Shown: positions 1 through 64,000 of the stretch, piece after piece
Layout of the letters: each line of letters starts with the position of its first letter
Position numbering within the stretch: position 1 is the stretch's first letter
Assembly (NCBI RefSeq): GCF_000217715.1
Contig: NC_015658.1
Span: 1-64,000, forward strand
Direction of reading: 5' to 3'
Origin: Halopiger xanaduensis SH-6
GTDB lineage: Archaea > Halobacteriota > Halobacteria > Halobacteriales > Natrialbaceae
Length of the DNA: 64,000 bases
The notes under the pieces: generated by a model
The model's input: the letters and a program-made list of their open reading frames with translations, nothing else
Database searches by the model: none
Told to the model about the DNA's origin: nothing
Position numbers and translations under genes: made by a program

Positions 1-41
1 AACAGACAAGAAGATCTGGACAAAATTCGGAATAGAATTTT

Positions 42-809
42 TCAAGAGAGGGCCAGTTCCAACTCGTACTCCTCAACGAGTTTCGTTAGTTCATCAACAA
101 TGTTTTGAACATACTCCTCATCAGTAACAATCCGTCTAGGGCCGGAAACACTGAATGCACCGACAACTTCTCCAGAAACATCGTTCGCAGCAACACCGAT
201 GGCATAGAGACCCTCAATGTTCTCGCCACGGTTAATCGCGTACCCTTGTTCCCGGACTTCTTCAAGTCCCTCGTATAGTTCCTCTCTATCTGTAATCGTA
301 TTCTCAGTTTCGCTAGGCATCCCCCATTTCTCCAGAATATTTTCAACCCTCCTGTTCGGCATCTCCGCAAGGATCGCTTTGCCAACCGCAGTATTGTGTA
401 GATATAGTTGGTTTCCGAGCTGTTCGTGTTTCCACTCCGATCGATCGCCGGCCGCTGTGTGGATGAATACGCCACGACCACTCATCTCAGCGACGAAGAT
501 CGATCGATAGTTCACCCGGTCAAATAGTTGCTCTGTGTATTCTCGTGCTAGCACATAGCTGGATCTAGAGGTACGGACATAGTTGCCAAGTCGGAGTAGT
601 TCCGGTCCTGGATAGTAGATGTCGCCTTCTTTCCTAACGAATTGCTTCTGGCGAAGTGTTTTGAGGTGGCCATGAACGGTACTCTTAGAGATATCTGTAG
701 CATCGGCAAGTTCGCTTATCCGAGCACCATCGCGTTCTTCTAACGCTTTGAGCATCTCAATTGAAGTAGCGGTCGTTTGTAGAGGCGGTGCATTGGCATC
801 TTGAGTCAT
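42..809 (-). CDS. IclR-family transcriptional regulator
   Basis: 255 residues, the normal IclR length. Residues about 14-70 form the N-terminal winged helix (ELADATDISKSTVHGHLKTL is the recognition region). Residues about 80-250 form the effector-binding GAF-like domain, with the typical segments GRGVFIHTAAG, HNTAVGKAILAEMP and a C-terminal GAFSVSGP. IclR proteins usually repress catabolic operons and respond to a small carboxylate or sugar metabolite; the ligand cannot be read from the sequence. No catabolic gene lies beside it on the right, where insertion-sequence debris begins, so any target operon would be to the left of the window. The ATG at 809 gives a natural N-terminus. Confidence 0.93.
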   Translation of the reverse strand: MTQDANAPPLQTTATSIEMLKALEERDGARISELADATDISKSTVHGHLKTLRQKQFVRKEGDIYYPGPELLRLGNYVRTSRSSYVLAREYTEQLFDRVNYRSIFVAEMSGRGVFIHTAAGDRSEWKHEQLGNQLYLHNTAVGKAILAEMPNRRVENILEKWGMPSETENTITDREELYEGLEEVREQGYAINRGENIEGLYAIGVAANDVSGEVVGAFSVSGPRRIVTDEEYVQNIVDELTKLVEEYELELALS

Positions 810-865
810 GGGTCAAGATATGAGAAGTGTACTAATAATGTTCGTGATGCTGGAACTGACACTTT

Positions 866-1597
866 CTAGTTAGCGTAGTTTGAGAAGCAAGCAGGTCGGG
901 GAATTGGTTTGGACATGTGGTTTGCAGACCTGCTCAGCGAGTCTTACGCGACAGATTTAGAGGTACCTTGGGAGCGTGACGGACGGCGACGCCCGTCAGG
1001 GTGTTCGCCGTCACCCTCCACGCGACCGATTGTTCCTCCGAGGGTCACAAGCGATTCTTCGCTTGATCGGCGTAGAACACTCTCGTCAAACAATCTGTCA
1101 CTATTTACATCAGTTGGCTAATAGATTTCTAAACCCGCTGATGGCGAAGCCGTCACGGGTCGCCATTAATCAGACCACTATCATGATTAACGGGGACTAG
1201 TCTTGGGTATACAATGCAATAAACGTAGACTCTAGACTAATTCTCGATATCGCAATGTTCGGACAACGAGGCCTGACCCAGCCGCTGCGTTCCTGCATCA
1301 ATTGACCGAGAAACAGGATCTCTCCGTTACCGTGTTTCTCGCCAATGACTATGGGTATCTGACTGCCCTCGCTCGATTAGGGTTACGCGGTCAGGTCGAC
1401 TACGTTGATCGAAACCTGATTGAAACGTGGTTTCAAACCTTCAAAATGCAAGTTGACCGCTTCCACAACTCCTGGGTGGGCAGTTGAGCTAGCGTCAGGG
1501 GATGACTTGTATAGCCCGTACATTATTATAACACACAGCGACCGCACTAGTCACTCAACGTATAGAAGCCAGCGGAGGTGCTAAACTAGACAGTACA
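866..1597 (+). pseudogene. Decayed IS6-family transposase, copy 1
   Basis: This is a near full-length but broken IS6-family (ISH14/ISH29-like) element. Translated pieces in shifting frames follow the family order: ERTATPVRVFAVTLHATDC, then LIGVEHSRQTICHYLHQLAN, AKPSRVAINQTTIMINGD, LDIAMFGQRG, DYVDRNLIETWFQTFKMQVD, RFHNSWVGS and HYYNTQRPH. Several frameshifts and stops interrupt it, for example TGA at 1486-1488 where the family has Arg. It cannot make an active transposase. Confidence 0.8.
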
Positions 1598-1607
1598 AAT
1601 GGTGGCA

Positions 1608-1818
1608 TCGTCTAGTTAGCGCAGTTTCAAGAGCGAGCATGTCGTGTAGTTGGTTTGAACATGCATCTCGCAGACCTGCTCAGCGGGCCTTACGCGACGG
1701 ATTTAGAAGAATCTTGGGAGCGTGAGCGGACGGCAACGCCTGTCAGGGTGTTCGCCATCCGCCTCCACACGACTGGTTGTTCGCTTCGGGAGACACTAAC
1801 GATTCTTCACTTTAGGGA
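1608..1818 (+). pseudogene. Truncated second copy of the same IS6-family element
   Basis: Bases 1608-1818 repeat the left end of the copy at 866, starting at the shared CTAGTTAGCG and running through the LADLLS..YATDLE region to SLRETLTILHF. The element stops there and the rest of the transposase is missing. The two copies lie head to tail about 10 bases apart, so this was a tandem insertion or an aborted rearrangement. Confidence 0.7.
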
Positions 1819-2668
1819 GATCCGAGGGTCCGCCGTCTACCACGGTTTCTGTGTCGTCGGCATCCTCAACGGATGTGCCGGTTGATCTTCCCACTTCCTG
1901 GTGTTGCTTTTCGTAGTTGTTAGGTCCCTTCTCCTTGCGAGTCAACTCGTTTGAGGTCGTTCTTACGAACCCAAGACAGAAATCGCGATTTCTGAAATCG
2001 GGAGTTCTATTGTAAGGAGATACGACTAGGTGTATTGAGCAATTCGTTGATCGGGAAGTCGAACCGATCAACTCGTGGATACGTTACGAACCGGGCCTCA
2101 GTGTCGTTCGATCGTGAGTGGTCGTCGACCTTGACGGACCCCCCGACGTTGAACGCTTCCATTGGTTTATCTTAGCCGTTCGCCGCGACGATGTAATCCT
2201 CTCCTCGCTACGTACTCGCCAGATCCCCACTCGCCGCCGCTCGCGCGACCGCAGCAGTCTCGTGTCCTCGCCGAGTCCAGTTGGCCCCCACCACGTTGCT
2301 ACTCGTTTGCCGGCCAACCTCCTTCGTTACTCGAGCGTTAACCAGACACCTCCGTCTCTCACTGCGATGTCTCTTCTCTCTCCCGTTTCACCAGCCGTCT
2401 CCCTCTGCTGCTACTCGTCCAGACGCACTTCGTCGCCGGCGTCTCCAGTCTCCCTTGCCTCGAGTCGATCTCGGTCCATCACTCGTGCGCTCCTCCAGGG
2501 TCCCTCAATTATTAACAATCTGGTATTCTCCTCTCTATCTGCTTCCTCTCTGATCCCTCTCTCCTCGCCTACCCCTCAGCTCCGCCTCGATCGTCCGCCA
2601 CGCGACTACCCACTGAAACTTCATTCGCCCTGAACCCTAATTGTGTGAATTCGGCTGGTCGTATTAGA
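1819..2668. other. Gene-free stretch with strong pyrimidine bias
   Basis: No convincing coding region. From about 2160 to 2600 the plus strand is strikingly rich in C and T, with runs such as CTCTTCTCTCTCCCG. Open frames here (for example 2118-2633 plus) give Ser/Arg/Pro/Leu-rich products with no family likeness and are probably composition artefacts. The bias ends where the repeat array begins. Confidence 0.5.
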
Positions 2669-2697
2669 CAGGAATATATTCCTGTATAGGTCCTATA
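2669..2697. repeat. Two AT-rich palindromes left of the repeat array
   Basis: CAGGAATATATTCCTG at 2669-2684 is a perfect 16-base palindrome. It is followed at once by TATAGG-T-CCTATA at 2685-2697. Together with the 14-base palindrome at 3239-3252 they bracket the degenerate array between them. Confidence 0.7.
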
Positions 2698-2750
2698 GAG
2701 GAATACCGTGCTGTGCCTGAACGTATGAGCCTGATTTTCGACCCTGAATC

Positions 2751-3228
2751 TAATTACAGGTACCCCGAATCGTGCCGCCGTACGGTGATTAGATAATGTA
2801 TAGATTGAAAAATATAAGTTAATAGGGGTGCGTGCTATTCGACTCCCGTCTGGTAATTAAGAGTGTTCTGGGCTGGTGGTCTGAGTGTAATTACAGACCC
2901 TCCAAATCATACTACCATATGGTAATTACAGGTGTCATTACAGATTACAGCTATCGTACTCCAGTCTTGTAATTAGCCGCTCAACGGCTCCTGCTGGCAA
3001 CAGGATATAGCGGTAATAACAAACTGGTCAAATCGCGTCGCCATCTTGTGATTAGTGTTATAATTAGAGGCGGGTTCGAATCGAACGCCTTCTTGTAATT
3101 ACGCTGTTTTGGAGATCTGTGGTCCCCGCTCTTTCTATGTAATTAGAGGAGGCCAGAATTAGGGGACGCCCCGTATTTAGTGGCCTAAGTGCGTACACCG
3201 CTAAATCCACTGCCGTCTTGTAATTAGA
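2751..3228 (+). repeat. Degenerate array of about eight TAATTA-bounded direct repeats
   Basis: Each unit has a left TAATTA-like box, about 11 variable bases, an AATCG-like core, a CCGTCTTG-like block and a right TAATTA box. Left and right boxes are 34-35 bases apart in every unit. Left/right box positions are about 2751/2786, 2820/2854, 2888/2923, 2935/2970, 3014/3049, 3061/3096, 3105/3140 and 3186/3221. The gap from one unit to the next varies (about 9-12, 33-34 or 44-46 bases). The best right blocks are at 2960-2976, 3040-3055, 3085-3101 and 3212-3228. All copies are in the same orientation. No reading frame runs through it and it does not match haloarchaeal CRISPR repeats. Function unknown. 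Confidence 0.65.
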
Positions 3229-3238
3229 GATTTCGCAC

Positions 3239-3252
3239 ACTCTATATAGAGT
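3239..3252. repeat. AT-rich palindrome right of the repeat array
   Basis: ACTCTATATAGAGT is a perfect 14-base palindrome directly after the last repeat unit. It is the counterpart of the palindromes at 2669-2697. Confidence 0.65.
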
Positions 3253-3528
3253 AAAAAACCTGATATGAAATGGTATAGATGGCACAATTCAAGAACTGAC
3301 CAAGGTCTAACGAGGGTTCAGTCCTCTCCTCACGGCAGAGATCGTGCTGCGATTTAGCGTCCCCTCGTGTGGCCGATTTGTGTTAGCAAGTACAGTACAT
3401 CGCGAGGGTTCTGCGAAAGATACGCGAAGATTCTGCAAGAGTTCTGCGAAGATGCCGCGATAGGAGGGGTCCGGCTATTCGGGTTAGGCGAGAAGCTGAT
3501 CGGGGCTGTGGTACTTACTGCCCGGTGG

Positions 3529-3991
3529 CTATCGGCACCTGACGATACGGCTCGATCGGAAAGATAGTGTTCTGCGGAATTTCGCAGTAGTTGGTGAGAA
3601 CGCCGTTTGAGTAGAGGATGATGGAACTGCGTCTACTGTTGAACGGTTATGTTCAGGTTTCGTCTCCGTCAGCTTCCTCGTCTGCTTCATCGTGTGAAAC
3701 TGGCGCGACTTTCCGTCTTGGTCAAGGTCGATCATGGGTCTGCCAGAATCCTGTTCGCTTCCGATGTCCTCATTCCATTCTGGCAAGTACTGAATCGTCT
3801 GTTCGGTCTTGTGCGGTTGTCTTTGAGGAACCCCCTCGCGGAGATTGTGCCCCTATGTCCTCCAGTGGAGCGAGTAGACGTTCGTGTGGTCGTAGTCCTT
3901 TTTGAGAGGAATGATGGCAATCTCGTTGATGTCCTCGTTGTACGCGAGGATGACTGTCTTCTTCCCGTTGAGGTACTGTTTCGAGACGGTG
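3529..3991 (-). pseudogene. C-terminal part of the gene interrupted by the IS5-like element
   Basis: Read on the minus strand from 3991, this gives the coding-like stretch STVSKQYLNGKKTVILAY, then NEDINEIAIIPLKKDYD and NVYSLHW, with TAG at 3853-3855. Past that stop the same frame stays open and gene-like (EQTIQYLPEWNEDIG, then GRPMIDLDQDG) to 3529, so the stop is probably a decay mutation. The N-terminal half lies at 6482-6659. Removing the element and one copy of the 8-bp duplication rejoins both halves in one frame. The product is an unrecognised small haloarchaeal protein. Confidence 0.7.
3984..3991. repeat. Target-site duplication, left copy
   Basis: AGACGGTG abuts the left inverted repeat that starts at 3992. 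The identical octamer at 6482-6489 abuts the right inverted repeat. Eight bases is the duplication length known for the ISH1 subgroup of IS5. Confidence 0.85.
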
Positions 3992-4014
3992 GGCTCTGTT
4001 GAAATTCTCAGAAG
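3992..4014 (+). repeat. Outer left terminal inverted repeat of the IS5-like element
   Basis: It begins GGCTCTGTTGAAATTCTCAG and is the inverted partner of 6451-6481. It starts directly after the left target duplication. Confidence 0.85.
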
Positions 4015-4251
4015 ATGATATCTTCTGGCTTGGTTCGTTCAATACGAAGCATAGATTGCTCAGTACTGAGCGGTTCGTGAGTCCCCTGCACTGACCAATC
4101 AAGAGAGTAGCTGAACAATATTCGAGTTAAGAACCATTCTAGACTAATGAAATGAGCGGGAGTTAGTGAACTCGTCGGTGAGTATTCGCTACGTACAGGC
4201 GACGCAGTGTGTACGATAGGTATTTGATCGAGCAGAAAGGATCCGCTCAAA

Positions 4252-4704
4252 TCACTGCTGCTTGACGACGACTGTGTCTGCAATGAGGTCGCCGACTCGT
4301 TGGTTATCATCCGTAAGCAGTATCAACACCATTGCGACGAGGTTCAACGTCGGGAATGCGTCAACGATCCACAACAGGTTCCGTAGGACTGACGCCCCGA
4401 TTGTACAGTTTGAGCCGTCGGACTTGATAACGACCAGTCCAAGCAGATATTTTCCCGGCGTGTAGCCGTACAGTCCCTCAAGTAGAAACCCGTAAACCAA
4501 TGTTGCGACCAGTCCCGCGAACGCCAGCACGAGGAACCCGATGTCGCCGAGGGGCGTCCCGGCGAGTATAACGACAACCCAGATTAGCGCCATGAGTATT
4601 GAGTCGATAAAGTATGCCCCCACTCGGTGCCAGATTACCCCCCGTTCGTCCCTCGTTGTGGTTTCGGATGCTTTTCCACAACTCACTCCTGTTCCCTGAC
4701 ACAT
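4252..4704 (-). CDS. RDD-family integral membrane protein (transposon cargo)
   Basis: 150 residues. The RDD signature is visible: an Arg-containing first segment (WHRVGAYFIDSILMALIWVV), an acidic start to helix 1, GYTPGKYLLGLVVIKSDG between helices 2 and 3, and LRNLLWIVDAFPTLNLVAM before the last helix. DDNQRVGDLIADTVVV is the classic C-terminal RDD motif. Three to four membrane helices are expected. RDD proteins are small membrane proteins, some linked to ion exchange; the substrate is unknown here. The N-terminal MCQGTGVSCGK has two Cys and could be a reduced zinc-ribbon. It lies inside the IS5-like element, between the outer and first inner left ends. Confidence 0.85.
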   Translation of the reverse strand: MCQGTGVSCGKASETTTRDERGVIWHRVGAYFIDSILMALIWVVVILAGTPLGDIGFLVLAFAGLVATLVYGFLLEGLYGYTPGKYLLGLVVIKSDGSNCTIGASVLRNLLWIVDAFPTLNLVAMVLILLTDDNQRVGDLIADTVVVKQQ

Positions 4705-4750
4705 CTTAATGGTTGATGGTATTCTCGGGGGCGGAAAAATGGAACTGTCC

Positions 4751-4785
4751 GGCTCTGTTAGAATACTCAGAGAGTTACACTTATG
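4751..4785 (+). repeat. Inner left-type IS end, copy 2
   Basis: It begins GGCTCTGTTAGAATACTCAG and continues AGAGTTACAC. It matches the reverse complement of the element's right end (6451-6481) over about 30 bases with a few mismatches. No target duplication is seen next to it. It separates the RDD gene from the DUF6498-like gene. Confidence 0.75.
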
Positions 4786-4791
4786 TCTACC

Positions 4792-5502
4792 TTATTTGAC
4801 ACTAAAATCGTCTGTCTGAGGGTCTAAACTCCCCATCCACGCCCTGATCGCCCCCATCGGAACTAAATAGAGCAACCACACGGCCCGTGAATCCAGATCG
4901 GTACCCGTCCCGATAATCACAAAGCTGACGGGAGCAACCACAAAGACCAACATCAGAAACAACTCAAAGACGGGTCTGAACGCGAAGGCTAACGCGTCTG
5001 CCGGTGATTTGTCTTGATATGACCGGTTGACGATGAAATAGCGCCAGACGCGCGCTAGCTGAAAGAAAACAGTGCCAGCAATTGCGAGCCCAACTGAGAG
5101 GGAAAGTCCTGAATCCAAATCATAACCGGGAACGACAGGTCTCATGATTATTGCAAGAATGAAAGCTGAGATAATCGCCTTTCGCAAAACGTATTTGATA
5201 TTCCGCCAGTATACCGGCGGTATTAGAGCAATCGGTTGAATTGGAGTGGGCTCTTCATCCCAAGAATCCCCATCGAGATCATCCACGGACTGTGGCGTGA
5301 ACAACGCGACAGAAAAGAACAGGAGGTTGATGATCGCTATCTCGATGAGATAGATGACAGCGATTTCAACGAGACTCCACTCAAATACAACCACTCCAAG
5401 AATAAGTGCAGAGTTCAGAATACACGCAAAAACGAAATCGCGGGACTCTCTGAGCATTTCGGGTATTGTTTTGCTACCCTCTATTTGACTACTCTTTCCC
5501 AT
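4792..5502 (-). CDS. DUF6498-like polytopic membrane protein (transposon cargo)
   Basis: 236 residues with about six hydrophobic segments: near residues 27-45, 47-70, 108-125, 133-155, 178-200 and 205-222. A polar loop at about 75-100 is rich in Asp and Glu. The pattern and the pairing of short helices resemble the haloarchaeal DUF6498 membrane family, whose function is unknown; this assignment is from memory. It is bounded by IS5-type ends at 4751 and 5532 and stops only 7 bases after the 4751 repeat, so it looks like cargo captured by the element rather than a host gene. Confidence 0.7.
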   Translation of the reverse strand: MGKSSQIEGSKTIPEMLRESRDFVFACILNSALILGVVVFEWSLVEIAVIYLIEIAIINLLFFSVALFTPQSVDDLDGDSWDEEPTPIQPIALIPPVYWRNIKYVLRKAIISAFILAIIMRPVVPGYDLDSGLSLSVGLAIAGTVFFQLARVWRYFIVNRSYQDKSPADALAFAFRPVFELFLMLVFVVAPVSFVIIGTGTDLDSRAVWLLYLVPMGAIRAWMGSLDPQTDDFSVK

Positions 5503-5531
5503 CTATCTACACATTTCTTCGGTAGCGTTTA

Positions 5532-5550
5532 TTTAGCTCTGTTGAACCCT
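5532..5550 (+). repeat. Inner left end of the minimal IS5-like element
   Basis: AGCTCTGTTGAA at 5532-5543 matches the first 12 bases of the right end at all but one position. It lies about 75 bases downstream of the transposase stop, where a simple IS would end. The bases to its left do not match the duplication at 6482. Confidence 0.65.
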
Positions 5551-5607
5551 TCTCCTTCAGATACAACAAGATATGACCTCCTGTGGCTAATATAATGTAT
5601 AGACCGC

Positions 5608-6429
5608 TCAGAGCGACCGGTCGAGATTATGAACGAGACAGACGATGGTGAGTTCACGGAACTGTTTCCACCAGCGTCGTGATCGGACGAACGCACCGTA
5701 CTTTCGTTTGAGCGTCGAGTTGACTGTCTCAGATTGACTCCGTTGCCCGTAGAGATCAGCGTTTAAGCGTGCGTTCCATGCTCGGTGGAGTGACGTGAAC
5801 TCACGATGCTTAATCAGTGGCCGAACCTCGTGTTGCCGAGCAAGTCGCCTGATTTTCTGGTCGTCGTAGCCCTTGTCACCGAGCAGAATGTCAATATCTT
5901 CGGGGTTGCGCTTGATCAACGACGGAGCAATCTGGCTATCATGTTTTCGAGTCGTCGTCACGTGTAAATCGAGAATCGTATTTACTTTCGCATCGACCAG
6001 CAACGTCACCTTGAACTGCTGAATCGTGAGTTCGGCGCGTTTCGTGTAGTGTTTCGAAGCGTGACTACGGTCGAATCCCGACGCATCAACACCAACAACT
6101 CCGCTCGTCGGAAGTAGCGTCGCTGAGAGAGTCAATATAACACGCCATACAGCCATATCAAGCCGGTTGAATGCCTTACAAAGCGTTGATGGCGTAGGAA
6201 GCTCGGCTAGCCCGAGAACACGACGGATACGTGGCATCTCGATCAATTCGTCAAGCAAACCACGATAGGTCGTGTTCTTCCGAACTTTGAGACATAGCAG
6301 AACAACGTGCTGCGGGAGTGTATAGCGGTGTTTAGAGAACTTCGAAGAGTATCGAGAGACGGCTCGGCGTGCCAGATGGATCGCCTTCTCAGTAAAACGG
6401 AGAATCTGCGACTTCGGGAGGGCCTTCAT
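5608..6429 (-). CDS. IS5-family transposase (DDE type)
   Basis: 273 residues, intact. The N-terminal helix-turn-helix region is about residues 1-100 (TLPQHVVLLCLKVRKNTTYR). The DDE catalytic residues are visible: Asp in VVGVDASGFDRSH, Asp in ILLGDKGYDDQKI and Glu in SQSETVNSTLKRKYGAF. The last is the family's E..R/K motif. It cuts and rejoins the inverted repeats at 3992 and 6481. The reading frame runs inward from the right end (6481), as in other ISH1-type elements. No frameshift is seen, so the element may still move. Confidence 0.92.
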   Translation of the reverse strand: MKALPKSQILRFTEKAIHLARRAVSRYSSKFSKHRYTLPQHVVLLCLKVRKNTTYRGLLDELIEMPRIRRVLGLAELPTPSTLCKAFNRLDMAVWRVILTLSATLLPTSGVVGVDASGFDRSHASKHYTKRAELTIQQFKVTLLVDAKVNTILDLHVTTTRKHDSQIAPSLIKRNPEDIDILLGDKGYDDQKIRRLARQHEVRPLIKHREFTSLHRAWNARLNADLYGQRSQSETVNSTLKRKYGAFVRSRRWWKQFRELTIVCLVHNLDRSL

Positions 6430-6450
6430 CTCGTGAAATTACACGGCGAA

Positions 6451-6481
6451 CATATAACTCTCTGAGGATTTCAACAGAGCC
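6451..6481 (-). repeat. Right terminal inverted repeat of the IS5-like element
   Basis: On the minus strand it begins GGCTCTGTTGAAATCCTCAG and continues AGAGTTATATG. It ends flush against the right target duplication AGACGGTG. Confidence 0.85.
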
Positions 6482-6489
6482 AGACGGTG
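6482..6489. repeat. Target-site duplication, right copy
   Basis: AGACGGTG directly follows the right inverted repeat and is identical to 3984-3991. Confidence 0.85.
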
Positions 6490-6659
6490 GAGTTCGGCGT
6501 GAGTTGTCCATTTTCACGAATCGAGGTGAACTCTGGACCGTGGAAGACACCGAAGTCTTCGTCTGAAAGCGAGTCAGCGATTTCATTGATGAGTACGCAG
6601 GTGTTATGCCGCTGTACCCGCGTAGTTGCTGTAACACCCTCGCCTCTATCCCTACCCAC
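6482..6659 (-). pseudogene. N-terminal part of the gene interrupted by the IS5-like element
   Basis: A GTG at 6659 opens a frame giving NTCVLINEIADSLSDEDFGV, then FHGPEFTSIRENGQLTPNST and V. The frame then runs into the IS end. Joining base 6482 to base 3983, with one copy of the duplication, gives 309 bases in one frame. That is 102 codons plus the stop at 3853, with the junction reading NSTVSKQYLNG. No family name is certain. The ENGQL..N....YL.G...V.LAYNED layout resembles uncharacterised haloarchaeal proteins found on mobile DNA. Confidence 0.7.
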
Positions 6660-6917
6660 AATTACGATCTTATGTTCCTTTCCCGTCGCCCCACGAACCC
6701 TACTATCACTCTGCGAAGGTTTTCTCCGGTTCGTCTCGATCCCGTCGCCCCCTGTCTACTGTTGCCGCCGCCCACTGCCGTTCGTCTCTCGTCTTATCCG
6801 AGCTATCGCATTCTCCGTCCGGTATTGGGCACTGTTTCACGAAATCGAAACCGGTGTGAGAACTTCAATCGTCGCGGCTTTGCTAATCGAGTCAGCGACT
6901 GCTGTTCAGAGAGGACA

Positions 6918-7445
6918 TCAATCGTCGTCTCGCAACGGCGCCTCGAGTTTTGCGATGTCGATGATTACCTTGTTCATCGAGTCGTCGACAGCGACGACGA
7001 CGCCAGCGAGTACGAGACTTGAGACAGGCGTCGGCCCGATGACAATCTCGTCGCCCTCTGAGAGATCCCGAAGCGACTGCTGAAAGCGAACGCGAGCGCG
7101 ACACGACTCCGGATGGTGGACGTTCGTGAACTCGATTTCGTCGACGGTGGCATCGATGCGGTCGAAGTTTCGCGCGAGAACGACTGTCTCGGCATCGTCG
7201 AGTTGATCACGGTCGAGGGCCTTGTACGCGCTGGCGGTTGGCTTGTATCCGCCCTTCGGTCCGGGAATCCCTTCGACAAGACCGAGCGATGTAAGCGCCT
7301 GCATTTGATTGCGAAGCGTGCCGGCGTCTCGGTCGAGTGTGGTCGCGAGCTGTTTGGCCGTGACTGGCGAATCTGCCCCCTGGAATTCGTTGATGAGCGT
7401 CATGAGGGTCTTCCGCTGACGACTTGTAAGATCGATTTGATTCAT
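6918..7445 (-). CDS. Rrf2/TrmB-like winged-helix regulatory protein
   Basis: 175 residues. The N-terminal winged helix at about 1-65 begins MNQIDLTSRQRKTLMTLINE. Its recognition helix is KQLATTLDRDAGTLRNQM, and it ends with the wing-like LVEGIPGPKGGYKPTASAYKAL. The C-terminal half (about 95-165) is a beta-rich domain containing GDEIVIGPTPVSSLVLAGVV, possibly ligand-binding or dimerising. The family is widespread and conserved in haloarchaea; its targets are not established. It is a single gene with its own TATA-like box at 7481-7490. Confidence 0.85.
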   Translation of the reverse strand: MNQIDLTSRQRKTLMTLINEFQGADSPVTAKQLATTLDRDAGTLRNQMQALTSLGLVEGIPGPKGGYKPTASAYKALDRDQLDDAETVVLARNFDRIDATVDEIEFTNVHHPESCRARVRFQQSLRDLSEGDEIVIGPTPVSSLVLAGVVVAVDDSMNKVIIDIAKLEAPLRDDD

Positions 7446-7480
7446 ACGGATCTTCGTCTGTTCTCAAGGAGCGTGTTTAT

Positions 7481-7490
7481 CTATTAAAGA
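7481..7490 (-). promoter_or_regulatory. TATA-like promoter box of the winged-helix gene
   Basis: TCTTTAATAG on the minus strand, 36-45 bases upstream of the ATG at 7445, fits an archaeal TATA box with a short leader. Confidence 0.45.
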
Positions 7491-7706
7491 CTTAGGGTGA
7501 CAAACAGACATGGTATATGAATCACAGTGAACAATCGTAAGCATAGTTAATGCAGAATCAATCGTGATCGGGACCGTCTGTCAGGGTTCTTTCAGACGAT
7601 TCCAGTGAGTGAGACTTGTTTCCCGGTACTACTCGTTCCGAATGCACCGACAATTCGATTCGTCCAATCAGAACCGTTTTGGTCCTGTACTAGATACTTG
7701 CGTGGG

Positions 7707-9029
7707 ATGCTACTCTCCGGAACGGTTATCGCTGATTCGACGACGATCCTCGACGACGGTGCAGTCGTCGTCGACGGATCACAGATCGAAGCCGTCGGAC
7801 GACGCGACGACCTCCGCGACCGCTATCCGGATCGCGAGGAGCGAACGTACGATATACTCGCACCAGGGCTGGTCGGCGGCCACCTTCATTCCGTCCAGAG
7901 TCTCGGCCGCGGTATCGCCGACGACTCGGAACTACTCGAGTGGCTGTTCCAGTACGTCCTCCCGATGGAAGCGTCGCTCTCGTCTGAGGAGATGGAAATC
8001 GCGGCGAAACTGGGCTATCTCGAGATGATCGAGAGCGGGACGACGACGTGTATCGATCACCTCTCGGTCAATCACGCCGATCGTGCCTTCGAAGCGGCCG
8101 GCGAGATCGGGATTCGCGGCGTGCTCGGCAAGGTACTGATGGACCAGCGCTCGCCGACGGGGCTACTCGAGGATACCGACGAGGGGCTGGCCGAGAGCAA
8201 ACGGCTTATCGAGCAGTATCATGGGGCATTCGACGATCGTATTCGGTACGCAGTGACGCCACGATTCGCCGTTTCCTGCAGCGAGGCGTGTCTGCGCGGT
8301 GCTCGGGACCTCGCCGATTCCTACGAGGGTGTCCGCATTCACACCCACGCTAGCGAAAACCGCGATGAGATCGAAACTGTCGAGGAAGACACCGGGATGC
8401 GGAACATCCATTGGCTCGACGAGGTCGGACTTACTGGCGACGATGTCGTCCTCGCTCACTGCGTCTGGACATCCGAGAGCGAACGTGAACTACTCGCTGA
8501 GACGGGAACCCACGTTACGTACTGCCCGTCTTCGAACATGAAACTCGCAAGCGGGATCGCACCCATCACCGACTACCTCGAGCGCGGCATCAACGTCGCC
8601 ATCGGCAACGACGGTCCGCCGTGTAACAACACGCTCGATCCGTTCACCGAGATGCGACAGGGGAGCCTCCTGCAGAAGGTCGACGAACTGGATCCGGTCG
8701 CCGCGTCGGCCGAGACGCTATTCGAGATGGCAACGGTAAACGGCGCGAAAGCCGCTGGCTTCGACCGCCTCGGCGCGCTCCGAGAAGGGTGGCGTGCCGA
8801 CATCATCGGTCTGGACACCGATCTAACTCGGGCGACGCCGCTCCACGATCCGCTCTCGCATCTCGTCTTCGGCGCCCACGGGGACGACGTAGTCTTCACG
8901 ATGGTCGACGGTGAGATACTCCTTGAGGACGGCGAGGTCCTCACTGTTGATGCCGACGAGATTCGAACCCAGGCGTCGGAGATAGACCTCGCGCTCGAGG
9001 AGTACCGCGATCAGGTGACCGAAGCGTAG
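7707..9029 (+). CDS. Amidohydrolase, SAH/5'-methylthioadenosine-deaminase-like (TRZ/ATZ family)
   Basis: 440 residues from ATG 7707; an upstream GTG (7605) would add 34 residues unlike the family. Metal ligands of the deaminase-type TIM barrel are visible: GGHLHS (first His pair), HTHASEN, VLAHCVW and the Asp of GNDGPPCNN. The N- and C-terminal strands form the usual small beta-sandwich (ILDDGAVVVDG and FTMVDGEILLEDG). The product would deaminate a purine-like or triazine-like ring in the cytoplasm: S-adenosylhomocysteine, methylthioadenosine or guanine-type bases. The exact substrate cannot be told. It stands alone, with no transporter beside it. Confidence 0.85.
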   Translation: MLLSGTVIADSTTILDDGAVVVDGSQIEAVGRRDDLRDRYPDREERTYDILAPGLVGGHLHSVQSLGRGIADDSELLEWLFQYVLPMEASLSSEEMEIAAKLGYLEMIESGTTTCIDHLSVNHADRAFEAAGEIGIRGVLGKVLMDQRSPTGLLEDTDEGLAESKRLIEQYHGAFDDRIRYAVTPRFAVSCSEACLRGARDLADSYEGVRIHTHASENRDEIETVEEDTGMRNIHWLDEVGLTGDDVVLAHCVWTSESERELLAETGTHVTYCPSSNMKLASGIAPITDYLERGINVAIGNDGPPCNNTLDPFTEMRQGSLLQKVDELDPVAASAETLFEMATVNGAKAAGFDRLGALREGWRADIIGLDTDLTRATPLHDPLSHLVFGAHGDDVVFTMVDGEILLEDGEVLTVDADEIRTQASEIDLALEEYRDQVTEA

Positions 9030-9691
9030 TCCTCTGACAACGAATCGAACAGATTAGGATCTATCACAGCTCGCTGGTTACCATCGTCCTTTCGAATGTG
9101 CCGTCTCGTTTCAGGCCCCCTCTCGAACACAACCGACAGGCATCACGAGAATGTCAGATGAATGGCTAAATGTGGATATCCACTTTGGGTCACTTGTATC
9201 ATAATAAACACCATCTAAGACTTATGATGTAACGGAGTATTATAAATATAGAATAGTAGGTATATACTGTGTCGTTTGGTAAGTGAGTCGAAGTCAGCGA
9301 CGTAATTCTGGCACTGAATTTGAAATCGCCGCAGAATAATTCTACTTCGCTATTGAATCCAATTTCATATCGCTCCGGTGGCTTGTGCCGCCAGGGTACC
9401 TGTCTTCCAATCTAACTAGTACCTGACTAGAGTAAAAGTAAGAATAACGATAGATATATAGATCAATCCGAGGAACAACAAGTATTGAAGCTAGATATAG
9501 CAACTCGAAAACTATAGACGAGTACGATTCCGACTCGAGTAGAGCACGAGGATCGGTCTCAAGAGTCATTCCCGACAACGGAACCGTTATACCGTCGAAT
9601 TGGCAATGCTACGCAAACGAATGTGTGTACGAGGTCGCGTCGCTGGTTTCCGCACTGGAACGGATCGAAGCCGGTCGGTCGGTGATCAGGG
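9030..9691. other. Gene-free AT-rich spacer before the heme genes
   Basis: No convincing open frame. Bases 9165-9290 and 9420-9500 are AT-rich. The spacer should contain the promoter of the heme oxidase gene, but no single box stands out. Confidence 0.4.
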
Positions 9692-10963
9692 ATGAAAGTC
9701 GGAGTCATCGGGGCCGGTATGTCTGGCTTGACGGTCGTCCATGCACTTGCGGACCGAAACGTGGATGTTGCCGCGTTCGAAGCGAGGGACGAGCCAGGGG
9801 GGGTTATGCGGAGCCGCCACATCGACGGCCGGGTCGTTGAACTGGGACCTCAGCGGCTTCGACTCACCCCCGGTATCGAATCGCTGGTCGACGAACTCGG
9901 CCTCCGTGACCAGCTTCGCAAGGGTGATGACGATCAACCGCTGTACATCTACTACGACGGAAAGCTCCGCGTCGTTCCACTCTCGGTCCAAGAGGCACTC
10001 ACAACTGATCTGCTGAGTCCCTTAGGCAAACTTCGAATCCTCAAGGAACCGCTCACCGACTCGGCCCGTCCCGGCGAGACGGTTGATGAATTCCTCGTCC
10101 GAAAGTTCGGACGGCAGGCCGCCCGGCGCTACTTCGGCCCGCTGTACAGCGGGCTGTACGGGACGGATCCACAGGACATGCTGGTGGAGTACTCGCTCGC
10201 TCGGGCGATCGAGAACGCCGGTATTGACGGCAGTATCCTCCTGTGGATTATTCGACGCCTTTTCTCTGGACGGGAAACGCCGCCGATCTGTACATTCGAC
10301 GCCGGCCTCGGCGAACTCCCGACGCGACTATACGAGGAACACGCCGATTCGATCTCGCTCGAGACTCCCGTCACGGAGATCCGGGACCGCGACGACGGGT
10401 TTGAACTCGTGACGGACGACGGCAGCGAGATCGTCGACGACGTCGTCGTCACGACGCCTTCAGAGACGGCCGCAGACCTGCTCGAACCGGTGGATTCGGA
10501 GCTTTCGGAGACGCTGCGGCGGTTCAACTACAATCCTATCGGTGTCGTCTTCCTCGAGTCGGATTTCGATGGCGACGGTATCGGATCGCTGGTGCCAACG
10601 ACGGAGGACGTTCCGATCAGCGGCCTGACGTGGAACGCGAGCTTCCTCGATCGGGACGGCGTGTTCACCTGTTACGTCGACCCGGGCCGCTATCCCGAGA
10701 TGCCTGACAGCACCGACGAGGAGCTGGGATCGGTCGCGGCACAGGCGTTCGAGCGGATCACCGGCGCATCGGCAACGCCGATTCACGTCCACCGCTGGAA
10801 TCCGGGGATGCCCGCGTACGATCGGTCGTGGACCGTGATGGAGGATCTCGAGCCACCATCGGGGATCCACCTCTGTTCGAACTACGTCGGCCGGCCGGGA
10901 ATCCTGGGTCGTCTCCGAAACGGCAAACGACTCGCCGGCGAACTCGCCGACAAGGCCGACTAG
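9692..10963 (+). CDS. hemY: Protoporphyrinogen/coproporphyrinogen oxidase (HemY type)
   Basis: 423 residues. The Rossmann FAD motif is at the N-terminus (VGVIGAGMSGLTVVHAL), followed by EARDEPGG. The amine-oxidase-type substrate domain holds FLVRKFGRQAARRYFGPLYSGLYGTDP, a pattern characteristic of this family. The C-terminal FAD-contact segment is GIHLCSNYVGRPGILG. It removes six electrons from porphyrinogen using O2. It lies 116 bases ahead of hemH on the same strand. The sequence alone does not decide between protoporphyrinogen IX and coproporphyrinogen III as substrate. Confidence 0.9.
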   Translation: MKVGVIGAGMSGLTVVHALADRNVDVAAFEARDEPGGVMRSRHIDGRVVELGPQRLRLTPGIESLVDELGLRDQLRKGDDDQPLYIYYDGKLRVVPLSVQEALTTDLLSPLGKLRILKEPLTDSARPGETVDEFLVRKFGRQAARRYFGPLYSGLYGTDPQDMLVEYSLARAIENAGIDGSILLWIIRRLFSGRETPPICTFDAGLGELPTRLYEEHADSISLETPVTEIRDRDDGFELVTDDGSEIVDDVVVTTPSETAADLLEPVDSELSETLRRFNYNPIGVVFLESDFDGDGIGSLVPTTEDVPISGLTWNASFLDRDGVFTCYVDPGRYPEMPDSTDEELGSVAAQAFERITGASATPIHVHRWNPGMPAYDRSWTVMEDLEPPSGIHLCSNYVGRPGILGRLRNGKRLAGELADKAD

Positions 10964-11079
10964 AGCCGGGCTCGCTCAGCCGCCGTAACACACCGTAACG
11001 ACGCCGAATTCTGCCGGCAACACTGTCCTCTACTGCCAAATTCGAAGTATCTATACCGGTCGCGTCCTAACGATCGCCT

Positions 11080-12153
11080 ATGCAGACAGGGATAGTCCTG
11101 TTGAACTTCGGAGAACCGTCGACGCCGGATCGGGACGTGGTGCTCGACTACCTCACGCGGATCTTCTACGACAACGCTTCCCTCGAGGAGGCCGACTCCG
11201 AGGAGGCTGCGTGGGAACGCTCACGGGAATTGGCCCAGCGACGCTTGCCCGGTCTGATGGAAGAGTACGAGGAGATCGGCGGCTCGCCGCTGCAGGAGCA
11301 AGCGGACGCACAGGCCGAGGCCCTCGCGGCCGAACTCGCCGACCGCGGCCACGATGACGACGTCGAAGTCTACCGCGCAATGCAGTTCATGGAGCCGCTG
11401 ATCCCCGACGTCGCCGAAGAATTAGCCGACGACGGGGTCGACTCGGTCGTTGCCGTACCGATCTACCCGCTGTGTGGCCCCTCGACGACGGTTTCGTCGA
11501 TCAATTCGCTCGAGTCGGCGATCGACGAGATCGAGGGCTACGACCCGGATGTCGCCTCGCTCACCGGCTGGCACCGGTCGCCGGCCTACAACCGCATCAG
11601 GGCCGACTCGATCGCGGAGTTCGCCGACGACGAAGGGGTCGATCTGACCGATTCCGACACCGCGTTCGTCTTCTCCGCGCACGGCACGCCGACGAAGTAC
11701 CTCGAGGAGGGCAGCCGGTACGACCAGTACGTCGAGGAACACGCCGAGGCGCTCGCGCGGATGATCGGCATCGACGACTACGAGATCGGCTACCAGAACC
11801 ACGAGAACCGCGACATCTCCTGGACCGAACCGGAGACCGAGGAGGTCGTCGAGGAGATCGGGCGCAACGACGAGGCCGACCGCGTCGTCGTCGAACCGAT
11901 GAGCTTCATGCACGAGCAGTCCGAGACGCTCGTCGAACTCGACATCGACCTCCGCGAGGACGCCGAGGAGGTCGGCCTCGACCTCCACCGGGTGCCGGTT
12001 CCCCACGACGATCTGCGCTTCCCGGAACTGCTCTCCGATCTGGTCGAGCCGTTCCTGTCGGGCTTCGAGCCGTCGTACTACAACCTCCGGCAGTGCCAGT
12101 GTCGCGACGAGCCCGGGACGTACTGCATGAACGCCGGCCTCCAGCCGCAGTAA
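11080..12153 (+). CDS. hemH: Ferrochelatase
   Basis: 357 residues, a usual single-domain length. The N-terminus TGIVLLNFGEPSTPDRDV is the ferrochelatase opening. The active-site His lies in VFSAHGTP (about residue 203). The second signature, GYQNHENRDISWTEPETEEV, corresponds to the SFQS..G..W..P motif with its conserved Glu. The enzyme inserts Fe2+ into proto- or coproporphyrin. The extreme C-terminus carries a Cys cluster (QCQCRDEPGTYCMN) that could bind an Fe-S cluster, as some ferrochelatases do. It is convergent with hemE. Confidence 0.92.
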   Translation: MQTGIVLLNFGEPSTPDRDVVLDYLTRIFYDNASLEEADSEEAAWERSRELAQRRLPGLMEEYEEIGGSPLQEQADAQAEALAAELADRGHDDDVEVYRAMQFMEPLIPDVAEELADDGVDSVVAVPIYPLCGPSTTVSSINSLESAIDEIEGYDPDVASLTGWHRSPAYNRIRADSIAEFADDEGVDLTDSDTAFVFSAHGTPTKYLEEGSRYDQYVEEHAEALARMIGIDDYEIGYQNHENRDISWTEPETEEVVEEIGRNDEADRVVVEPMSFMHEQSETLVELDIDLREDAEEVGLDLHRVPVPHDDLRFPELLSDLVEPFLSGFEPSYYNLRQCQCRDEPGTYCMNAGLQPQ

Positions 12154-12216
12154 GCTGGAAGGCGTTTCGGCAACTCAGGATCCCGGTTTGAACTCGTATC
12201 TCGAGACGGACCCGCG

Positions 12217-13233
12217 TTACGCGTCGTCCGCGTTTTTCGCCGCCTCGAAGAACGCCTCGACGTTCTCGACCGGCGTGTTCCGATCGACGCCGTGGCCGAG
12301 GTTGAGAATGTGACCGCCGTCGCCGGCTTCGGCGATGACGTTCCGCGTGCGCTCTCGGACGGTGTCCGGCTCTCCGTACAGTAGCGCCGGATCGAGGTTC
12401 CCCTGGATTGCGACGCCCTCGTCCGCGAGTTCCTTGCGAGCCTCCCCGATATCGACCGTCCAGTCGAGTGCGACCACGTCGGCCCCGCTCTCGGCTAACA
12501 GCTCGAGGTTGCCGCTCACGTTCCGGACGAACACGATCGTCGGGACGTCGACGGCCTCGAGGATTTCCCGGTGAAGCGGCAGGAGAAACTCTCGGTAGTC
12601 CGACGGCGAGAGCAGCCCGGCGTAGGTGTCGAACAGCTGGATCGCATCCGCGCCGGACTCCTCTTGGTAGGTGACGTACTCCACGAGGACGTCGGTAAAC
12701 GCCCGGAGCAGTCGCTCGAATGCTTCGGGGTGTTCCGCGCGAAGCCGACGGATCTCCATGAACGATCGCGACGAGACGCCCTCGCAGACGTACGCGCCGA
12801 GCGTGAAGGGTCCACCCGCGAAGCCGAGCACCGCGGCCTGCTCGCCGAGTTCCGCCGTCAGGCGCTCGAGGAGGGCGCCGACGTAGTCGAGTTCCTCGCG
12901 GACGTCGCCGCGCTCGCGCTCGGTGTCGGCCGGCGATTCGACCGGATTCTCGACGACCGGGCCGACGCCAGACTCGAGGTGATAGGAGAATCCGAGCGGT
13001 TCGAGGACCGTGAGAATATCCGAGTACATGACGACGCCGTCGGGCCGAAATCGTTCCCAGGGCTGCAGCGAAATTTCGGCGGCGACCTCGGGCGTCGAAA
13101 TCGCCTCGAGAAACGAGTAGTCCTCCCGGAGCTCCCGGTACTCGGGGAGATACCGCCCTGCCTGGCGCATCATCCACACCGGCGGGCGGTCGGTTGGTTC
13201 GCCCCGGGCCGCGTCGATGAACAGTTGTTTCAT
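12217..13233 (-). CDS. hemE: Uroporphyrinogen III decarboxylase
   Basis: 338 residues. The signature RPPVWMMRQAGRYLPEYREL starts at about residue 17. The second family motif is GADAIQLFDTYAGLLSP, and GHGVDRNTPVENVEA is at the C-terminus. It removes four acetate carboxyls from uroporphyrinogen III to give coproporphyrinogen III, committing the pathway to the classical heme branch rather than siroheme. It ends 63 bases from the hemH stop, tail to tail. Confidence 0.94.
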   Translation of the reverse strand: MKQLFIDAARGEPTDRPPVWMMRQAGRYLPEYRELREDYSFLEAISTPEVAAEISLQPWERFRPDGVVMYSDILTVLEPLGFSYHLESGVGPVVENPVESPADTERERGDVREELDYVGALLERLTAELGEQAAVLGFAGGPFTLGAYVCEGVSSRSFMEIRRLRAEHPEAFERLLRAFTDVLVEYVTYQEESGADAIQLFDTYAGLLSPSDYREFLLPLHREILEAVDVPTIVFVRNVSGNLELLAESGADVVALDWTVDIGEARKELADEGVAIQGNLDPALLYGEPDTVRERTRNVIAEAGDGGHILNLGHGVDRNTPVENVEAFFEAAKNADDA

Positions 13234-13409
13234 AGTCCTCGGTTAGGAGGGAAGGTGCCTAATTGTTGTGAAACGCGGCGAAACCGTACGATCGATGGTT
13301 ACGAGCAGCGATACGCCGAGGATAACCGCCGTCGTCGATCCGAATCGATCGTACCGGGTGTCGACGGCTACGATGTTCGAGACAGGAACACGTACCGCAG
13401 TCGGTTCGC

Positions 13410-13602
13410 TCAAAATTCACAGTCGTTGTCGATCGTCTCGGCGACGGTGTGATCCGGACGAAGTTCATCGTAGCTTCCTTTGCGCCACCGAGTCGAGACG
13501 AACGCATCGTTCTCGTCCTCAATGCTGACGAGTAGACCTGTCTTGTAGCGTCTCAGTTCGGAGCACTGCCTTCCTCGCGCTCCGAAGCGTCGTGCCAGTC
13601 AT
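13410..13602 (-). pseudogene. Frameshifted small haloarchaeal protein
   Basis: The minus-strand frame ending TGA at 13410-13412 reads ELRRYKTGLLVSIEDEND, then AFVSTRWRKGSYDELRPDHT and VAETIDNDCEF. This is clearly protein-like with haloarchaeal codon use. The upstream part, DDWHDASEREEGSAP, is in another frame; the switch is near GCTCCGAACTG, as if one G were lost. The only nearby ATG (13602) is in a third frame. At least two small indels are therefore needed. The family looks like an uncharacterised haloarchaeal protein of about 70 residues. Confidence 0.6.
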
Positions 13603-14398
13603 CCTAAGCGGCGGTGCGGAAATCGCAGCACGAGTTCCGTCACTCGTCGATTTCGGGCGGTTCGTCTATTCAGTTGCACCGCTCTTTCACACAATCCTAT
13701 CCAGAACCAACGATATTTCGAGTTCCGATCGTTTCCGGTCGATCGGTTTGACCCGAGGATTAATAACCCCTATTTCCGTCTGAGTCGGTACGAGAAGCGG
13801 CTGTGGTCCCACGGTACTCCTCAGCGACCGTACGGGAACAGAGACACGTTCGACGCGCCTAGGGACCATCGGCGGAGCCAATTTGAAGAGTCTGCCAGAT
13901 CAGTTGTACGTATCTTGTCGTAGATCCGCAATCGCTGTGATTCCAAGCCATCAAGAGTCACTAACAATATATTTCACCATCACTGCGGCGGAACTGTTCC
14001 CTCATTCGTTCATTGACTGAATAATGTTACAAGCATACGACTGTAATAATCGAGCAACACCGACCGAGGGTCGTACTGTCATATAACAATAAATGGGTAC
14101 GTTGAACCACAACTCCGTTATTACTCATCGCCCAATATCATATGAAACACGCATACTAACTAATATAATTTCGATTATCAGTATCTAGCTTGTTTCTTCT
14201 GCGTCTTGTAACTAAGATCGTCTCAGCAGCGGATGCGGTGGCTTGGAGATTTCTATTGAACCGATCCAGTGCATTTCCCTTTGAAACGTGGTTCTGGTTC
14301 CGGTCGGCGAGCAATTCTTGATTTCGTTTACGTATTCATTTTATCCGCTCATACGGCAGTTTTCGGCTAACATAGACAGTTATTTCTTCGCACTATTC
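13603..14398. other. Gene-free region
   Basis: Short open frames here (for example 13687-13881 minus) have no protein-like pattern. AT-rich from about 13960 to 14200. Nothing supportable seen. Confidence 0.4.
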
Positions 14399-14521
14399 CT
14401 ACGCAAGTATTGACCGAGTATGTCTCCGAACATACTTGCAGATCTGTATCAATCCAATAATGAATGTGTAAATTACCATTCCCACGAGAAGCCCCCAGCC
14501 GATGAGTATTTTTCTGAGCAT
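14399..14521 (-). CDS. 40-residue single-helix membrane protein
   Basis: ATG at 14521, TAG at 14399-14401. The product begins MLRKILIGWGLLVGMVIYTF, continues IIGLIQICKY and ends VRRHTRSILA. One long hydrophobic helix (residues about 5-28) is framed by positive charges, with the C-terminal arginines predicting a cytoplasmic tail. Base composition is lower in GC than the main genes. No family recognised; it could be a peptide hormone-like or membrane stress protein, or a non-expressed frame. Confidence 0.4.
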   Translation of the reverse strand: MLRKILIGWGLLVGMVIYTFIIGLIQICKYVRRHTRSILA

Positions 14522-14660
14522 CGCAGGCTATTTTTAAGCTGGTGCAATATCCGTTATGGCTAACTCACGGTTTTCACTGCGGTAGGGCATACACTGAGGA
14601 GAGCAGCGGTGAAAACCAATATTTGTTACGAACCGATCGATAGAAAGAGGTAGTGAGAAT

Positions 14661-14700
14661 CCCAGGTATACTACCTGGCGGAGTCGCCATCCTCTGGGGG
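14661..14700 (+). repeat. Hairpin repeat element, copy A
   Basis: CCAGGTA-TAC-TACCTGG (14662-14678) is a perfect 7-bp stem with a 3-base loop. It overlaps a second stem, GGCG-GAGT-CGCC, and is followed by ATCCTCTGGGGG. Copy B at 14996 keeps the layout with different stem bases. Confidence 0.5.
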
Positions 14701-14995
14701 TAGACGTGGTGGTGTGCCAACTGAGGGATTTCTACCGTCCGTGGCGAGGTAACCGGTTTCGGCGTCATCGAATCTCTCAAGAGCAGCGACTCATTCAACC
14801 TCGCCGATCGGACGATTATCACGTATCGAAATAACTCTGTTGGAAGTGACCGTTCTTTCTCAGGAACGCGGACAGTAGTATCATTGTACGAAATTGGCAA
14901 TGGTGGACGGATCTCTCGAGTATACTAACCCACTCCAGAAGGCACCTCCCAGGCGGTGTTCGGGGAGTCGCAGTCGATTTGTTGGAGAAATGAAA

Positions 14996-15030
14996 TGCCG
15001 GTCGATGACCGGCGGGACCGCCATCCGGGG
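14996..15030 (+). repeat. Hairpin repeat element, copy B
   Basis: GCCGGTC-GAT-GACCGGC (14997-15013) is a 7-bp stem with a 3-base loop. It overlaps GGCG-GGAC-CGCC and is followed by ATCCGGGGG. The stem bases differ from copy A but still pair, while CGCCATCC and the G run are conserved. This fits a structured RNA or a transposon-end hairpin. Confidence 0.5.
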
Positions 15031-15297
15031 GAAGTGGATTGCGGTTTTAGAGACGTCCCTAGCGAGGGTGGGTCGTGCCGAACGCCACGGCAGGTTCCCG
15101 GCCTCGCCGATGTGGTATTCACTGTCTGTTGCAATAAATTCAGTTATTATCTCTCATACCAAAACGACTTATGGCTGTTGTGGGTATCGTGATCGTTAGG
15201 GAAGGCAGTATCGTTCGAAAAGCTCGTCGCTCGTCTCAGTATACGCGATCGATTCGTTCTCCTGTTTCTCTCGATGCTGTACTCGGAACGAACCGTA

Positions 15298-15651
15298 TCA
15301 CATATCGTTACTGCTGGGAACGCCTCGGAAAGTGACGTCGATCGCCCGAGGATGGATTCCGTCGATCGTATCGCATGTCGTGAGTGCAGCGACGATTTCG
15401 TCATGGACGGTGAGCGGATCCGTCGTGACTGCAGCGGCGAGGTCAGCGTCAAAGCGATACAATGCCGTCCAGTCAATCGTCAACTCTCCGCTCGTCGAGG
15501 TTTGCTCGAGATCAGCGTGAGTTGCGAGGAACGACTCGAGATCGCTAGTCATCTGTGTAGTTTCTGCGATGGACCGCATGGTAACGTGTGCAATTTCGGG
15601 TTGAGCTGGGATTCGGGTTTCTCTCGGTATCGCTGCGGACCAACGGTTCAT
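15298..15651 (-). pseudogene. MCM helicase N-terminal fragment
   Basis: Residues from the internal ATG MTSDLESFLATHADL onward match the start of archaeal MCM. TIDWTALYRFDADLAAAVTTDP corresponds to the conserved 'DW.DLYRFDPDLAD' segment, and IDVTFRGVP follows. The frame stops at 15298, long before the OB fold, zinc finger and AAA+ domains. In the same frame after the stop, FRVQHREKQENE looks like further decayed sequence. It is therefore a remnant of an extra, probably plasmid- or provirus-borne, MCM copy, not a working helicase. Confidence 0.55.
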
Positions 15652-16349
15652 GGGCAGTCGATTTCGATCCTTTCATCGTCCTGTTTTAACGGTCGTCTGC
15701 CGCTGATCGAGACAGTAGTTTCGAGGCAATCGTCTGTAGCCATCGCTTTTGTAATCTGGACTTCGGATCATCAAACTAGTAGTGAACCGGGAGATGCAAA
15801 TCGTTTTCTCTCGTTGGTCGGCTTGGTATCCGGATATGCAGGACTAGTTTCGAAAAAGATAGCGGCGAAGTGAACGCCGCCTCTACCTAGTGATGGGTAT
15901 GCAAGGGACTCGAACTCTGGGCCTGCTGACCACGATTTCCTCACTCCCAGCAGAAGCGTGTCGCGTGGACTCACGCCTAATTACGCTCTCAGCGATGCAA
16001 CTGTTCTTTTCGACTGAACTACACATCCGCTAGCGTCTCTCCACTCCAGATGGCTGTTGCCACTTCCAAAAACCGGCGACAACCTCTATTGTGTTGATCA
16101 AACGAGAATATCCTGTGATTTGATTCCGTTTTCGCATATCAGATACGGTGAGTGGACTGTTTGATACCTCCTGATGGAATCCGTGATGGGAACGTATCTT
16201 CGCTCAGACACCGTGCCAAAAGACGGACCGTCCTGAACCGGATCTCATCCAAATCACCCATTTGGTGTTACAGATGTACATATGTAAAATTCGAGTATAA
16301 CGGTCATTACAGCAACTCAATCACTGTCTCGAGTTCACTTTTAGATATA
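15652..16349. other. Gene-free region with a tRNA-T-arm-like trace
   Basis: No gene is supported. On the minus strand near 15905-15920, GAGTTCGAGTCCC looks like a tRNA T-loop, but its stems do not pair well and no cloverleaf surrounds it. It may be a decayed tRNA end or attachment site. Confidence 0.3.
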
Positions 16350-16907
16350 TTAGAATGCGATAATATATACAACGAGAATAAATATGGTAACTGCCTCGAG
16401 GAGTACTATACCCACCATCAGTGACACATCCACGGTGAGGTCCGGGACGACGTTGGAGAGGCGAACAGTTGATTGCGTCTCGAGGGGACTGGTATCCGTC
16501 TCTTCGGTAGTAGTTCGAGCGGTGTAAGAGAATTCTGCAGGTGACCGGCTATCGTGCGACCGGTCGCCGGGCTGCTTTTCGTTGCCGACCGATCTCTCTA
16601 TGTAAGATAACGTATCGATCACCGTATCGTATCGCTCGGCGCCACTGATCACGTCGTCGTCCTCGACGTATGTGATCACGTCGTTCTTGACGAGTTTCGG
16701 TATATGATTTTGTCGTAATGAGACGCGCACGCTGTTCCGAGAGACTTGGTCCTTGCCCTGACTCTTCTCCGCTTCGATAATATCTTCTACTACCGCGTTG
16801 AGCGGTATTTCGTCTTCAGTTCGCTCGTTGATTCTGCGTATGATTATCCGCCGTCGGTTATTAGCAAGTACCTCGATGAGCCAGTCGTCGGCGTACGTTG
16901 AAGCCAT
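16350..16907 (-). CDS. DUF7344-like HTH protein with C-terminal membrane anchor
   Basis: 185 residues from ATG 16907; the TTG at 16916 is less likely because the TATA-like box at 16921-16934 would put transcription start at the ATG. Residues about 5-80 form a winged-helix region of the haloarchaeal type (LIEVLANNRRRIIIRRI, SVRVSLRQNHIPKLVKNDVI, VTYVEDDD-like wing). A polar linker rich in Thr and Ser follows. A single helix (SLMVGIVLLEAVTIFILVVY) closes the protein. Proteins of this layout are thought to be membrane-tethered regulators; the target is unknown. Confidence 0.75.
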   Translation of the reverse strand: MASTYADDWLIEVLANNRRRIIIRRINERTEDEIPLNAVVEDIIEAEKSQGKDQVSRNSVRVSLRQNHIPKLVKNDVITYVEDDDVISGAERYDTVIDTLSYIERSVGNEKQPGDRSHDSRSPAEFSYTARTTTEETDTSPLETQSTVRLSNVVPDLTVDVSLMVGIVLLEAVTIFILVVYIIAF

Positions 16908-16920
16908 CCGTTCCAAACCT

Positions 16921-16934
16921 TATATTTTTATTTG
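16921..16934 (-). promoter_or_regulatory. TATA-like box for the HTH-membrane protein
   Basis: AAATAAAAATATAAGG-like sequence on the minus strand ends about 15 bases ahead of ATG 16907, implying a leaderless transcript. Confidence 0.5.
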
Positions 16935-17535
16935 ATTCCTATGTAATAGATCTTTTGGACGTTGCACACTAGTAATTTCAATTGGGACGATAAGTGAATA
17001 GATAACTAGGGGCGATGTGTAGCAGATCCGGTGCCGGAACGGCCACAGCCCTCGTCGAAATGTAACGCTCGTAGCGACCGTTCCCGCACCGCCTGCGAGC
17101 AGTTCGCCGACGATTCGGCTTACAGCTCGATACCCCGTCTGCCGAATCCGACAATCGGTCGCGATTCAATCTACGAAGCCGGCAATGGTGAGCCGGATAC
17201 CGAATCCAACTGTCAAGCGGTACCACGACGGTCCGAGCGCCAACGATTTTCCACTACTCCGTTGAAGGTTCCACCGTCGACAGTGCCCGAACTCCCTGCG
17301 GCGCTCAACGACGAAGAGTACGAGGAGGTTGCTCGTAAGTACTGCTCTCGCTGAAGTGCCGAGCTGCATCCGTCGATGACGACAGCGCCGATTACCGTTC
17401 TCGTCATGCAGCGATCGATTGCAGCCGTTCTCGACTCGGTGTCTTTCGTATCGCCGTCTAGCCCTGCTCACGGGAGACCGACCCCGTCGAGCAAACCCGA
17501 ATTTTATCACACCGCTCGACAGTTATTCGAAGTAG
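16935..17535. other. No supported gene
   Basis: A plus-strand frame (17031-17354) and a minus-strand frame (17166-17510) overlap. Only the end of the former (VPELPAALNDEEYEEVARKY) looks protein-like. Possibly a decayed gene; nothing firm. Confidence 0.35.
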
Positions 17536-17817
17536 ATGCCATCACTCCGCAGACAGCGATTTATCTACGCTCATTTTGCCTGGCTACTGAGTGTCGTTCT
17601 CCTCCTAACAGTCTTAGATTCGCTTACGTATGATTTGCTCTTTCTGTTCTCGCTGATCGGGTTCTTAGTCGTAACCGAACTTACGGCCCCGGTGAGCGTT
17701 ACCCCGCGTTGGCGACAGCGCTTGATCTGGCCGATCGTACTCGGATTGATCGGCTTTACAGTACTCGTCGTCCGCCGAATCGTCGCTATCCTTCCGCCGG
17801 AAGTTCTTCCGGTGTGA
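17536..17817 (+). CDS. Small three-helix membrane protein
   Basis: 93 residues with hydrophobic segments at about 12-28, 33-50 and 65-83, and basic residues between them (TPRWRQRLIW). No soluble domain and no family recognised. It ends 71 bases before the 3' end of the convergent membrane-protein gene at 17888. The codon use is haloarchaeal, which supports a real gene. Confidence 0.6.
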   Translation: MPSLRRQRFIYAHFAWLLSVVLLLTVLDSLTYDLLFLFSLIGFLVVTELTAPVSVTPRWRQRLIWPIVLGLIGFTVLVVRRIVAILPPEVLPV

Positions 17818-17887
17818 CTATTTGACGAGTCGAGCGGTTCCTGTCGACTTCGTTAACCATCCCGATCCCGTCTTCCGAGACGTTTCG

Positions 17888-18802
17888 CTAGCCCTCGTTG
17901 GTTCCTCCGATCCGATCTCGGTCCGCACTGCTCGTATAAAACTGACAGGTAACGAACCAGTCAGCCCGACCGTCCGCGCTGGTCACGTCTACTTTCACCG
18001 GTCGTTCGAGTCCCGTCGCCAGTCCAGTTGCGAGAATCGACGGAATCGGGTGATCGAATCGATCGAGCGGGCCGACCGCACTATCCGAAATCGCGACCGT
18101 GACGCAGTCCGACTCGGGATCGAACTGGGGGTTTGCACGAGATGCAAGTTCGAACTGGTCGGTGATTCCGTCACAGAGCTGCACGGCAAGCGGTGCGGGT
18201 TTCTGGGCGAGTTCACCCGAGAGTGTGTGTTCGATCTCCCTCACGAGAGCCGCACCGATCGGCTCGAGAACTAGATCCTGCCGTTCCTCGAGACTAGGCG
18301 CGTTCGTCGATTGGACCGTGTTCAGCGTCCGCCCACGCTCGTGTCGCGGCACGCATAGCCGAGGTGATTGGGTTCCTTTGCCGGGTCGATAGATACGAAT
18401 GGATTGCAAATCGAGGGCGCTCGCGAGCATCGACCAGTTATCAGCGGTCGTTCCGTAGATACGCTCGGCCACATTCGCAGCGACGAATCGTTCGGGGGTT
18501 ACGTAGTATGTGAGTACCGCTCCGTACACGCCGATCGCTCCGAGCGCGACGAACACGGTGCGTTCAGCAGGTAACAGTACGCCTCCTGCAAGCATTGCGA
18601 GGCCGACCGTCGCGAGTACGAGAGCCGCCCGCCGGTAAGTTTTACGCGCTCGCACGTACTCCTTATACGGATTCTCGGATCCGAGGAATTCGATTCGCGA
18701 CGCGATATCGAATCGATCGGTCCGAGCTGTCGTCGCCGCTACTGGAGCGGTAGTCGATCCGCCATCCGTCTCCGATCGTTCGGTGGGTTGTGACGTACTC
18801 AT
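17888..18802 (-). CDS. Haloarchaeal membrane protein of unknown function
   Basis: 304 residues from ATG 18802 (ATG 18811 would add three). A polar N-terminus is followed by YKEYVRARKTYRRAALVLAT and two membrane helices (about 60-80 and 84-102). The remaining 200 residues are soluble, with alternating strands and helices and no motif I can name. The layout, two helices after 'NPYKEYVRARKTYR' then a large globular domain, recurs in haloarchaea. It is divergent from the DUF1616-like gene at 19098. Confidence 0.65.
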   Translation of the reverse strand: MSTSQPTERSETDGGSTTAPVAATTARTDRFDIASRIEFLGSENPYKEYVRARKTYRRAALVLATVGLAMLAGGVLLPAERTVFVALGAIGVYGAVLTYYVTPERFVAANVAERIYGTTADNWSMLASALDLQSIRIYRPGKGTQSPRLCVPRHERGRTLNTVQSTNAPSLEERQDLVLEPIGAALVREIEHTLSGELAQKPAPLAVQLCDGITDQFELASRANPQFDPESDCVTVAISDSAVGPLDRFDHPIPSILATGLATGLERPVKVDVTSADGRADWFVTCQFYTSSADRDRIGGTNEG

Positions 18803-19097
18803 TGGGATCATCCCGTTCTGTCGACTTCGAGGGGGCGTGCGTCGGTGTCGTTCACGCTCACCGGTCCGTCGATCGACACGGTCGGGACGGCCGCGTAACG
18901 CGTCGATATTCTATCCGGATAGGGTCGATTCTCTATCCGGACTCGTTACGTTTGATTCGTATCTCTCTAATTTTGTGTGTTCTGTGTTGAAATTACCGGT
19001 TCCACGTCTTTCGATCGCGCGCAGTTTCCAGGGACTGGAAACGATAGTTGAGCCGATCGACCGATTTTTCATGGTTAGTAAACATATCCCGCACCGA

Positions 19098-20150
19098 ATG
19101 GAAGACCGACGAATACAGCGATTTGATGTTCCCGACCGAGCACGCCGGTTGCCGGCCGATCTCGCAGCGGCCGTCGTCGTCACCGGACTAGTCAACGGTG
19201 CCGTGTTCGTGCCGATACTGCGTGAGACGCCGCTTCGGATCCCGCTCGGGCTCGTCTTCGTTCTATTTGTTCCCGGATACGTCTCCGTTGCCGCTCTCTT
19301 TCCCGAAGACGGGACGGCTATCGCGACGTCGGCGACTAGTGGTCAGTCTCGAGAGACTAGCTGGGGACTCAGTCCGCTTCACCGGCCGGGAATTAATCGG
19401 CTCGAACGCATCGCGCTCTCCTTTGGCGGAAGCCTCGCTGTCGTTCCGTTGATTGGGCTCGCTCTCAACTTCACTCCGTGGGGCGTTCGATTGATCCCGA
19501 TCACGCTCGCGCTGACTAGTTTCACGATCGCTATGACCGCGATTGCCGCCGTTCGACGGTGGCGACTTTCCGACGAAGACCGATTTCGCATTCCGTACCG
19601 CGAGTGGTACCGCGCTGGCCGGAGCGAGCTTTTCGAGTCGCCGTCGCGTCGCGGGACGATCCTGAACGTCCTACTCGTCGCCTCCGTCGTCCTCGCCGCC
19701 GGGACGGTCTCGTTTGCAGTCGTCGTCTCGCAGGAAAGCGAACAGTACTCCGCCGTGTATCTGCTTTCCGAGACCGAGGACGGAGAACTAGTTGCCGATA
19801 ACTATACCACCGAATTCGCGCATGGAGAGTCGCAACCGATCACCGTCGGCGTCGACAACCACGAATACGAAGCGACCAACTATACCGTCGTCCTGCTCGA
19901 GCAGTCCGTAACCGTCGACGACAACGAGACGATCGTCGAAGCGCAACGCGAACTCGATCGCTTCGAGACGCGGTTAGCTCACAACGAAACGTGGCGCCAT
20001 CAACACCGACTCGAACCGACGATGACCGCCGAGAACACTCGATTCGTTTGGTTGTTGTACCCCGGCGGTAACGATATCGTCCCGGACGAGCCGTCGATTG
20101 ATACCGCCGAGTATCACGTCCATCTTTGGGTCAACGACGCGGAGACGTAA
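19098..20150 (+). CDS. DUF1616-like membrane protein
   Basis: 350 residues from ATG 19098; the open frame extends upstream but without protein-like sequence, and ATG 19071 is the other option. Four helices are predicted: ADLAAAVVVTGLVNGAVFVP, PLGLVFVLFVPGYVSVAALF (the DUF1616 hallmark FVLFVPGY), RIALSFGGSLAVVPLIGLAL and a fourth after GTILNVLLVASVVLAA. The C-terminal 140 residues are an extracellular beta-sandwich (NYTTEFAHGESQPITVGVDN, NYTVVLLEQSV) with N-glycosylation sequons. This family commonly sits beside archaeal surface-polysaccharide genes. Confidence 0.78.
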   Translation: MEDRRIQRFDVPDRARRLPADLAAAVVVTGLVNGAVFVPILRETPLRIPLGLVFVLFVPGYVSVAALFPEDGTAIATSATSGQSRETSWGLSPLHRPGINRLERIALSFGGSLAVVPLIGLALNFTPWGVRLIPITLALTSFTIAMTAIAAVRRWRLSDEDRFRIPYREWYRAGRSELFESPSRRGTILNVLLVASVVLAAGTVSFAVVVSQESEQYSAVYLLSETEDGELVADNYTTEFAHGESQPITVGVDNHEYEATNYTVVLLEQSVTVDDNETIVEAQRELDRFETRLAHNETWRHQHRLEPTMTAENTRFVWLLYPGGNDIVPDEPSIDTAEYHVHLWVNDAET

Positions 20151-20238
20151 TCCGATTCAACCGCTCGGGATCGCTTCGCCGTTCGCGTCGTTCTGCGTCC
20201 GCGTGGTTCGTGGTTCGGATGACCCTGCGACGTGCTCC

Positions 20239-22020
20239 TCACGACTGTGTCGCATAGAGGTCGGCGTAGGGCCCGTCGCGTTCGAGGAGTTGCTCGTGCG
20301 TTCCGTTTTCGACGACGGTTCCGTCGACGAGGGTGTAGATTCGGTCAGCATCGTCGATCGTCGAGAGGTCATGTGCGATACTGATCGTCGCGTACTGATC
20401 CTCCAATGCGTTGATTCCTGCATACACGTCCCGCTCGATGTTCGAATCGAGTTCGCTGGTCGCTTCGTCGAGCACTAACAGGTCGGCGTCCGTGAGGAGC
20501 GCTCGCGCGATCGCAACGCGTTGTTTCTGCCCGCCGGACAGCCGCACCCCGTCTTCGCCGAGTTCGGTCTCGTACCCGTTCGGGAGCTCCGAAAGGAATT
20601 CGGTCACTTGGGCGATCTCACAGGCTCGCTCGACCGCGGCTCGAGGGGCATCCCGATTGCCCACCTTGACGTTTTCGAGGAGCGTTCCGTCGAACAGGTA
20701 CGGATCCTGCCTGACCACGGCGATTCGTCGCCGCCACTGCGTCACGTCGAACGCTTCGATCGGCGTTCCGTCCGCGAGAATTCGACCGGTGTCGGGACGC
20801 TGCAATCGACCGAGCAACGACACGATCGTCGATTTCCCGGCTCCCGACGGGCCGACGAGCGCGATCTTTTCCCCGCGGGAAACGCCGAACGAGACGGACT
20901 CGAGGACTCGCTCGCCGTCGTCGTACGCGAACGAGACGTCGTCGAATTCGAGCCGGTCGATCGATTCGACGGGACGGTCACCGTCGGCGTCGCTCTGTTT
21001 CTTCGACTCGAGTTCGTGGATTCGCGACTGGACGCGGACGACGTGGGGCAGTTGCCCGTCCAATTGGTAGAGGGCGGTGTTTATCTGGTTCACGACGGGC
21101 GACAGTCGAAAGACCGCAAAGAGGAACACGCTGAGTTGCGCCAGCGTGAGACTCGTGTACCTGAACCCAGCGTAAACGAGCCCGAAGACGACGATGGCGT
21201 TCGAAAACCGATTGAGATTGTTCAGCGCCGCCTGGTTGCGCCGGAGCCTCACGCTGTCGGTTTCGTAGTCATCGAGCACGGTTCGCATTCGATCGACGAG
21301 CTCCGATCGCATGTTGAACAGCCGGACGTCGCGCATTCCCTGAATGGCGGTCTGGGAGATCGTCTGTATTCGGTCGTTTGCAGTCGCGATGTCGTCGCCG
21401 GCCGTGTACGCCGGCTCGAGGACGTACCGGACCGCTATCGTGCTCAGTCCGAGTCCCACGAGCGCGACCGCCGTCAGCTCCAGGGAGAGGAGCGCCGCGA
21501 TGACGAGATAGATCCCGCCCCGAAGCGTCACCTCGACGATCTTGAACCCCGCCATAGCGATCCCCCCGGCCCGGTTCGTTTCCGTGATGAGACTGTTGAG
21601 CAGTTCGTCGGAGCCGGCTCGGTCGATGTACTCGATCGGTCCGTACACCAACGAGTCGAACAGGCGCTGCCGGAGATGGCGCTGGTAACTCATACTGAGC
21701 ACCGACTGCAGCCACGCGGTGAGGAAACTCAGCACGAACCGGACGCCCATAACCGCTGCAACCCCGAGAATGAGTAGCTCGAGCGTGAACGGGAGGCCGA
21801 AAAACGAATAGAGGCGAACGAATGTTCCGAGAATCCCGTCTGCATCGCTCGGCGGTGCCGACGACTGGGCGAGTTCAACGATCGGGAGCAAGAACCCGAG
21901 TCCGATCCCCTCGAGAAGCGCCGTCGCGAGACTCAGTACGACGATTGCCGTTCCGAGGAGCGGACGAAACAGCATCGCCTCGTGGATCGCGGCCGCTTTT
22001 TCGCGGATGTCGCCTGACAT
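20239..22020 (-). CDS. ABC exporter, fused permease-ATPase (lasso peptide exporter D)
   Basis: 593 residues. The membrane domain (about 1-320) has six helices. The ATPase domain (about 345-590) has Walker A GPSGAGKST, signature RLSGGQKQRVAIARAL, Walker B LLVLDEATSELD and the switch His in ISIAHDLSTI. As a homodimer it would export a peptide, lipid or drug. Its place beside lasso B1, B2, C and A genes makes it the likely exporter and self-immunity pump. It is transcribed away from the biosynthetic genes, with a TATA-like box at 22050-22063. Confidence 0.9.
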   Translation of the reverse strand: MSGDIREKAAAIHEAMLFRPLLGTAIVVLSLATALLEGIGLGFLLPIVELAQSSAPPSDADGILGTFVRLYSFFGLPFTLELLILGVAAVMGVRFVLSFLTAWLQSVLSMSYQRHLRQRLFDSLVYGPIEYIDRAGSDELLNSLITETNRAGGIAMAGFKIVEVTLRGGIYLVIAALLSLELTAVALVGLGLSTIAVRYVLEPAYTAGDDIATANDRIQTISQTAIQGMRDVRLFNMRSELVDRMRTVLDDYETDSVRLRRNQAALNNLNRFSNAIVVFGLVYAGFRYTSLTLAQLSVFLFAVFRLSPVVNQINTALYQLDGQLPHVVRVQSRIHELESKKQSDADGDRPVESIDRLEFDDVSFAYDDGERVLESVSFGVSRGEKIALVGPSGAGKSTIVSLLGRLQRPDTGRILADGTPIEAFDVTQWRRRIAVVRQDPYLFDGTLLENVKVGNRDAPRAAVERACEIAQVTEFLSELPNGYETELGEDGVRLSGGQKQRVAIARALLTDADLLVLDEATSELDSNIERDVYAGINALEDQYATISIAHDLSTIDDADRIYTLVDGTVVENGTHEQLLERDGPYADLYATQS

Positions 22021-22049
22021 GTGTTTCGCGTAGCGTCTACCACGAAAGC

Positions 22050-22063
22050 GATTTAAATAAAAT
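22050..22063 (-). promoter_or_regulatory. TATA-like box for the ABC exporter
   Basis: ATTTTATTTAAATC on the minus strand lies 30-43 bases upstream of ATG 22020. Confidence 0.5.
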
Positions 22064-22162
22064 ACAGTACCACCCTCGAACCACCGGCCCGCTAGTGGAC
22101 GGACTAGACCGAACGAATGCGAAAGCTTACGGTATCCGCATTGGACTAGCGAGAAGACTACA

Positions 22163-22741
22163 ATGCTTCCGTGGGGCCATCTCGGCGTCGGCTATCTCGT
22201 TTACACTGTCGGAACGCGCGTCCTTCTGGATCGCCCGCCACAGGGGCAACCTGTACTCGCACTCGCGCTTGGAACGCAGGCTCCCGATCTCATCGATAAA
22301 CCGCTCAACTGGTGGTTCGACGTCTTCGACGGGCGAGCGATCGGGCACTCGTTGTTGACGACTATCCCGATTTGTCTGCTGTTGTTCCTCATCGGCAAAC
22401 GGTACGACCGCGGTGGTCTCGCGGTCGCCGTTTCGATCGGCGTCTTCACCCATCTGCTCGGCGATGCGTGGCGGCCGTTACTCGCGGGTAACTTCGAACC
22501 CGCCAGCTATCTCCTGTGGCCCCTGTTCTCGCCGCCGACGTATCCCTCGGATAGCTTCGCTGACCACCTTCAACAGTGGGTCGCCCACGTGCAAACGCTC
22601 CAGACATTCCCCTGGCGGCATCTCCTGTTTGACCAGTTCGGCGTCCAGTTGTTGCTCGCTGTCGTCGTCTTTACCGTTTGGGCACTCGACGGATTTCCCG
22701 GCGCTCGAACGATTCTGGACTGGATAACCCGCAGAGCGTAG
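22163..22741 (+). CDS. YdjM/DUF457-like membrane-bound metal-dependent hydrolase
   Basis: 192 residues, polytopic. The family's metal-site residues are visible: MLPWGHLGVGYLVY (His6), LGTQAPDLIDKPLNWW (Asp), IGHSLLTTIP (His) and FTHLLGDAW (His, Asp). About four to five helices follow the usual pattern. YdjM-type proteins are predicted phospholipase-like hydrolases. Its position between the exporter and lasso B1 suggests it may act in immunity or membrane adaptation, but it could be a bystander. Confidence 0.8.
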   Translation: MLPWGHLGVGYLVYTVGTRVLLDRPPQGQPVLALALGTQAPDLIDKPLNWWFDVFDGRAIGHSLLTTIPICLLLFLIGKRYDRGGLAVAVSIGVFTHLLGDAWRPLLAGNFEPASYLLWPLFSPPTYPSDSFADHLQQWVAHVQTLQTFPWRHLLFDQFGVQLLLAVVVFTVWALDGFPGARTILDWITRRA

Positions 22742-22873
22742 CGAGACGATTCAGCGCTCGGCTTCTGAGCGCCCGAGCGTGTTTCTAGTCCAAATGTCGC
22801 ACATAATCCGGATTCACGTCAGAAGGATTAATAGTTGTCCCCTCGATATCCCTCCTAATCGGGGGTACTAGAC

Positions 22874-23161
22874 GTGACCAACCTTTCCGCATCGACACAA
22901 GTCAGCCGAACTGAGAACTGCCTGGCAACGACGATCGACGGGGAGACCGTTATCCTCCACCGGGACGCGGAGAAATACTACGGTCTCAACGAGGTTGGGA
23001 CGGTCGTCTGGGACTCGTTACAGCGACCCCGAACGATCGAGGAAATATGTGATGAAGTGACCGCGACGTACGATGTCTCGGACAACCGCTGTCGAAACGA
23101 CGTCGAGGACATCCTAGTAGAGATGAACGAGAAGAACCTCGTTCGGTTCGAGACGACATAG
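22874..23161 (+). CDS. Lasso peptide B1 protein (PqqD-like precursor recognition element)
   Basis: 95 residues from GTG 22874. A winged-helix PqqD/RRE fold is indicated by GETVILHRDAEKYYGLNEVG, then TVVWDSLQRPRTIEEICDEV, and a C-terminal helix ILVEMNEKNLVRF. In split-B lasso systems this protein binds the leader peptide and hands it to the B2 protease and the C cyclase. It is 7 bases ahead of B2, in one operon B1-B2-C. Confidence 0.9.
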   Translation: MTNLSASTQVSRTENCLATTIDGETVILHRDAEKYYGLNEVGTVVWDSLQRPRTIEEICDEVTATYDVSDNRCRNDVEDILVEMNEKNLVRFETT

Positions 23162-23168
23162 CTCACAC

Positions 23169-23615
23169 ATGGGGCGAACGCCTTCGTTTCTCTCGTATTC
23201 GGTCGGGGATCAGGTTCGAGTGCTCGCTGCAGTCGCCCTGTTGCTCTCGCTGCCGCCGGTACTCGTCGTGATTCGGTTCGAACGGGTTCGGCGGTTTCTG
23301 TTACGGGCCAGCGACGTCGCGGCAGTAGCGATTCCCGGCGACCCCACGCCGGCCCGAATCGTTTCAGCTACCGAGGCGGCTGACCGCCAGCTGCCGGGAT
23401 CGAGGACGTGTCTCGTCCGGTCGTTGACGACCGAAACGCTCCTTCGTCTCTACGCGTTCACGCCAGACCACCGGATCGGCGTCACGAAAGGATCCGACGG
23501 CGCCGTGAAAGCGCACAGTTGGCTCGAGTTCGACGGCGAGATCCTGATCGGTGATCTGGAGGACCTCTCGCAGTACGAACCGTTACCACCCTTGAACCGA
23601 GGGACCAACTCGTGA
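23169..23615 (+). CDS. Lasso peptide B2 protein (transglutaminase-like leader protease)
   Basis: 148 residues. The Cys-His-Asp triad of the B2 family is visible: Cys81 in SRTCLVRSL, His116 in VKAHSWLEFDG and Asp122 just after. A hydrophobic N-terminal helix (about 17-35) precedes it. It would cleave the leader from the precursor made at 25641. Its stop overlaps the GTG start of C by four bases, showing translational coupling. Confidence 0.9.
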   Translation: MGRTPSFLSYSVGDQVRVLAAVALLLSLPPVLVVIRFERVRRFLLRASDVAAVAIPGDPTPARIVSATEAADRQLPGSRTCLVRSLTTETLLRLYAFTPDHRIGVTKGSDGAVKAHSWLEFDGEILIGDLEDLSQYEPLPPLNRGTNS

Positions 23616-25552
23616 GCGGTTTTGTCGTCCTGTTCAACCGTCAGGGGACCGGTCTCGATCGGGGCGTCGCTCGAGCGATGCTCGATCGGATCGACCATCG
23701 CGGTCCCGACGGGAGCGGGCTCTGGTGTGACGGGAACGTCGCACTGGGCCATCAGCACCTCCAGTCGACGCCGGAATCGAAGTTCGATGACCAGCCCGCT
23801 CGGGACGACGGTCTCGTCGTCGTCGCCGACGCTCGCCTCGATAATAGGGGTGAACTACGCCAGAAACTCGGGCTTCGGGAGGCTGGACGTCCCGTTCCCG
23901 ATAGCCAACTGCTTCTGGCCGCGTACAAAAAATGGGGTCGGAACTGCGTCGAACGGTTACTCGGTTCGTTCGCCTTCGTTATCTGGGACGATGATCGAGA
24001 CGTCGTCTTTTGCGCACGCGACCGGTTCGGCGTCAAACCGCTGTACGTTCACCGCGGCGATGACGTCTTCGCGGCCGCGTCCGAATTGAAGGCGCTGCTG
24101 ACTCATCCGGCCGTCTCGGCCGCCGTCGACGAGGTGAAGATCGGCGATTTTCTCGTCGGGCGGTTCGACGACAAAGAGCGGACGTTTTACCGGGAGATCC
24201 GGCGGCTCCCGCCCGCTCACACGTTGACTATCGGCACCACCGACGTCGAAAAGCGCCAGTACTGGGACCTCGATCCGACGCGAACGATCTCGCTTGAGTC
24301 GGACTCGGCCTACGAGCGTCGCTTCCGCGAACTCTTTCAGCAGGCCGTCGAGTGTCGCCTTCGGACGAGCGGCACCGTCGGGACGTCGCTCAGCGGCGGG
24401 CTCGATTCGTCGTCGATTACCGTGATGGCGCGGACCCTGGTCCCGTCGGCGAAATCGTTACCGACGTTCTCGAACGTCTACGACGACGCTCCCTCGAGCG
24501 ACGAACGCGAGTTCATCGAATCGGTGACCGCCCGGCGGGGGATCGAATCCAACTACGTGTTTCTCGACGACGTCGGATCCTTCGGGGATTGCGAGCGGAT
24601 GTTTCGCCACTACGATCTGCCGCCTCACGATACGATGCATCACGCTATCTGGGAGCGCGTGAAACGCGCCGATCGAGATGGCGTCGACGTCTTGCTGGAA
24701 GGCGCGCTCGGGGACAGCGCCGTCGGATACGGACTCGGATTTCTATCGGAGTTACTGCGGACGGGTCGCTGGTGGCAACTCTGGAGCGAGCTTCGAGCGA
24801 TGAGCGACATCGTCGGCGCTTCGCCGCGACACCTGTTCGTTCGACACGCGGTAGCGCCGCTCGTCCCGGAACAGCTCGATCGGTTGCGCTCGCGATTACG
24901 CGGCGACCCCATCCTGGAAGCGGCCGAAAACCCCGCCCTCGATTCGGCGTTTGTCGATCGAATCGGACTGCGACGCCGAATCAAAGCGACCGATTTGGGC
25001 GTCTCCGTCCTCCGAGAAACGGCACGCCGGCGCCAACGCCGGTCATTGCTTTCCGGACTGCTAACGGCGAGTTTGGAGACCGCGGATTTAGCGTTCGCTG
25101 CGTTCGGTGTCGAGCCGCGGTATCCGTTCACCGATACGCGCCTCGTCGAGTTTTCCCTCGCGATGCCCCCGTCACAGCAGCTTTCGGACGGATGGACTCG
25201 TTCGATCATTCGACGATCGCTCCGCGACCTTCTGCCGGAACAAATCCGAACGCGTCCATGGAAAACCGACATGAGTGAGGGGTTCTGCAATTCGTTAGCC
25301 CTCGAGCAGGAGGACCTTCAACGACTGGTCAACGATCCCGGCCCGCTAACGACGTATCTCGATGAGCAGGAACTGCGAACGACCTACGACCGGTTCCCCG
25401 GAAACGCCGATATCCGTGATGCGCGAGTGCTCTTTCGAGCGCTCTCGCTCTCGAAGTGGTTCGATGCGGATACCGTTGCTGATCGGAATCCTCGTCACAG
25501 CGACGGGGAACTCCACACGTCCGGTGTGCGTTCGTCGACCGTGGACGACTAG
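23612..25552 (+). CDS. Lasso peptide C protein (asparagine-synthetase-like macrolactam cyclase)
   Basis: 646 residues. The N-terminal glutamine-amidotransferase domain starts MSGFVVLF, so the Cys2 nucleophile of true asparagine synthetase B is replaced by Ser. The glutaminase is therefore expected to be inactive, as in lasso cyclases. The synthetase domain has the ATP motif LSGGLDSSSIT (residues 260-270). It would adenylate an acidic side chain and close it on the core N-terminus. It starts at GTG 23612, overlapping B2. Confidence 0.9.
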   Translation: MSGFVVLFNRQGTGLDRGVARAMLDRIDHRGPDGSGLWCDGNVALGHQHLQSTPESKFDDQPARDDGLVVVADARLDNRGELRQKLGLREAGRPVPDSQLLLAAYKKWGRNCVERLLGSFAFVIWDDDRDVVFCARDRFGVKPLYVHRGDDVFAAASELKALLTHPAVSAAVDEVKIGDFLVGRFDDKERTFYREIRRLPPAHTLTIGTTDVEKRQYWDLDPTRTISLESDSAYERRFRELFQQAVECRLRTSGTVGTSLSGGLDSSSITVMARTLVPSAKSLPTFSNVYDDAPSSDEREFIESVTARRGIESNYVFLDDVGSFGDCERMFRHYDLPPHDTMHHAIWERVKRADRDGVDVLLEGALGDSAVGYGLGFLSELLRTGRWWQLWSELRAMSDIVGASPRHLFVRHAVAPLVPEQLDRLRSRLRGDPILEAAENPALDSAFVDRIGLRRRIKATDLGVSVLRETARRRQRRSLLSGLLTASLETADLAFAAFGVEPRYPFTDTRLVEFSLAMPPSQQLSDGWTRSIIRRSLRDLLPEQIRTRPWKTDMSEGFCNSLALEQEDLQRLVNDPGPLTTYLDEQELRTTYDRFPGNADIRDARVLFRALSLSKWFDADTVADRNPRHSDGELHTSGVRSSTVDD

Positions 25553-25606
25553 GAACCTTCTTCGTTCGATCACCACAAACGGCTATTAATTCTACACGCC
25601 AGTCAG

Positions 25607-25618
25607 AATTAAGTAATA
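25607..25618 (+). promoter_or_regulatory. TATA-like box for the lasso precursor
   Basis: AATTAAGTAATA ends 22 bases upstream of ATG 25641, allowing the precursor its own leaderless, and perhaps stronger, transcript apart from B1-B2-C. Confidence 0.45.
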
Positions 25619-25640
25619 TCAGATATACTTATAGAATGCG

Positions 25641-25802
25641 ATGTCCGGCAACAAAGATAGCAGTCAGTACAGTCCGCCCGAACTGACTGAATACGGCTCG
25701 ATCGAATCGGTCACGGAACAAGTGAACAAGGAAGGAGTGGCGTCCGACCAGTGGAGTGAGAACACCCCGCTCCTCGGGTCCATCCAACCCGCTCCGACGT
25801 AA
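25641..25802 (+). CDS. Lasso peptide precursor (A)
   Basis: 53 residues, starting MSGNKDSSQYSPPELTEYG. The leader holds an exact YxxPxLxxxGxxxxxT lasso motif: Tyr10, Pro13, Leu15, Gly19 and Thr25. A core starting at Gly32 (GVASDQWSE) would put Glu at core position 9, right for a nine-membered-residue ring, leaving a 13-residue tail NTPLLGSIQPAPT that ends in Thr. In many lasso precursors the conserved Thr is at -2, but here it is at -7, so the cut site is unusual or differs. It lies 88 bases after C, with the kinase gene convergent just beyond. Confidence 0.85.
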   Translation: MSGNKDSSQYSPPELTEYGSIESVTEQVNKEGVASDQWSENTPLLGSIQPAPT

Positions 25803-25821
25803 CGAACAGCAGTATTTTGTT

Positions 25822-26721
25822 TTACTTTAGATCGGTAACCACTACCTCGACTAGCTCCGGGAGCCGCGCGTGATCGTCGGGTCGGCGTACTATTCGGATC
25901 GGCGCGGTCTCGACGACTCGTCGACACTGCTGGAAGTGAACTGCAAACTGGTCCGTATCGCCGAGCAAACCTCGAGCGTACGTTCTCGAGACGAGTTCCA
26001 ACACCGACTCCGGTCCGGATATCGCCTCGAGGCCGAGTTCGTCGCCTTCCCGCAGCACGTAACAGCCGGCTAGCGGGGCGGGATCAGGAATCTCGTCGAT
26101 CCGGAGCAATCGTTTCTCGTACCACGAATCCGAGAAGGGCGTCGTGCTGTCTTCCAGACCGAGGGCCGTCGCTGCGTCCGGTCGCAACCGCAGTTGCGGT
26201 ACGCCCGGTAGTACCGTGGGACCATTTGAATCGAATCGGATGGCGACGACGTCGTCCTCGAGAATCGAATACCCGCTCGCGTTGAATGCCGCCGCAGTCG
26301 TCGATTTCCCCGCGCCTCTCGGTCCGAGAAACACTACCGCCTGCCCGTTAACGGAGACGGCACTAGCGTGGAGCACTAGATGATCTCGCTGATGGAGGAC
26401 TAGTCCTAAGAGTTCGTTTTCGATGAGCCGGTAGAAATGCTCTCTTTCGACGACGTGCTCCTCGAGCGGATCGAAAGTGATCCGGTCGCCGTCTTCGACC
26501 AGGACGGAACCGAGGGAGTCGTACGTAAGCCGTACTGCATCGGGCGTTGCTTCGATATGGCGTCCCCCGCAATCTCCATCTCTTTCGGCCTCCGGAACAG
26601 GCTCGACGTTTCCGCGACATATCTCTACGTCCACGTCGGTCGCCCGTCTCTCGACGATCGGTAAGTCGGGCAGTCGGAAGTCCGAACGTATCGTTAGGTC
26701 GTACGCAGTGTGCTGTACCAT
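25822..26721 (-). CDS. HPr-kinase-like protein, candidate lasso tailoring kinase (K)
   Basis: 299 residues. The P-loop is FLGPRGAGKST (about 131-141), preceded by LVLHASAVSVNGQAVV as in HprK-type proteins. ILEDDVVAI supplies the second acidic motif. Homologues in bacterial lasso clusters phosphorylate the C-terminal Ser of the precursor; here the precursor ends in Thr, a plausible variation. It is convergent with the precursor gene, 19 bases between stops, and downstream of the nucleotidyltransferase. Confidence 0.82.
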   Translation of the reverse strand: MVQHTAYDLTIRSDFRLPDLPIVERRATDVDVEICRGNVEPVPEAERDGDCGGRHIEATPDAVRLTYDSLGSVLVEDGDRITFDPLEEHVVEREHFYRLIENELLGLVLHQRDHLVLHASAVSVNGQAVVFLGPRGAGKSTTAAAFNASGYSILEDDVVAIRFDSNGPTVLPGVPQLRLRPDAATALGLEDSTTPFSDSWYEKRLLRIDEIPDPAPLAGCYVLREGDELGLEAISGPESVLELVSRTYARGLLGDTDQFAVHFQQCRRVVETAPIRIVRRPDDHARLPELVEVVVTDLK

Positions 26722-26809
26722 TACTCTCTGCTATCGTCGTATTGCCTGTGTGTCCTACAGTCACCTATACGTTTGGCGAACGTCGTCTCCTGCGGACTCT
26801 TCCTAGTAA

Positions 26810-28012
26810 TCACGTTCCACGCGACTCCCGAAGCCGCGACAGCAGTATTCGACTCACCCGCAGCCAGCGCACGACGACATAAAGCGGAGCGAGCAGCCGT
26901 GGAAGCGAGACGGCCGTGATATCGGCGGGGGTGGGGGTACAGATTCCGCCGAGCCAGAGCCGTACTTTGTCGCGGTTGCGATCCAGCGTTCGGGACTGGT
27001 ACTGCTTCAGCCGGAAATTGTTCTTCCCGCTGAAGAGGTTACCGTACACGTGCGATCGTAACCCAGGAATCTCCGGATCCGATCGAATTTTCTGCCGAAC
27101 ATCGTCGGGAAGCGGAGCGTCGAGAAGACCGGCCGCGGTCGCGAGTCCAAGGTACACCATTCGTTCGCAGCGATGGGACCGGGCACGCCTATCGAGGGTT
27201 TCCCAGTCGAACGAACGCGTTCGTAAATACGCTGCAACATCGCAGATCCACTGCAGTCGCTCCCACCGATGTCGGGTTCCGTGAACACACAGCATGAGGA
27301 GCCGATCTTCCGGCGACAGAACGGGTAGCTCGCTGTCGGCGATCGACAGCGATTCGCGTCGACTCCAGACGGTCTCAAAGTTAAGCCGAGTCGGAAAGTA
27401 CCGGTCAACGATCTGCCAGTGTAGTTCGATTTCCGTGGCGGTCGACGGGTGTTTCAACGGATAATCGCGACTAACTCTATCGTAGACCCACTCCTGCGCA
27501 TCGGTGAGCTCGTACCACGGCTGATAGCCCCGCTCGTACAGTGCGGCTTTGGCTTTGGGGAGGGCATCGCGCGAAACGAGCAAGTCGAGATCGCCGAAGT
27601 CGCGTCGACCAATATCGCCGTACGCACGCTCGGCGATGACCGGCCCCTTATATGGAATCGCTCGAATCCCTCGGTTTCGAAACGACCGAACGACCTCCAC
27701 CAACTCTTGGACCATCTGAAGATTTCGATGCGAGCGGCGCTGCGCTTGTGCTTTGAGTTTCTCGAATGCTTCTGGCGGAACACCGTCCTGAGTGCGTAAT
27801 GCGTCTAAAACGAGGTAACTAACACCGTGCTTCCCGGTGATCGTAATCACCTCGTCCCAATTTAGCGCGTCTTCAGGGATAGCCACGGCGTCCGTATCGG
27901 GCTCGAACGCTGTCCGCACGCAGCGGACCACGAGTCGTTCTTCCGGCTCAAAATTAGTTTCATACCCTTCTTCGGTCATAGCTGTGCGCTGGTCTACCCG
28001 TCTATTGTGCAA
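26810..28012 (-). CDS. Nucleotidyltransferase-family protein, candidate lasso tailoring enzyme (N)
   Basis: 400 residues. The nucleotidyltransferase core (about 110-200) has IPYKGPVIAERAYGDIGRRD and then FGDLDLLVSRDALPKAKAAL, with the catalytic DxD. This is the NTP_transf_5-type family that accompanies lasso kinases in bacteria. ATG at 27979 (MTEEGYETNFEPEERLVVRC) is an alternative start. It precedes K by 88 bases on the same strand. The pairing suggests the peptide tail is phosphorylated and possibly extended with a nucleotide or phosphate. Confidence 0.82.
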   Translation of the reverse strand: MHNRRVDQRTAMTEEGYETNFEPEERLVVRCVRTAFEPDTDAVAIPEDALNWDEVITITGKHGVSYLVLDALRTQDGVPPEAFEKLKAQAQRRSHRNLQMVQELVEVVRSFRNRGIRAIPYKGPVIAERAYGDIGRRDFGDLDLLVSRDALPKAKAALYERGYQPWYELTDAQEWVYDRVSRDYPLKHPSTATEIELHWQIVDRYFPTRLNFETVWSRRESLSIADSELPVLSPEDRLLMLCVHGTRHRWERLQWICDVAAYLRTRSFDWETLDRRARSHRCERMVYLGLATAAGLLDAPLPDDVRQKIRSDPEIPGLRSHVYGNLFSGKNNFRLKQYQSRTLDRNRDKVRLWLGGICTPTPADITAVSLPRLLAPLYVVVRWLRVSRILLSRLRESRGT

Positions 28013-28070
28013 TACTCGTGATAAGAGTGCGGTACCGACGAAACGGTCACCGTTGTTGCCTGTACGGCAG

Positions 28071-28997
28071 CTAATTCATATAGCCGAGGTCCCGTAACCG
28101 CTCCCCGACGCTTTGATCGGCGTAGTCTTGGGATCCGCTTTCCGTTTTCTCACCCGACTCGATCTCTCGTCGGTCTCCCGATTCGTACACGAGCCAGGGC
28201 ACTTTCACTAGCGCGTCGTGGTGGATCCCGATCTGGTGGCCGCAGTAACTGATCGGAATCGGCGAGCCCCGTTCGCCCAACATCTCGCCGTGATCAGCGG
28301 TTACCACCGTTTTCCCGTCTATTTCCTCTAAAAGCTCTGCTACGTAGTCGTGTACAATCTCGAAGGTTTCGCGAAGGGCTGCCCGCCAGTCTTCGGCGGT
28401 GACGAGATCGTGCTTCAACTCGTAGGTGAGAAATTCGAGCAACGACGGATCCGCCTCCCGATTCGGTCCGATCACTAACTCTTCCGCTGTCGGACCTAAG
28501 AACGGCCCGTGCGGCTGGTTATAGTGGATTATCAGACGCTTGTTTGGATACTTCTCGAGTGCGTCTCGAGCCGCGTCGGTCATTTCGTCGGGCGGGACGT
28601 TCTGTATATCGTTATCCCATCGGTCGGTCCAGACATCAACGATATCGTGGAACTCGACGTTGAGTTCGCTTTGCAAGCGCGAAATTTGGGGCGTCGCGGT
28701 GACATAGACCGTGTCCGGGAGCTCTCGATCGCGAAAGTTTCCTCGCAGGAACTCGACGGTTCCCCCTCCGCGCGAAATTCGTGACTCGAGTTTCCCCGGT
28801 AGGTCGTGGTGCTCTGCGAATATATCGTACCGACAGGCGTCGAGGATGATCAGCGTATCCCAGTCTTCGTCCATCACATCGACGCCGCTTCGATTGTAGT
28901 CGTGCGCTTGTGAGACGTACGTGAATTTCGAATTGACAGTCATCAGCGCTTCTCGCGGTCGAACAGTGTTCCGTAGTATCTGTTTAGTAGTCACCAT
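28071..28997 (-). CDS. Alkaline-phosphatase-superfamily hydrolase/transferase with LGY tail
   Basis: 308 residues. Metal-site pieces are WDTLIILDACRYDIF (first Asp), KTVVTADHGEMLGERG (Asp-His) and a later CGHQIGIHHDALVKVPWLVY (His). The nucleophile region is SRGGGTVEFLRGNF, without a formylglycine motif. It ends ERLRDLGYMN, the tail shared with five other proteins here. It is 58 bases upstream of the nucleotidyltransferase on the same strand, so it may belong to the lasso tailoring operon or to the glycan locus that starts at 29 kb. Confidence 0.82.
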   Translation of the reverse strand: MVTTKQILRNTVRPREALMTVNSKFTYVSQAHDYNRSGVDVMDEDWDTLIILDACRYDIFAEHHDLPGKLESRISRGGGTVEFLRGNFRDRELPDTVYVTATPQISRLQSELNVEFHDIVDVWTDRWDNDIQNVPPDEMTDAARDALEKYPNKRLIIHYNQPHGPFLGPTAEELVIGPNREADPSLLEFLTYELKHDLVTAEDWRAALRETFEIVHDYVAELLEEIDGKTVVTADHGEMLGERGSPIPISYCGHQIGIHHDALVKVPWLVYESGDRREIESGEKTESGSQDYADQSVGERLRDLGYMN

Positions 28998-29069
28998 AGC
29001 GATTGGTGTCTATAGTCACTTCCTTTTAATCCGTATTAGTGGTACTGAATAGAACTAGTCCCTATCGCA

Positions 29070-30509
29070 TCAGCTAGTGGCCACTATTTCGTTGTAGAGT
29101 TTGTCGACGTCGTCTTTCGTTAGTTCTCCGACTGCAACGGTGACTGCCGTGTAACTGGCAACTCCTGTGATGATCTTCGCCGGTATAGAGTGGACGATCC
29201 CCGTTTCTAATACCGCTACCATGAGGAGGGCCGCAAAGGTAGTACGGAGTATCGTCAGGAGAGGGAATTTGACCGGAATTATCCTTCTCACGAATACAAA
29301 CACCAGACAGAACGTCAGACCGTAGGTCAGCGACGTCGTAATTGCAGCCCCAAAGACCCCCAAGATCGGTATCAATAGTATATTCATGACCGTGTTCAGG
29401 CCGGCGCCTAGATACCGTATCTTTGCCGCTAGTACGTTTTTCTTCGCAGCGTTGAGCGTCGTTGCTATTATTCGATCGAGGCCCCGGAGGGCGATCCCGA
29501 CCGCGATAGTTGCGACGAGATAGTTCGATGGAACTTCGGCACTGGTCTCTAAGAGAATAGCTACCAAGTCCGGTGTGAGTGTATAAAGACCGGCGATACT
29601 CGGGACTGCTATGAGCAGGAAGTATCTGCTTCCGGTATCTAACAGGAGTTTGATCTCGTCTCTTCTGTCGTTCTCGAACAACTCGCTTATCTCCGGGAAA
29701 TAGACGGTCCGGATCGGGAACGTATAGATAGTGATCGAAACTGCGAGCTGGTAGGCGGCTGAATAGACGCCGACTGCTGCCGGTCCTAAAAAGGACCCCA
29801 CGAGTATTCGGTCGATTCGACCCGAAATCGTGCTTGCTAGATGGGAAAACGCAAACGGAATTGCGTATCGAAGGTGGTCGACTGTTTTCTCGAAGCGAGG
29901 GACCGACCATCCGATATCATTCGCGATCAACACTTGAAGTATCCCCGAGATAAGCACTTCGACACCGACTATACCAAGGAATAACTCCTCGAGAGTGCCC
30001 TCGAATACAAACAGAACGAGGAGAACGATCCCTATAATTCCGTACGCCTCGACGCCGCGAATTATAGAGTATCGCTTCAGATGAGACCGAGATCTGTAGA
30101 AATCCTCCTGCAGCTTTAATAGTATCCGCGTTACGACGAGGAAGCCACCGATTTGGATCACGGCTGCGTACTCGACGGTGCCGAGTGTGAGCGACGAGAT
30201 AGTCGTCGCAAACAAATAGAGTAATCCGTAGACCACTACCCCGCTTATAATCGATATCACCAGGATGGAATAATAGATTTCGGCGAGATCGTCTTCATTC
30301 GACTTCGCGAAACGGATTAACGAATAATGTAGTCCGAGACCGAATATCAACTGTAGCAGTCGGGTTATCGCGAGTATTTGCGAATAAACGCCGAATGCAG
30401 CTAATCCGAGGGTCGCCGTGATGAGTGGTATGAATATCAATCCTCGGAGACGGATCAAAATCTCAACAACTAGGTTCGATATAATATCAGTGGGTAGGCC
30501 TGACTTCAT
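29070..30509 (-). CDS. Wzx/MATE-type oligosaccharide flippase
   Basis: 479 residues with about 12-14 hydrophobic helices over the full length. The opening IISNLVVEILIRLRGLIFIP and LGLAAFGVYSQILAITRLLQ is typical of polysaccharide exporters of the MOP superfamily. FLGPAAVGVYSAAYQLAVSI is the duplicated-half signature. It would flip lipid-linked oligosaccharide across the membrane for surface glycan assembly. Confidence 0.88.
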   Translation of the reverse strand: MKSGLPTDIISNLVVEILIRLRGLIFIPLITATLGLAAFGVYSQILAITRLLQLIFGLGLHYSLIRFAKSNEDDLAEIYYSILVISIISGVVVYGLLYLFATTISSLTLGTVEYAAVIQIGGFLVVTRILLKLQEDFYRSRSHLKRYSIIRGVEAYGIIGIVLLVLFVFEGTLEELFLGIVGVEVLISGILQVLIANDIGWSVPRFEKTVDHLRYAIPFAFSHLASTISGRIDRILVGSFLGPAAVGVYSAAYQLAVSITIYTFPIRTVYFPEISELFENDRRDEIKLLLDTGSRYFLLIAVPSIAGLYTLTPDLVAILLETSAEVPSNYLVATIAVGIALRGLDRIIATTLNAAKKNVLAAKIRYLGAGLNTVMNILLIPILGVFGAAITTSLTYGLTFCLVFVFVRRIIPVKFPLLTILRTTFAALLMVAVLETGIVHSIPAKIITGVASYTAVTVAVGELTKDDVDKLYNEIVATS

Positions 30510-30671
30510 ACTCTCTAAATATAATTCGCTGAAGAATCAACCATGATTCTCCATCCTCTCACTCATAATATTTCATCGAAGGGAACGATACTATCGTAAA
30601 TCTACTGCTTCCGGATAATATTAAACCAGCTAGCGGTGGTTAAATAATACTCCAGCGCTAATTACGGAGGT

Positions 30672-32048
30672 ATGACAGCCGTATTCTTGATCACGCTGGA
30701 TGCCTTTCGAGCGGACCTGATTTCCGAAGAAGTGACGCCGTTCCTCTGGAAGGCATCGTCACAGGGAATTAATTTTACTAACGCAGTTGCGACCGGATCC
30801 GGCACCTCATCGGCTTTTCCAGGTATCTTAGCTGGCACGCTGCCACTTCAACACGGATACGCGAAACTTCGAGAGGAGCATACCACGATAGCGGAGCAGC
30901 TCCCGTCTTCGGTGAGCACGATCGGCGTGTCGAGTAGCACCCCTACGTCTAGCGTCTATAATTTTGACACTGGGTTTGACGATTTTACCGGTATTGAAGG
31001 AGAGAGCAGAGTGAGCGAAGTTCGAGAAAAGGTGAGAAACAGCGACTTCATCCGCAATAACCAGACGGTCCTTCATATCGGGGAGAAGATCACGCAGTTA
31101 CTGAGAAAAGCAACGGCGTCGTCGGAAGAGGATGAAATTCCCTATCTAAGGGCCGAAACCGTCACGAAGTCGCTCTTCGAAAAAATAGACGGACAGACCG
31201 AGGACCTGTTCGTGTGGGCTCATTATATGGATACGCACACCCCGTATTATCCACCCGATCAACACTTTCGAGGAAAACCTGACTCCTATTCGAGAACCGA
31301 AATAAACACCATCATCAGCGAGTATCACCCGAAGATACTGGAGGAAGATGCGGAATGCTCGCTTTCCGATGCGGTACTGAACGCACTGTGGGACTATTAC
31401 GAAGCTGAAGCGTCCTACATCGATTCTAATATAAAGGAATTAGCTTCTCACATTAGAGAGCAGTATGACGAATTCACGCTTATTATCTGCGCTGATCATG
31501 GCGAGGAGTTCGGTGAACACGGACATTTCGGTCATCCGCCGAAACTCTATGAAGAATTGGTTCACGTTCCGTTGATCATCTATTCCGACCGGCACGAACC
31601 GAAAACCGTTTCGAAGCCGGTTTCGGTCGCTCGAGTGCCGGCGACCGTTGCAGATCTCTTCGATGTTGAACCGAGCGCCGAGTGGAAAACTCCGTCTCTG
31701 TTGACGGAAGACGGTAGCCAAAATGACCGGCCAGTTTTCTCTGAACTCTCCCATACGCCGAAGGAGGGGCTCGGTGGGACGGTCCAACCGGAGAAAGCGA
31801 TACTGAGCGTTCGCAAAGGACGGTGGAAATACATCCTGAATAAACAAACGGACTCCGAGGAACTTTATGATCTATCTGTGGATGACCGTGAGCGGAACAA
31901 CGTTATTGACGAACATCGAGAGATAGCCAATGAGCTCCGTCAACTTTGTAATGAACGCTTAGACGAAATTTCGTCGAATGATTCTCAGATCGACGTATCC
32001 ACTGACGTGTCCGATAGACTCGAGAAATTAGGGTATATCGAAAAATAA
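30672..32048 (+). CDS. Alkaline-phosphatase-superfamily (sulfatase-like) enzyme, Thr nucleophile, LGY tail
   Basis: 458 residues. ITLDAFRADLI gives the first metal Asp, and IICADHGEEFGEHGHFGHPP the Asp-His pair. The nucleophile segment GTSSAFPGILAG has Thr45 where formylglycine sulfatases have Cys or Ser of CxPxR, and the motif's Pro/Arg are absent. The C-terminus is DRLEKLGYIEK. Without the modification motif it may be a phospho- or sulfo-transferase, phosphodiesterase or phosphatase acting on glycan. A GGAGG lies directly before the ATG. Confidence 0.85.
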   Translation: MTAVFLITLDAFRADLISEEVTPFLWKASSQGINFTNAVATGSGTSSAFPGILAGTLPLQHGYAKLREEHTTIAEQLPSSVSTIGVSSSTPTSSVYNFDTGFDDFTGIEGESRVSEVREKVRNSDFIRNNQTVLHIGEKITQLLRKATASSEEDEIPYLRAETVTKSLFEKIDGQTEDLFVWAHYMDTHTPYYPPDQHFRGKPDSYSRTEINTIISEYHPKILEEDAECSLSDAVLNALWDYYEAEASYIDSNIKELASHIREQYDEFTLIICADHGEEFGEHGHFGHPPKLYEELVHVPLIIYSDRHEPKTVSKPVSVARVPATVADLFDVEPSAEWKTPSLLTEDGSQNDRPVFSELSHTPKEGLGGTVQPEKAILSVRKGRWKYILNKQTDSEELYDLSVDDRERNNVIDEHREIANELRQLCNERLDEISSNDSQIDVSTDVSDRLEKLGYIEK

Positions 32049-32054
32049 CTCGTG

Positions 32055-33845
32055 CTATCTCCGTTCGGAAGTTAGATTTGAGAGTTCTTCCGCGCGTTGT
32101 GAACTGTTCGAACGAACGCCTGTCCGATAAAGTGTCGCTCCCTTTGACGAGTAAATCTGGTCTGCGGAAGCGGCAACTCGATTAAAGTCTTTTTCAGAGT
32201 AGCGCAGTCCCTGATATAGCTCCACGTGCTGTTCTTCCGCATAATCCGTTATCATCAAATAGCCGGATTCATTCAGCGTAGTCGCCTGAAAATGGGGCAG
32301 TACAATGCGTCGTTGTGATTGCCAACTGATGTAGCCTAACTGATTGCTGTGGTGTTTCCCGTAGATAGTGTGTACGAATCTACTGGGACGATTTTCGATA
32401 GTACGAATGTCGCCGATATCCGCATTGCTGTTCTCAAACGCGAATTCGTATCCATTGACGGATGATTCGGTCACTTGATTATTCGGCTGATATGTATAGT
32501 CAGACTGGTACATAATTGGCACTGTCGCTATCATTGCAACGACTATTATAACGACGATCGCAGAGCGAAATGCGGTCGGAAATCTGGGGCTGTACTCGCC
32601 GCCGAGTACAGCGAACGAAATCGCCGCAAGTGTCGAGAGGAGTCCAATATACCGGAACATCTGGCTTCGCATTCCGATGACTGCGAAAAGAAGACTGAAA
32701 GCCACCGCTGAACACGCTATTCCGATACAAAGCCATACTGTCGGCAATCGGAATATGGACAGCTCTCTATTGTAGAGATACAACACGACAAGCACCGCAA
32801 CGGACAGTGCGAGTATCCCTTTTGGAAGGAGGACCTTTATCGCCAATTCAAGGAGACTCCCGCCGACCATCTGCAGTCCGGACTTTGCCGGTGTTGCATT
32901 ACTGACCGATGCACTATGTTGGAGGCTGAGTATCGTCCCTTGTATGGTCCCTGCTATTTGGGGGCGCGAGAGAAGCCAGTATACAGTTACAACTCCCTCT
33001 ATAACCGCTAACGAAAATATGGTCGTTGACGTAGTGGTCGGTCTTCTTTTGGGTAGCTCTATTTTCTTCGCTGCGAATAGGAACAGAAGTCCTCCGAGTA
33101 GAACGACCGTATGCTGTGGATGATAGAATACGAACGCCACCAGTACCCCGATCGCGGTAATACGTGATCCGGTCGTTGTCTGTTGATACGCGAGGATAAC
33201 TGCGAAGAGAACGAAGGGAAGCAACAGCAACGCTGCAACAGTCGGTGCGGGGACGACCTTCGGATGTCGTACGCCGATAATCCACATGAACGTTAGCGGG
33301 ACCGTCGCCCCGATCGTTCGACCCAATGTTGTGCGAGAGACGCGGCCAACTACTGTATAGATACCGAAGCAGTAGATGAGAACGAACAGCGGTGGGATCA
33401 GCAGGAGCGCACGATTTGAGTTGATCCCAGTGATCGTTGAAATCGTATGCGCTAGAATATGCATATTCGGATAAATGGTGGTCTCCAGCGGATTAATATT
33501 ATACGTGAGATCGATAACTATCCCGTGATGGTTCATGGGATCGAATCTTCCGTACAACCAATAGCCGCGTAGATACGGTAGAGCGGTCAGGACTATGGCC
33601 GCTGTCCAAGCGATACCGATTCCTACCCATCGAATTCTTCTCGACAGCGTCGCAAAGGCTACGATAACCGAAATAACCAACGAGAACAGCAGTAATACCC
33701 AAACTATAGCTGGAGTTGCCTTATAGATCGAGAGTTCGTAACCGTTCGCTGGTGTCAGGACCGTGATCAACGTCCCGATACTGAGGGCGAGACAGCAACC
33801 GATAATCGCTATTTTTTCCGCGTACGTCCTCCTATTATCTACCAT
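32055..33845 (-). CDS. Polytopic membrane protein, GT-C glycosyltransferase-like
   Basis: 596 residues. About 11-12 helices fill residues 10-435, followed by a 150-residue soluble C-terminal domain. The first large loop holds RFDPMNHHGIVIDLTY, Asp- and His-containing, where GT-C enzymes place their catalytic acidic residue. No oligosaccharyltransferase WWDxG motif is seen. It may transfer sugars from a lipid carrier or act as a polymerase. It is convergent with the gene at 30672 (6 bases between stops). Confidence 0.65.
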   Translation of the reverse strand: MVDNRRTYAEKIAIIGCCLALSIGTLITVLTPANGYELSIYKATPAIVWVLLLFSLVISVIVAFATLSRRIRWVGIGIAWTAAIVLTALPYLRGYWLYGRFDPMNHHGIVIDLTYNINPLETTIYPNMHILAHTISTITGINSNRALLLIPPLFVLIYCFGIYTVVGRVSRTTLGRTIGATVPLTFMWIIGVRHPKVVPAPTVAALLLLPFVLFAVILAYQQTTTGSRITAIGVLVAFVFYHPQHTVVLLGGLLFLFAAKKIELPKRRPTTTSTTIFSLAVIEGVVTVYWLLSRPQIAGTIQGTILSLQHSASVSNATPAKSGLQMVGGSLLELAIKVLLPKGILALSVAVLVVLYLYNRELSIFRLPTVWLCIGIACSAVAFSLLFAVIGMRSQMFRYIGLLSTLAAISFAVLGGEYSPRFPTAFRSAIVVIIVVAMIATVPIMYQSDYTYQPNNQVTESSVNGYEFAFENSNADIGDIRTIENRPSRFVHTIYGKHHSNQLGYISWQSQRRIVLPHFQATTLNESGYLMITDYAEEQHVELYQGLRYSEKDFNRVAASADQIYSSKGATLYRTGVRSNSSQRAEELSNLTSERR

Positions 33846-34032
33846 ATTGAGTATTATCTACTGCTGTATCCAGAATATGTTAATAATTCGTACACACCAA
33901 TTTTGATTCTCTGGGCCGGAATATCTCTCCCAGAATAATCGAGTGGGATGCTTTTATATTTTAACTAGGTGGCGTTAGTATTGTAGTGAAGATAGCCAAT
34001 CATAAATAGACTCTCCGAAAAATAGGACGAAA

Positions 34033-35442
34033 ATGATCGACCGCCCGAATATAGTCGTATATGTCTCTGATAGCCTCCGCGCCGATCATACGTCCTGTTT
34101 CGGGTACGATCGCGAGACGACGCCACACCTGGATCAAGTTAGCGAGGACGGAGTTCGATTCTCGAACGCCTTCTCACAGGCGATCTGGACGTCGCCGTCC
34201 AGCGCGTCGATTCTTACCGGACTCTACCCGGAGACGCACGGTGCTCTACGGGTGGCGGACCAGGTTCCCGATAATCTTCCTCGACTAGCGACGAGACTAG
34301 GACAGCAAGGCTACGAAACGGGGGCCTTTTCCACGGTGGATCAAGTCTCTCGAATGCGTAATTTCGACCCCGGGTTCGACGAGTTTGACGAAATTTTTGA
34401 TGACCACGATCCACACGAATCGGACACCGCGAAGCTCTGTACTGATCGCTTCGTCGATTGGGTCGGGTCCGGTTTCTCCGATCCGTTTTTCGGATTTATT
34501 TGGTCCCTCGGGACGCACAACCCCTTTTTCCCTCGAGCGGGTGAGTTCACGGACGAGTCCGTCGAAATTGACGGAACGGTACCCGAACTGAAAGAGACGA
34601 CGTACGACCAGGCTCAGACCGTTGTCGATCTGTACGACGACGTGATCCGACACTCCGATCGGCAGTTCGGACGGCTCGTCCAGCATCTCAAATCCATCGG
34701 TGAGTACGAGAATACGGCGCTGTTCTTTCTCGGCGACCACGGAGAATTGCTTTCTGAACACGGCCGGTTAGAGCAAATCCCGAACTGGTTGTCCACGACG
34801 ATCAGCACGCTCTTTCCCGGCTTCGCGTCCAAGTTTAGAATCGTCGATAGATACGGATACGTTGGCCATCAAGCGGTGATTCCCTACGAGGAACTTCTAC
34901 ACGTCCCGTTAGTGTTCAAACCGCCCGAATCGGAGCACGCGGGAGACGAGTACTCGGAGTTAGTGCAAACGATCGATGTCGTCGGTACGATCGTGGATCT
35001 CGTTTCGGACTTGGAACTCCCTATTCAGGGGTCATCGCTGCTGCCGCTCGTTGAAAGTGGCAGTCCCATCAACGAATACGTCTACTCGGACAGCCCGACG
35101 CTGGGTGGAAACGTTCGATACAGATCCATCCGAACGGCGGACTACAAATACATCAAAACGGATACTGAGCCGGTCTCAGCGGCCGACGTTACCAGTCAAC
35201 CTGCTCGGACAGTGTTTTCCCTGCTTCGCCAGGTAGCATCTTCACAGGAGGTCCTCTTTCGCGTCCCGGACGAACGAACGAACGTTATCGGAGACGAGCC
35301 ACAGAAAGCCGCACACCTTCGCTCGATCATGAACGACCTTATCGACGCTAACCGAGCGCAGAGTACCGAGTTCGTCAATGAAACGTCGGACGTGAGCGAG
35401 GCAGCAAAAGACAGGCTGGAACAACTCGGCTACGTCGATTAA
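34033..35442 (+). CDS. Sulfatase-like alkaline-phosphatase-superfamily enzyme, Thr nucleophile, LGY tail
   Basis: 469 residues. NIVVYVSDSLRADHTSCFGY gives the first metal site, LGTHNPFFPR the substrate loop and FLGDHGELLSEHG the second metal site. In IWTSPSSASILTG, Thr53 occupies the position of the formylglycine Cys and the Arg of CxPxR is Ser, so this is not a standard type I sulfatase. It ends DRLEQLGYVD. Its 3' end overlaps the convergent glycosyltransferase by four bases. Confidence 0.88.
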   Translation: MIDRPNIVVYVSDSLRADHTSCFGYDRETTPHLDQVSEDGVRFSNAFSQAIWTSPSSASILTGLYPETHGALRVADQVPDNLPRLATRLGQQGYETGAFSTVDQVSRMRNFDPGFDEFDEIFDDHDPHESDTAKLCTDRFVDWVGSGFSDPFFGFIWSLGTHNPFFPRAGEFTDESVEIDGTVPELKETTYDQAQTVVDLYDDVIRHSDRQFGRLVQHLKSIGEYENTALFFLGDHGELLSEHGRLEQIPNWLSTTISTLFPGFASKFRIVDRYGYVGHQAVIPYEELLHVPLVFKPPESEHAGDEYSELVQTIDVVGTIVDLVSDLELPIQGSSLLPLVESGSPINEYVYSDSPTLGGNVRYRSIRTADYKYIKTDTEPVSAADVTSQPARTVFSLLRQVASSQEVLFRVPDERTNVIGDEPQKAAHLRSIMNDLIDANRAQSTEFVNETSDVSEAAKDRLEQLGYVD

Positions 35443-36521
35443 GTTCGGAGCTCTTGGTAGAGTTGATAGTGTTTCTCGGCACCGACCGATCCTGAAAATT
35501 TATTTCGAACACGATTTTGCGCTTTTCGGCCTCTTTCGGCGGCCAGATCGTCGTCGGAGAGATACGTTACGATGAGGTCGGCCAAGTCAAGCGGATGTTC
35601 GGGAGTTGCGTATTCGTGGTCCGCTCCGAGCGCTTCTCGGAACGGGCCGATTCCCGTGGCGACGATCGGCTTACCGAATGCCATCGCTTCGAGCATCCCG
35701 ATGCTAAACCCTTCAAACTTCGACGGGAACGCGATGATGTCGGCAGCACTGTAAACCGTATACGGATTCGGTACCTTCCCTAAAAAGTGAACGTGATCGT
35801 CTATATCGAGGTTCTTTGCCAGTTCGATGAGTTTCCGCTTGTAATCGCTCCACCCGGTTAACGCCAGCTGCGCGTTCGGATACTCCTCCAGTACGCTTTG
35901 AAACGCCCGTATCAAGTGGTGTTGTCCCTTCTTTTCGCTCATACGCGCGACACAGGCGATTAACGGGCCTTCCGGAACGTCAGCTGCCCACGCGACGTCG
36001 TCGCCGGTAGCCTGTCCACGCCTGACTACGGCGTCGACGTCGATACAGTTGTGGATCACGGTTGACCGGGCACCGATCCCGAATCTTTCGGGCAGCGACT
36101 TCTGCACCGATCGAGAGACTGAAACGATCGCGTCCGCGAGTGGACTCGTCGGATAATCCATCGCGCGGGCTGCGAACGCGCGCTCTCGGTACAGATTGTG
36201 CATCGTCGAGACGATCGCCGTATCGCGAAGCTGTCCGACGCTCCGACCCAGAAGCGATGCGGCGCCCATATGCGTATGAACGATATCCGGTGCGAACTCC
36301 CGGAGGCTTCGATTCAGCCGTACCGGATGGCGAACGTCGGGAAACTTCTCTCCCAGGCATTCGACTTCCAAGCCGGCGTCGCGGAATCTCGTGACGCTGT
36401 CGTCGTTCCCACCGAGGTACGCGATACGGATTTCCTCTACGCTCTCCCGGAGATTCGTCGTGACGTTGTAGATGACCTTCGGGACGCCGCCGGCGCCGAG
36501 CTGTCCGCTTAACACGTACAC
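35439..36521 (-). CDS. Glycosyltransferase family 4
   Basis: 360 residues from GTG 36521. The N-terminal domain has the acceptor loop GQLGAGGVPKVIYNV. The C-terminal Rossmann domain has the sugar-nucleotide motif EGFSIGMLEAMAFGKPIVAT, preceded by ACVARMSEKKGQHHLIRAFQ. A GT-B retaining transferase, cytoplasmic, adding one sugar to a lipid-linked glycan. Confidence 0.9.
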   Translation of the reverse strand: MYVLSGQLGAGGVPKVIYNVTTNLRESVEEIRIAYLGGNDDSVTRFRDAGLEVECLGEKFPDVRHPVRLNRSLREFAPDIVHTHMGAASLLGRSVGQLRDTAIVSTMHNLYRERAFAARAMDYPTSPLADAIVSVSRSVQKSLPERFGIGARSTVIHNCIDVDAVVRRGQATGDDVAWAADVPEGPLIACVARMSEKKGQHHLIRAFQSVLEEYPNAQLALTGWSDYKRKLIELAKNLDIDDHVHFLGKVPNPYTVYSAADIIAFPSKFEGFSIGMLEAMAFGKPIVATGIGPFREALGADHEYATPEHPLDLADLIVTYLSDDDLAAERGRKAQNRVRNKFSGSVGAEKHYQLYQELRT

Positions 36522-36622
36522 TCTAATGGGTCAATCACCATTCTGGGGTTTTTTCCACGACATCAAATACATTTGGTTTCGACCGAAACCCTCATTGATC
36601 TCCTCGAAAGTACATGTGTAAT

Positions 36623-38227
36623 ATGACACGTTCGTCCGTAATTCTGATCGGACTCGACGGGCTCGGTTGGTCGGAAATAGACCGGTGGCTGACGCCGCAA
36701 TCGTTGACGAATCTCCATCGATTAGCCTCAGACGATACGTCGTGTGAGCTGCGCAGTACGCATCCGCCATGGACGCCGTGCGCGTGGCCGTCGCTGCTTT
36801 CCGGTCGGAATCCCGGCAAGCACGGCGTTTTCGATTTTTTCAGGCGAGACGGATACGACAAGCACCTCATCGATCGATCTGACGTCGATGCGCCGTATTT
36901 GTTCGAGATAGCCGATGCCGAAAACCGCACGCCGATCGTCGTAAACTATCCCGTTACACATCCGCCATCGGCCCTCGAGAACGGTGCGGTTGTACCCGGT
37001 TATCTCGCTCAAGAAGAGACCGTCTTTCATCCGCGCCATCTCAAAGACGAATACGAAGCTAAATACGGCGAGTACAGGATTTATCCCGAGTACGGCGCCG
37101 ACGAAGATGCCGTCAGCGAGTACGTCGATGTCGCCAGTCATCGCCGAGACATGGCCCGGTTTCTCGATTCTCGCTACGAGTGGGATTTGCTAGCGGTCCA
37201 GTTCCAGGTGACGGATTCGGTGTTCCACGACTTCGACGACCCGGAGAACGTCCGTCACGTCCTGGAGAAGGTCGACGAATTTGTCGGCGATATCCTCGAT
37301 CTCGGCGGGGACGATCCGACGGTCTTTCTGGTCTCCGACCACGGAATGGGTGACTACGAGTGGACGTTCTATATCAACTCCTGGCTCGCTACACACGGAT
37401 ACTGTGAGACGTCGGCGGGCGAGACGCAATACTTCCGCCAGCAGAAAAAGGAGTTGCAGCGGGACGGTGACGACCATGGTGATGGTACCCTGTCGGCGAA
37501 CGCGATTGAAGCGGTCGCGGGCGGTTTTACGAGAGTTGGCCTCTCACCCCACCGCATTCACCGCCTGCTCTCGACGATCGGAGTCGCCGACGTGGTCGAA
37601 CGGTTCCTTCCCGAAGACGCTCTCGTTGCCGCCCAAAATCAGGTCGTCGATCACGCGGAGTCCGAAGCCTTCCAACTGTATTTTAACAGTCTCGGCGTGC
37701 ACTTGAACGTCGAGGGACGGGACCCGAACGGCCAGATTCCGAGAGCCGAGTACGAGGAGGTACGCGCCACGCTTATCAACGAACTCGAGCGGGTTCGTGA
37801 CCCGGACGGTGAATTGGTCTTCGAGGCAGTTCGTTCGAAGGAGGAGGTCTACGACGGCGATCACCTCGAGGACGCCCCCGACATCGTCCTCATTCCGCGG
37901 GACTACCGGTACGACGTTAGCGGCTCTATTCTCGACACGTTCCGGCGGAACCCGCACAAGAATCACAAACCGAACGGGATTTTGCTCTCGAATCGTGAAC
38001 TCGCGTGCGACGACGAGGCGTCGATTTACGATATCGCACCCTCGGTTGCGGCGGCGTTAGGAATCCCCGTGGATACCGATACAGACGGGACGGTCTTACT
38101 CGACGCGGAGACGGCCATCGAGCGTGCAAACTGGGACACTCTCGTAGATGGGTACGCGGACGGCCGATCGAACGACGAGCCGTCCGATGTCGAGGAGCGA
38201 CTTGCAAACCTCGGCTATATGGAATAA
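36623..38227 (+). CDS. Type I phosphodiesterase-like alkaline-phosphatase-superfamily enzyme, LGY tail
   Basis: 534 residues from ATG 36623 (ATG 36614 adds three). SVILIGLDGLGWSEID gives the first metal Asp. PPWTPCAWPSLLSGRNPGKHG carries the Thr51 nucleophile. FLVSDHGMGDYEWTFYIN gives the Asp-His of metal site two. This matches the nucleotide pyrophosphatase/phosphodiesterase branch. The C-terminus is ERLANLGYME. It is likely to act on a phosphodiester in glycan or a nucleotide-sugar; the substrate is unknown. Confidence 0.88.
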   Translation: MTRSSVILIGLDGLGWSEIDRWLTPQSLTNLHRLASDDTSCELRSTHPPWTPCAWPSLLSGRNPGKHGVFDFFRRDGYDKHLIDRSDVDAPYLFEIADAENRTPIVVNYPVTHPPSALENGAVVPGYLAQEETVFHPRHLKDEYEAKYGEYRIYPEYGADEDAVSEYVDVASHRRDMARFLDSRYEWDLLAVQFQVTDSVFHDFDDPENVRHVLEKVDEFVGDILDLGGDDPTVFLVSDHGMGDYEWTFYINSWLATHGYCETSAGETQYFRQQKKELQRDGDDHGDGTLSANAIEAVAGGFTRVGLSPHRIHRLLSTIGVADVVERFLPEDALVAAQNQVVDHAESEAFQLYFNSLGVHLNVEGRDPNGQIPRAEYEEVRATLINELERVRDPDGELVFEAVRSKEEVYDGDHLEDAPDIVLIPRDYRYDVSGSILDTFRRNPHKNHKPNGILLSNRELACDDEASIYDIAPSVAAALGIPVDTDTDGTVLLDAETAIERANWDTLVDGYADGRSNDEPSDVEERLANLGYME

Positions 38228-38256
38228 CGGCGCGGCGGCGTATGACTGGTATCCGG

Positions 38257-39381
38257 TCAGACGATTCGTTCGTAAATACGGTTCGTCTGGGCGGCAACTC
38301 CCTCCCAAGAGTACTCGGTGCTAACCATCTCGTACGCGTTTTCAGCCCACGATTCGCTCTCGTTCGGGTTCGAAAGTCCGTATCGGATCGCGTCTGCGAG
38401 TTCGGCAGGCGACTCCGGCGGGACGAGGAATCCGGTCTCCTCGTGATCGATGAATTCGGCGATTCCTTCGACGTCGCTCGTTATTACGGGCACTTCGGCG
38501 GCCCAGGCCTCGAGCAGCGTCAACGGGTGCCCCTCCCAGACGGACGGCAGGACGAAAAGACGGGCTCGACGGTAGTATTGCGGAATCGCCTCGTCCGAAA
38601 CGCGGCCTTCGAAGCGGACGCGATCTTCGAGTCCCGCTCCCTTCACCTGCGATTGTAGCGCGTCACGCTTCGGTCCGGTCCCGACGATAACGAGGTCCGT
38701 CTCGGGGTACTCGTCGGCAAGGCGATCGAACGCAGCAATGAGATCGCTCACCCGTTTTTTCGGCGCGAGCCGACCGAGGAAGAGAATTTCGTCGCGTGAA
38801 TCGACGCTCACGTCGAACCGATCGAGATCAACGCCGTTCGGTACGCACGAAACATCGGCGTGATACCCCCCGAGGAGGTCGAGGTGCTCGGTGTTAACCG
38901 AGATCACGTGGTCGTATTCGAAGTTGAGAACGAACAGTCGCTCCAGACGTCGTTTGACGGCCGCGAGTCCGGACTCGTCCCGGCCGACACCGGATGTCAG
39001 CGCGGTCCCGTGGACCGTAAACACGGTCGCGGCGTCGGTGAGTGCTCCACCGACGCGGGTCGGGACCGCGGGCAAAAACGTGTGGCCGTGGACGATATCG
39101 AACTGTTCCGTGACCAGGTGTGGAACCGGGGTGGCGAGAGACGATACTCGACCGACCGCGTTCCAGTACTCCGTCGACGGCTTGAGCCGGTGGACTCTCA
39201 CGTTTCCGCCGGCGAACGTTTCCGCGTTCACGTGTGACTGCCCGTCTTTTTCGAGCGCTCGCGTGTAGATGTCGATCGTGTGGTCGAATTGTTCCGCGAG
39301 CGCCACCGATAGATCTTTGACGTGGACCGGTCCGCCGCCGGTTCGCGGCCACCAGTCGTCCTGAATCATCGCGATTCTCAT
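38257..39381 (-). CDS. Glycosyltransferase family 4
   Basis: 374 residues. N-terminal IQDDWWPRTGGGPVHVKDLS is the GT4 glycine-rich loop. C-terminal ILFLGRLAPKKRVSDLIAAF and VLPSVWEGHPLTLLEAWAAE bind the sugar nucleotide. Its start is 2 bases from the stop of the downstream-lying sulfatase-like gene at 39384, so both are in one minus-strand operon. Confidence 0.92.
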   Translation of the reverse strand: MRIAMIQDDWWPRTGGGPVHVKDLSVALAEQFDHTIDIYTRALEKDGQSHVNAETFAGGNVRVHRLKPSTEYWNAVGRVSSLATPVPHLVTEQFDIVHGHTFLPAVPTRVGGALTDAATVFTVHGTALTSGVGRDESGLAAVKRRLERLFVLNFEYDHVISVNTEHLDLLGGYHADVSCVPNGVDLDRFDVSVDSRDEILFLGRLAPKKRVSDLIAAFDRLADEYPETDLVIVGTGPKRDALQSQVKGAGLEDRVRFEGRVSDEAIPQYYRRARLFVLPSVWEGHPLTLLEAWAAEVPVITSDVEGIAEFIDHEETGFLVPPESPAELADAIRYGLSNPNESESWAENAYEMVSTEYSWEGVAAQTNRIYERIV

Positions 39382-39383
39382 TG

Positions 39384-40667
39384 TCAGTCCTTGTATCCAA
39401 GCGCACTTAGTCGGTGTTCGATCTCCTCGTCGACGTCGCCGTCGACGTCGGCTTCCGCCGTCTTCCCGTCGTCCCTTTGCTGCACGCGCTTCTTGATGTG
39501 CGATTCTAGTTCATCGCGAAGCGAGGGGTCCGTACACGCCGAGAACTCGAGCGCGCCGGTGTCCTGATTCCGTTCGCAGAAGCACGCGCCGTTCGCCGTC
39601 CGGATCGCGTACCGCCGAACGTGGTCGTGGTCCCCCTCGCCACGTGCCTGCGAGAAGACCGGTTGGTCCGATTCGACGTCGTCGGCGTCCGTCGACAGCA
39701 ACGATTGACCGTCGCTGCTGATCCCGACGGATTGCTGTATCGTCGGCGCGATGCTCAGCGTACTCACAGGCGTTGACACCGTCGTCTCGTCCGCACCACC
39801 CGGCGGACGAACGATGAGTGGAACGTGCGTGATCTCATCGTGCAGGTAGCGCGGATGTTCGTAGTAGCCGTGTTCGCCGAACGCATCGCCGTGGTCGGCC
39901 GTGACGATCAACAACGATCTCTCGAGCAGGTCCCGTTCCCGCAACGACGCGAGAAATTCCCCGATTCGCTCGTCGTTGTATCGAATTTCGGCGTCGTACA
40001 GGTCGATCAGTAACTGCCGTTCCGCCTCGGTGATCGAGTCGGGATCGTCGATCGCCCGCTGATAGAGTGACTGGGCTTTACTGTCCGAAACCGTTTCGCC
40101 GTAATATTGGCGCTGGTACGTTTCCGGCGGTTCGTACGGCCCGTGCGTGTCCATGTAGTGATTCCACAGAAAGAACGGATCGGTTCCGTCTACGGAGTCG
40201 ATCCAGGCGAGGGACCGTTCGTTGATCTCTTCCGCTCGAGCGTAGTGTCGATTCCGAACTTTATCGAGCGCACGCTGGGCCAGCGCGACGAGTTTGTGTT
40301 TGCCGAAGTGGAGATCGTCGTCGAACTCGTCGAATCCGCGATCGAACCCGTACGCGCGGGAGACGAACGGGTTCGAGTGGAAACCCCCGGTTGCAAATCC
40401 GCTTTCGGACAGTGTCGACGCGATCGTCTCCGTCGCGAGCCGATAGTCGGAATCGATTGCGGTGTCGGGATACTCGCCGGTCAGCAACGCCGGTACCGCT
40501 TCGCGAGTGTGCGAGCTCGCGCTGTACGCCCGAGTGAACCGGAGGCTTTCCGCGGCGAGGTCATCGAGGACGGGTGTCGTCTCCCGGTGGTAACCGTAAC
40601 ACGAGAGGTGATCCGCTCGGAGAGCGTCGGCAGAGAGTAAAATGACGTGGTCACAGGTATCTGTCAT
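39384..40667 (-). CDS. Sulfatase-like alkaline-phosphatase-superfamily enzyme, Thr nucleophile, LGY tail
   Basis: 427 residues from ATG 40667. The frame continues upstream to 40781, but the 38 extra residues precede the family's natural start (DHVILLSADALRADHLSCYG). SHTREAVPALLTG has Thr54 at the formylglycine position, and VTADHGDAFGEHGYYEHP gives metal site two. NHYMDTHGPYEPP is the substrate loop. It ends HRLSALGYKD. An acidic stretch (DVDGDVDEE) precedes the tail. It is co-transcribed with the glycosyltransferase at 38257. Confidence 0.88.
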   Translation of the reverse strand: MTDTCDHVILLSADALRADHLSCYGYHRETTPVLDDLAAESLRFTRAYSASSHTREAVPALLTGEYPDTAIDSDYRLATETIASTLSESGFATGGFHSNPFVSRAYGFDRGFDEFDDDLHFGKHKLVALAQRALDKVRNRHYARAEEINERSLAWIDSVDGTDPFFLWNHYMDTHGPYEPPETYQRQYYGETVSDSKAQSLYQRAIDDPDSITEAERQLLIDLYDAEIRYNDERIGEFLASLRERDLLERSLLIVTADHGDAFGEHGYYEHPRYLHDEITHVPLIVRPPGGADETTVSTPVSTLSIAPTIQQSVGISSDGQSLLSTDADDVESDQPVFSQARGEGDHDHVRRYAIRTANGACFCERNQDTGALEFSACTDPSLRDELESHIKKRVQQRDDGKTAEADVDGDVDEEIEHRLSALGYKD

Positions 40668-40816
40668 CACTGTGTGAGACGGAAACAGTCTCTTTATAGT
40701 TTTATTCTTCGGTGACATTCTGGTTCGGACTAGCTTCGCGAGTACCCGATGCGCCGACACTAGCAGCGGCCCGGAGTTCAAAAGGGCATTAGTGTTCGTG
40801 TTCCGACGGTGACAGC

Positions 40817-41953
40817 ATGGATATCGCGTTCGTCTCGAACGTCGTGTTTCCGTTCGTAAAAGGCGGTGCTGAAAAACGCATTCACGAGATCGGAACTCGA
40901 CTCGCTGCGGCAGGACACGACGTTACCGTCTACGGACGTCACTTCTGGGACGGCCCGCAAGTTACGGACCACGAGGGAGTCACGCTGTACGGCGTCGCGC
41001 CGTCGCGCGATCTCTACGCCGACGAGCGACGGTCGATCACGGAGGCGCTCGAGTTTTCCGCTCGACTGCTTCCGGATCTCCGTCGAAACGTGGAGCGACA
41101 CGACGTCGTCGTCGCGTCGCTGTTTCCCTACTTCCCCGTCCTCGCATCGAAGTTGATGACCCTGCTGACCGATACCCCGCTGATCACGACCTGGCACGAG
41201 GTGTGGCTCGATTACTGGGACGAGTACCTCGGTCGACTCGCCCCCTTCGGGAAGGCCGTCGAGCGTCTCACCGCCAAAGCGCCGCACTACCCGATCGCCG
41301 TCTCGAGCGTCACCGCCGATCGACTCGCGGAACTCGGCCCGTCGCGAGACGCTATCGCAGTCGTTCCGAACGGGATCGACGTCGATCAGATCGAAACGAC
41401 CGACCCTGCTCGGGACGGATTCGATGTGCTCTACGCCGGTCGACTCATCGAAGACAAGCACGTCGATTTACTGCTCGAGGCGTTCGACCGCGTCGCCGAG
41501 ACGGCGCCCGACGTCACGCTCGGAATCATCGGCGACGGGCCGGAGCGGGACCGCCTCGAGCGGCAGGTCCGGTCCCTCGAGCACGCCGACCGGGTGACGA
41601 TGCTCGGCTTCCTCGAGGAGTACACCGACGTGCTGGCACACATGCGCGCTGCGGACGTCTTCGCGTCGCCGTCGACGCGAGAAGGGTTCGGAATCACGTT
41701 TGCGGAGGCGATGGCGGCCGACTGTACCGTCATCGCAGCCGATCATCCCGAGTCCGCGGCCGCCGAAGTGATCGGCGACGCGGGCTTTCTCGCGTCGCCG
41801 ACCGCGGACGATATCGCTCGTCTCCTAGAGCGAACGCTCGAAGGAGAACGTCCCGCTACGGACCCCGCGCGTCGCGCGGAACGATTCGACTGGGATACCG
41901 TTACCGAACAGGCGGAACGGCGCTACCGGCGGGCGATAAATCGCGAGTGGTAA
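40817..41953 (+). CDS. Glycosyltransferase family 4
   Basis: 378 residues. The N-terminal motif is FPFVKGGAEKRIHEIGTRLA. The C-terminal domain has VLYAGRLIEDKHVDLLLEAF and FASPSTREGFGITFAEAMAA, the ExFGxxxxE motif. Retaining GT-B enzyme of the surface-glycan pathway. It diverges from the sulfatase-like gene, sharing the 149-base upstream region. Confidence 0.92.
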   Translation: MDIAFVSNVVFPFVKGGAEKRIHEIGTRLAAAGHDVTVYGRHFWDGPQVTDHEGVTLYGVAPSRDLYADERRSITEALEFSARLLPDLRRNVERHDVVVASLFPYFPVLASKLMTLLTDTPLITTWHEVWLDYWDEYLGRLAPFGKAVERLTAKAPHYPIAVSSVTADRLAELGPSRDAIAVVPNGIDVDQIETTDPARDGFDVLYAGRLIEDKHVDLLLEAFDRVAETAPDVTLGIIGDGPERDRLERQVRSLEHADRVTMLGFLEEYTDVLAHMRAADVFASPSTREGFGITFAEAMAADCTVIAADHPESAAAEVIGDAGFLASPTADDIARLLERTLEGERPATDPARRAERFDWDTVTEQAERRYRRAINREW

Positions 41954-42030
41954 GCGTACTGTGCGGTTTCGTTTCGCCGCGCCTCGAGCCGCTTCCGTCG
42001 GCTCTTCCTGTTGATTCCCGAGGCGTCGTT

Positions 42031-43002
42031 CTACATGTACCCCAGATCGCGCAACCGCTCCATCAGGTCCTCTTTATCCTGCGCGCGTCCCGCTCGTTCG
42101 GTCGTGTTTTCTAGATCCTGCAACCAGGCCGGGTCTTCGGTCGTTTTCTCCGTACTCACTTCGCTCCCGAGCGACCGGAATCCGGCGAAGTATTTCGGCG
42201 AAATCGGCACGTCTTCTTGCGTAACCCCGTCGGGGAGGTCGTCGGCCGACTGCGGAACGTACCCGTCGTCGGGGAACTCAGCGACGACGTCCGGAACCAC
42301 GTAATTCCAGAAGACGTCCCAGACGTCGCGCTCGTCGAACTGCAGGATCGGCTGGATCCGGTCGTGGGGCGGATAGATGTCGGGGTCGTGTCGCGGCGAG
42401 AAGAACGTCTCGTCGGCGCGCGCTTCCTGTTCGTCCCAGCGGACGCCCGAAATCACGCCGTCGATTTCGTCGCGCTCGAGCACGTCGTTGAGCGCGACCG
42501 TTTTTAGCAGGTGGTTCCCGACGTACGTATCGAGCAGGAACGGGAACGTTTCGTCGTCGTATTCGAGCAGTTCGCGGACGTGGTGCCGATTGTGATCGGA
42601 GAGGGCAGAGACTGGGATGTCGTCGCCTGGCTCGAGGTCGTGTTCGTCGACGTACGCTCCGATATCCTCGTTCCGCGCGTACGTGAGCTCGATTTCCCAC
42701 TCGGACGCCCAGCGTTCGACGAAATCGATGATCTCGTCGAAGTGCTGGTAGTGGTCGATGAACACCGCAGTTGGCTTTTCGTAGTCGAATTTTCGCGCAA
42801 CTTGGTTGATGAAATACAGCGTCAGCGTGGAGTCTTTCCCGCCCGTCCACATGACGGCCGGATTCTCATACTCCTCGAGGCCGGTGCGCGTCACCTCGAT
42901 GGCTTTCTCGATTTTCTCCTGAAGCGACGGATAGTCCGTCGGCTCTTCGCCGTCTCCGTCGGTATAGTCGACATCCACGTAGTCGGGGAACGTTGAGCGC
43001 AT
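42031..43002 (-). CDS. CysD-like/PAPS-reductase-family PP-loop protein with LGY tail
   Basis: 323 residues. The PP-loop is VMWTGGKDSTLTLYF (from about residue 50). FSP..D after GVRWDEQEARADETFF and the later YFAGFRSLGSEVSTEKT resemble the sulfate adenylyltransferase small subunit CysD (GGARRDEEKSRA..FSFRD and the SLG motif). The PAPS-reductase ECGLH Cys motif is absent, so sulfate activation to APS is more likely than reduction. It ends MERLRDLGYM, the tail seen on the phosphatase-superfamily proteins. A PiT-type permease gene starts divergently 97 bases away. Confidence 0.82.
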   Translation of the reverse strand: MRSTFPDYVDVDYTDGDGEEPTDYPSLQEKIEKAIEVTRTGLEEYENPAVMWTGGKDSTLTLYFINQVARKFDYEKPTAVFIDHYQHFDEIIDFVERWASEWEIELTYARNEDIGAYVDEHDLEPGDDIPVSALSDHNRHHVRELLEYDDETFPFLLDTYVGNHLLKTVALNDVLERDEIDGVISGVRWDEQEARADETFFSPRHDPDIYPPHDRIQPILQFDERDVWDVFWNYVVPDVVAEFPDDGYVPQSADDLPDGVTQEDVPISPKYFAGFRSLGSEVSTEKTTEDPAWLQDLENTTERAGRAQDKEDLMERLRDLGYM

Positions 43003-43098
43003 ACATTCTTCCGAATAATACGTCTAAGAAAGAACCTTTCCATCGATGTATTCTCCATCCACACTTTCTTTACAGTCTGAATCACATCCAAAATACGG

Positions 43099-44220
43099 AT
43101 GGTGACGGTTTTAATCGCTTCAATCACCGTTTCAGCGTTCGTTGGAATCAATATCGGCGGCTCCTCGACGGGAGTCGCGTTCGGCCCGGCACTGGGTGCT
43201 AATGCGATAACCCGACTCGGAGCTGCCGTCCTTATGAGTCTTAGCGCGTTAGTCGGCGGGTGGACCGTCGGACGAAACGTCGTCACGACGATGAGTTACG
43301 ATATCGTCGCTTCCTCCCAGTTTAGTCTAGGTGCTGGCCTAGTCGTCCTAGGCTGTATCGGCGTCGTCGTTCTCGGCGCCAACCTCCTCGCTGTTCCCGC
43401 GTCAACCTCGATGATTGCGGTCGGTGCGATGGTCGGAATGGGGATCGGCAGTCCAGGGGTGAACTGGGAACTCCTCGTCCGGATCACCGCTTGGTGGCTG
43501 CTCGCCCCGGCCGTCGGGTTTGCGGTCGCCGCTGCCGTCGGTCGGTGGATATACGCTGATCTCGTCGATCGCGTCGGTCTCGACGATCCGGTGACGCCTC
43601 CCGTGACGCTCAGCTGGAACGGGTTACGTCCTCGGATCGATAGCCCCGCCGATACGACGCGGTCCGACCGTCTCTCGACGCTCGGTCTACTCGCGATCGC
43701 CTGCTATATGGGATTTTCCGCAGGTGCGAGCAACGTCGCCAACGCGATCGCACCGCTCGTCGGAAGCGGCACACTTCCGCTGAATCTCGGCGTGCTCGTC
43801 GCCGTCGGCGCCATCTCCGTCGGCGCGTTTACCGTTGCCCGGCGGACGATGGCGACCGTCGCTAGCGGGTTGACGTCCCTTTCGCTAACCGCGGCGTGTA
43901 TCGTCGCACTCATCGGGGCCACGATCACCGCGGTACTGTCGTATCTCGGTATTCCCGCAAGCCTCGCGCTCTCGACGATCGCTGCGATCATCGGTCTCGG
44001 TTGGGGACGCGCTCGCCGAGGACGGATTCGTCCGACTCCATCACCGCCGGCGACACGCGCGGAAACCGTCCGGTACGATTCCCCGCCCTCGTACGCGGTC
44101 CATCCTGCCGCCGTCACGCTGTTTCACGGTTCGACTGCGGGACGCGTCCTCGCGGTGTGGTCGACGGCGCCGGTTGCTGCAGGGGCGATCGCCTTTCTCG
44201 CATCCGCGTACCTGCTGTGA
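43099..44220 (+). CDS. PiT-family anion permease (phosphate or sulfate)
   Basis: 373 residues with about 10 helices in two repeats. The PiT signatures are visible: GGWTVGRNVVTTMSYDIV (first repeat) and CYMGFSAGASNVANAIAPLV (second repeat, the GANDVANA-type motif). Phosphate is the classic substrate, but CysP-type members import sulfate. Its pairing with the CysD-like gene makes sulfate a fair guess for supplying sulfation; phosphate remains possible. Confidence 0.85.
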   Translation: MVTVLIASITVSAFVGINIGGSSTGVAFGPALGANAITRLGAAVLMSLSALVGGWTVGRNVVTTMSYDIVASSQFSLGAGLVVLGCIGVVVLGANLLAVPASTSMIAVGAMVGMGIGSPGVNWELLVRITAWWLLAPAVGFAVAAAVGRWIYADLVDRVGLDDPVTPPVTLSWNGLRPRIDSPADTTRSDRLSTLGLLAIACYMGFSAGASNVANAIAPLVGSGTLPLNLGVLVAVGAISVGAFTVARRTMATVASGLTSLSLTAACIVALIGATITAVLSYLGIPASLALSTIAAIIGLGWGRARRGRIRPTPSPPATRAETVRYDSPPSYAVHPAAVTLFHGSTAGRVLAVWSTAPVAAGAIAFLASAYLL

Positions 44221-44295
44221 TTTCCGACGCCTTCCACGCTGAACTAGCCCTAGACTATCCGAAGGACTTTCTTTCTCCGGTCGGCCACACGTGAT

Positions 44296-45642
44296 ATGGG
44301 CTTATTCGACCGGCTTCGTAGCGAATCGGATCCGCGAGTCGTCTTCCTCGGTATCGACGGTGTCCCGTACGACCTCGTCGATCAACATCCGGACGTCTTT
44401 CCGAATCTGACCGCCATCGCGGACGACGGAACCGGCGGACGAATTTCCAGTATCGTCCCGCCGGAATCGAGCGCGTGCTGGCCGAGCCTTACCACCGGAA
44501 TGAACCCCGGTCGAACCGGCGTCTACGGCTTCCAGGATCGAGAGTCGGACACGTACGATACGTACGTCCCGATGGGCGAACACGTCGCCGCCGACCGCGT
44601 CTGGGACATCGTGACGAAACGCGGCCGAGACGCCTCCGTGTTCAACGTCCCGGTGACGTTCCCCCCTTCGTCCCGCATTCAGCGACACGTTTCCGGGTTC
44701 TTGTCACCGTCCGTCGCGGATGCAGCCGGTAGCGCAGACGTCCAGCGAACGCTCGAGGAGTTCGACTATCGGGTTGACGTCAACGCACAGCTCGGTCACA
44801 AAGACGAAAAGGAGGATTTCGTCGAAAACGCGCGGCAAACGCTCGACGCGCGGTATACGGCGTTCGATCACTACCTCGATCGAGACGACTGGGATCTCTT
44901 TTTCGGCGTCTTCATGGCGACCGATCGCGTGAACCACTTCCTGTTCGGCGATTACGTCGACGACGGCGAGTACGCCGACGAGTTCCTCGAGTTTTATCGG
45001 ACGCTCGACGAGTACATCGGGGCGGTCCGAGATCGCCTCGACGAAGAGACGACGCTGGTGGTCGCTTCGGATCACGGATTCACGAATCTGGAATACGAGG
45101 TGAACCTGAACCACTGGCTCGCCGAAAACGGGTGGCTCTCCTACGCGACGGACGATCCCGAGGAACTCGCCGATATCAGCGCCGATACCCGGGCCTACTC
45201 GCTGATCCCCGGTCGGTTTTTCATCAACCTCAAGGAGCGCGAACCGAACGGTACCGTTTCCGAATCCGACTACGAAACCGTCCGGGAGGAACTCGTCGCC
45301 GATCTAGAGGAACTCACCGGACCGGACGGGCGCCAGGTTTGCCGTCGGATCGTCCGGGGCGAAGACGCGTTCGACGGCGATCAAACGGAAATCGCGCCCG
45401 ATCTCGTCGTCATTCCCGCCGACGGCTTCGACCTCAAATCCGGATTTTCGGAAAAAGACGCCGTGTTTACGAGCGGACCGCGGAACGGCATGCACAAGTT
45501 CGAGAACGCGTGTCTGTTCTCGACTAGCGATCGGATCGACGTTTCGGACGCGGATCTGCTCGATATCGCCCCGACGATACTCGATCTGATGGAGATCGGT
45601 GCGGGGACTACCGCGATGGATGGCCGGAGTCTCGTGTTGTAA
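44296..45642 (+). CDS. Alkaline-phosphatase-superfamily phosphodiesterase-like enzyme, no LGY tail
   Basis: 448 residues. VVFLGIDGVPYDLVDQHPDV gives metal site one. PPESSACWPSLTTGMNPGRTG has Ser58 where the relative at 36623 has Thr51. LVVASDHGFTNLEYEVNLNH gives metal site two. It is homologous to the 36623 product (shared INLKEREPNG/LNVEGRDPNG region) but ends AMDGRSLVL, lacking the shared tail. It follows the PiT permease by 75 bases on the same strand. Confidence 0.87.
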   Translation: MGLFDRLRSESDPRVVFLGIDGVPYDLVDQHPDVFPNLTAIADDGTGGRISSIVPPESSACWPSLTTGMNPGRTGVYGFQDRESDTYDTYVPMGEHVAADRVWDIVTKRGRDASVFNVPVTFPPSSRIQRHVSGFLSPSVADAAGSADVQRTLEEFDYRVDVNAQLGHKDEKEDFVENARQTLDARYTAFDHYLDRDDWDLFFGVFMATDRVNHFLFGDYVDDGEYADEFLEFYRTLDEYIGAVRDRLDEETTLVVASDHGFTNLEYEVNLNHWLAENGWLSYATDDPEELADISADTRAYSLIPGRFFINLKEREPNGTVSESDYETVREELVADLEELTGPDGRQVCRRIVRGEDAFDGDQTEIAPDLVVIPADGFDLKSGFSEKDAVFTSGPRNGMHKFENACLFSTSDRIDVSDADLLDIAPTILDLMEIGAGTTAMDGRSLVL

Positions 45643-45717
45643 GCCCTCGTGTGAGGAGCCAGTACCGCTCCGTTTTCCGTCGATCGCCTCGAGCAGTTTC
45701 TCGACGCGAATTCCGTC

Positions 45718-46956
45718 TCACCGCTCGGATTCGGCGCCCATCATCGATCGGATGATCCGCAACTCTTCGTCTTCGGAAATCCGGTCGGACTTCATGCAAG
45801 CGTGTACGACCTTGTGTGCGAGTTCGGGGTCGGCGAGCGCGGACACGGTTTCGTCCGTCGGTTGTGACACGGACTCGGACACGGTTTCGTCCGTCGGTTG
45901 TGACACGGGCTCGGCCGCCGATTGCGTCCGATCCGCAATCTGCTGTTCGAGCCGATCGACCCGCGCTGTCACCGCCGCGAGTCGGTCGGCGATAGCGTCG
46001 GTGCACGCCCGGTCGTTTTCGCTCGGCTCGGGCCGAACGGCCTCACACTCGAGCGCCGACTCCGCATCGCTCTCGACGACTTCGCTCTCGCTCGAGGCTT
46101 CCGTCGAACCGGAATCCGTGACGCGGGGTCGGCTGTCGGCTACCGTCGCGCCACGGTCGCCGGATTCGGCACCACTTTCGTCCGCGTCCGACTCGCCGTC
46201 GTCGAACAGCGCAGCGGTAAACGCCCGCCGGTCGTCCCATTCGAACCCGTCGATCGAGTTGACGCGCTGGCTGACCGATGCGCTGGTGATACCAAACATC
46301 GACGCGAGCTCCGCCTGCGTTGCGTCGGGCCGCTCGTGTACCGCTCGGAGCGTCTCCAGTTGGGCTTCGGTGAAGGACGCCGGATCTGGAACGTCCGAGC
46401 CATCGGAGCCGTCCGAGTCGTCCGGATCCGTTTCGGAGTCGGTTTCAGTTGCAGTCTCGCCGTCGCTCTCCGCGTCATCGACCGCGGCCTGCTCGTCGTC
46501 GTTTGCGAGCGGTGATGCCGCGCCGGACGACGGCGCTGCAGAGTCGTCGCTCGAACTCCCGCGGTCGGCCGTCGCCCGACTCGAGTCGAACTCGAGCGAG
46601 ACCGAGTCGTCCGACGGATCGTCGTTCGACTCGGACAGGGTCCCGCCAACGGTCGGTTCGTCGGACTCGTCGTCCGAAACTCCCGACTCGTCGGACGACT
46701 CCTCGACGTCGATCGGCTCGTCGCGATCGTCGGCGGCGGACTGTCCGGGGTCCCCGTACTCCTCGAGGACCTTCTCGACGAGCTCGGTGGTTGCCCCGCT
46801 TACTTCTTCGGCGATCGCACTCATCGACGCATCAGGCGCCGATTCTGCGGCATCTAAGATCTGCTTGTGAATAACCGCCCGCGGGACGCCGGTACTCGAC
46901 GATGGGACGGTACGATTCGTTGTCGTCTGATTCGTCGTCTGCTGTGAGTTACTCAT
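45718..46956 (-). CDS. Acidic disordered protein with two helix-turn-helix domains
   Basis: 412 residues. An N-terminal HTH (about 25-70, VIHKQILDAAESAPDASMSA) is followed by a very acidic Ser/Asp/Glu-rich linker (about 75-190). The central winged-helix (about 192-250) has LETLRAVHERPDATQAELAS and ITSASVSQRVNSIDGFEWDD. A coiled-coil-like segment (ADRLAAVTARVDRLEQQIAD) and a conserved-looking tail (LAHKVVHACMKSDRISEDEE) follow. A 12-residue duplication lies between. It is probably a DNA-binding regulator of the glycan locus; this is inference from position. Confidence 0.7.
   Translation of the reverse strand: MSNSQQTTNQTTTNRTVPSSSTGVPRAVIHKQILDAAESAPDASMSAIAEEVSGATTELVEKVLEEYGDPGQSAADDRDEPIDVEESSDESGVSDDESDEPTVGGTLSESNDDPSDDSVSLEFDSSRATADRGSSSDDSAAPSSGAASPLANDDEQAAVDDAESDGETATETDSETDPDDSDGSDGSDVPDPASFTEAQLETLRAVHERPDATQAELASMFGITSASVSQRVNSIDGFEWDDRRAFTAALFDDGESDADESGAESGDRGATVADSRPRVTDSGSTEASSESEVVESDAESALECEAVRPEPSENDRACTDAIADRLAAVTARVDRLEQQIADRTQSAAEPVSQPTDETVSESVSQPTDETVSALADPELAHKVVHACMKSDRISEDEELRIIRSMMGAESER
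45843..45914. repeat. 36-bp tandem duplication inside the HTH protein gene
   Basis: Two copies of a 36-base unit starting ACACGGTTTCGTCCGTCGG encode VSQPTDETVSES-like repeats. The copies differ at one position (GGACTCGG versus GGGCTCGG), so the duplication is recent. Confidence 0.8.
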
Positions 46957-47388
46957 GTGTTCCCCCGCTTTGATGGCTGGTCCCAGAGGTGACCGGACCG
47001 ATACCGGTTCTCCTCTCTACTCAACCGTCATACAAAAAACATTTTCGAGAGCATATAGTACTATCGCTTATATAATATTACTTGTTCGTGGGATGTTGTA
47101 CCTCCGGATCGTGACTCCGGCACTGTGTCGCGATCATTGGTCGTCTCTCTCGTTTGCCGGACGAAATGCTACGATCTCGGTGGGACTACTAGTCCCGACG
47201 CGGTCACCGTTCGTCCTGCGGATCCGCTACCGTCGTTGTCGCCGGAACTGTGCCGCCGCTCTCACCAACCGTCGCCGACGTACAAACCCGTTTCCCCTCG
47301 GCGATCGTCATCGCGCCCGGAGACAGTTCCAGCGCTATAATTTCGAACCTCCCAAATGCTTATGAAAGGATGTACCGCATAGGCAACC
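46957..47388. other. Intergenic region between divergent genes
   Basis: 432 bases with no supported gene. It should hold the promoters of the HTH protein (minus) and the NUDIX gene (plus). AT-rich at 47030-47095. Confidence 0.4.
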
Positions 47389-47817
47389 ATGACGGAGGAA
47401 TTACTTACTGCGACTGTAAGCGTTCGCGGAGTGGTGTTTTCGAACGACGATGTCTTGATTCTACGGCGATCAACTGATCGCGAATGGGAACTCCCCGGCG
47501 GCCGACTCGGTCCGGACGAACCGGTCGTGTCCGGACTGCAGCGAGAGCTACGCGAAGAGACGCTTCTCGAGGTCGACGTCGTCGACATCGTCCACGCTAC
47601 CGCGTGGCGGAACGACGATGATCACGGGCGGTTCGCCGTCTACTATCTCTGTCGAACCGACCACCGGCCGGTGCAGCTGAGCGAGGAACACTCCGACTCC
47701 AAGTGGGTGTCGTTCGCCGAGGCGACGACGACGCTCACGAAATCGCACGCCGCTGCGGTCCGCCGGGCGAACCGGCGACGAACCGACCGTGTACGCGAAT
47801 CCTCCGTCTCCGGGTAA
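47389..47817 (+). CDS. NUDIX hydrolase
   Basis: 142 residues. The NUDIX box GGRLGPDEPVVSGLQRELREET is intact apart from small substitutions (GX5EX7REUXEEXGU pattern, with the final Gly region replaced by LLE). It cleaves nucleoside diphosphates linked to another group. Next to nucleotide-sugar genes it may hydrolyse NDP-sugars, or act as a general housecleaning enzyme. Confidence 0.88.
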   Translation: MTEELLTATVSVRGVVFSNDDVLILRRSTDREWELPGGRLGPDEPVVSGLQRELREETLLEVDVVDIVHATAWRNDDDHGRFAVYYLCRTDHRPVQLSEEHSDSKWVSFAEATTTLTKSHAAAVRRANRRRTDRVRESSVSG

Positions 47818-47928
47818 CCGTCGTCTGTCAACCAGTTCTCCGTCTGCGGCGGTGGCGAACGCGAGTATCACCGACCCCGATCTCGCCTCCCTTTCGTATT
47901 GGATGACGGATATTCGTGCGGACTACAT

Positions 47929-47938
47929 AATTTAAATA
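47929..47938 (+). promoter_or_regulatory. TATA-like box for the NDP-sugar synthase gene
   Basis: AATTTAAATA lies 23-32 bases upstream of ATG 47961, the spacing of a leaderless haloarchaeal transcript. Confidence 0.6.
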
Positions 47939-47960
47939 CCTCGAATCAATCAATAAACCT

Positions 47961-48932
47961 ATGGATGCGATCGTCCTCGCCGGCGGATACGCAACGCGAC
48001 TCTGGCCGATTACGAAGGACCGTCCCAAGATGTTTCTTCCGCTCGACGGCTCGACGGTGATCGACCCGATTTTCCGATCGCTCGAGTCGGACGACCGGAT
48101 CGACACCGTCTACGTATCCACGAACGAGCGGTTCGCGGCGACGTTCGAGCGGTACCTCGCGTCGTCGCCGTTCGACAAGCCCACCCTCTCGATCGAGAAC
48201 ACTACTGGAGAGGACGAGAAGTTCGGCGTGATTAGCGCGCTCGCCCAACTCGTCGACCGAGAGGGGATCACCGACGATACGATCATCGTCGCCGGAGACA
48301 ACTACATCAGCTTCGACGTGAGCGAGTTCATCGATTTCTTCCGCGCGAAAGGGCAGCCGACGGTTGCCGCCTACGACGTCGGATCCCGGACGAAGGCCCG
48401 GTCCTACGGCGTTGTGGAACTCGAGAACGATCGGATCTGCGATTTTGAAGAGAAGCCCGAGTCACCCGCCAGTTCGCTCGTCTCGATCGCGTGTTACGGC
48501 TTTCCATCGGAGTCGATCGACCTCCTCGACACGTACCTCGAAGACGGAAACAACCCGGACGAACCCGGTTGGTTCGTCCAGTGGCTCCAGAACCGCACTC
48601 CGACCTACGCGTTTAGCTTCGACGGCGCGTGGTTCGATATCGGAACGCCGGAGAGTTACCTCGACGCCGTTGCGTTCGAATTGGACGGTTCGTCGACGAT
48701 CGCCGAATCCGCGACGGTTCGGAACTCCGAAATCGGCGACGGCGTTCAAATTCTCGACGGCGCAACCGTGGTCGACGCGGAACTCGAGCGCGCCGTCGTC
48801 TTCCCGGACGCGACGGTTCGAGACGCGACGATGCGTGATGCGATCGTCGGCCGTGATAGTACCGTTCGGACGGTCGATCTCTGTTCGACGATGATCGGAC
48901 GACGGCGGGAACTCACACCGGCGTCGCTGTGA
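47961..48932 (+). CDS. NDP-sugar synthase (sugar-1-phosphate nucleotidyltransferase)
   Basis: 323 residues. The N-terminal nucleotidyltransferase domain starts MDAIVLAGGYATRLWPITKD with RPKMFLPLDG, and has the metal Asp in IIVAGDNYISFD. The C-terminal part (about 245-320) has hexapeptide-like repeats (TVRNSEIGDGVQILDGATVV). It makes an activated sugar (GDP-, dTDP- or UDP-linked) for glycan assembly. Confidence 0.9.
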   Translation: MDAIVLAGGYATRLWPITKDRPKMFLPLDGSTVIDPIFRSLESDDRIDTVYVSTNERFAATFERYLASSPFDKPTLSIENTTGEDEKFGVISALAQLVDREGITDDTIIVAGDNYISFDVSEFIDFFRAKGQPTVAAYDVGSRTKARSYGVVELENDRICDFEEKPESPASSLVSIACYGFPSESIDLLDTYLEDGNNPDEPGWFVQWLQNRTPTYAFSFDGAWFDIGTPESYLDAVAFELDGSSTIAESATVRNSEIGDGVQILDGATVVDAELERAVVFPDATVRDATMRDAIVGRDSTVRTVDLCSTMIGRRRELTPASL

Positions 48933-49500
48933 CGATTCTCCTCGCCGGCGCCGATTGCGATCGCTGCCGTTCGGTCGGACGGTAGCCGGCGTCTTCCACA
49001 GTTTGCTCCATACTCGTGCAGTCCGCAATCGATCAGCTGCTGTTCTCCCTCTCGTAACGTCGAATGAGTCGTTCGGGAGCGTCGCTTCCGTATCGAGGGT
49101 TCCCTCTTTTTCTCTGTACCAAACTCAATATTTGGAAACGAGCCCCATATGTTTACGAGTGTACTCTTGTAATCGGAACGTCGGATTTACGAACCAAACC
49201 CGTCTTTTGACCGTACCGAAACCGTCGGTAGCCGTTACGTCTGCACCCAAAAATCGGATGCTGATTGTCGGATGGGTGACGATCCGTAACTGCAGTCCTC
49301 GCATCGGCAGTCGACGGAGTGGACTCGAGGTAGCGTCCGTGTCGAGATTCCCAGTATCGAACGGTGTCGAAGGAAACGGAGCAGGTTGGATTGAGTGCGA
49401 TCTTTCAGCATCCCGTCTACGGAAGGCGAGCGAAAGGCGGCGACGCGGTCGTTGCCGGTCGCGCCGTCGCAGTTGGTTCTGGTTCGGTCGAATCGGATCG
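48933..49500. other. Gene-free spacer
   Basis: 568 bases between convergent genes. Open frames here are extensions or shadows of neighbours; nothing supportable. Confidence 0.4.
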
Positions 49501-50733
49501 CTACCGGGTGATTGCCCCGAGGAAGAACGACGAGAACACCGTCTGCAGGCCGATCACGATGAGGGTGAACGCGAGGATCGATCCGAGCGTGAACGAAACC
49601 GAGCCGAATCCGGACGTGACCCACTGGTACACGAGGCTCCCGGCGTACACGCCGCCGGTACCGAACAGCGCGACGCCGAACGTTGCGCCGTACTCGAGCG
49701 AGAACGACGACATCGTCCACTCCGTGATCGGGTCCTCCGGCTTTCGGATGGGATCGCTCGAGGCCGTCGCAAAGATTCCGAGCGACGACGTTTGATAGCC
49801 CACGATCGTGAGGAGGCTTCCCGCGATCATCGAGTGGATGCCGAACGTGATTCCGCCGATCGTCGTTCCGGTGTAGGTGAGTCCGAGAATCAGCACGCCG
49901 AGCGCGGTCATGAGCAGCCCCGGCACCGAAAACAGGTAGCCGGGCGCGTTGACCAGCATGAATCGCACGTGTCGCCAGCCGTCACGGAAACTCTCGAGCG
50001 TCTCCTCGCCCTCGCGCTCGTGGTAGACGATCGGCGTTTCCGCGATCTCGAGGTCCTTCGCACCGGCTTCCATGATCATCTCGCTCGCGAACTCCATCCC
50101 GGTCGTCTCGAGGTCCATCGTCTCGAGGGCGTCCCGCCGAAAGACTCGGAACCCGCTGTGGGCGTCGCTCACGCCGGCGTCGTAGAAGGTGTTCAGGAAT
50201 TTGGTCAGGAGCGGGTTCCCCACGTACTGGTGTAGCGCGGGCATCGCCCCCGGCTTGATCTCGCCCTCGAGCCGACTTCCGAGCACCATATCGGCACCGG
50301 TTTCCTCGAGCGTTTCGAGGAGTCGCGGAAGCGCCTTGAAATCGTAGGTCGTGTCGGCGTCTCCCATGGCGATGTACTCCCCTCGCGTACGCTCGAATGC
50401 GTACCGATACGCGTACCCGTAGCCGCCGCGGTCCGGCGTGACGACGACCGCGCCTAACTCGCGTGCAATCTCCGGCGTCCGGTCCGTCGAGCTGTCGCTG
50501 ACGATGATCTCGGTCGGCAGTTGCAGTTCCTCGATCGCCGCTTTCGCCCACCCGATGCACGTCTTGATCCCCTCTTCTTCGTTCAGCGTCGGCATCACGA
50601 TACTTATCGCCGGCTCGAGGTCGCTCTCCCGATCGACGAGGAGATCGTCCGCCGATCGCTTCTCGCCGAGCACCGTACTCCCCGTTTCGGACGATAGATC
50701 ACGGTCTACGATTGATTCATGTGTGGAAGACAT
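49501..50733 (-). CDS. Family 2 glycosyltransferase with membrane C-terminus
   Basis: 410 residues. The GT-A domain (about 40-275) has AISIVMPTLNEEEGIKTCIG, the DxD-type MGDADTTYDFKALPRLL, and GFRVFRRDAL. Four helices follow (GLLMTALGVLILGLTYTG onward). The layout is that of dolichol-phosphate sugar synthases such as those priming haloarchaeal N-glycosylation; the sugar is unknown. Confidence 0.9.
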   Translation of the reverse strand: MSSTHESIVDRDLSSETGSTVLGEKRSADDLLVDRESDLEPAISIVMPTLNEEEGIKTCIGWAKAAIEELQLPTEIIVSDSSTDRTPEIARELGAVVVTPDRGGYGYAYRYAFERTRGEYIAMGDADTTYDFKALPRLLETLEETGADMVLGSRLEGEIKPGAMPALHQYVGNPLLTKFLNTFYDAGVSDAHSGFRVFRRDALETMDLETTGMEFASEMIMEAGAKDLEIAETPIVYHEREGEETLESFRDGWRHVRFMLVNAPGYLFSVPGLLMTALGVLILGLTYTGTTIGGITFGIHSMIAGSLLTIVGYQTSSLGIFATASSDPIRKPEDPITEWTMSSFSLEYGATFGVALFGTGGVYAGSLVYQWVTSGFGSVSFTLGSILAFTLIVIGLQTVFSSFFLGAITR

Positions 50734-50893
50734 ATTTCTGGCTGTGATCTTACGGGACGAATATCGAACGGCCTCCTCTTAACGATATTCCATACTAGTG
50801 CGGGAAAATACATCCTGAATTTCGATTGTATATATCGGATAGTTGTTCTAATACGAACATTATTATGGAGTGAGTGAGGAATTCGTACTGGCC

Positions 50894-51058
50894 ATGAGCC
50901 AGCAAGAAAGTCCGTCCCTTCGACATCCGGTGATCGAGGGGCTCGAAGGCAGTCAGTGTTCGTTCTGTAACGACGGGCGGCTCGCTCAGGAGCGATACAA
51001 AGGAAACACTGCCGTCGTCTGTGAGAACTGCAGTACCCCGAATGCGCAAATCTGGTAG
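50894..51058 (+). CDS. HVO_A0556-type small zinc-finger protein
   Basis: 54 residues from ATG 50894 (an upstream start at 50870 adds eight unlikely residues). Two CxxC pairs, SQCSFCNDG and VVCENCSTP, form one zinc ribbon. Small haloarchaeal zinc-finger proteins of this type have been linked to regulation and biofilm or swarming. It sits alone among glycan genes. Confidence 0.75.
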   Translation: MSQQESPSLRHPVIEGLEGSQCSFCNDGRLAQERYKGNTAVVCENCSTPNAQIW

Positions 51059-51207
51059 CGAAATCCCGTTCTGTGAGCGCACAGATTCGGTCGCGTATCG
51101 CTGACCGAGACGACGGGTTCGAATATTTGATAGTCGCTGCCGGGACCGATGTCTGATACTTCTAGTCCGACCGTAGATTCACATGGGATGCATCCGTAGG
51201 CGGGTGT

Positions 51208-52131
51208 ATGGAGGACAAACGCGTCCTAGTCACGGGTGGTGCCGGATTCATCGGTTCCAATCTGGCGAATCACCTCGCGACGGACAACGATGTTATCGTG
51301 GCCGACGACGAGTATCTCGGTACCGAACAGAACCTCGACTCCGACGTAGAGTTTCGGAACGTGAGCGTTCTCGCGGACGACCTTCCGACGGACGTCGACG
51401 TCGTCTTTCACCTCGCGGCCCTCTCCTCGTACGCAATGCACGAAGACGATCCGACGACGGGCGCCCGCGTGAACGTCGAGGGATTCGTAAATACCGTCGA
51501 ACAGGCGCGCGCGGACGGCTGCGAGACGGTCGTGTACGCATCCACGTCGTCCATCTACGGGAGCCAGACCGAGCTATCCCCGGAAGATATGCCCGTCACG
51601 GTCAACACCGGGTACGAAGCGTCGAAACTCGCTCGAGAACGGTACGGCGAGTACTTCGCGAACCACTACGACATGAACGTGGCCGGAATGCGATTTTTCT
51701 CGGTCTATCAGGGCTACGGGGGCGCCGAAGCGCACAAGGGCGAGTACGCGAACGTGATCGCCCAGTTCGCCGACGACCTCGCGAACGGCCGGTCGCCCGT
51801 CATCTACGGAGACGGAACCCAAACCCGCGATTTCACGCACGTCGACGACGTCGTTCGCGGGCTGGAGTTAGCGGCCGAGCACGAACTGACGGGCATCTAC
51901 AACCTCGGCACCGGCTCGTCCTGTAGTTTCAACGAACTCGTCGAACTCCTCAACGAGGAACTCGGAACCGACATCGAACCGGAGTACGTCGAGAACCCGA
52001 TTCCGACGGACGTCTACGTCCACGACACGTGCGCCGACGCCGGCAAGATGCATCGGGAAACCGGCTGGGAGCCGACGATTACGCTTTCGGACGGCATCGA
52101 GCGGGTCTGTTCGCCCTATCGTTCGTCGTAG
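51208..52131 (+). CDS. NAD-dependent sugar epimerase/dehydratase
   Basis: 307 residues. Extended-SDR features: VLVTGGAGFIGSNLANHL (NAD binding), catalytic STSSIYG and YEASK (Tyr-x-x-x-Lys), and VIYGDGTQTRDFTHVDDVV (substrate end). It converts an NDP-sugar in the cytoplasm, probably a 4-epimerase. Confidence 0.9.
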   Translation: MEDKRVLVTGGAGFIGSNLANHLATDNDVIVADDEYLGTEQNLDSDVEFRNVSVLADDLPTDVDVVFHLAALSSYAMHEDDPTTGARVNVEGFVNTVEQARADGCETVVYASTSSIYGSQTELSPEDMPVTVNTGYEASKLARERYGEYFANHYDMNVAGMRFFSVYQGYGGAEAHKGEYANVIAQFADDLANGRSPVIYGDGTQTRDFTHVDDVVRGLELAAEHELTGIYNLGTGSSCSFNELVELLNEELGTDIEPEYVENPIPTDVYVHDTCADAGKMHRETGWEPTITLSDGIERVCSPYRSS

Positions 52132-52300
52132 CGCCCGCGTCGTAGTCCGGTTTCGGTTCGGTCGATGCGCTTCGATTTCGGTCGCGGACTAGTCCGCTCC
52201 ACCTCGCCGGGGTGCCCATTTGCGGCCGGCGAGTTTATCGCCTTTCCTAGGCGAGGGCCGGCGACGAACGATTTAATAGACGTCAGACCAGTGATCGCGT

Positions 52301-53236
52301 ATGCCAGATCGGCACGTACTCGTTACCGGCGGCGCCGGATTTATCGGATCGCACCTGACCGATCGACTGCTCTCGGACGGTGCAACCGTGACGGTCGTCG
52401 ATAACTGTTCGAACGGCCGCGAAGCGTGGGTTCCCGACGGTGCCACGTTCGTCCGGCGCGATCTCACCGATCCCGACTCGCTCGAGGACATTCTGACGGC
52501 GGACGTCGATCGGGTCTTCCATCTCGCCGCTTCGAAAGCGGTTAACAGCGATCGCCCGCGCGCGCAGTTCGACGCCAACACCCGGATGACCTACAACGTC
52601 CTCGAGGCGATGGACGCCGCCGGCGTCCCGGAGCTCGTGTACACTTCCACGTCGACGGTGTACGGGGAGGCACCGCGGCCGACGCCCGAAGACTACGGGC
52701 CGCTCGAGCCGATTAGCGTCTACGGGGCGAGTAAACTCGCCGACGAAGGGTTGTGCTCGACGTACGCCCACTCGCACGATCTGATCGTCCGGACGTTCCG
52801 CTTCGCGAACATCGTCGGATCCCGCTTGCGCGGCGCCGTTATTCCGGATTTCATCGAGAAGCTGCAGTCGGACCCGCAATCGCTTACGATCCTCGGGAAC
52901 GGCCGCCAGGAGAAGTCGTACCTGCACATCGACGACTGTATCGACGCAATGTCGACCGTTCTCGAAAACGAGGAGCGCCCCTTCGCTATTTACAACCTTG
53001 GGACGCGAACGACGACGTCGGTGACCAGGATCGCGGACATCGTCGGCGAGGAAATGGGGCTCAATCCGACGTACGAGTACACCGGCGGCGACCGCGGTTG
53101 GACCGGTGACGTACCGAAGATGCGACTCTCGATCGAGAAACTCGAGTCGCTCGGCTGGGAGCCGACCTACGAGAGCGACGCCGCCGTCCGTCAGGCGACG
53201 AGGGACCTCCTCCAGGAACTCGATCTTCTCGACTAA
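52301..53236 (+). CDS. NAD-dependent sugar epimerase/dehydratase
   Basis: 311 residues. VLVTGGAGFIGSHLTDRLLS at the N-terminus, STSTVYG and YGASK as catalytic residues, and ILGNGRQEKSYLHIDDCIDA near the C-terminus. It is a paralogue of the gene at 51208 and lies 169 bases after it, on the same strand. Together they supply modified NDP-sugars to the glycosyltransferases. Confidence 0.9.
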   Translation: MPDRHVLVTGGAGFIGSHLTDRLLSDGATVTVVDNCSNGREAWVPDGATFVRRDLTDPDSLEDILTADVDRVFHLAASKAVNSDRPRAQFDANTRMTYNVLEAMDAAGVPELVYTSTSTVYGEAPRPTPEDYGPLEPISVYGASKLADEGLCSTYAHSHDLIVRTFRFANIVGSRLRGAVIPDFIEKLQSDPQSLTILGNGRQEKSYLHIDDCIDAMSTVLENEERPFAIYNLGTRTTTSVTRIADIVGEEMGLNPTYEYTGGDRGWTGDVPKMRLSIEKLESLGWEPTYESDAAVRQATRDLLQELDLLD

Positions 53237-53569
53237 GCCGCTGCGACGCTCGGCCGGTTCACCCGGAAGGTTCGCCGTCTCTCCCGAAGCAAATTCCGGG
53301 TTTGAGCGACGATTCTCGGGCTCGAGACATCGACCGGCGCTCAAATAGTCGGTTTGTCGGCTATAGTCGTGACGCTAGCGGTCCGCTGACTCGAACGCGT
53401 CCGATCGTGTTCATAGCGAGTTATCGGTCGTTCACTCTAGTGGTTGACATTCGAACACTAGTTTCGATTGTGGACGACTTTGATCCGGGTGTCGTCCTAG
53501 TGCTGGACGTGTATCGATAACATTTTTACAGTCGAAATGACGTTTATGCTAACAACAGTTGATACGAAT
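53237..53569. other. Gene-free spacer with a small hairpin
   Basis: 333 bases without a gene. CTAGTG (53437-53442) and CACTAG (53456-53461) can pair around 13 bases. Further CTAG tetramers lie close by; significance unknown. Confidence 0.35.
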
Positions 53570-53719
53570 ATGAACGAGTGTAATTGCTGCGGTGCGCACG
53601 TTACCAGTCGATTTGTCCAGGTATTCGGGACTAACAGCGGGGAGATAAACGGCTGTCCCAACTGCATGAGTTATCGGGAGTTAGCTTCCGGTAACGGCGT
53701 CCCGTCGGATTCTCAGTAA
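53570..53719 (+). CDS. DUF7563-like small zinc-ribbon protein
   Basis: 49 residues from ATG 53570; an upstream ATG (53537) is possible but gives unlikely residues. MNECNCCGAHVTSRFVQVFG and GCPNCMSYREL supply two CxxC pairs. This matches small haloarchaeal zinc-ribbon proteins. Function unknown, probably nucleic-acid or protein binding. Confidence 0.7.
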   Translation: MNECNCCGAHVTSRFVQVFGTNSGEINGCPNCMSYRELASGNGVPSDSQ

Positions 53720-54196
53720 CATCGTAGGCCGAGTGCGTCGGTCTGCTACGCGGGAGTGCTTTCATGCGGGATCCTAGGGTCTGAATACGTCTAGTCTCGC
53801 TCTGGTATCGAATTCGATCAAAACTCCCGTGATTCCGCCATTTTCGCCCGTTTTCGCTCGCTATCCTAGTTAGCAACTAGGGTCCGAATTTATAATACGT
53901 TGCGTTCACAGAAGTTCGAGTAGGCAGGGTTCAATGTTAGTGAACGGTATCGAATCGCGTTTATACTAGTGATCGGCGGATTTGACGAGGAATGATATCG
54001 TTCGGAATTGTTTATACCTGTACCATTGTAAAAATATCATCAGCGACACCGCTGCGGAGACGGTCCGTACGCCGTAACGGACGTGCCGTTCACCGATGAT
54101 GAACGACTGCGGTTTCGATTTCGGTTCTCAAGTTGGCCATCTCGTGGATTCTCAGCGAATCGGATTCGTATTCGCTGAGTGTACGCGATCTATCGA
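53720..54196. other. Gene-free spacer between loci
   Basis: 477 bases with no gene. It separates the glycan locus from the sugar-import locus. AT-rich near 53890 and 54000-54035. Confidence 0.4.
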
Positions 54197-55132
54197 TCAC
54201 TCCTTGAGCGCCCCTTGCGTGAGCCCGCTCACGATGCGCTCCTGGGCCACCATGACGATCACTGCCATCGGGATCACGCCGATGATGCTCGCCGCGGCCA
54301 TCAGGTTGTACTCGACCTGCTGTGTCCCCTGGAAGGCGAAGATTCCGTGGAGAATCGGCGCCCAGTCATCTGGGGTGCCCGTGACCATCAGATACGAGAA
54401 GAAGAACTCGTTGTAGACGATGATAAAGGTCAAAATCCCGGCCGTCGCCACGCCCGGTGCGGACAGCGGCACGATGATTCGCCAGAGGGCGCCGATCCGC
54501 GTCGACCCCTCGATTCGAGAGGCGTCCTCGAGTCCGTCGGGAATCTGCCGGTAAAACGTCGTCAGCAGGAAGATGATCAGCGGCATCGTGATGGCGCTCA
54601 GCGGCATGACGATACTCCACGGCGTGTTGTAGAGTTCGGGCGACTCGAGGCCGATCAGGGTGACCTGTCCGGTGAACAACCGATACAGCGGGATAAGGAA
54701 CGCGACCGGTGGGAAGTAAGAGATCACGAGGGTCAGTAGCAACAGCGGCGTGCGACCGCGGAACTCGTATCGGCCGAAGACGTAGCCGGCGATACTCCCG
54801 ACGAACAGGACGATGATCGTCGAGAGCGCGGCGATGACGACGCTGTTCAGGATGTAGAGGTGGAAGGGGACGGTCTCGAACACCTCGAGGAATGCGCCGG
54901 GATTGAATCCTTTCGGGACGACTCCCATATCGGCGATCTGATTGGTCGGCGTCAGCGCGAGGACGAACAGCCAGTAGAACGGGAACAGCGACACCGTCAG
55001 GAAAAAGCCGAGTCCGACGTAGGTGAGCCACCGGTAGACGGTATCGGGATCGCGGATCGCTTTTCTGGCGGTTCGCTCGAGGACGTTTTTGCTTTCGGTA
55101 GACGTGGATGCGGTAGTTGATGCGTCTGCCAT
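54197..55132 (-). CDS. Sugar ABC transporter permease (MalG type)
   Basis: 311 residues, six helices. The EAA loop that docks the ATPase is DGLEDASRIEGSTRIGALWR, about residues 200-220. It pairs with the MalF-type permease gene directly upstream (one base between coding regions). Confidence 0.92.
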   Translation of the reverse strand: MADASTTASTSTESKNVLERTARKAIRDPDTVYRWLTYVGLGFFLTVSLFPFYWLFVLALTPTNQIADMGVVPKGFNPGAFLEVFETVPFHLYILNSVVIAALSTIIVLFVGSIAGYVFGRYEFRGRTPLLLLTLVISYFPPVAFLIPLYRLFTGQVTLIGLESPELYNTPWSIVMPLSAITMPLIIFLLTTFYRQIPDGLEDASRIEGSTRIGALWRIIVPLSAPGVATAGILTFIIVYNEFFFSYLMVTGTPDDWAPILHGIFAFQGTQQVEYNLMAAASIIGVIPMAVIVMVAQERIVSGLTQGALKE

Positions 55133-55133
55133 G

Positions 55134-56132
55134 CTATTGCCCTCCGTTTTCTTGGCGACGGATCTGGACCAGATACCCGAGCAGCAAGACCCCGATGAGT
55201 GCAGCGATGATGAACGCGACAGCTGCGGCGGAGCCGTATCGGTTCCCGCTCCAGAGGTCGATCACGAGGCAACTCAGCGTCGGCACGGTGTTACAGCCGG
55301 CCGTCGATTCGACGAGGCCGTACACCTTGAGCGCGCCGATAGTTCGGAACAGAAGCGCGACGAGCAGCGCCGGGAGGACGAGCGGGAACGTGATCGTTCG
55401 GAACTGCTGGATCCGCGAGGCGCCCGCGACCTCGGCGACGTCGTAGAGGCTCCGGTCGATGCTCTGCAGCCCCGCGAGGATCAGCAGCGCCATGAACGCC
55501 GACTGCTTCCAGATATCGGCAACGACGGCGACGAACAGCCCGTCCTGGCTGTTGGCCAGCGGCGTCGTCGAGATGAGTCCCAACTCGTTGAGCGGGCCGA
55601 CCGCGAATCCGATCGACGGCTGGAACATCAGGTAGAAAATCATCCCCTGGATCACGATCGGGACCGCCCACGGGAGGATCAACGCGACGCGAGCCCACCG
55701 GCGGCCGCGAAACTCCTTGTTCAGGATCAGCGCCATCCCGAATCCGAGCACCGTCTCGATGGCGACTGCGCTAACCGTGTAGAGCAGCGTGACGGGCACG
55801 GCGCTGGTGAACGGATTCGAGAGGCTGAAGAAGGGCCGTTGAAGGTTCGCTTGCCCGGTTAGAATCTCGACGTAGTTTTCTAGACCGACGAAGTCGCCGA
55901 CGGGATTCGCCCCGGCGACGTTGTCCGCGTGCAGGGAGATGTTGCCCGTGTACAGCAGCGGCCAGATGGCCATCGTCCCCAGCAGCGCGAACACGGGGAG
56001 CAACATCATGTAGACGAACTGCGTGTCGCTGCGGCGCTCGAGCCAGTTCAGCAGCGTGCGATCGACGCGGTACCGCGACCGGCTCGTCGACGGTTCGACT
56101 CGCGATGCCGTCGTGCTGTCCTCGGCGCTCAT
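55134..56132 (-). CDS. Sugar ABC transporter permease (MalF type)
   Basis: 332 residues from ATG 56132. The frame stays open far upstream to 57002, but that part overlaps the binding-protein gene in another frame and is not protein-like. The EAA loop is YDVAEVAGASRIQQFRTITF. The ATG overlaps the binding-protein stop as ATGA, a sign of coupled translation. Confidence 0.92.
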   Translation of the reverse strand: MSAEDSTTASRVEPSTSRSRYRVDRTLLNWLERRSDTQFVYMMLLPVFALLGTMAIWPLLYTGNISLHADNVAGANPVGDFVGLENYVEILTGQANLQRPFFSLSNPFTSAVPVTLLYTVSAVAIETVLGFGMALILNKEFRGRRWARVALILPWAVPIVIQGMIFYLMFQPSIGFAVGPLNELGLISTTPLANSQDGLFVAVVADIWKQSAFMALLILAGLQSIDRSLYDVAEVAGASRIQQFRTITFPLVLPALLVALLFRTIGALKVYGLVESTAGCNTVPTLSCLVIDLWSGNRYGSAAAVAFIIAALIGVLLLGYLVQIRRQENGGQ

Positions 56133-57583
56133 GAGTCGCTGTGCTCGGCCTCGATATCGCTCAGTCGATCGGCGAGGCTCGACATCGCTTCCTCGACGCC
56201 CGAGTCTCCCATCAGCGCGGCGTTCGCCTCCTGAGCGACGGGGTCGACTTGCTGGTCCCAGACTTCCGTCACGGGTCTGGCCATCGTGTGATCCCCGGCG
56301 TAGGAGAGCGCGTCGAGGTACCGACCCATGACCGGGACGTCTCCCGAGTTCTCCAGGACGTCCGGTCGGGGCGGGATGTGTCCGACGAGTTCGAAGTTTC
56401 GCCGCTGGAACTCCTCGCTTGTCAGCACCTCGAGGAACTCGAGACAGTCCTCGAGTTGGGTCGTGTTGGGGTTGATACAGTAGTTCCAGCCGCCGAGCGC
56501 GCCGATAGAGCCGCCGGTGCCGGGATACTCGCCCTCGCCTTCCGGGACGCCGTAGGGCATCGGCATCACGCCCATGTCCTCGCCGAGCGCGTCGTCGGCC
56601 CCGTTGATGTTGATCGAGTAGGGCCAGTTCCGCAGCGCGACGGCGTTGCGGTCGGTGAACGGACTCATCGAGGGCGACAGTCCCCACTGGAACGCCTCTT
56701 CGGACGTGATACCGCCGGCGAACGCGTCGAGCGTATCGGGTGCGTCCGTCCCGTGGATGAAGGTTCGGGCCATCCGGAGCGACTCGAGGACGGGTTCCTC
56801 GTCGACGGTCACGGGACGGTCGCCGACCGGCCCGTAGAGGTTTTCCTCGGGATTGCCGAAGTACCCGCCGCCCCACGACGTGAGGAACTCGTTGAATACG
56901 CAGCAGCCGAGTTGAATCTCGGACGCGGCCTGCCAGTTGAAGCCGTAGTCGACGTCGGACTGCTCGTAGACGTCCGCGAGTTCGTTGGAGAACTGTTCCC
57001 ACGACAGCGGATCGGTGCTGTACTGCTCCCAGTCGTAGCCGGCGTCTTCGACCAGATCTTTCCGGTACTGGATCGTCGGGAAGTCCGGATACAGTGGCAC
57101 GCCGTACAGCTCACCGTCCTGGCTCGTCACGGAGTTGACGCTCTGCTCGAAGTAGTCGTTGCGGACCGTCTCGATAACGTCGTCGGACAGTTCGCCCTCG
57201 AGGTTCAGTATCTGCCCCCGCACGATAAACGGCAGCGTCCAGCCGCTGTCGAACGCCAGCAGGTCGGGTTGCTCCTGGTTGGAGTTGAGCCACTGGGAGT
57301 ACTGGTTTTGCATCTCGTCGGTGTTCTCCCCGCCGCTGATCATCTCGAGTTGGATGTCCTCGGAGAGGCCGGCGTCGTACAGCGCCTCTTGAATCGCGTC
57401 GCTGTTGTTCTGCCACTCGTTCGTGGCGGTCAACTGTAGTACCGACGCACCGTCGTCGCTGCCGCCGAAACAGCCTGCGAAACTCGCCGTCATTCCCGTC
57501 GCACCGGCGAGTTTCACGAACCGTCGTCGCCGAATCGAACTGCGCACAGTCCGCCCGGTCGGGCTGCTGTAGCTGTCAGGCAT
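56129..57583 (-). CDS. Sugar ABC transporter substrate-binding lipoprotein
   Basis: 484 residues. A twin-arginine signal (SIRRRRFVKLAGATG) is followed by the lipobox FAGC, typical of haloarchaeal Tat lipoproteins. The mature part is a MalE-type extracellular solute-binding protein (LQLTATNEWQNNSDAIQEAL; DGELYGVPLYPDFPTIQYRK). It captures oligosaccharide outside the cell and delivers it to the two permeases. Confidence 0.92.
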   Translation of the reverse strand: MPDSYSSPTGRTVRSSIRRRRFVKLAGATGMTASFAGCFGGSDDGASVLQLTATNEWQNNSDAIQEALYDAGLSEDIQLEMISGGENTDEMQNQYSQWLNSNQEQPDLLAFDSGWTLPFIVRGQILNLEGELSDDVIETVRNDYFEQSVNSVTSQDGELYGVPLYPDFPTIQYRKDLVEDAGYDWEQYSTDPLSWEQFSNELADVYEQSDVDYGFNWQAASEIQLGCCVFNEFLTSWGGGYFGNPEENLYGPVGDRPVTVDEEPVLESLRMARTFIHGTDAPDTLDAFAGGITSEEAFQWGLSPSMSPFTDRNAVALRNWPYSININGADDALGEDMGVMPMPYGVPEGEGEYPGTGGSIGALGGWNYCINPNTTQLEDCLEFLEVLTSEEFQRRNFELVGHIPPRPDVLENSGDVPVMGRYLDALSYAGDHTMARPVTEVWDQQVDPVAQEANAALMGDSGVEEAMSSLADRLSDIEAEHSDS

Positions 57584-57607
57584 ACACAGTATCGTCCTGC
57601 AGTAGAT

Positions 57608-57617
57608 ACATATATGT
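57608..57617 (-). promoter_or_regulatory. TATA-like box for the ABC importer operon
   Basis: ACATATATGT lies 25-34 bases upstream of ATG 57583; a leaderless transcript of binding protein and two permeases is likely. Confidence 0.5.
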
Positions 57618-57713
57618 TTCCATTGAACATGATTTGCTATCCTCTCCGAATACTATCGTTCGTGCTACTGCCCCAGCTGCTACCCCTCTCACTCCACTGT
57701 TCTTCGGCCCGTC

Positions 57714-58871
57714 TCACGACGTCGGCTGCTGCTCGGGTTTCAGCCCGTGGACGAGCGCGTCGCCGGTCGCGGTATCGAACAGATGGATGCTCGATTGATC
57801 GAAGGTGACGTCGATCACTTCGTTTTCTTCGATTTCCGTATCGGGCGTGACGCTCATCAGCAGGTGGTCCCGCTCGAGGGGAGCGTCCTCGTTGTCGGCG
57901 CGGCCGTCGGTTTGCGGCACGAGGTAGACATACATTCGTTCGCCGATCGGCTCGATCACGTCGACCGATGCGCGGACCGACCCTGCCGTCCCCCCGTTGC
58001 GATGTGCGGATTCGGGATAGATGTCCTCCGGCCGAACGCCGAGCGTGACTCCATCTGCATCCGCATCCACATCTGCCTCCTCGAGGCCGACGCCGTCGAC
58101 GGTGACCGTCTCCGACTCGAAGCGACGGTTCGCGACGCTCCCTTCGATGAAGTTCATCGACGGCGAGCCGATGAAGCCGGCGACGAACAGGTTCGCCGGT
58201 TCGTTGTAACACGTAAGCGGCGGGGCGATCTGCTGGAGCACGCCGCCGTTGATGATCGCGACGCGGTCGGACATCGTCATCGCCTCCTCCTGATCGTGGG
58301 TGACGTAGATCGCCGTCACGTCCAGCTTTCGTTGAATGCGCTGCAGTTCCGTCCGCATGTGGACCCGCAGTTTGGCGTCCAGATTCGCCAGCGGCTCGTC
58401 CATGAGGAACACCTCCGGATCGCGCACGATCGCGCGGCCGATCGCGACGCGCTGGCGCTGCCCGCCGGAGAGCTCGCTGGGCATCCGGTCGAGCATCCCC
58501 TCGAGTTGCAGCGTTTCGACGGCGTCGTCGACTCGGCGGTCGATGACCTCGTCGTCGGTGCCCCGGATCCGGAGCCCGTAGCTCATGTTGTCGAAGACGT
58601 CCATGTGGGGGAACAAGGCGATGTTCTGGAACACCATGGCGATATCTCGGTCCTTCGGCGGCAGCCCGGTCACGTCTTCGTCGTCGATATAGACGCTCCC
58701 CGACGACTGCGTCGTGAGGCCGCTGATCATCTCGAGCGTCGTCGACTTCCCACAGCCCGAGGGGCCGACCAGCGAGATGAACTCGCCGTCCTCGATCTCG
58801 AGGGTCATGTCGTCGACGGCCGTGACGTCGCCGTACCGCTTGCTCACGTTCTCCAAGCGAACCGAACCCAT
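57714..58871 (-). CDS. Sugar ABC transporter ATP-binding protein (MalK/UgpC type)
   Basis: 385 residues. ATPase domain: Walker A VGPSGCGKST, signature ELSGGQRQRVAIGRAI, Walker B FLMDEPLANLDAKLR, switch YVTHDQEEAM. The C-terminal MalK-type OB/TOBE domain spans about 240-375 (LGVRPEDIYPE). It powers the permeases downstream. It lies ahead of the binding protein with 130 bases between and has its own TATA-like box. Confidence 0.93.
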   Translation of the reverse strand: MGSVRLENVSKRYGDVTAVDDMTLEIEDGEFISLVGPSGCGKSTTLEMISGLTTQSSGSVYIDDEDVTGLPPKDRDIAMVFQNIALFPHMDVFDNMSYGLRIRGTDDEVIDRRVDDAVETLQLEGMLDRMPSELSGGQRQRVAIGRAIVRDPEVFLMDEPLANLDAKLRVHMRTELQRIQRKLDVTAIYVTHDQEEAMTMSDRVAIINGGVLQQIAPPLTCYNEPANLFVAGFIGSPSMNFIEGSVANRRFESETVTVDGVGLEEADVDADADGVTLGVRPEDIYPESAHRNGGTAGSVRASVDVIEPIGERMYVYLVPQTDGRADNEDAPLERDHLLMSVTPDTEIEENEVIDVTFDQSSIHLFDTATGDALVHGLKPEQQPTS

Positions 58872-58894
58872 GCTCAGAATATCATAACTCAGCT

Positions 58895-58907
58895 ACATAA
58901 ATATTCG
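58895..58907 (-). promoter_or_regulatory. TATA-like box for the MalK-type ATPase gene
   Basis: CGAATATTTATGT on the minus strand, 24-36 bases upstream of ATG 58871. Confidence 0.5.
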
Positions 58908-59108
58908 TACTGTCGAGGGTCGCTCCGCTCGAGCGTCGAGTATTCGGCTTTTCCCAGTGAGCACTCGCTGGCCCGGTCGACGAACCGTCGTTCGGCTAAA
59001 ACCGCGATCTGACCGGACCGATTATTTATTTCTCACCTTCATATTTGAATTAAATAGGTATATTTTTAGCATCGATGGCGGATAGTGTAACCGGAGTATC
59101 CCATACCA

Positions 59109-62066
59109 ATGGTTAGCAAGCAACGCAGACGCCTACTTGCGAGTATCGGCGCCGGAACGAGTTTGCCGCTCGTTACCGGAGCAACCACTGCCAGATCGGA
59201 CGATGACGGGACCGCAGCGAGCGGGAACGAAACAGACGGCGAGACGGGGCCACCCTTTGACGAACAGGTTGCAGCCGTCCTCGAGCGACTGACCGTCGAA
59301 GAGAAGGTTTCGTTGCTCCACCAGTACCAGCCCCCGATCGATCGGGCGGGGCTCGACGCGTTCCGGACGGGGACGGAGGCGCTGCACGGCGTCGCCTGGC
59401 TCGGCGAGGCGACCGTCTTCCCGCAGGCGATCGGCCTCGGGAGCACGTGGGATCCGGACCTCGTTCGACGAATCGGCGACGCAGTAGGGGACGAGGTACG
59501 CGCGATGCACAACGCGACCGACGGCGGCGTCGGGCTCAACGTCTGGTCGCCGACGGTCGACCCGCTCCGGGATCCCCGCTGGGGCCGCAACGAGGAAGGG
59601 TACGCGGAAGATCCGCTGGTCACAAACGAGATCGCGACGGCGTACACGGACGGGTTGACCGGCGACCATCCGGACTATCTCAAGACGGCGCCGATACTCA
59701 AACACTACATCGGGTACAACAACGAGACCGAGCGGACGACGACCAACGCGGAGATGCCGCCCCGACTCCTGCGCGATTACTACCTTCCCTTCTTCCGCGA
59801 CCCGATCGAGTCGGGTACCGCGGTCGGCGTCATGGCCTCGTACAACGTCGTCAACGGCCGGCCGATGACGGCCTCGCCGCTGCTGAGCGATCCGATCCGC
59901 GAGTGGGCGCCCGACCCGAACGCGATCATGAACGTCAGCGACGCCTGGGCGCCGTTGAACCTCACCGGCGCGCAGGAGTACTTCGACTCGGACGCGGAAG
60001 CGCGCGCCGCCGCGGTGCTGGCGGGACTCGACAGCTTCACCGAGTTCGACGCCGACAACTCGACGACGACCGACGCCTTGCTGGGCGCGCTCGAGGAAGG
60101 CCATCTCGAGGAGGATGACATCGATCGGGCCGCCGGCCACGTATTGACCGTCCGCTCGCTGCTCGGAACGTTCCTCGATCCCTCGGAGGATCCCTACGCC
60201 CACCTCACCGAGGAAGTCCTCGGCCACGAGGACCACCGCGAACTCGCCCGGGAGGCGGCGCGGAAGGGGACGGTCCTCCTCAAAAACGACGCCGACGGTG
60301 CGCTCCCGCTGTCCGAGGACGACACCGTGGCCGTCGTCGGTCCGCTCTCCGACCGGGTCTTCGAGGACTGGTACAGCGGCACGATGCCGTACCGGATCAC
60401 CCTCCGCGAGGGAATGCGCGACCGGTTCGGGCCCGACCAGCTCCGGACCGACGTCGGCGCCGATCGGATCGCGCTCAGAGAGCAGTCCTCCGGCGACTAC
60501 GTGTCGGCCAGCGTCGGCAAGGGCGGCGGCGGTCTCAGCCTCCAGCGCAACGACGCGCCCAGCGTCCAGTTGTTCGAGCGCATCCAGTGGACGGACGACC
60601 ACTGGACGCTCCGGTCGACGGCGAACAATCGGTACGTGACCGTCGACGGCGACGAACTGGTCAACTCCTCGGAGGGGCCGGGCGGCTGGGAGGTCGTCGA
60701 CGAGGCATTCGAGTTCGTCGACGTCGGCGGCTCGGTCGTCCTCCACCATCCCAGCAGCGGCAACTACGTGACCGTCGAGGACGGGATTCTGCAGGCTGCT
60801 GCCGAGGAACAGTCCGACGCCGCTCGGTTCGGCATCGAGGTCCGAACCGACGGGATCGAAGCCGCGATCGAGGCCGCCCGCGACGCCGACGCCGCCGTCG
60901 TCGCCGTCGGGACGCATCCCCTGATGGGCGGCCGCGAGACGCAGGATCGCGACCGCCTCGCCCTGCCCCACTCCCAGCGGGAACTCGTCGAGCGGGTCAG
61001 CGACGCCCAGTCGGATACCGCGGTCGTCCTGCAGAGCAGCTACCCGGTCCACCTCGAGGGCGTCGAGAACCGCGTCCCGTCGATGCTGTGGACCAGCCAC
61101 GCCGGGCAAGAAACCGGACGCGCCTTGACCGACGTCCTGGTCGGCGACGTCTCCCCCGGCGGCTGCCTGACACAGACCTGGCCCCGGTCGGCCGACCGCC
61201 TGCCCGACATCACCGAGTACAACGTCGCCGAGACGGGAATGACATACCGGTACGGGCAGGACGACCCCCTCTACGCGTTCGGACACGGCCTCACCTACAC
61301 CAGCTTCGAGTACGGCGACCTGCAGGTCTCCCCGAGCGCGCCGCTCCAAGCGGGCGAGACGGCGACGATCAGCGTCTCCGTGACCAACACCGGCTCGAGG
61401 GCCGCCGACGAGGTCGTCCAGTGTTACACCAGCCAGCGCCAGTCCCGAACGGACCAGCCCGAAAAAGAGTTGCGCGGCTTCGAGCGCGTCCACCTCGAGC
61501 CGGGCGAGCACACGACCGTCGAGTTCGAGATCGAATACGACGAGTTCTCGTTCTGGGACGTCACCCGCCAACAGCGGGTCGTCGAACGGGCGACCCACTC
61601 GGTGCTCGTCGGCTCGGCATCCGACGACATCCGGGTACAGGGATCGATCCGCGTCGACGGCGAGAAGATCCCGCCGCGGGACCTCTCCGAGACGACGCGG
61701 GCCGTCGACGCCGACGACTGGTCGTGGGACGAGATCGAACTGCTCGACCGCTCGCGCTACGAGGGAACGGTCGTCGGGATGACTGACGGCTCGTGGGTCG
61801 CCTTCCACGACGTCGATCTGCGGGACAAACCGACGGAAGCGACCGTCTCGGTCGCCAACGGCGGCGATAGTGCGGTGACGGTCGAACTCCGACGCGACTC
61901 GCCATCCGGTGCCGTACTCGGTCGGGCGGAAGCCCCGCCAACTGGCGGTGTATACGAGTACGAGGAATACACGCTGTCGCTCGAGCAAGCGACCGGCAAT
62001 AATCGGGAACTCTACGTCGTCGTTCGCGGCGGCGACGCACGCGTCAACACGATCCGACTCGAGTGA
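59109..62066 (+). CDS. Secreted GH3 beta-glycosidase with inserted fascin-like module
   Basis: 985 residues. The twin-arginine-like start KQRRRLLASIGAGTSLPLV predicts export. The GH3 N-terminal barrel (about 45-330) has the nucleophile Asp in NAIMNVSDAWAP. The second GH3 domain begins at about 380 (AARKGTVLLKNDADGALPLS). Between about 450 and 580 lies a beta-trefoil-like insert with repeated S/NxYVTV-type strands. The fibronectin-III-like domain (about 735-820) and a carbohydrate-binding-like C-terminus close the protein. It is probably a beta-xylosidase or beta-glucosidase supplying the importer. Confidence 0.88.
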   Translation: MVSKQRRRLLASIGAGTSLPLVTGATTARSDDDGTAASGNETDGETGPPFDEQVAAVLERLTVEEKVSLLHQYQPPIDRAGLDAFRTGTEALHGVAWLGEATVFPQAIGLGSTWDPDLVRRIGDAVGDEVRAMHNATDGGVGLNVWSPTVDPLRDPRWGRNEEGYAEDPLVTNEIATAYTDGLTGDHPDYLKTAPILKHYIGYNNETERTTTNAEMPPRLLRDYYLPFFRDPIESGTAVGVMASYNVVNGRPMTASPLLSDPIREWAPDPNAIMNVSDAWAPLNLTGAQEYFDSDAEARAAAVLAGLDSFTEFDADNSTTTDALLGALEEGHLEEDDIDRAAGHVLTVRSLLGTFLDPSEDPYAHLTEEVLGHEDHRELAREAARKGTVLLKNDADGALPLSEDDTVAVVGPLSDRVFEDWYSGTMPYRITLREGMRDRFGPDQLRTDVGADRIALREQSSGDYVSASVGKGGGGLSLQRNDAPSVQLFERIQWTDDHWTLRSTANNRYVTVDGDELVNSSEGPGGWEVVDEAFEFVDVGGSVVLHHPSSGNYVTVEDGILQAAAEEQSDAARFGIEVRTDGIEAAIEAARDADAAVVAVGTHPLMGGRETQDRDRLALPHSQRELVERVSDAQSDTAVVLQSSYPVHLEGVENRVPSMLWTSHAGQETGRALTDVLVGDVSPGGCLTQTWPRSADRLPDITEYNVAETGMTYRYGQDDPLYAFGHGLTYTSFEYGDLQVSPSAPLQAGETATISVSVTNTGSRAADEVVQCYTSQRQSRTDQPEKELRGFERVHLEPGEHTTVEFEIEYDEFSFWDVTRQQRVVERATHSVLVGSASDDIRVQGSIRVDGEKIPPRDLSETTRAVDADDWSWDEIELLDRSRYEGTVVGMTDGSWVAFHDVDLRDKPTEATVSVANGGDSAVTVELRRDSPSGAVLGRAEAPPTGGVYEYEEYTLSLEQATGNNRELYVVVRGGDARVNTIRLE

Positions 62067-62237
62067 TCGGTCGACGCTCGACGGCCGCCCGATCGAGACC
62101 GCTCAGCCGGGTACGCCAGTGGCCGTCCGCTGCGAGGGGACGCTCTCGCCCCGCTCGTGTTCACCGAACCGACCGTCTTTTCGCGCGTACGTATTGGCAG
62201 AGTAACAGTAAAGGGATCGGAGCACGCCTGTACGCGC

Positions 62238-64000
62238 ATGCAGTGTAAACTCCTGCGCTCGGAAGCCGACGGTCCGTGCATTCGGACCGCGGAGGGCATC
62301 CTCAAACTACAGGTCGTCGACGACGCGATCGTCAGGGTCGTCGTCGGAAGCGAACCGCTCACCGAGCCGGCGACCGACAGCCCGATGATCGTCGAGCAGT
62401 CCGGCGACGCCGACTGGTCGCTCGCCGAAACCGAGTCGACCATCTCCCTCGAGACCGCGGCGCTGCGGGTCGACCTCGAGAAAGACACCGGCGCGCTCAC
62501 GTACCGGGACGCCGACGGCGACCGCCTCGTCCGGGAACCGAGCGACGGCGGCCGACGGCTGGATCCCGTCGACGTCGAGGCGATGGCCGGCGAGAACGCC
62601 GCCTCGCCGCACGACACGCTCGACCGCGAGGCCTACGCGACGACGCTCGAACTCGAGTTTTCCGACGACGAGGCGATCTACGGGCTCGGCCAGCACGACG
62701 ATGGCATCGCAAACTACCGTGGACACGACCAGCACCTCTACCAGCACAACACGAAGGTTGCGATGCCGGTCTTCGTCTCGACGCAGGGGTACGGCCTCCT
62801 GTTCGACAGTTACTCGCTGTCGACGTTCCACGACGACCGCCACGGGACGTACTTCTGGTCGGAGTGCGTCGATGAACTCGATTTTTACGTCGTTTACGGG
62901 CCGGCGTTCGACGAGATCGTCTCCGGCTTCCGCCAGCTTACGGGGACGGCGGCGATGCTCCCGAAGTGGTCCTACGGTTACGTCCAGTCGAAAGAGCGCT
63001 ACAAGAGCCAGGACGAACTGCTCGAGGTCGTCGACGAGTACCGCGACCGGGAGATCCCGATCGACTGCATCGTGCAGGACTGGCAGTACTGGCCCGACTC
63101 GACCGACGACGACCCCGACTTCGAAGAGTGGGGCGGTCCCGGGGGCGACTGGGGCCAGTGGGGACAGAAGTCCTTCGAGCCGGAGCGCTTCCCCGATCCC
63201 GACGCGCTGACCGAGAATCTCCACGAGCGCAACGTTCGGCTGATGATCTCCATCTGGCCGAACATGATCACCGGCGAGAACTACGAGGAGATGGCCGAAG
63301 CGGGCCACCTGCTCGACGATGGCGACCTCTCGGCGCCCGACAACGAGGTCAACTACTACGACGTCTTCGACGAGGACGCTCGCGAACTGTACTGGAAACA
63401 GGCCGACGAGGGACTGTTCTCACACGGCGTCGACGCCTGGTGGGCAGACTCGACGGAGCCGTACAACCCCGACTGGGGCCTCGAGCGCCCCCTCGAGCCC
63501 GCCCAGCGGCTCGCGTTGATCACGGGCGACTACAAGCAGGTCTTCGATCCGGCCTACATCAACGCGTACTCGCTGTATCAGGCGAAAGGGCTCTACGAAG
63601 GTCAGCGATCGACGACCGAAGACAAGCGCGTCCTCAACCTGACCCGCAGCGGCTATCCGGGCCAGCAGCGCTACGGCGCGATCACGTGGTCGGGCGACAT
63701 CGAGGCGACCTGGGACCGACTCGAGAAACAGCTCGCCGACGGCCTGCAGTTCACCGCGACCGGGAATCCGAAGTGGACGCTCGACATCGGCGCGTTCTTC
63801 GTCGAAGACAATACCGACGAGGAGTTCTACGCCAACGGCGACTTCAACGACGGCTACGAGGACCTCGGCTACCGTGAGCTCTACACTCGCTGGTTCCAGT
63901 TCGGTACCTTCCTGCCGCTGTTCCGTTCGCACGGGACGAACACGCCCCGCGAGATGTGGCGCTTCGGCGAACCGGGCGACCGGTTCTACGAGACGCTCGT
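62238..64000 (+). CDS. GH31 alpha-xylosidase/alpha-glucosidase, 3' end beyond the window
   Basis: About 587 residues are visible from ATG 62238; the frame is open at the window edge. The N-terminal galactose-mutarotase-like domain (about 1-240) is followed by the GH31 barrel. It has YVQSKERYKSQDELLEVVDE, DCIVQDWQYW and the nucleophile region VDAWWADSTEPYNPDWG. GAITWSGDIEATWD carries the likely acid/base Asp. No signal peptide, so it is cytoplasmic. The WWADSTEP form is typical of alpha-xylosidases of the YicI/XylS type, fitting xyloglucan fragment use. Confidence 0.88.
   Translation, partial: MQCKLLRSEADGPCIRTAEGILKLQVVDDAIVRVVVGSEPLTEPATDSPMIVEQSGDADWSLAETESTISLETAALRVDLEKDTGALTYRDADGDRLVREPSDGGRRLDPVDVEAMAGENAASPHDTLDREAYATTLELEFSDDEAIYGLGQHDDGIANYRGHDQHLYQHNTKVAMPVFVSTQGYGLLFDSYSLSTFHDDRHGTYFWSECVDELDFYVVYGPAFDEIVSGFRQLTGTAAMLPKWSYGYVQSKERYKSQDELLEVVDEYRDREIPIDCIVQDWQYWPDSTDDDPDFEEWGGPGGDWGQWGQKSFEPERFPDPDALTENLHERNVRLMISIWPNMITGENYEEMAEAGHLLDDGDLSAPDNEVNYYDVFDEDARELYWKQADEGLFSHGVDAWWADSTEPYNPDWGLERPLEPAQRLALITGDYKQVFDPAYINAYSLYQAKGLYEGQRSTTEDKRVLNLTRSGYPGQQRYGAITWSGDIEATWDRLEKQLADGLQFTATGNPKWTLDIGAFFVEDNTDEEFYANGDFNDGYEDLGYRELYTRWFQFGTFLPLFRSHGTNTPREMWRFGEPGDRFYETL

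Follow-up and report, generated by a model that had tools for sequence, protein, structure and literature searches.

The cluster at positions 20239-28012 of the window (the whole 64,000-nucleotide stretch of Halopiger xanaduensis SH-6 DNA analyzed here) is a real lasso peptide locus of an already known kind, archaeal and tailored, and we put the probability that it yields a cyclized lasso-type product at about 0.8, a figure that excludes the register of the core. An initial annotation had described a complete split-B lasso locus of five genes in a haloarchaeon. The five genes are borne out: the precursor A, B1, B2, the cyclase C and an ABC exporter are all present within the interval that it had delimited, and the assignment is well supported by family models, by residues of the active sites, by the phylogeny of the cyclase and by the recurrence of these genes in many genomes. 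In particular, NCBI's lasso models in NCBIfam recognize B2, C and A over their cut-offs. However, a kinase (25822-26721) and a nucleotidyltransferase (26810-28012) inside the interval had been missed. The presence of an HprK-type kinase together with a PF14907 nucleotidyltransferase, the roles of which are known from PadeK, PsmK and PsmN (PMC9266682), makes this a tailored cluster of the paeninodin/pseudomycoidin type. Its features are as follows:

20239..22020, minus strand: D, ABC exporter, MsbA/HepA-like half transporter with permease and ATPase (PF00664 and PF00005 over cut-off)
22163..22741, plus strand: YdjM-type membrane protein, putative metal-dependent hydrolase (PF04307, 42.5 bits vs 29)
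22874..23161, plus strand: B1, PqqD-type leader-recognition protein, RRE (PF05402, 67.8 bits vs 23.4)
23169..23615, plus strand: B2, leader peptidase, transglutaminase-like cysteine protease, Cys81-His116-Asp129 (NF033537, 90.5 bits vs 33; PF13471)
23612..25552, plus strand: C, lasso macrolactam synthetase of the asparagine-synthetase fold (NF033535, 611 bits vs 525)
25641..25802, plus strand: A, precursor of 53 aa, leader to about residue 28 (YxxPxLxxxGxxxxxT; NF033521, 19.3 bits vs 19)
25725..25748, plus strand: codons Asn29..Asp36 in the shared core motif, proposed 8-residue ring N1-K-E-G-V-A-S-D8
25779..25781, plus strand: codon of Ser47 in the conserved G-S, proposed phosphorylation site
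25822..26721, minus strand: K, HprK-type kinase, H118-K139-D156-D157 (HprK_rel_A, 38.8 bits, under the cut-off of 200)
26810..28012, minus strand: N, PF14907 nucleotidyltransferase, PsmN-type (PF14907, 226.7 bits vs 31.2)

The contention that lasso peptides are little described in archaea is true of the products but not of the clusters. Archaeal lasso clusters are listed in antiSMASH surveys, and their prediction has been described before (PMC12144867; PMC7533575, citing Tietz 2017); one has been named on a plasmid of Halopiger xanaduensis (PMC10093198), and the archaeal RiPP products described in the papers searched are lanthipeptides (PMC12144867). No archaeal lasso peptide was reported as made or tested in the literature we searched. 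The cluster named on the Halopiger plasmid is probably the present one, judging from replicon sizes. Archaeal lasso production is now directly testable, as the family supplies 25 precursors with masses to look for, and expression in Haloferax volcanii H1424 with the vector pTA1228 has served for archaeal lanthipeptides (PMC12144867).

Biosynthetic and tailoring enzymes

The components named initially, i.e. a PqqD-like B1, a B2 with a Cys-His-Asp triad, a cyclase with Ser in place of Cys2 and an ABC exporter, are all upheld. The best NCBIfam model for B1 is lasso_PqqD_Bac (NF033536; 68.9 bits, short of the cut-off of 80), and its relatives of solved structure include TbiB1 (5v1u/5v1v) and a lasso PqqD chaperone (9x90). 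Cys81 and His116 of B2 do not vary among the aligned proteins, and at the position of Asp129 most relatives have D and a few have E or H; a sequence search found no solved relative, and the structure model gives weak, non-significant matches to transglutaminase-like proteins. C carries the intact ATP motif SGGLDSS, and Ser2 is common to the whole lasso-type clade, whereas the AsnB-type relatives begin with M-C-G. In the cyclase tree C groups with haloarchaeal sequences (100/95), and this clade is nested with lasso-type cyclases of bacteria and lies apart from the AsnB types; this placement, Ser2 and the NF033535 score rule out an ordinary asparagine synthetase. The best NCBIfam matches of the exporter are of HepA/MsbA types, under their cut-offs, and its relatives accompany nearly all haloarchaeal B2 loci. 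The YdjM-type gene is possibly an extra member of the cluster: copies in three other lasso loci are 51-55% identical to it, and two further copies in the H. xanaduensis genome 40% and 33%.

Residues H118, K139, D156 and D157 of K are invariant in 10 aligned kinases, and its structure model matches PEPCK/HprK folds; relatives of N occur in most haloarchaeal B2 loci, and N is called PsmN-type here on the basis of its PF14907 match. We propose, in a presumed order, that B1 would bind the leader at Y-P-L and present the precursor; K would phosphorylate a Ser of the core, most likely Ser47 of the conserved G-S; N, by analogy to what is reported for PsmN in pseudomycoidin, may add a hexose or nucleotide to the phosphate; B2 would remove the leader; C would activate an Asp with ATP and close the macrolactam around the tail, which would thereby be threaded; and the ABC protein would export the product, which may act at the cell surface. 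The gene content thus suggests that the lasso peptide is probably phosphorylated and perhaps sugar-decorated. Two points tell against this scheme as regards the site: the C-terminal residue of A is Thr53, and not the Ser modified by PadeK, the conserved Ser being Ser47; and BsfK phosphorylates Ser3 instead (PMC10368454).

The precursor and the register of its core

The short gene 25641-25802 had been singled out for an exact YxxPxLxxxGxxxxxT leader, and the motif is indeed exact (Y10-P13-L15-G19-T25). The NF033521 score of A is borderline when taken alone. However, the leader motif occurs once among the short ORFs of the 64-kb window and in none of 40 dinucleotide shuffles, which rules out chance, and its YxxPxL part is conserved in the relatives of A. 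These relatives are under purifying selection (pN 0.05 vs pS 0.55 and pN 0.06 vs pS 0.30 in two pairs). A core motif [N/D/E]-K-x-G-x3-D is common to 25 unique precursors, where the invariance of K and D is partly built into the search pattern but the G at position 4 is not, nor is the later G-S (23 of 25; G-D in the other two). In the literature, a search found neither TPLVGS nor TPLTGS in connection with a lasso peptide.

A lasso precursor usually carries Thr at position -2 and an acidic acceptor at ring position 7-9, although this rule is not absolute. The usual anchors of the leader are Tyr(-17), Pro(-14), Leu(-12) and Thr(-2), from which Ile(-2) is a known departure (PMC10368454). Among the 25 precursors the leader Thr is 2 to 6 residues away from the shared core, and with Thr25 at -2 no acid falls at ring positions 7-9 in A and in 12 of the 24 others; the usual rule therefore fails in 13 precursors, A included. 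A core start at Val28, Asn29 or Lys30 would provide A with an acceptor. On comparison of the relatives we favor Asn29, at slightly less than even odds, while a start at Val28 is possible, if doubtful. A ring from Asn29 to Asp36 (Asn1-Asp8) would fit all 25 precursors, and Asn as the first ring residue is known experimentally from one precedent, metanodin (PMC12670498). For the 25-residue core from Asn29 with this ring we compute a dehydrated mass of 2620.28 Da, with +79.97 per phosphate and +162.05 per hexose. The corresponding masses are 2719.35 Da for a core from Val28, 2847.40 from Gln27, 2506.23 from Lys30 and 2249.10 from Gly32, with the same increments.

Two other registers deserve consideration. 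It is unlikely that the Thr(-2) rule is kept and the core starts at Gln27 with a larger ring, Gln1-Asp10: the leader anchors all take their usual positions (PMC10368454), and the 11 precursors of shortest spacing obey Thr(-2) with acids at positions 8 and 9, but strict Thr(-2) fails in the 13 precursors mentioned above, and imposing it on all 25 places the shared Asp at positions 9 to 13, so that close relatives would need rings of different sizes. Still less probable is the core proposed initially, of 22 residues from Gly32, with a Gly1-Glu9 ring and without tailoring. Lasso cores most commonly begin with Gly, a Gly stands at this place in 23 of 25 relatives, and Glu40 would take ring position 9. 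However, in the alignment Glu40 is frequently replaced by G, S, N or K, and seven of the 25 relatives would then have no acidic acceptor at positions 7-9, which makes this register unlikely; the Asp common to all would become residue 5, which is too near the start to close a lasso ring. In addition, this proposal disregards the kinase and nucleotidyltransferase, and its predicted mass therefore ignores the likely phosphorylation and hexosylation.

Haloarchaeal relatives with and without a cyclase

Of 391 haloarchaeal genomes, surveyed as suggested with the initial annotation, 31 have a B2 over the cut-off; 15 have C over its cut-off, in every case along with B2. Surface-polysaccharide genes adjoin 14 of 17 cyclase loci, and the H. 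xanaduensis cluster likewise adjoins surface-sugar genes. Sister haloarchaeal loci keep B1, B2, the kinase and the nucleotidyltransferase, nearly all with an exporter. In these cyclase-less genomes no match to a hidden lasso cyclase elsewhere reached the cut-off, and five cyclase-like proteins inspected, from four of them, are M-C-G AsnB types; one genome (G002) was moved out of the group, as it encodes an M-S-G cyclase at a distance of 20 kb from B2. The peptide of a cyclase-less locus is predicted to be NWWDHDDGYGKWS or its 12-residue form, with phosphate. A search of named plasmids, a set from which the window's own record may be missing, gave no near copy and one distant match, from Antarctobacter.

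The sister loci, together with the linear polyphosphorylated peptides (LPPs) of Bacillota, which are made without a cyclase (PMC13381572), raise the prospect that the present peptide is either linear or a branched ring without threading, i.e. a phosphorylated, glycosylated surface peptide, with C in another role. We regard this as improbable, since the synthetase of the cyclase-bearing loci is intact and conserved, their cores share an Asp, and the cyclase-less loci have different precursors. There is a similarly small chance that the cluster is decayed or silent and gives no product: it sits on a 437-kb replicon separate from the main one, and the other Halopiger species that was searched has no B2, but all its reading frames are intact, the catalytic residues are kept, and the purifying selection on related precursors speaks against decay.

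It is tempting, though rather speculative, to consider that haloarchaea hold a distinct RiPP lineage with cyclase-bearing and cyclase-less branches, an idea that we weigh jointly with the two readings that follow. If it is true, the leader-core boundary of the polysaccharide-linked cyclase branch is no longer tied to the canonical Thr(-2); B2 would cut at a core-fixed [N/D/E]-K site and give lasso rings that start with Asn, Asp or Glu. The cyclase-less machinery of B1, B2, kinase and nucleotidyltransferase would in turn make short linear phosphopeptides, and this branch would include a near-invariant 32-residue precursor in one genus. The cyclase-less loci would allow leader removal and phosphorylation to be studied apart from ring closure. 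The data also raise the questions of how B2 locates the cut site when the distance from Thr to the core varies, and why phosphorylated lasso clusters adjoin surface-polysaccharide loci in both Bacilli and haloarchaea.

Relationship to known systems

The present locus resembles the paeninodin cluster of Paenibacillus (PMC9266682, PMC13381572) in the split B, the lasso cyclase, the HprK-type kinase with H-K-D-D and the ABC exporter, and paeninodin-type clusters, too, are often near capsule genes (PMC9266682, PMC13381572) and, in Bacilli, near polysaccharide genes (PMC13381572). However, the present host is archaeal, the conserved Ser lies six residues before the C-terminus instead of at it, and the shared haloarchaeal core begins with N/D/E-K. 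With the pseudomycoidin cluster of Bacillus (PsmK and PsmN; PMC9266682) it shares a kinase and a nucleotidyltransferase associated with lasso genes, and again the host differs in being archaeal. Under the preferred Asn29 register, the product would resemble metanodin from a soil metagenome (PMC12670498) in having Asn as the first ring residue, but there Thr lies two residues before the core, whereas in A it lies four before Asn29. The LPPs of Bacillota (PMC13381572) have in common with the present locus the RRE, the HprK-like kinase, the NTP transferase, the MsbA-like exporter, the Y-x-x-P leader and the polysaccharide neighborhood. They use the signal peptidase SpI, to which no match was found among the cluster genes scanned, as well as another leader motif, and they lack a cyclase, whereas the locus of H. 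xanaduensis has both B2 and C.

Cluster genes and their conservation in haloarchaea

This haloarchaeon carries a lasso cluster that is real, complete and conserved, and of the type that includes a kinase and a nucleotidyltransferase. The initial annotation was correct in its class assignment, and the five parts it named, the precursor (A), the PqqD-type leader-recognition protein (B1), the leader peptidase (B2), the macrolactam synthetase or cyclase (C) and the ABC exporter (D), are all present; it missed, within its own coordinates, an HprK-type kinase (K) and a PsmN-type nucleotidyltransferase (N).

Genes of the cluster and its flanks in the window
18783-20150, plus strand, DUF1616 gene, one flank
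20239-22020, minus strand, D, exporter
22163-22741, plus strand, YdjM-type (PF04307) membrane protein gene
22874-25802, plus strand, B1, B2, C and A, consecutive
25822-28012, minus strand, K and N, K convergent with A
28071-52131, run of sulfatase-like, phosphodiesterase, Wzx-type, glycosyltransferase, epimerase and PHO4 genes, other flank

B2, C and A pass the NCBIfam lasso B2, lasso cyclase and lasso leader models, respectively, and N passes PF14907 strongly; B1 scores over the Pfam PqqD cut-off and under the curated lasso PqqD cut-off, and K under the HprK-related cut-offs. The predicted model of B2 gives weak, non-significant matches only to transglutaminase-like proteins. The exact leader motif occurs once among the short ORFs of the window and in none of 40 dinucleotide shuffles. 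Four lasso loci from different genera share a YdjM/PF04307 subfamily with 51-55% identity to the window copy, to which their copies are closer than are the two other copies in the window's genome.

B2 scores over its cut-off in 31 of 391 haloarchaeal genomes and the cyclase over its own in 15, always together with B2. Halobonum, Natronoglomus, Halosimplex, Halorientalis and Halorubrum are among the named hosts that a separate scan turned up; B2 is absent from the sole other species of the window's genus searched. Precursors of related loci are under evolutionary constraint: in one species pair, two precursors have pN/pS of 0.05/0.55 and 0.07/0.53, a second pair gives 0.06/0.30 and a wider pair 0.17/0.49; the window precursor, of which a close copy was not found, is outside this comparison.

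The window replicon measures 436,718 bp and the four pieces of its genome 4,355,268 bp together; the replicon is probably H. xanaduensis pHALXA01. Lassopeptides are among the archaeal RiPP classes in AntiSMASH surveys (PMC12144867), and Euryarchaeota have been called an underexplored source (PMC7533575). A lasso cluster on a plasmid of strain SH-6 is mentioned in another paper (PMC10093198), and is probably the one described here. A search of the open-licence literature found no paper that reports a lasso product from an archaeon.

Core register and origin of the cyclase

Twenty-five unique precursors share [NDE]-K-x-G-x3-D (first residue N in 14, D in 9, E in 2; G in 23), with a later G-S in 23 and G-D in two; the search pattern demanded the core K and D, which leaves the G and the G-S as the features found independently of it. 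The core start at Gly32 proposed in the initial annotation is unlikely to be right, as the corresponding glycine places an acid at ring position 7-9 in only 18/25 precursors. The rule that the leader Thr stands two residues before the core does so in 12/25, and a start at [NDE], at the preceding residue or at K in all 25. The spacing from the leader Thr to [NDE]-K is 2 residues in 11 precursors, 3 in seven, 4 in three, 5 in two and 6 in two (n=25). We prefer a start at [NDE] (Asn29 in the window, with a putative Asn1-Asp8 ring) because the first residues are confined, the ring then has eight residues, and Asn has been shown to be the first residue of metanodin (PMC12670498). A Chloroflexi relative has the same core layout, NKIGTDYD. 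The classical register is present in the same organisms, since two haloarchaeal N/D/E-K loci (L075:15192-15350, minus strand; L080:5103-5246, plus strand) carry, near a second cyclase, an extra precursor of textbook design (Thr(-2), Gly1, Asp8; core e.g. GRHFSRVD). The leader-core boundary could make the cluster a variant. At L095:8265-8420 and L087:11535-11678, lasso-type leaders precede glycine/arginine-rich or poly-glycine cores.

Haloarchaeal cyclases form one clade (100/95), within which those with N/D/E-K precursors form a single clade (100/100). Their closest relatives are bacterial cyclases of Chloroflexota, Bacillota, Bacteroidota and Pseudomonadota. This placement suggests that the gene was acquired from bacteria, with the caveat that several of the bacterial branches are long. 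In all of these cyclases M-S replaces M-C-G, barring a few whose start is called elsewhere.

Surface-polysaccharide neighbourhood

The run at 28071-52131 is apparently a surface-polysaccharide locus. Its glycosyltransferase (40817-41953) has relatives in four other lasso loci (508-550 bits). With the window's own neighbour genes as probes, over about 10 kb, glycosyltransferase, sulfatase, epimerase or Wzx relatives were found near 14 of 17 cyclase-bearing haloarchaeal loci and DUF1616 near seven (e.g. L096:6943-8151 and L103:6959-8071), whereas none of the 16 cyclase-less loci had a polysaccharide gene of that set (Fisher p 1e-6, for loci that are non-independent, most of the cyclase-less ones coming from one genus). 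Capsule loci are likewise the reported neighbours of paeninodin-type clusters in Bacilli (PMC13381572). Going by this context, the lasso cluster may have a surface role. A DDE transposase gene (PF01609; 5608-6429, minus strand) lies ~14 kb from the cluster on the same replicon.

Loci without a cyclase and the predicted phosphorylation

In 15 B2-positive genomes the set of B1, B2, K and N, in nearly all cases with an exporter, occurs without a cyclase. Eleven of these genomes are from one genus (g33), in which a twelfth B2 locus was also found, with no precursor in the short stretch of it that was covered.

Cyclase-less loci with lasso-type leader precursors
L081, L082, L084-L094, L097, L073, L076

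Their precursors (e.g. MKEYETPSVETYGTVEEKT-NWWDHDDGYGKWS) barely vary inside g33, where the 32-residue precursor is nearly invariant, with the core NWWDHDDGYGKWS and its final S replaced by D in two genomes. Six precursor genes at L073:14726-18429 (minus strand) have near-identical leaders and differing short cores, with GSEP in four. No lasso cyclase scores over the cut-off in the cyclase-less genomes, and the five cyclase-like proteins that were inspected, which come from four of these genomes, all belong to the M-C-G asparagine-synthetase type; the flanks of L081 hold housekeeping-type genes, among which no other cyclising enzyme was recognised. A 2023 genome paper notes a cluster in a haloarchaeon that combines B1 and B2 with a kinase, in a passage silent on any missing cyclase.

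K of the window retains the His-Lys-Asp-Asp set (H118, K139, D156, D157) that lasso kinases are reported to require (PMC9266682), and its predicted model matches PEPCK and HprK folds. The target of BsfK is Ser3 (PMC10368454); the pseudomycoidin kinase PsmK acts on the C-terminal Ser, to which PsmN adds a hexose (PMC9266682). The conserved Ser47 of the window precursor may be the phosphorylation site, which we put conditionally because, unlike the Ser of pseudomycoidin, it lies six residues from the end. The cyclase-less loci look like producers of linear phosphopeptides comparable to LPPs, from which they would differ in the use of B2 as the peptidase.
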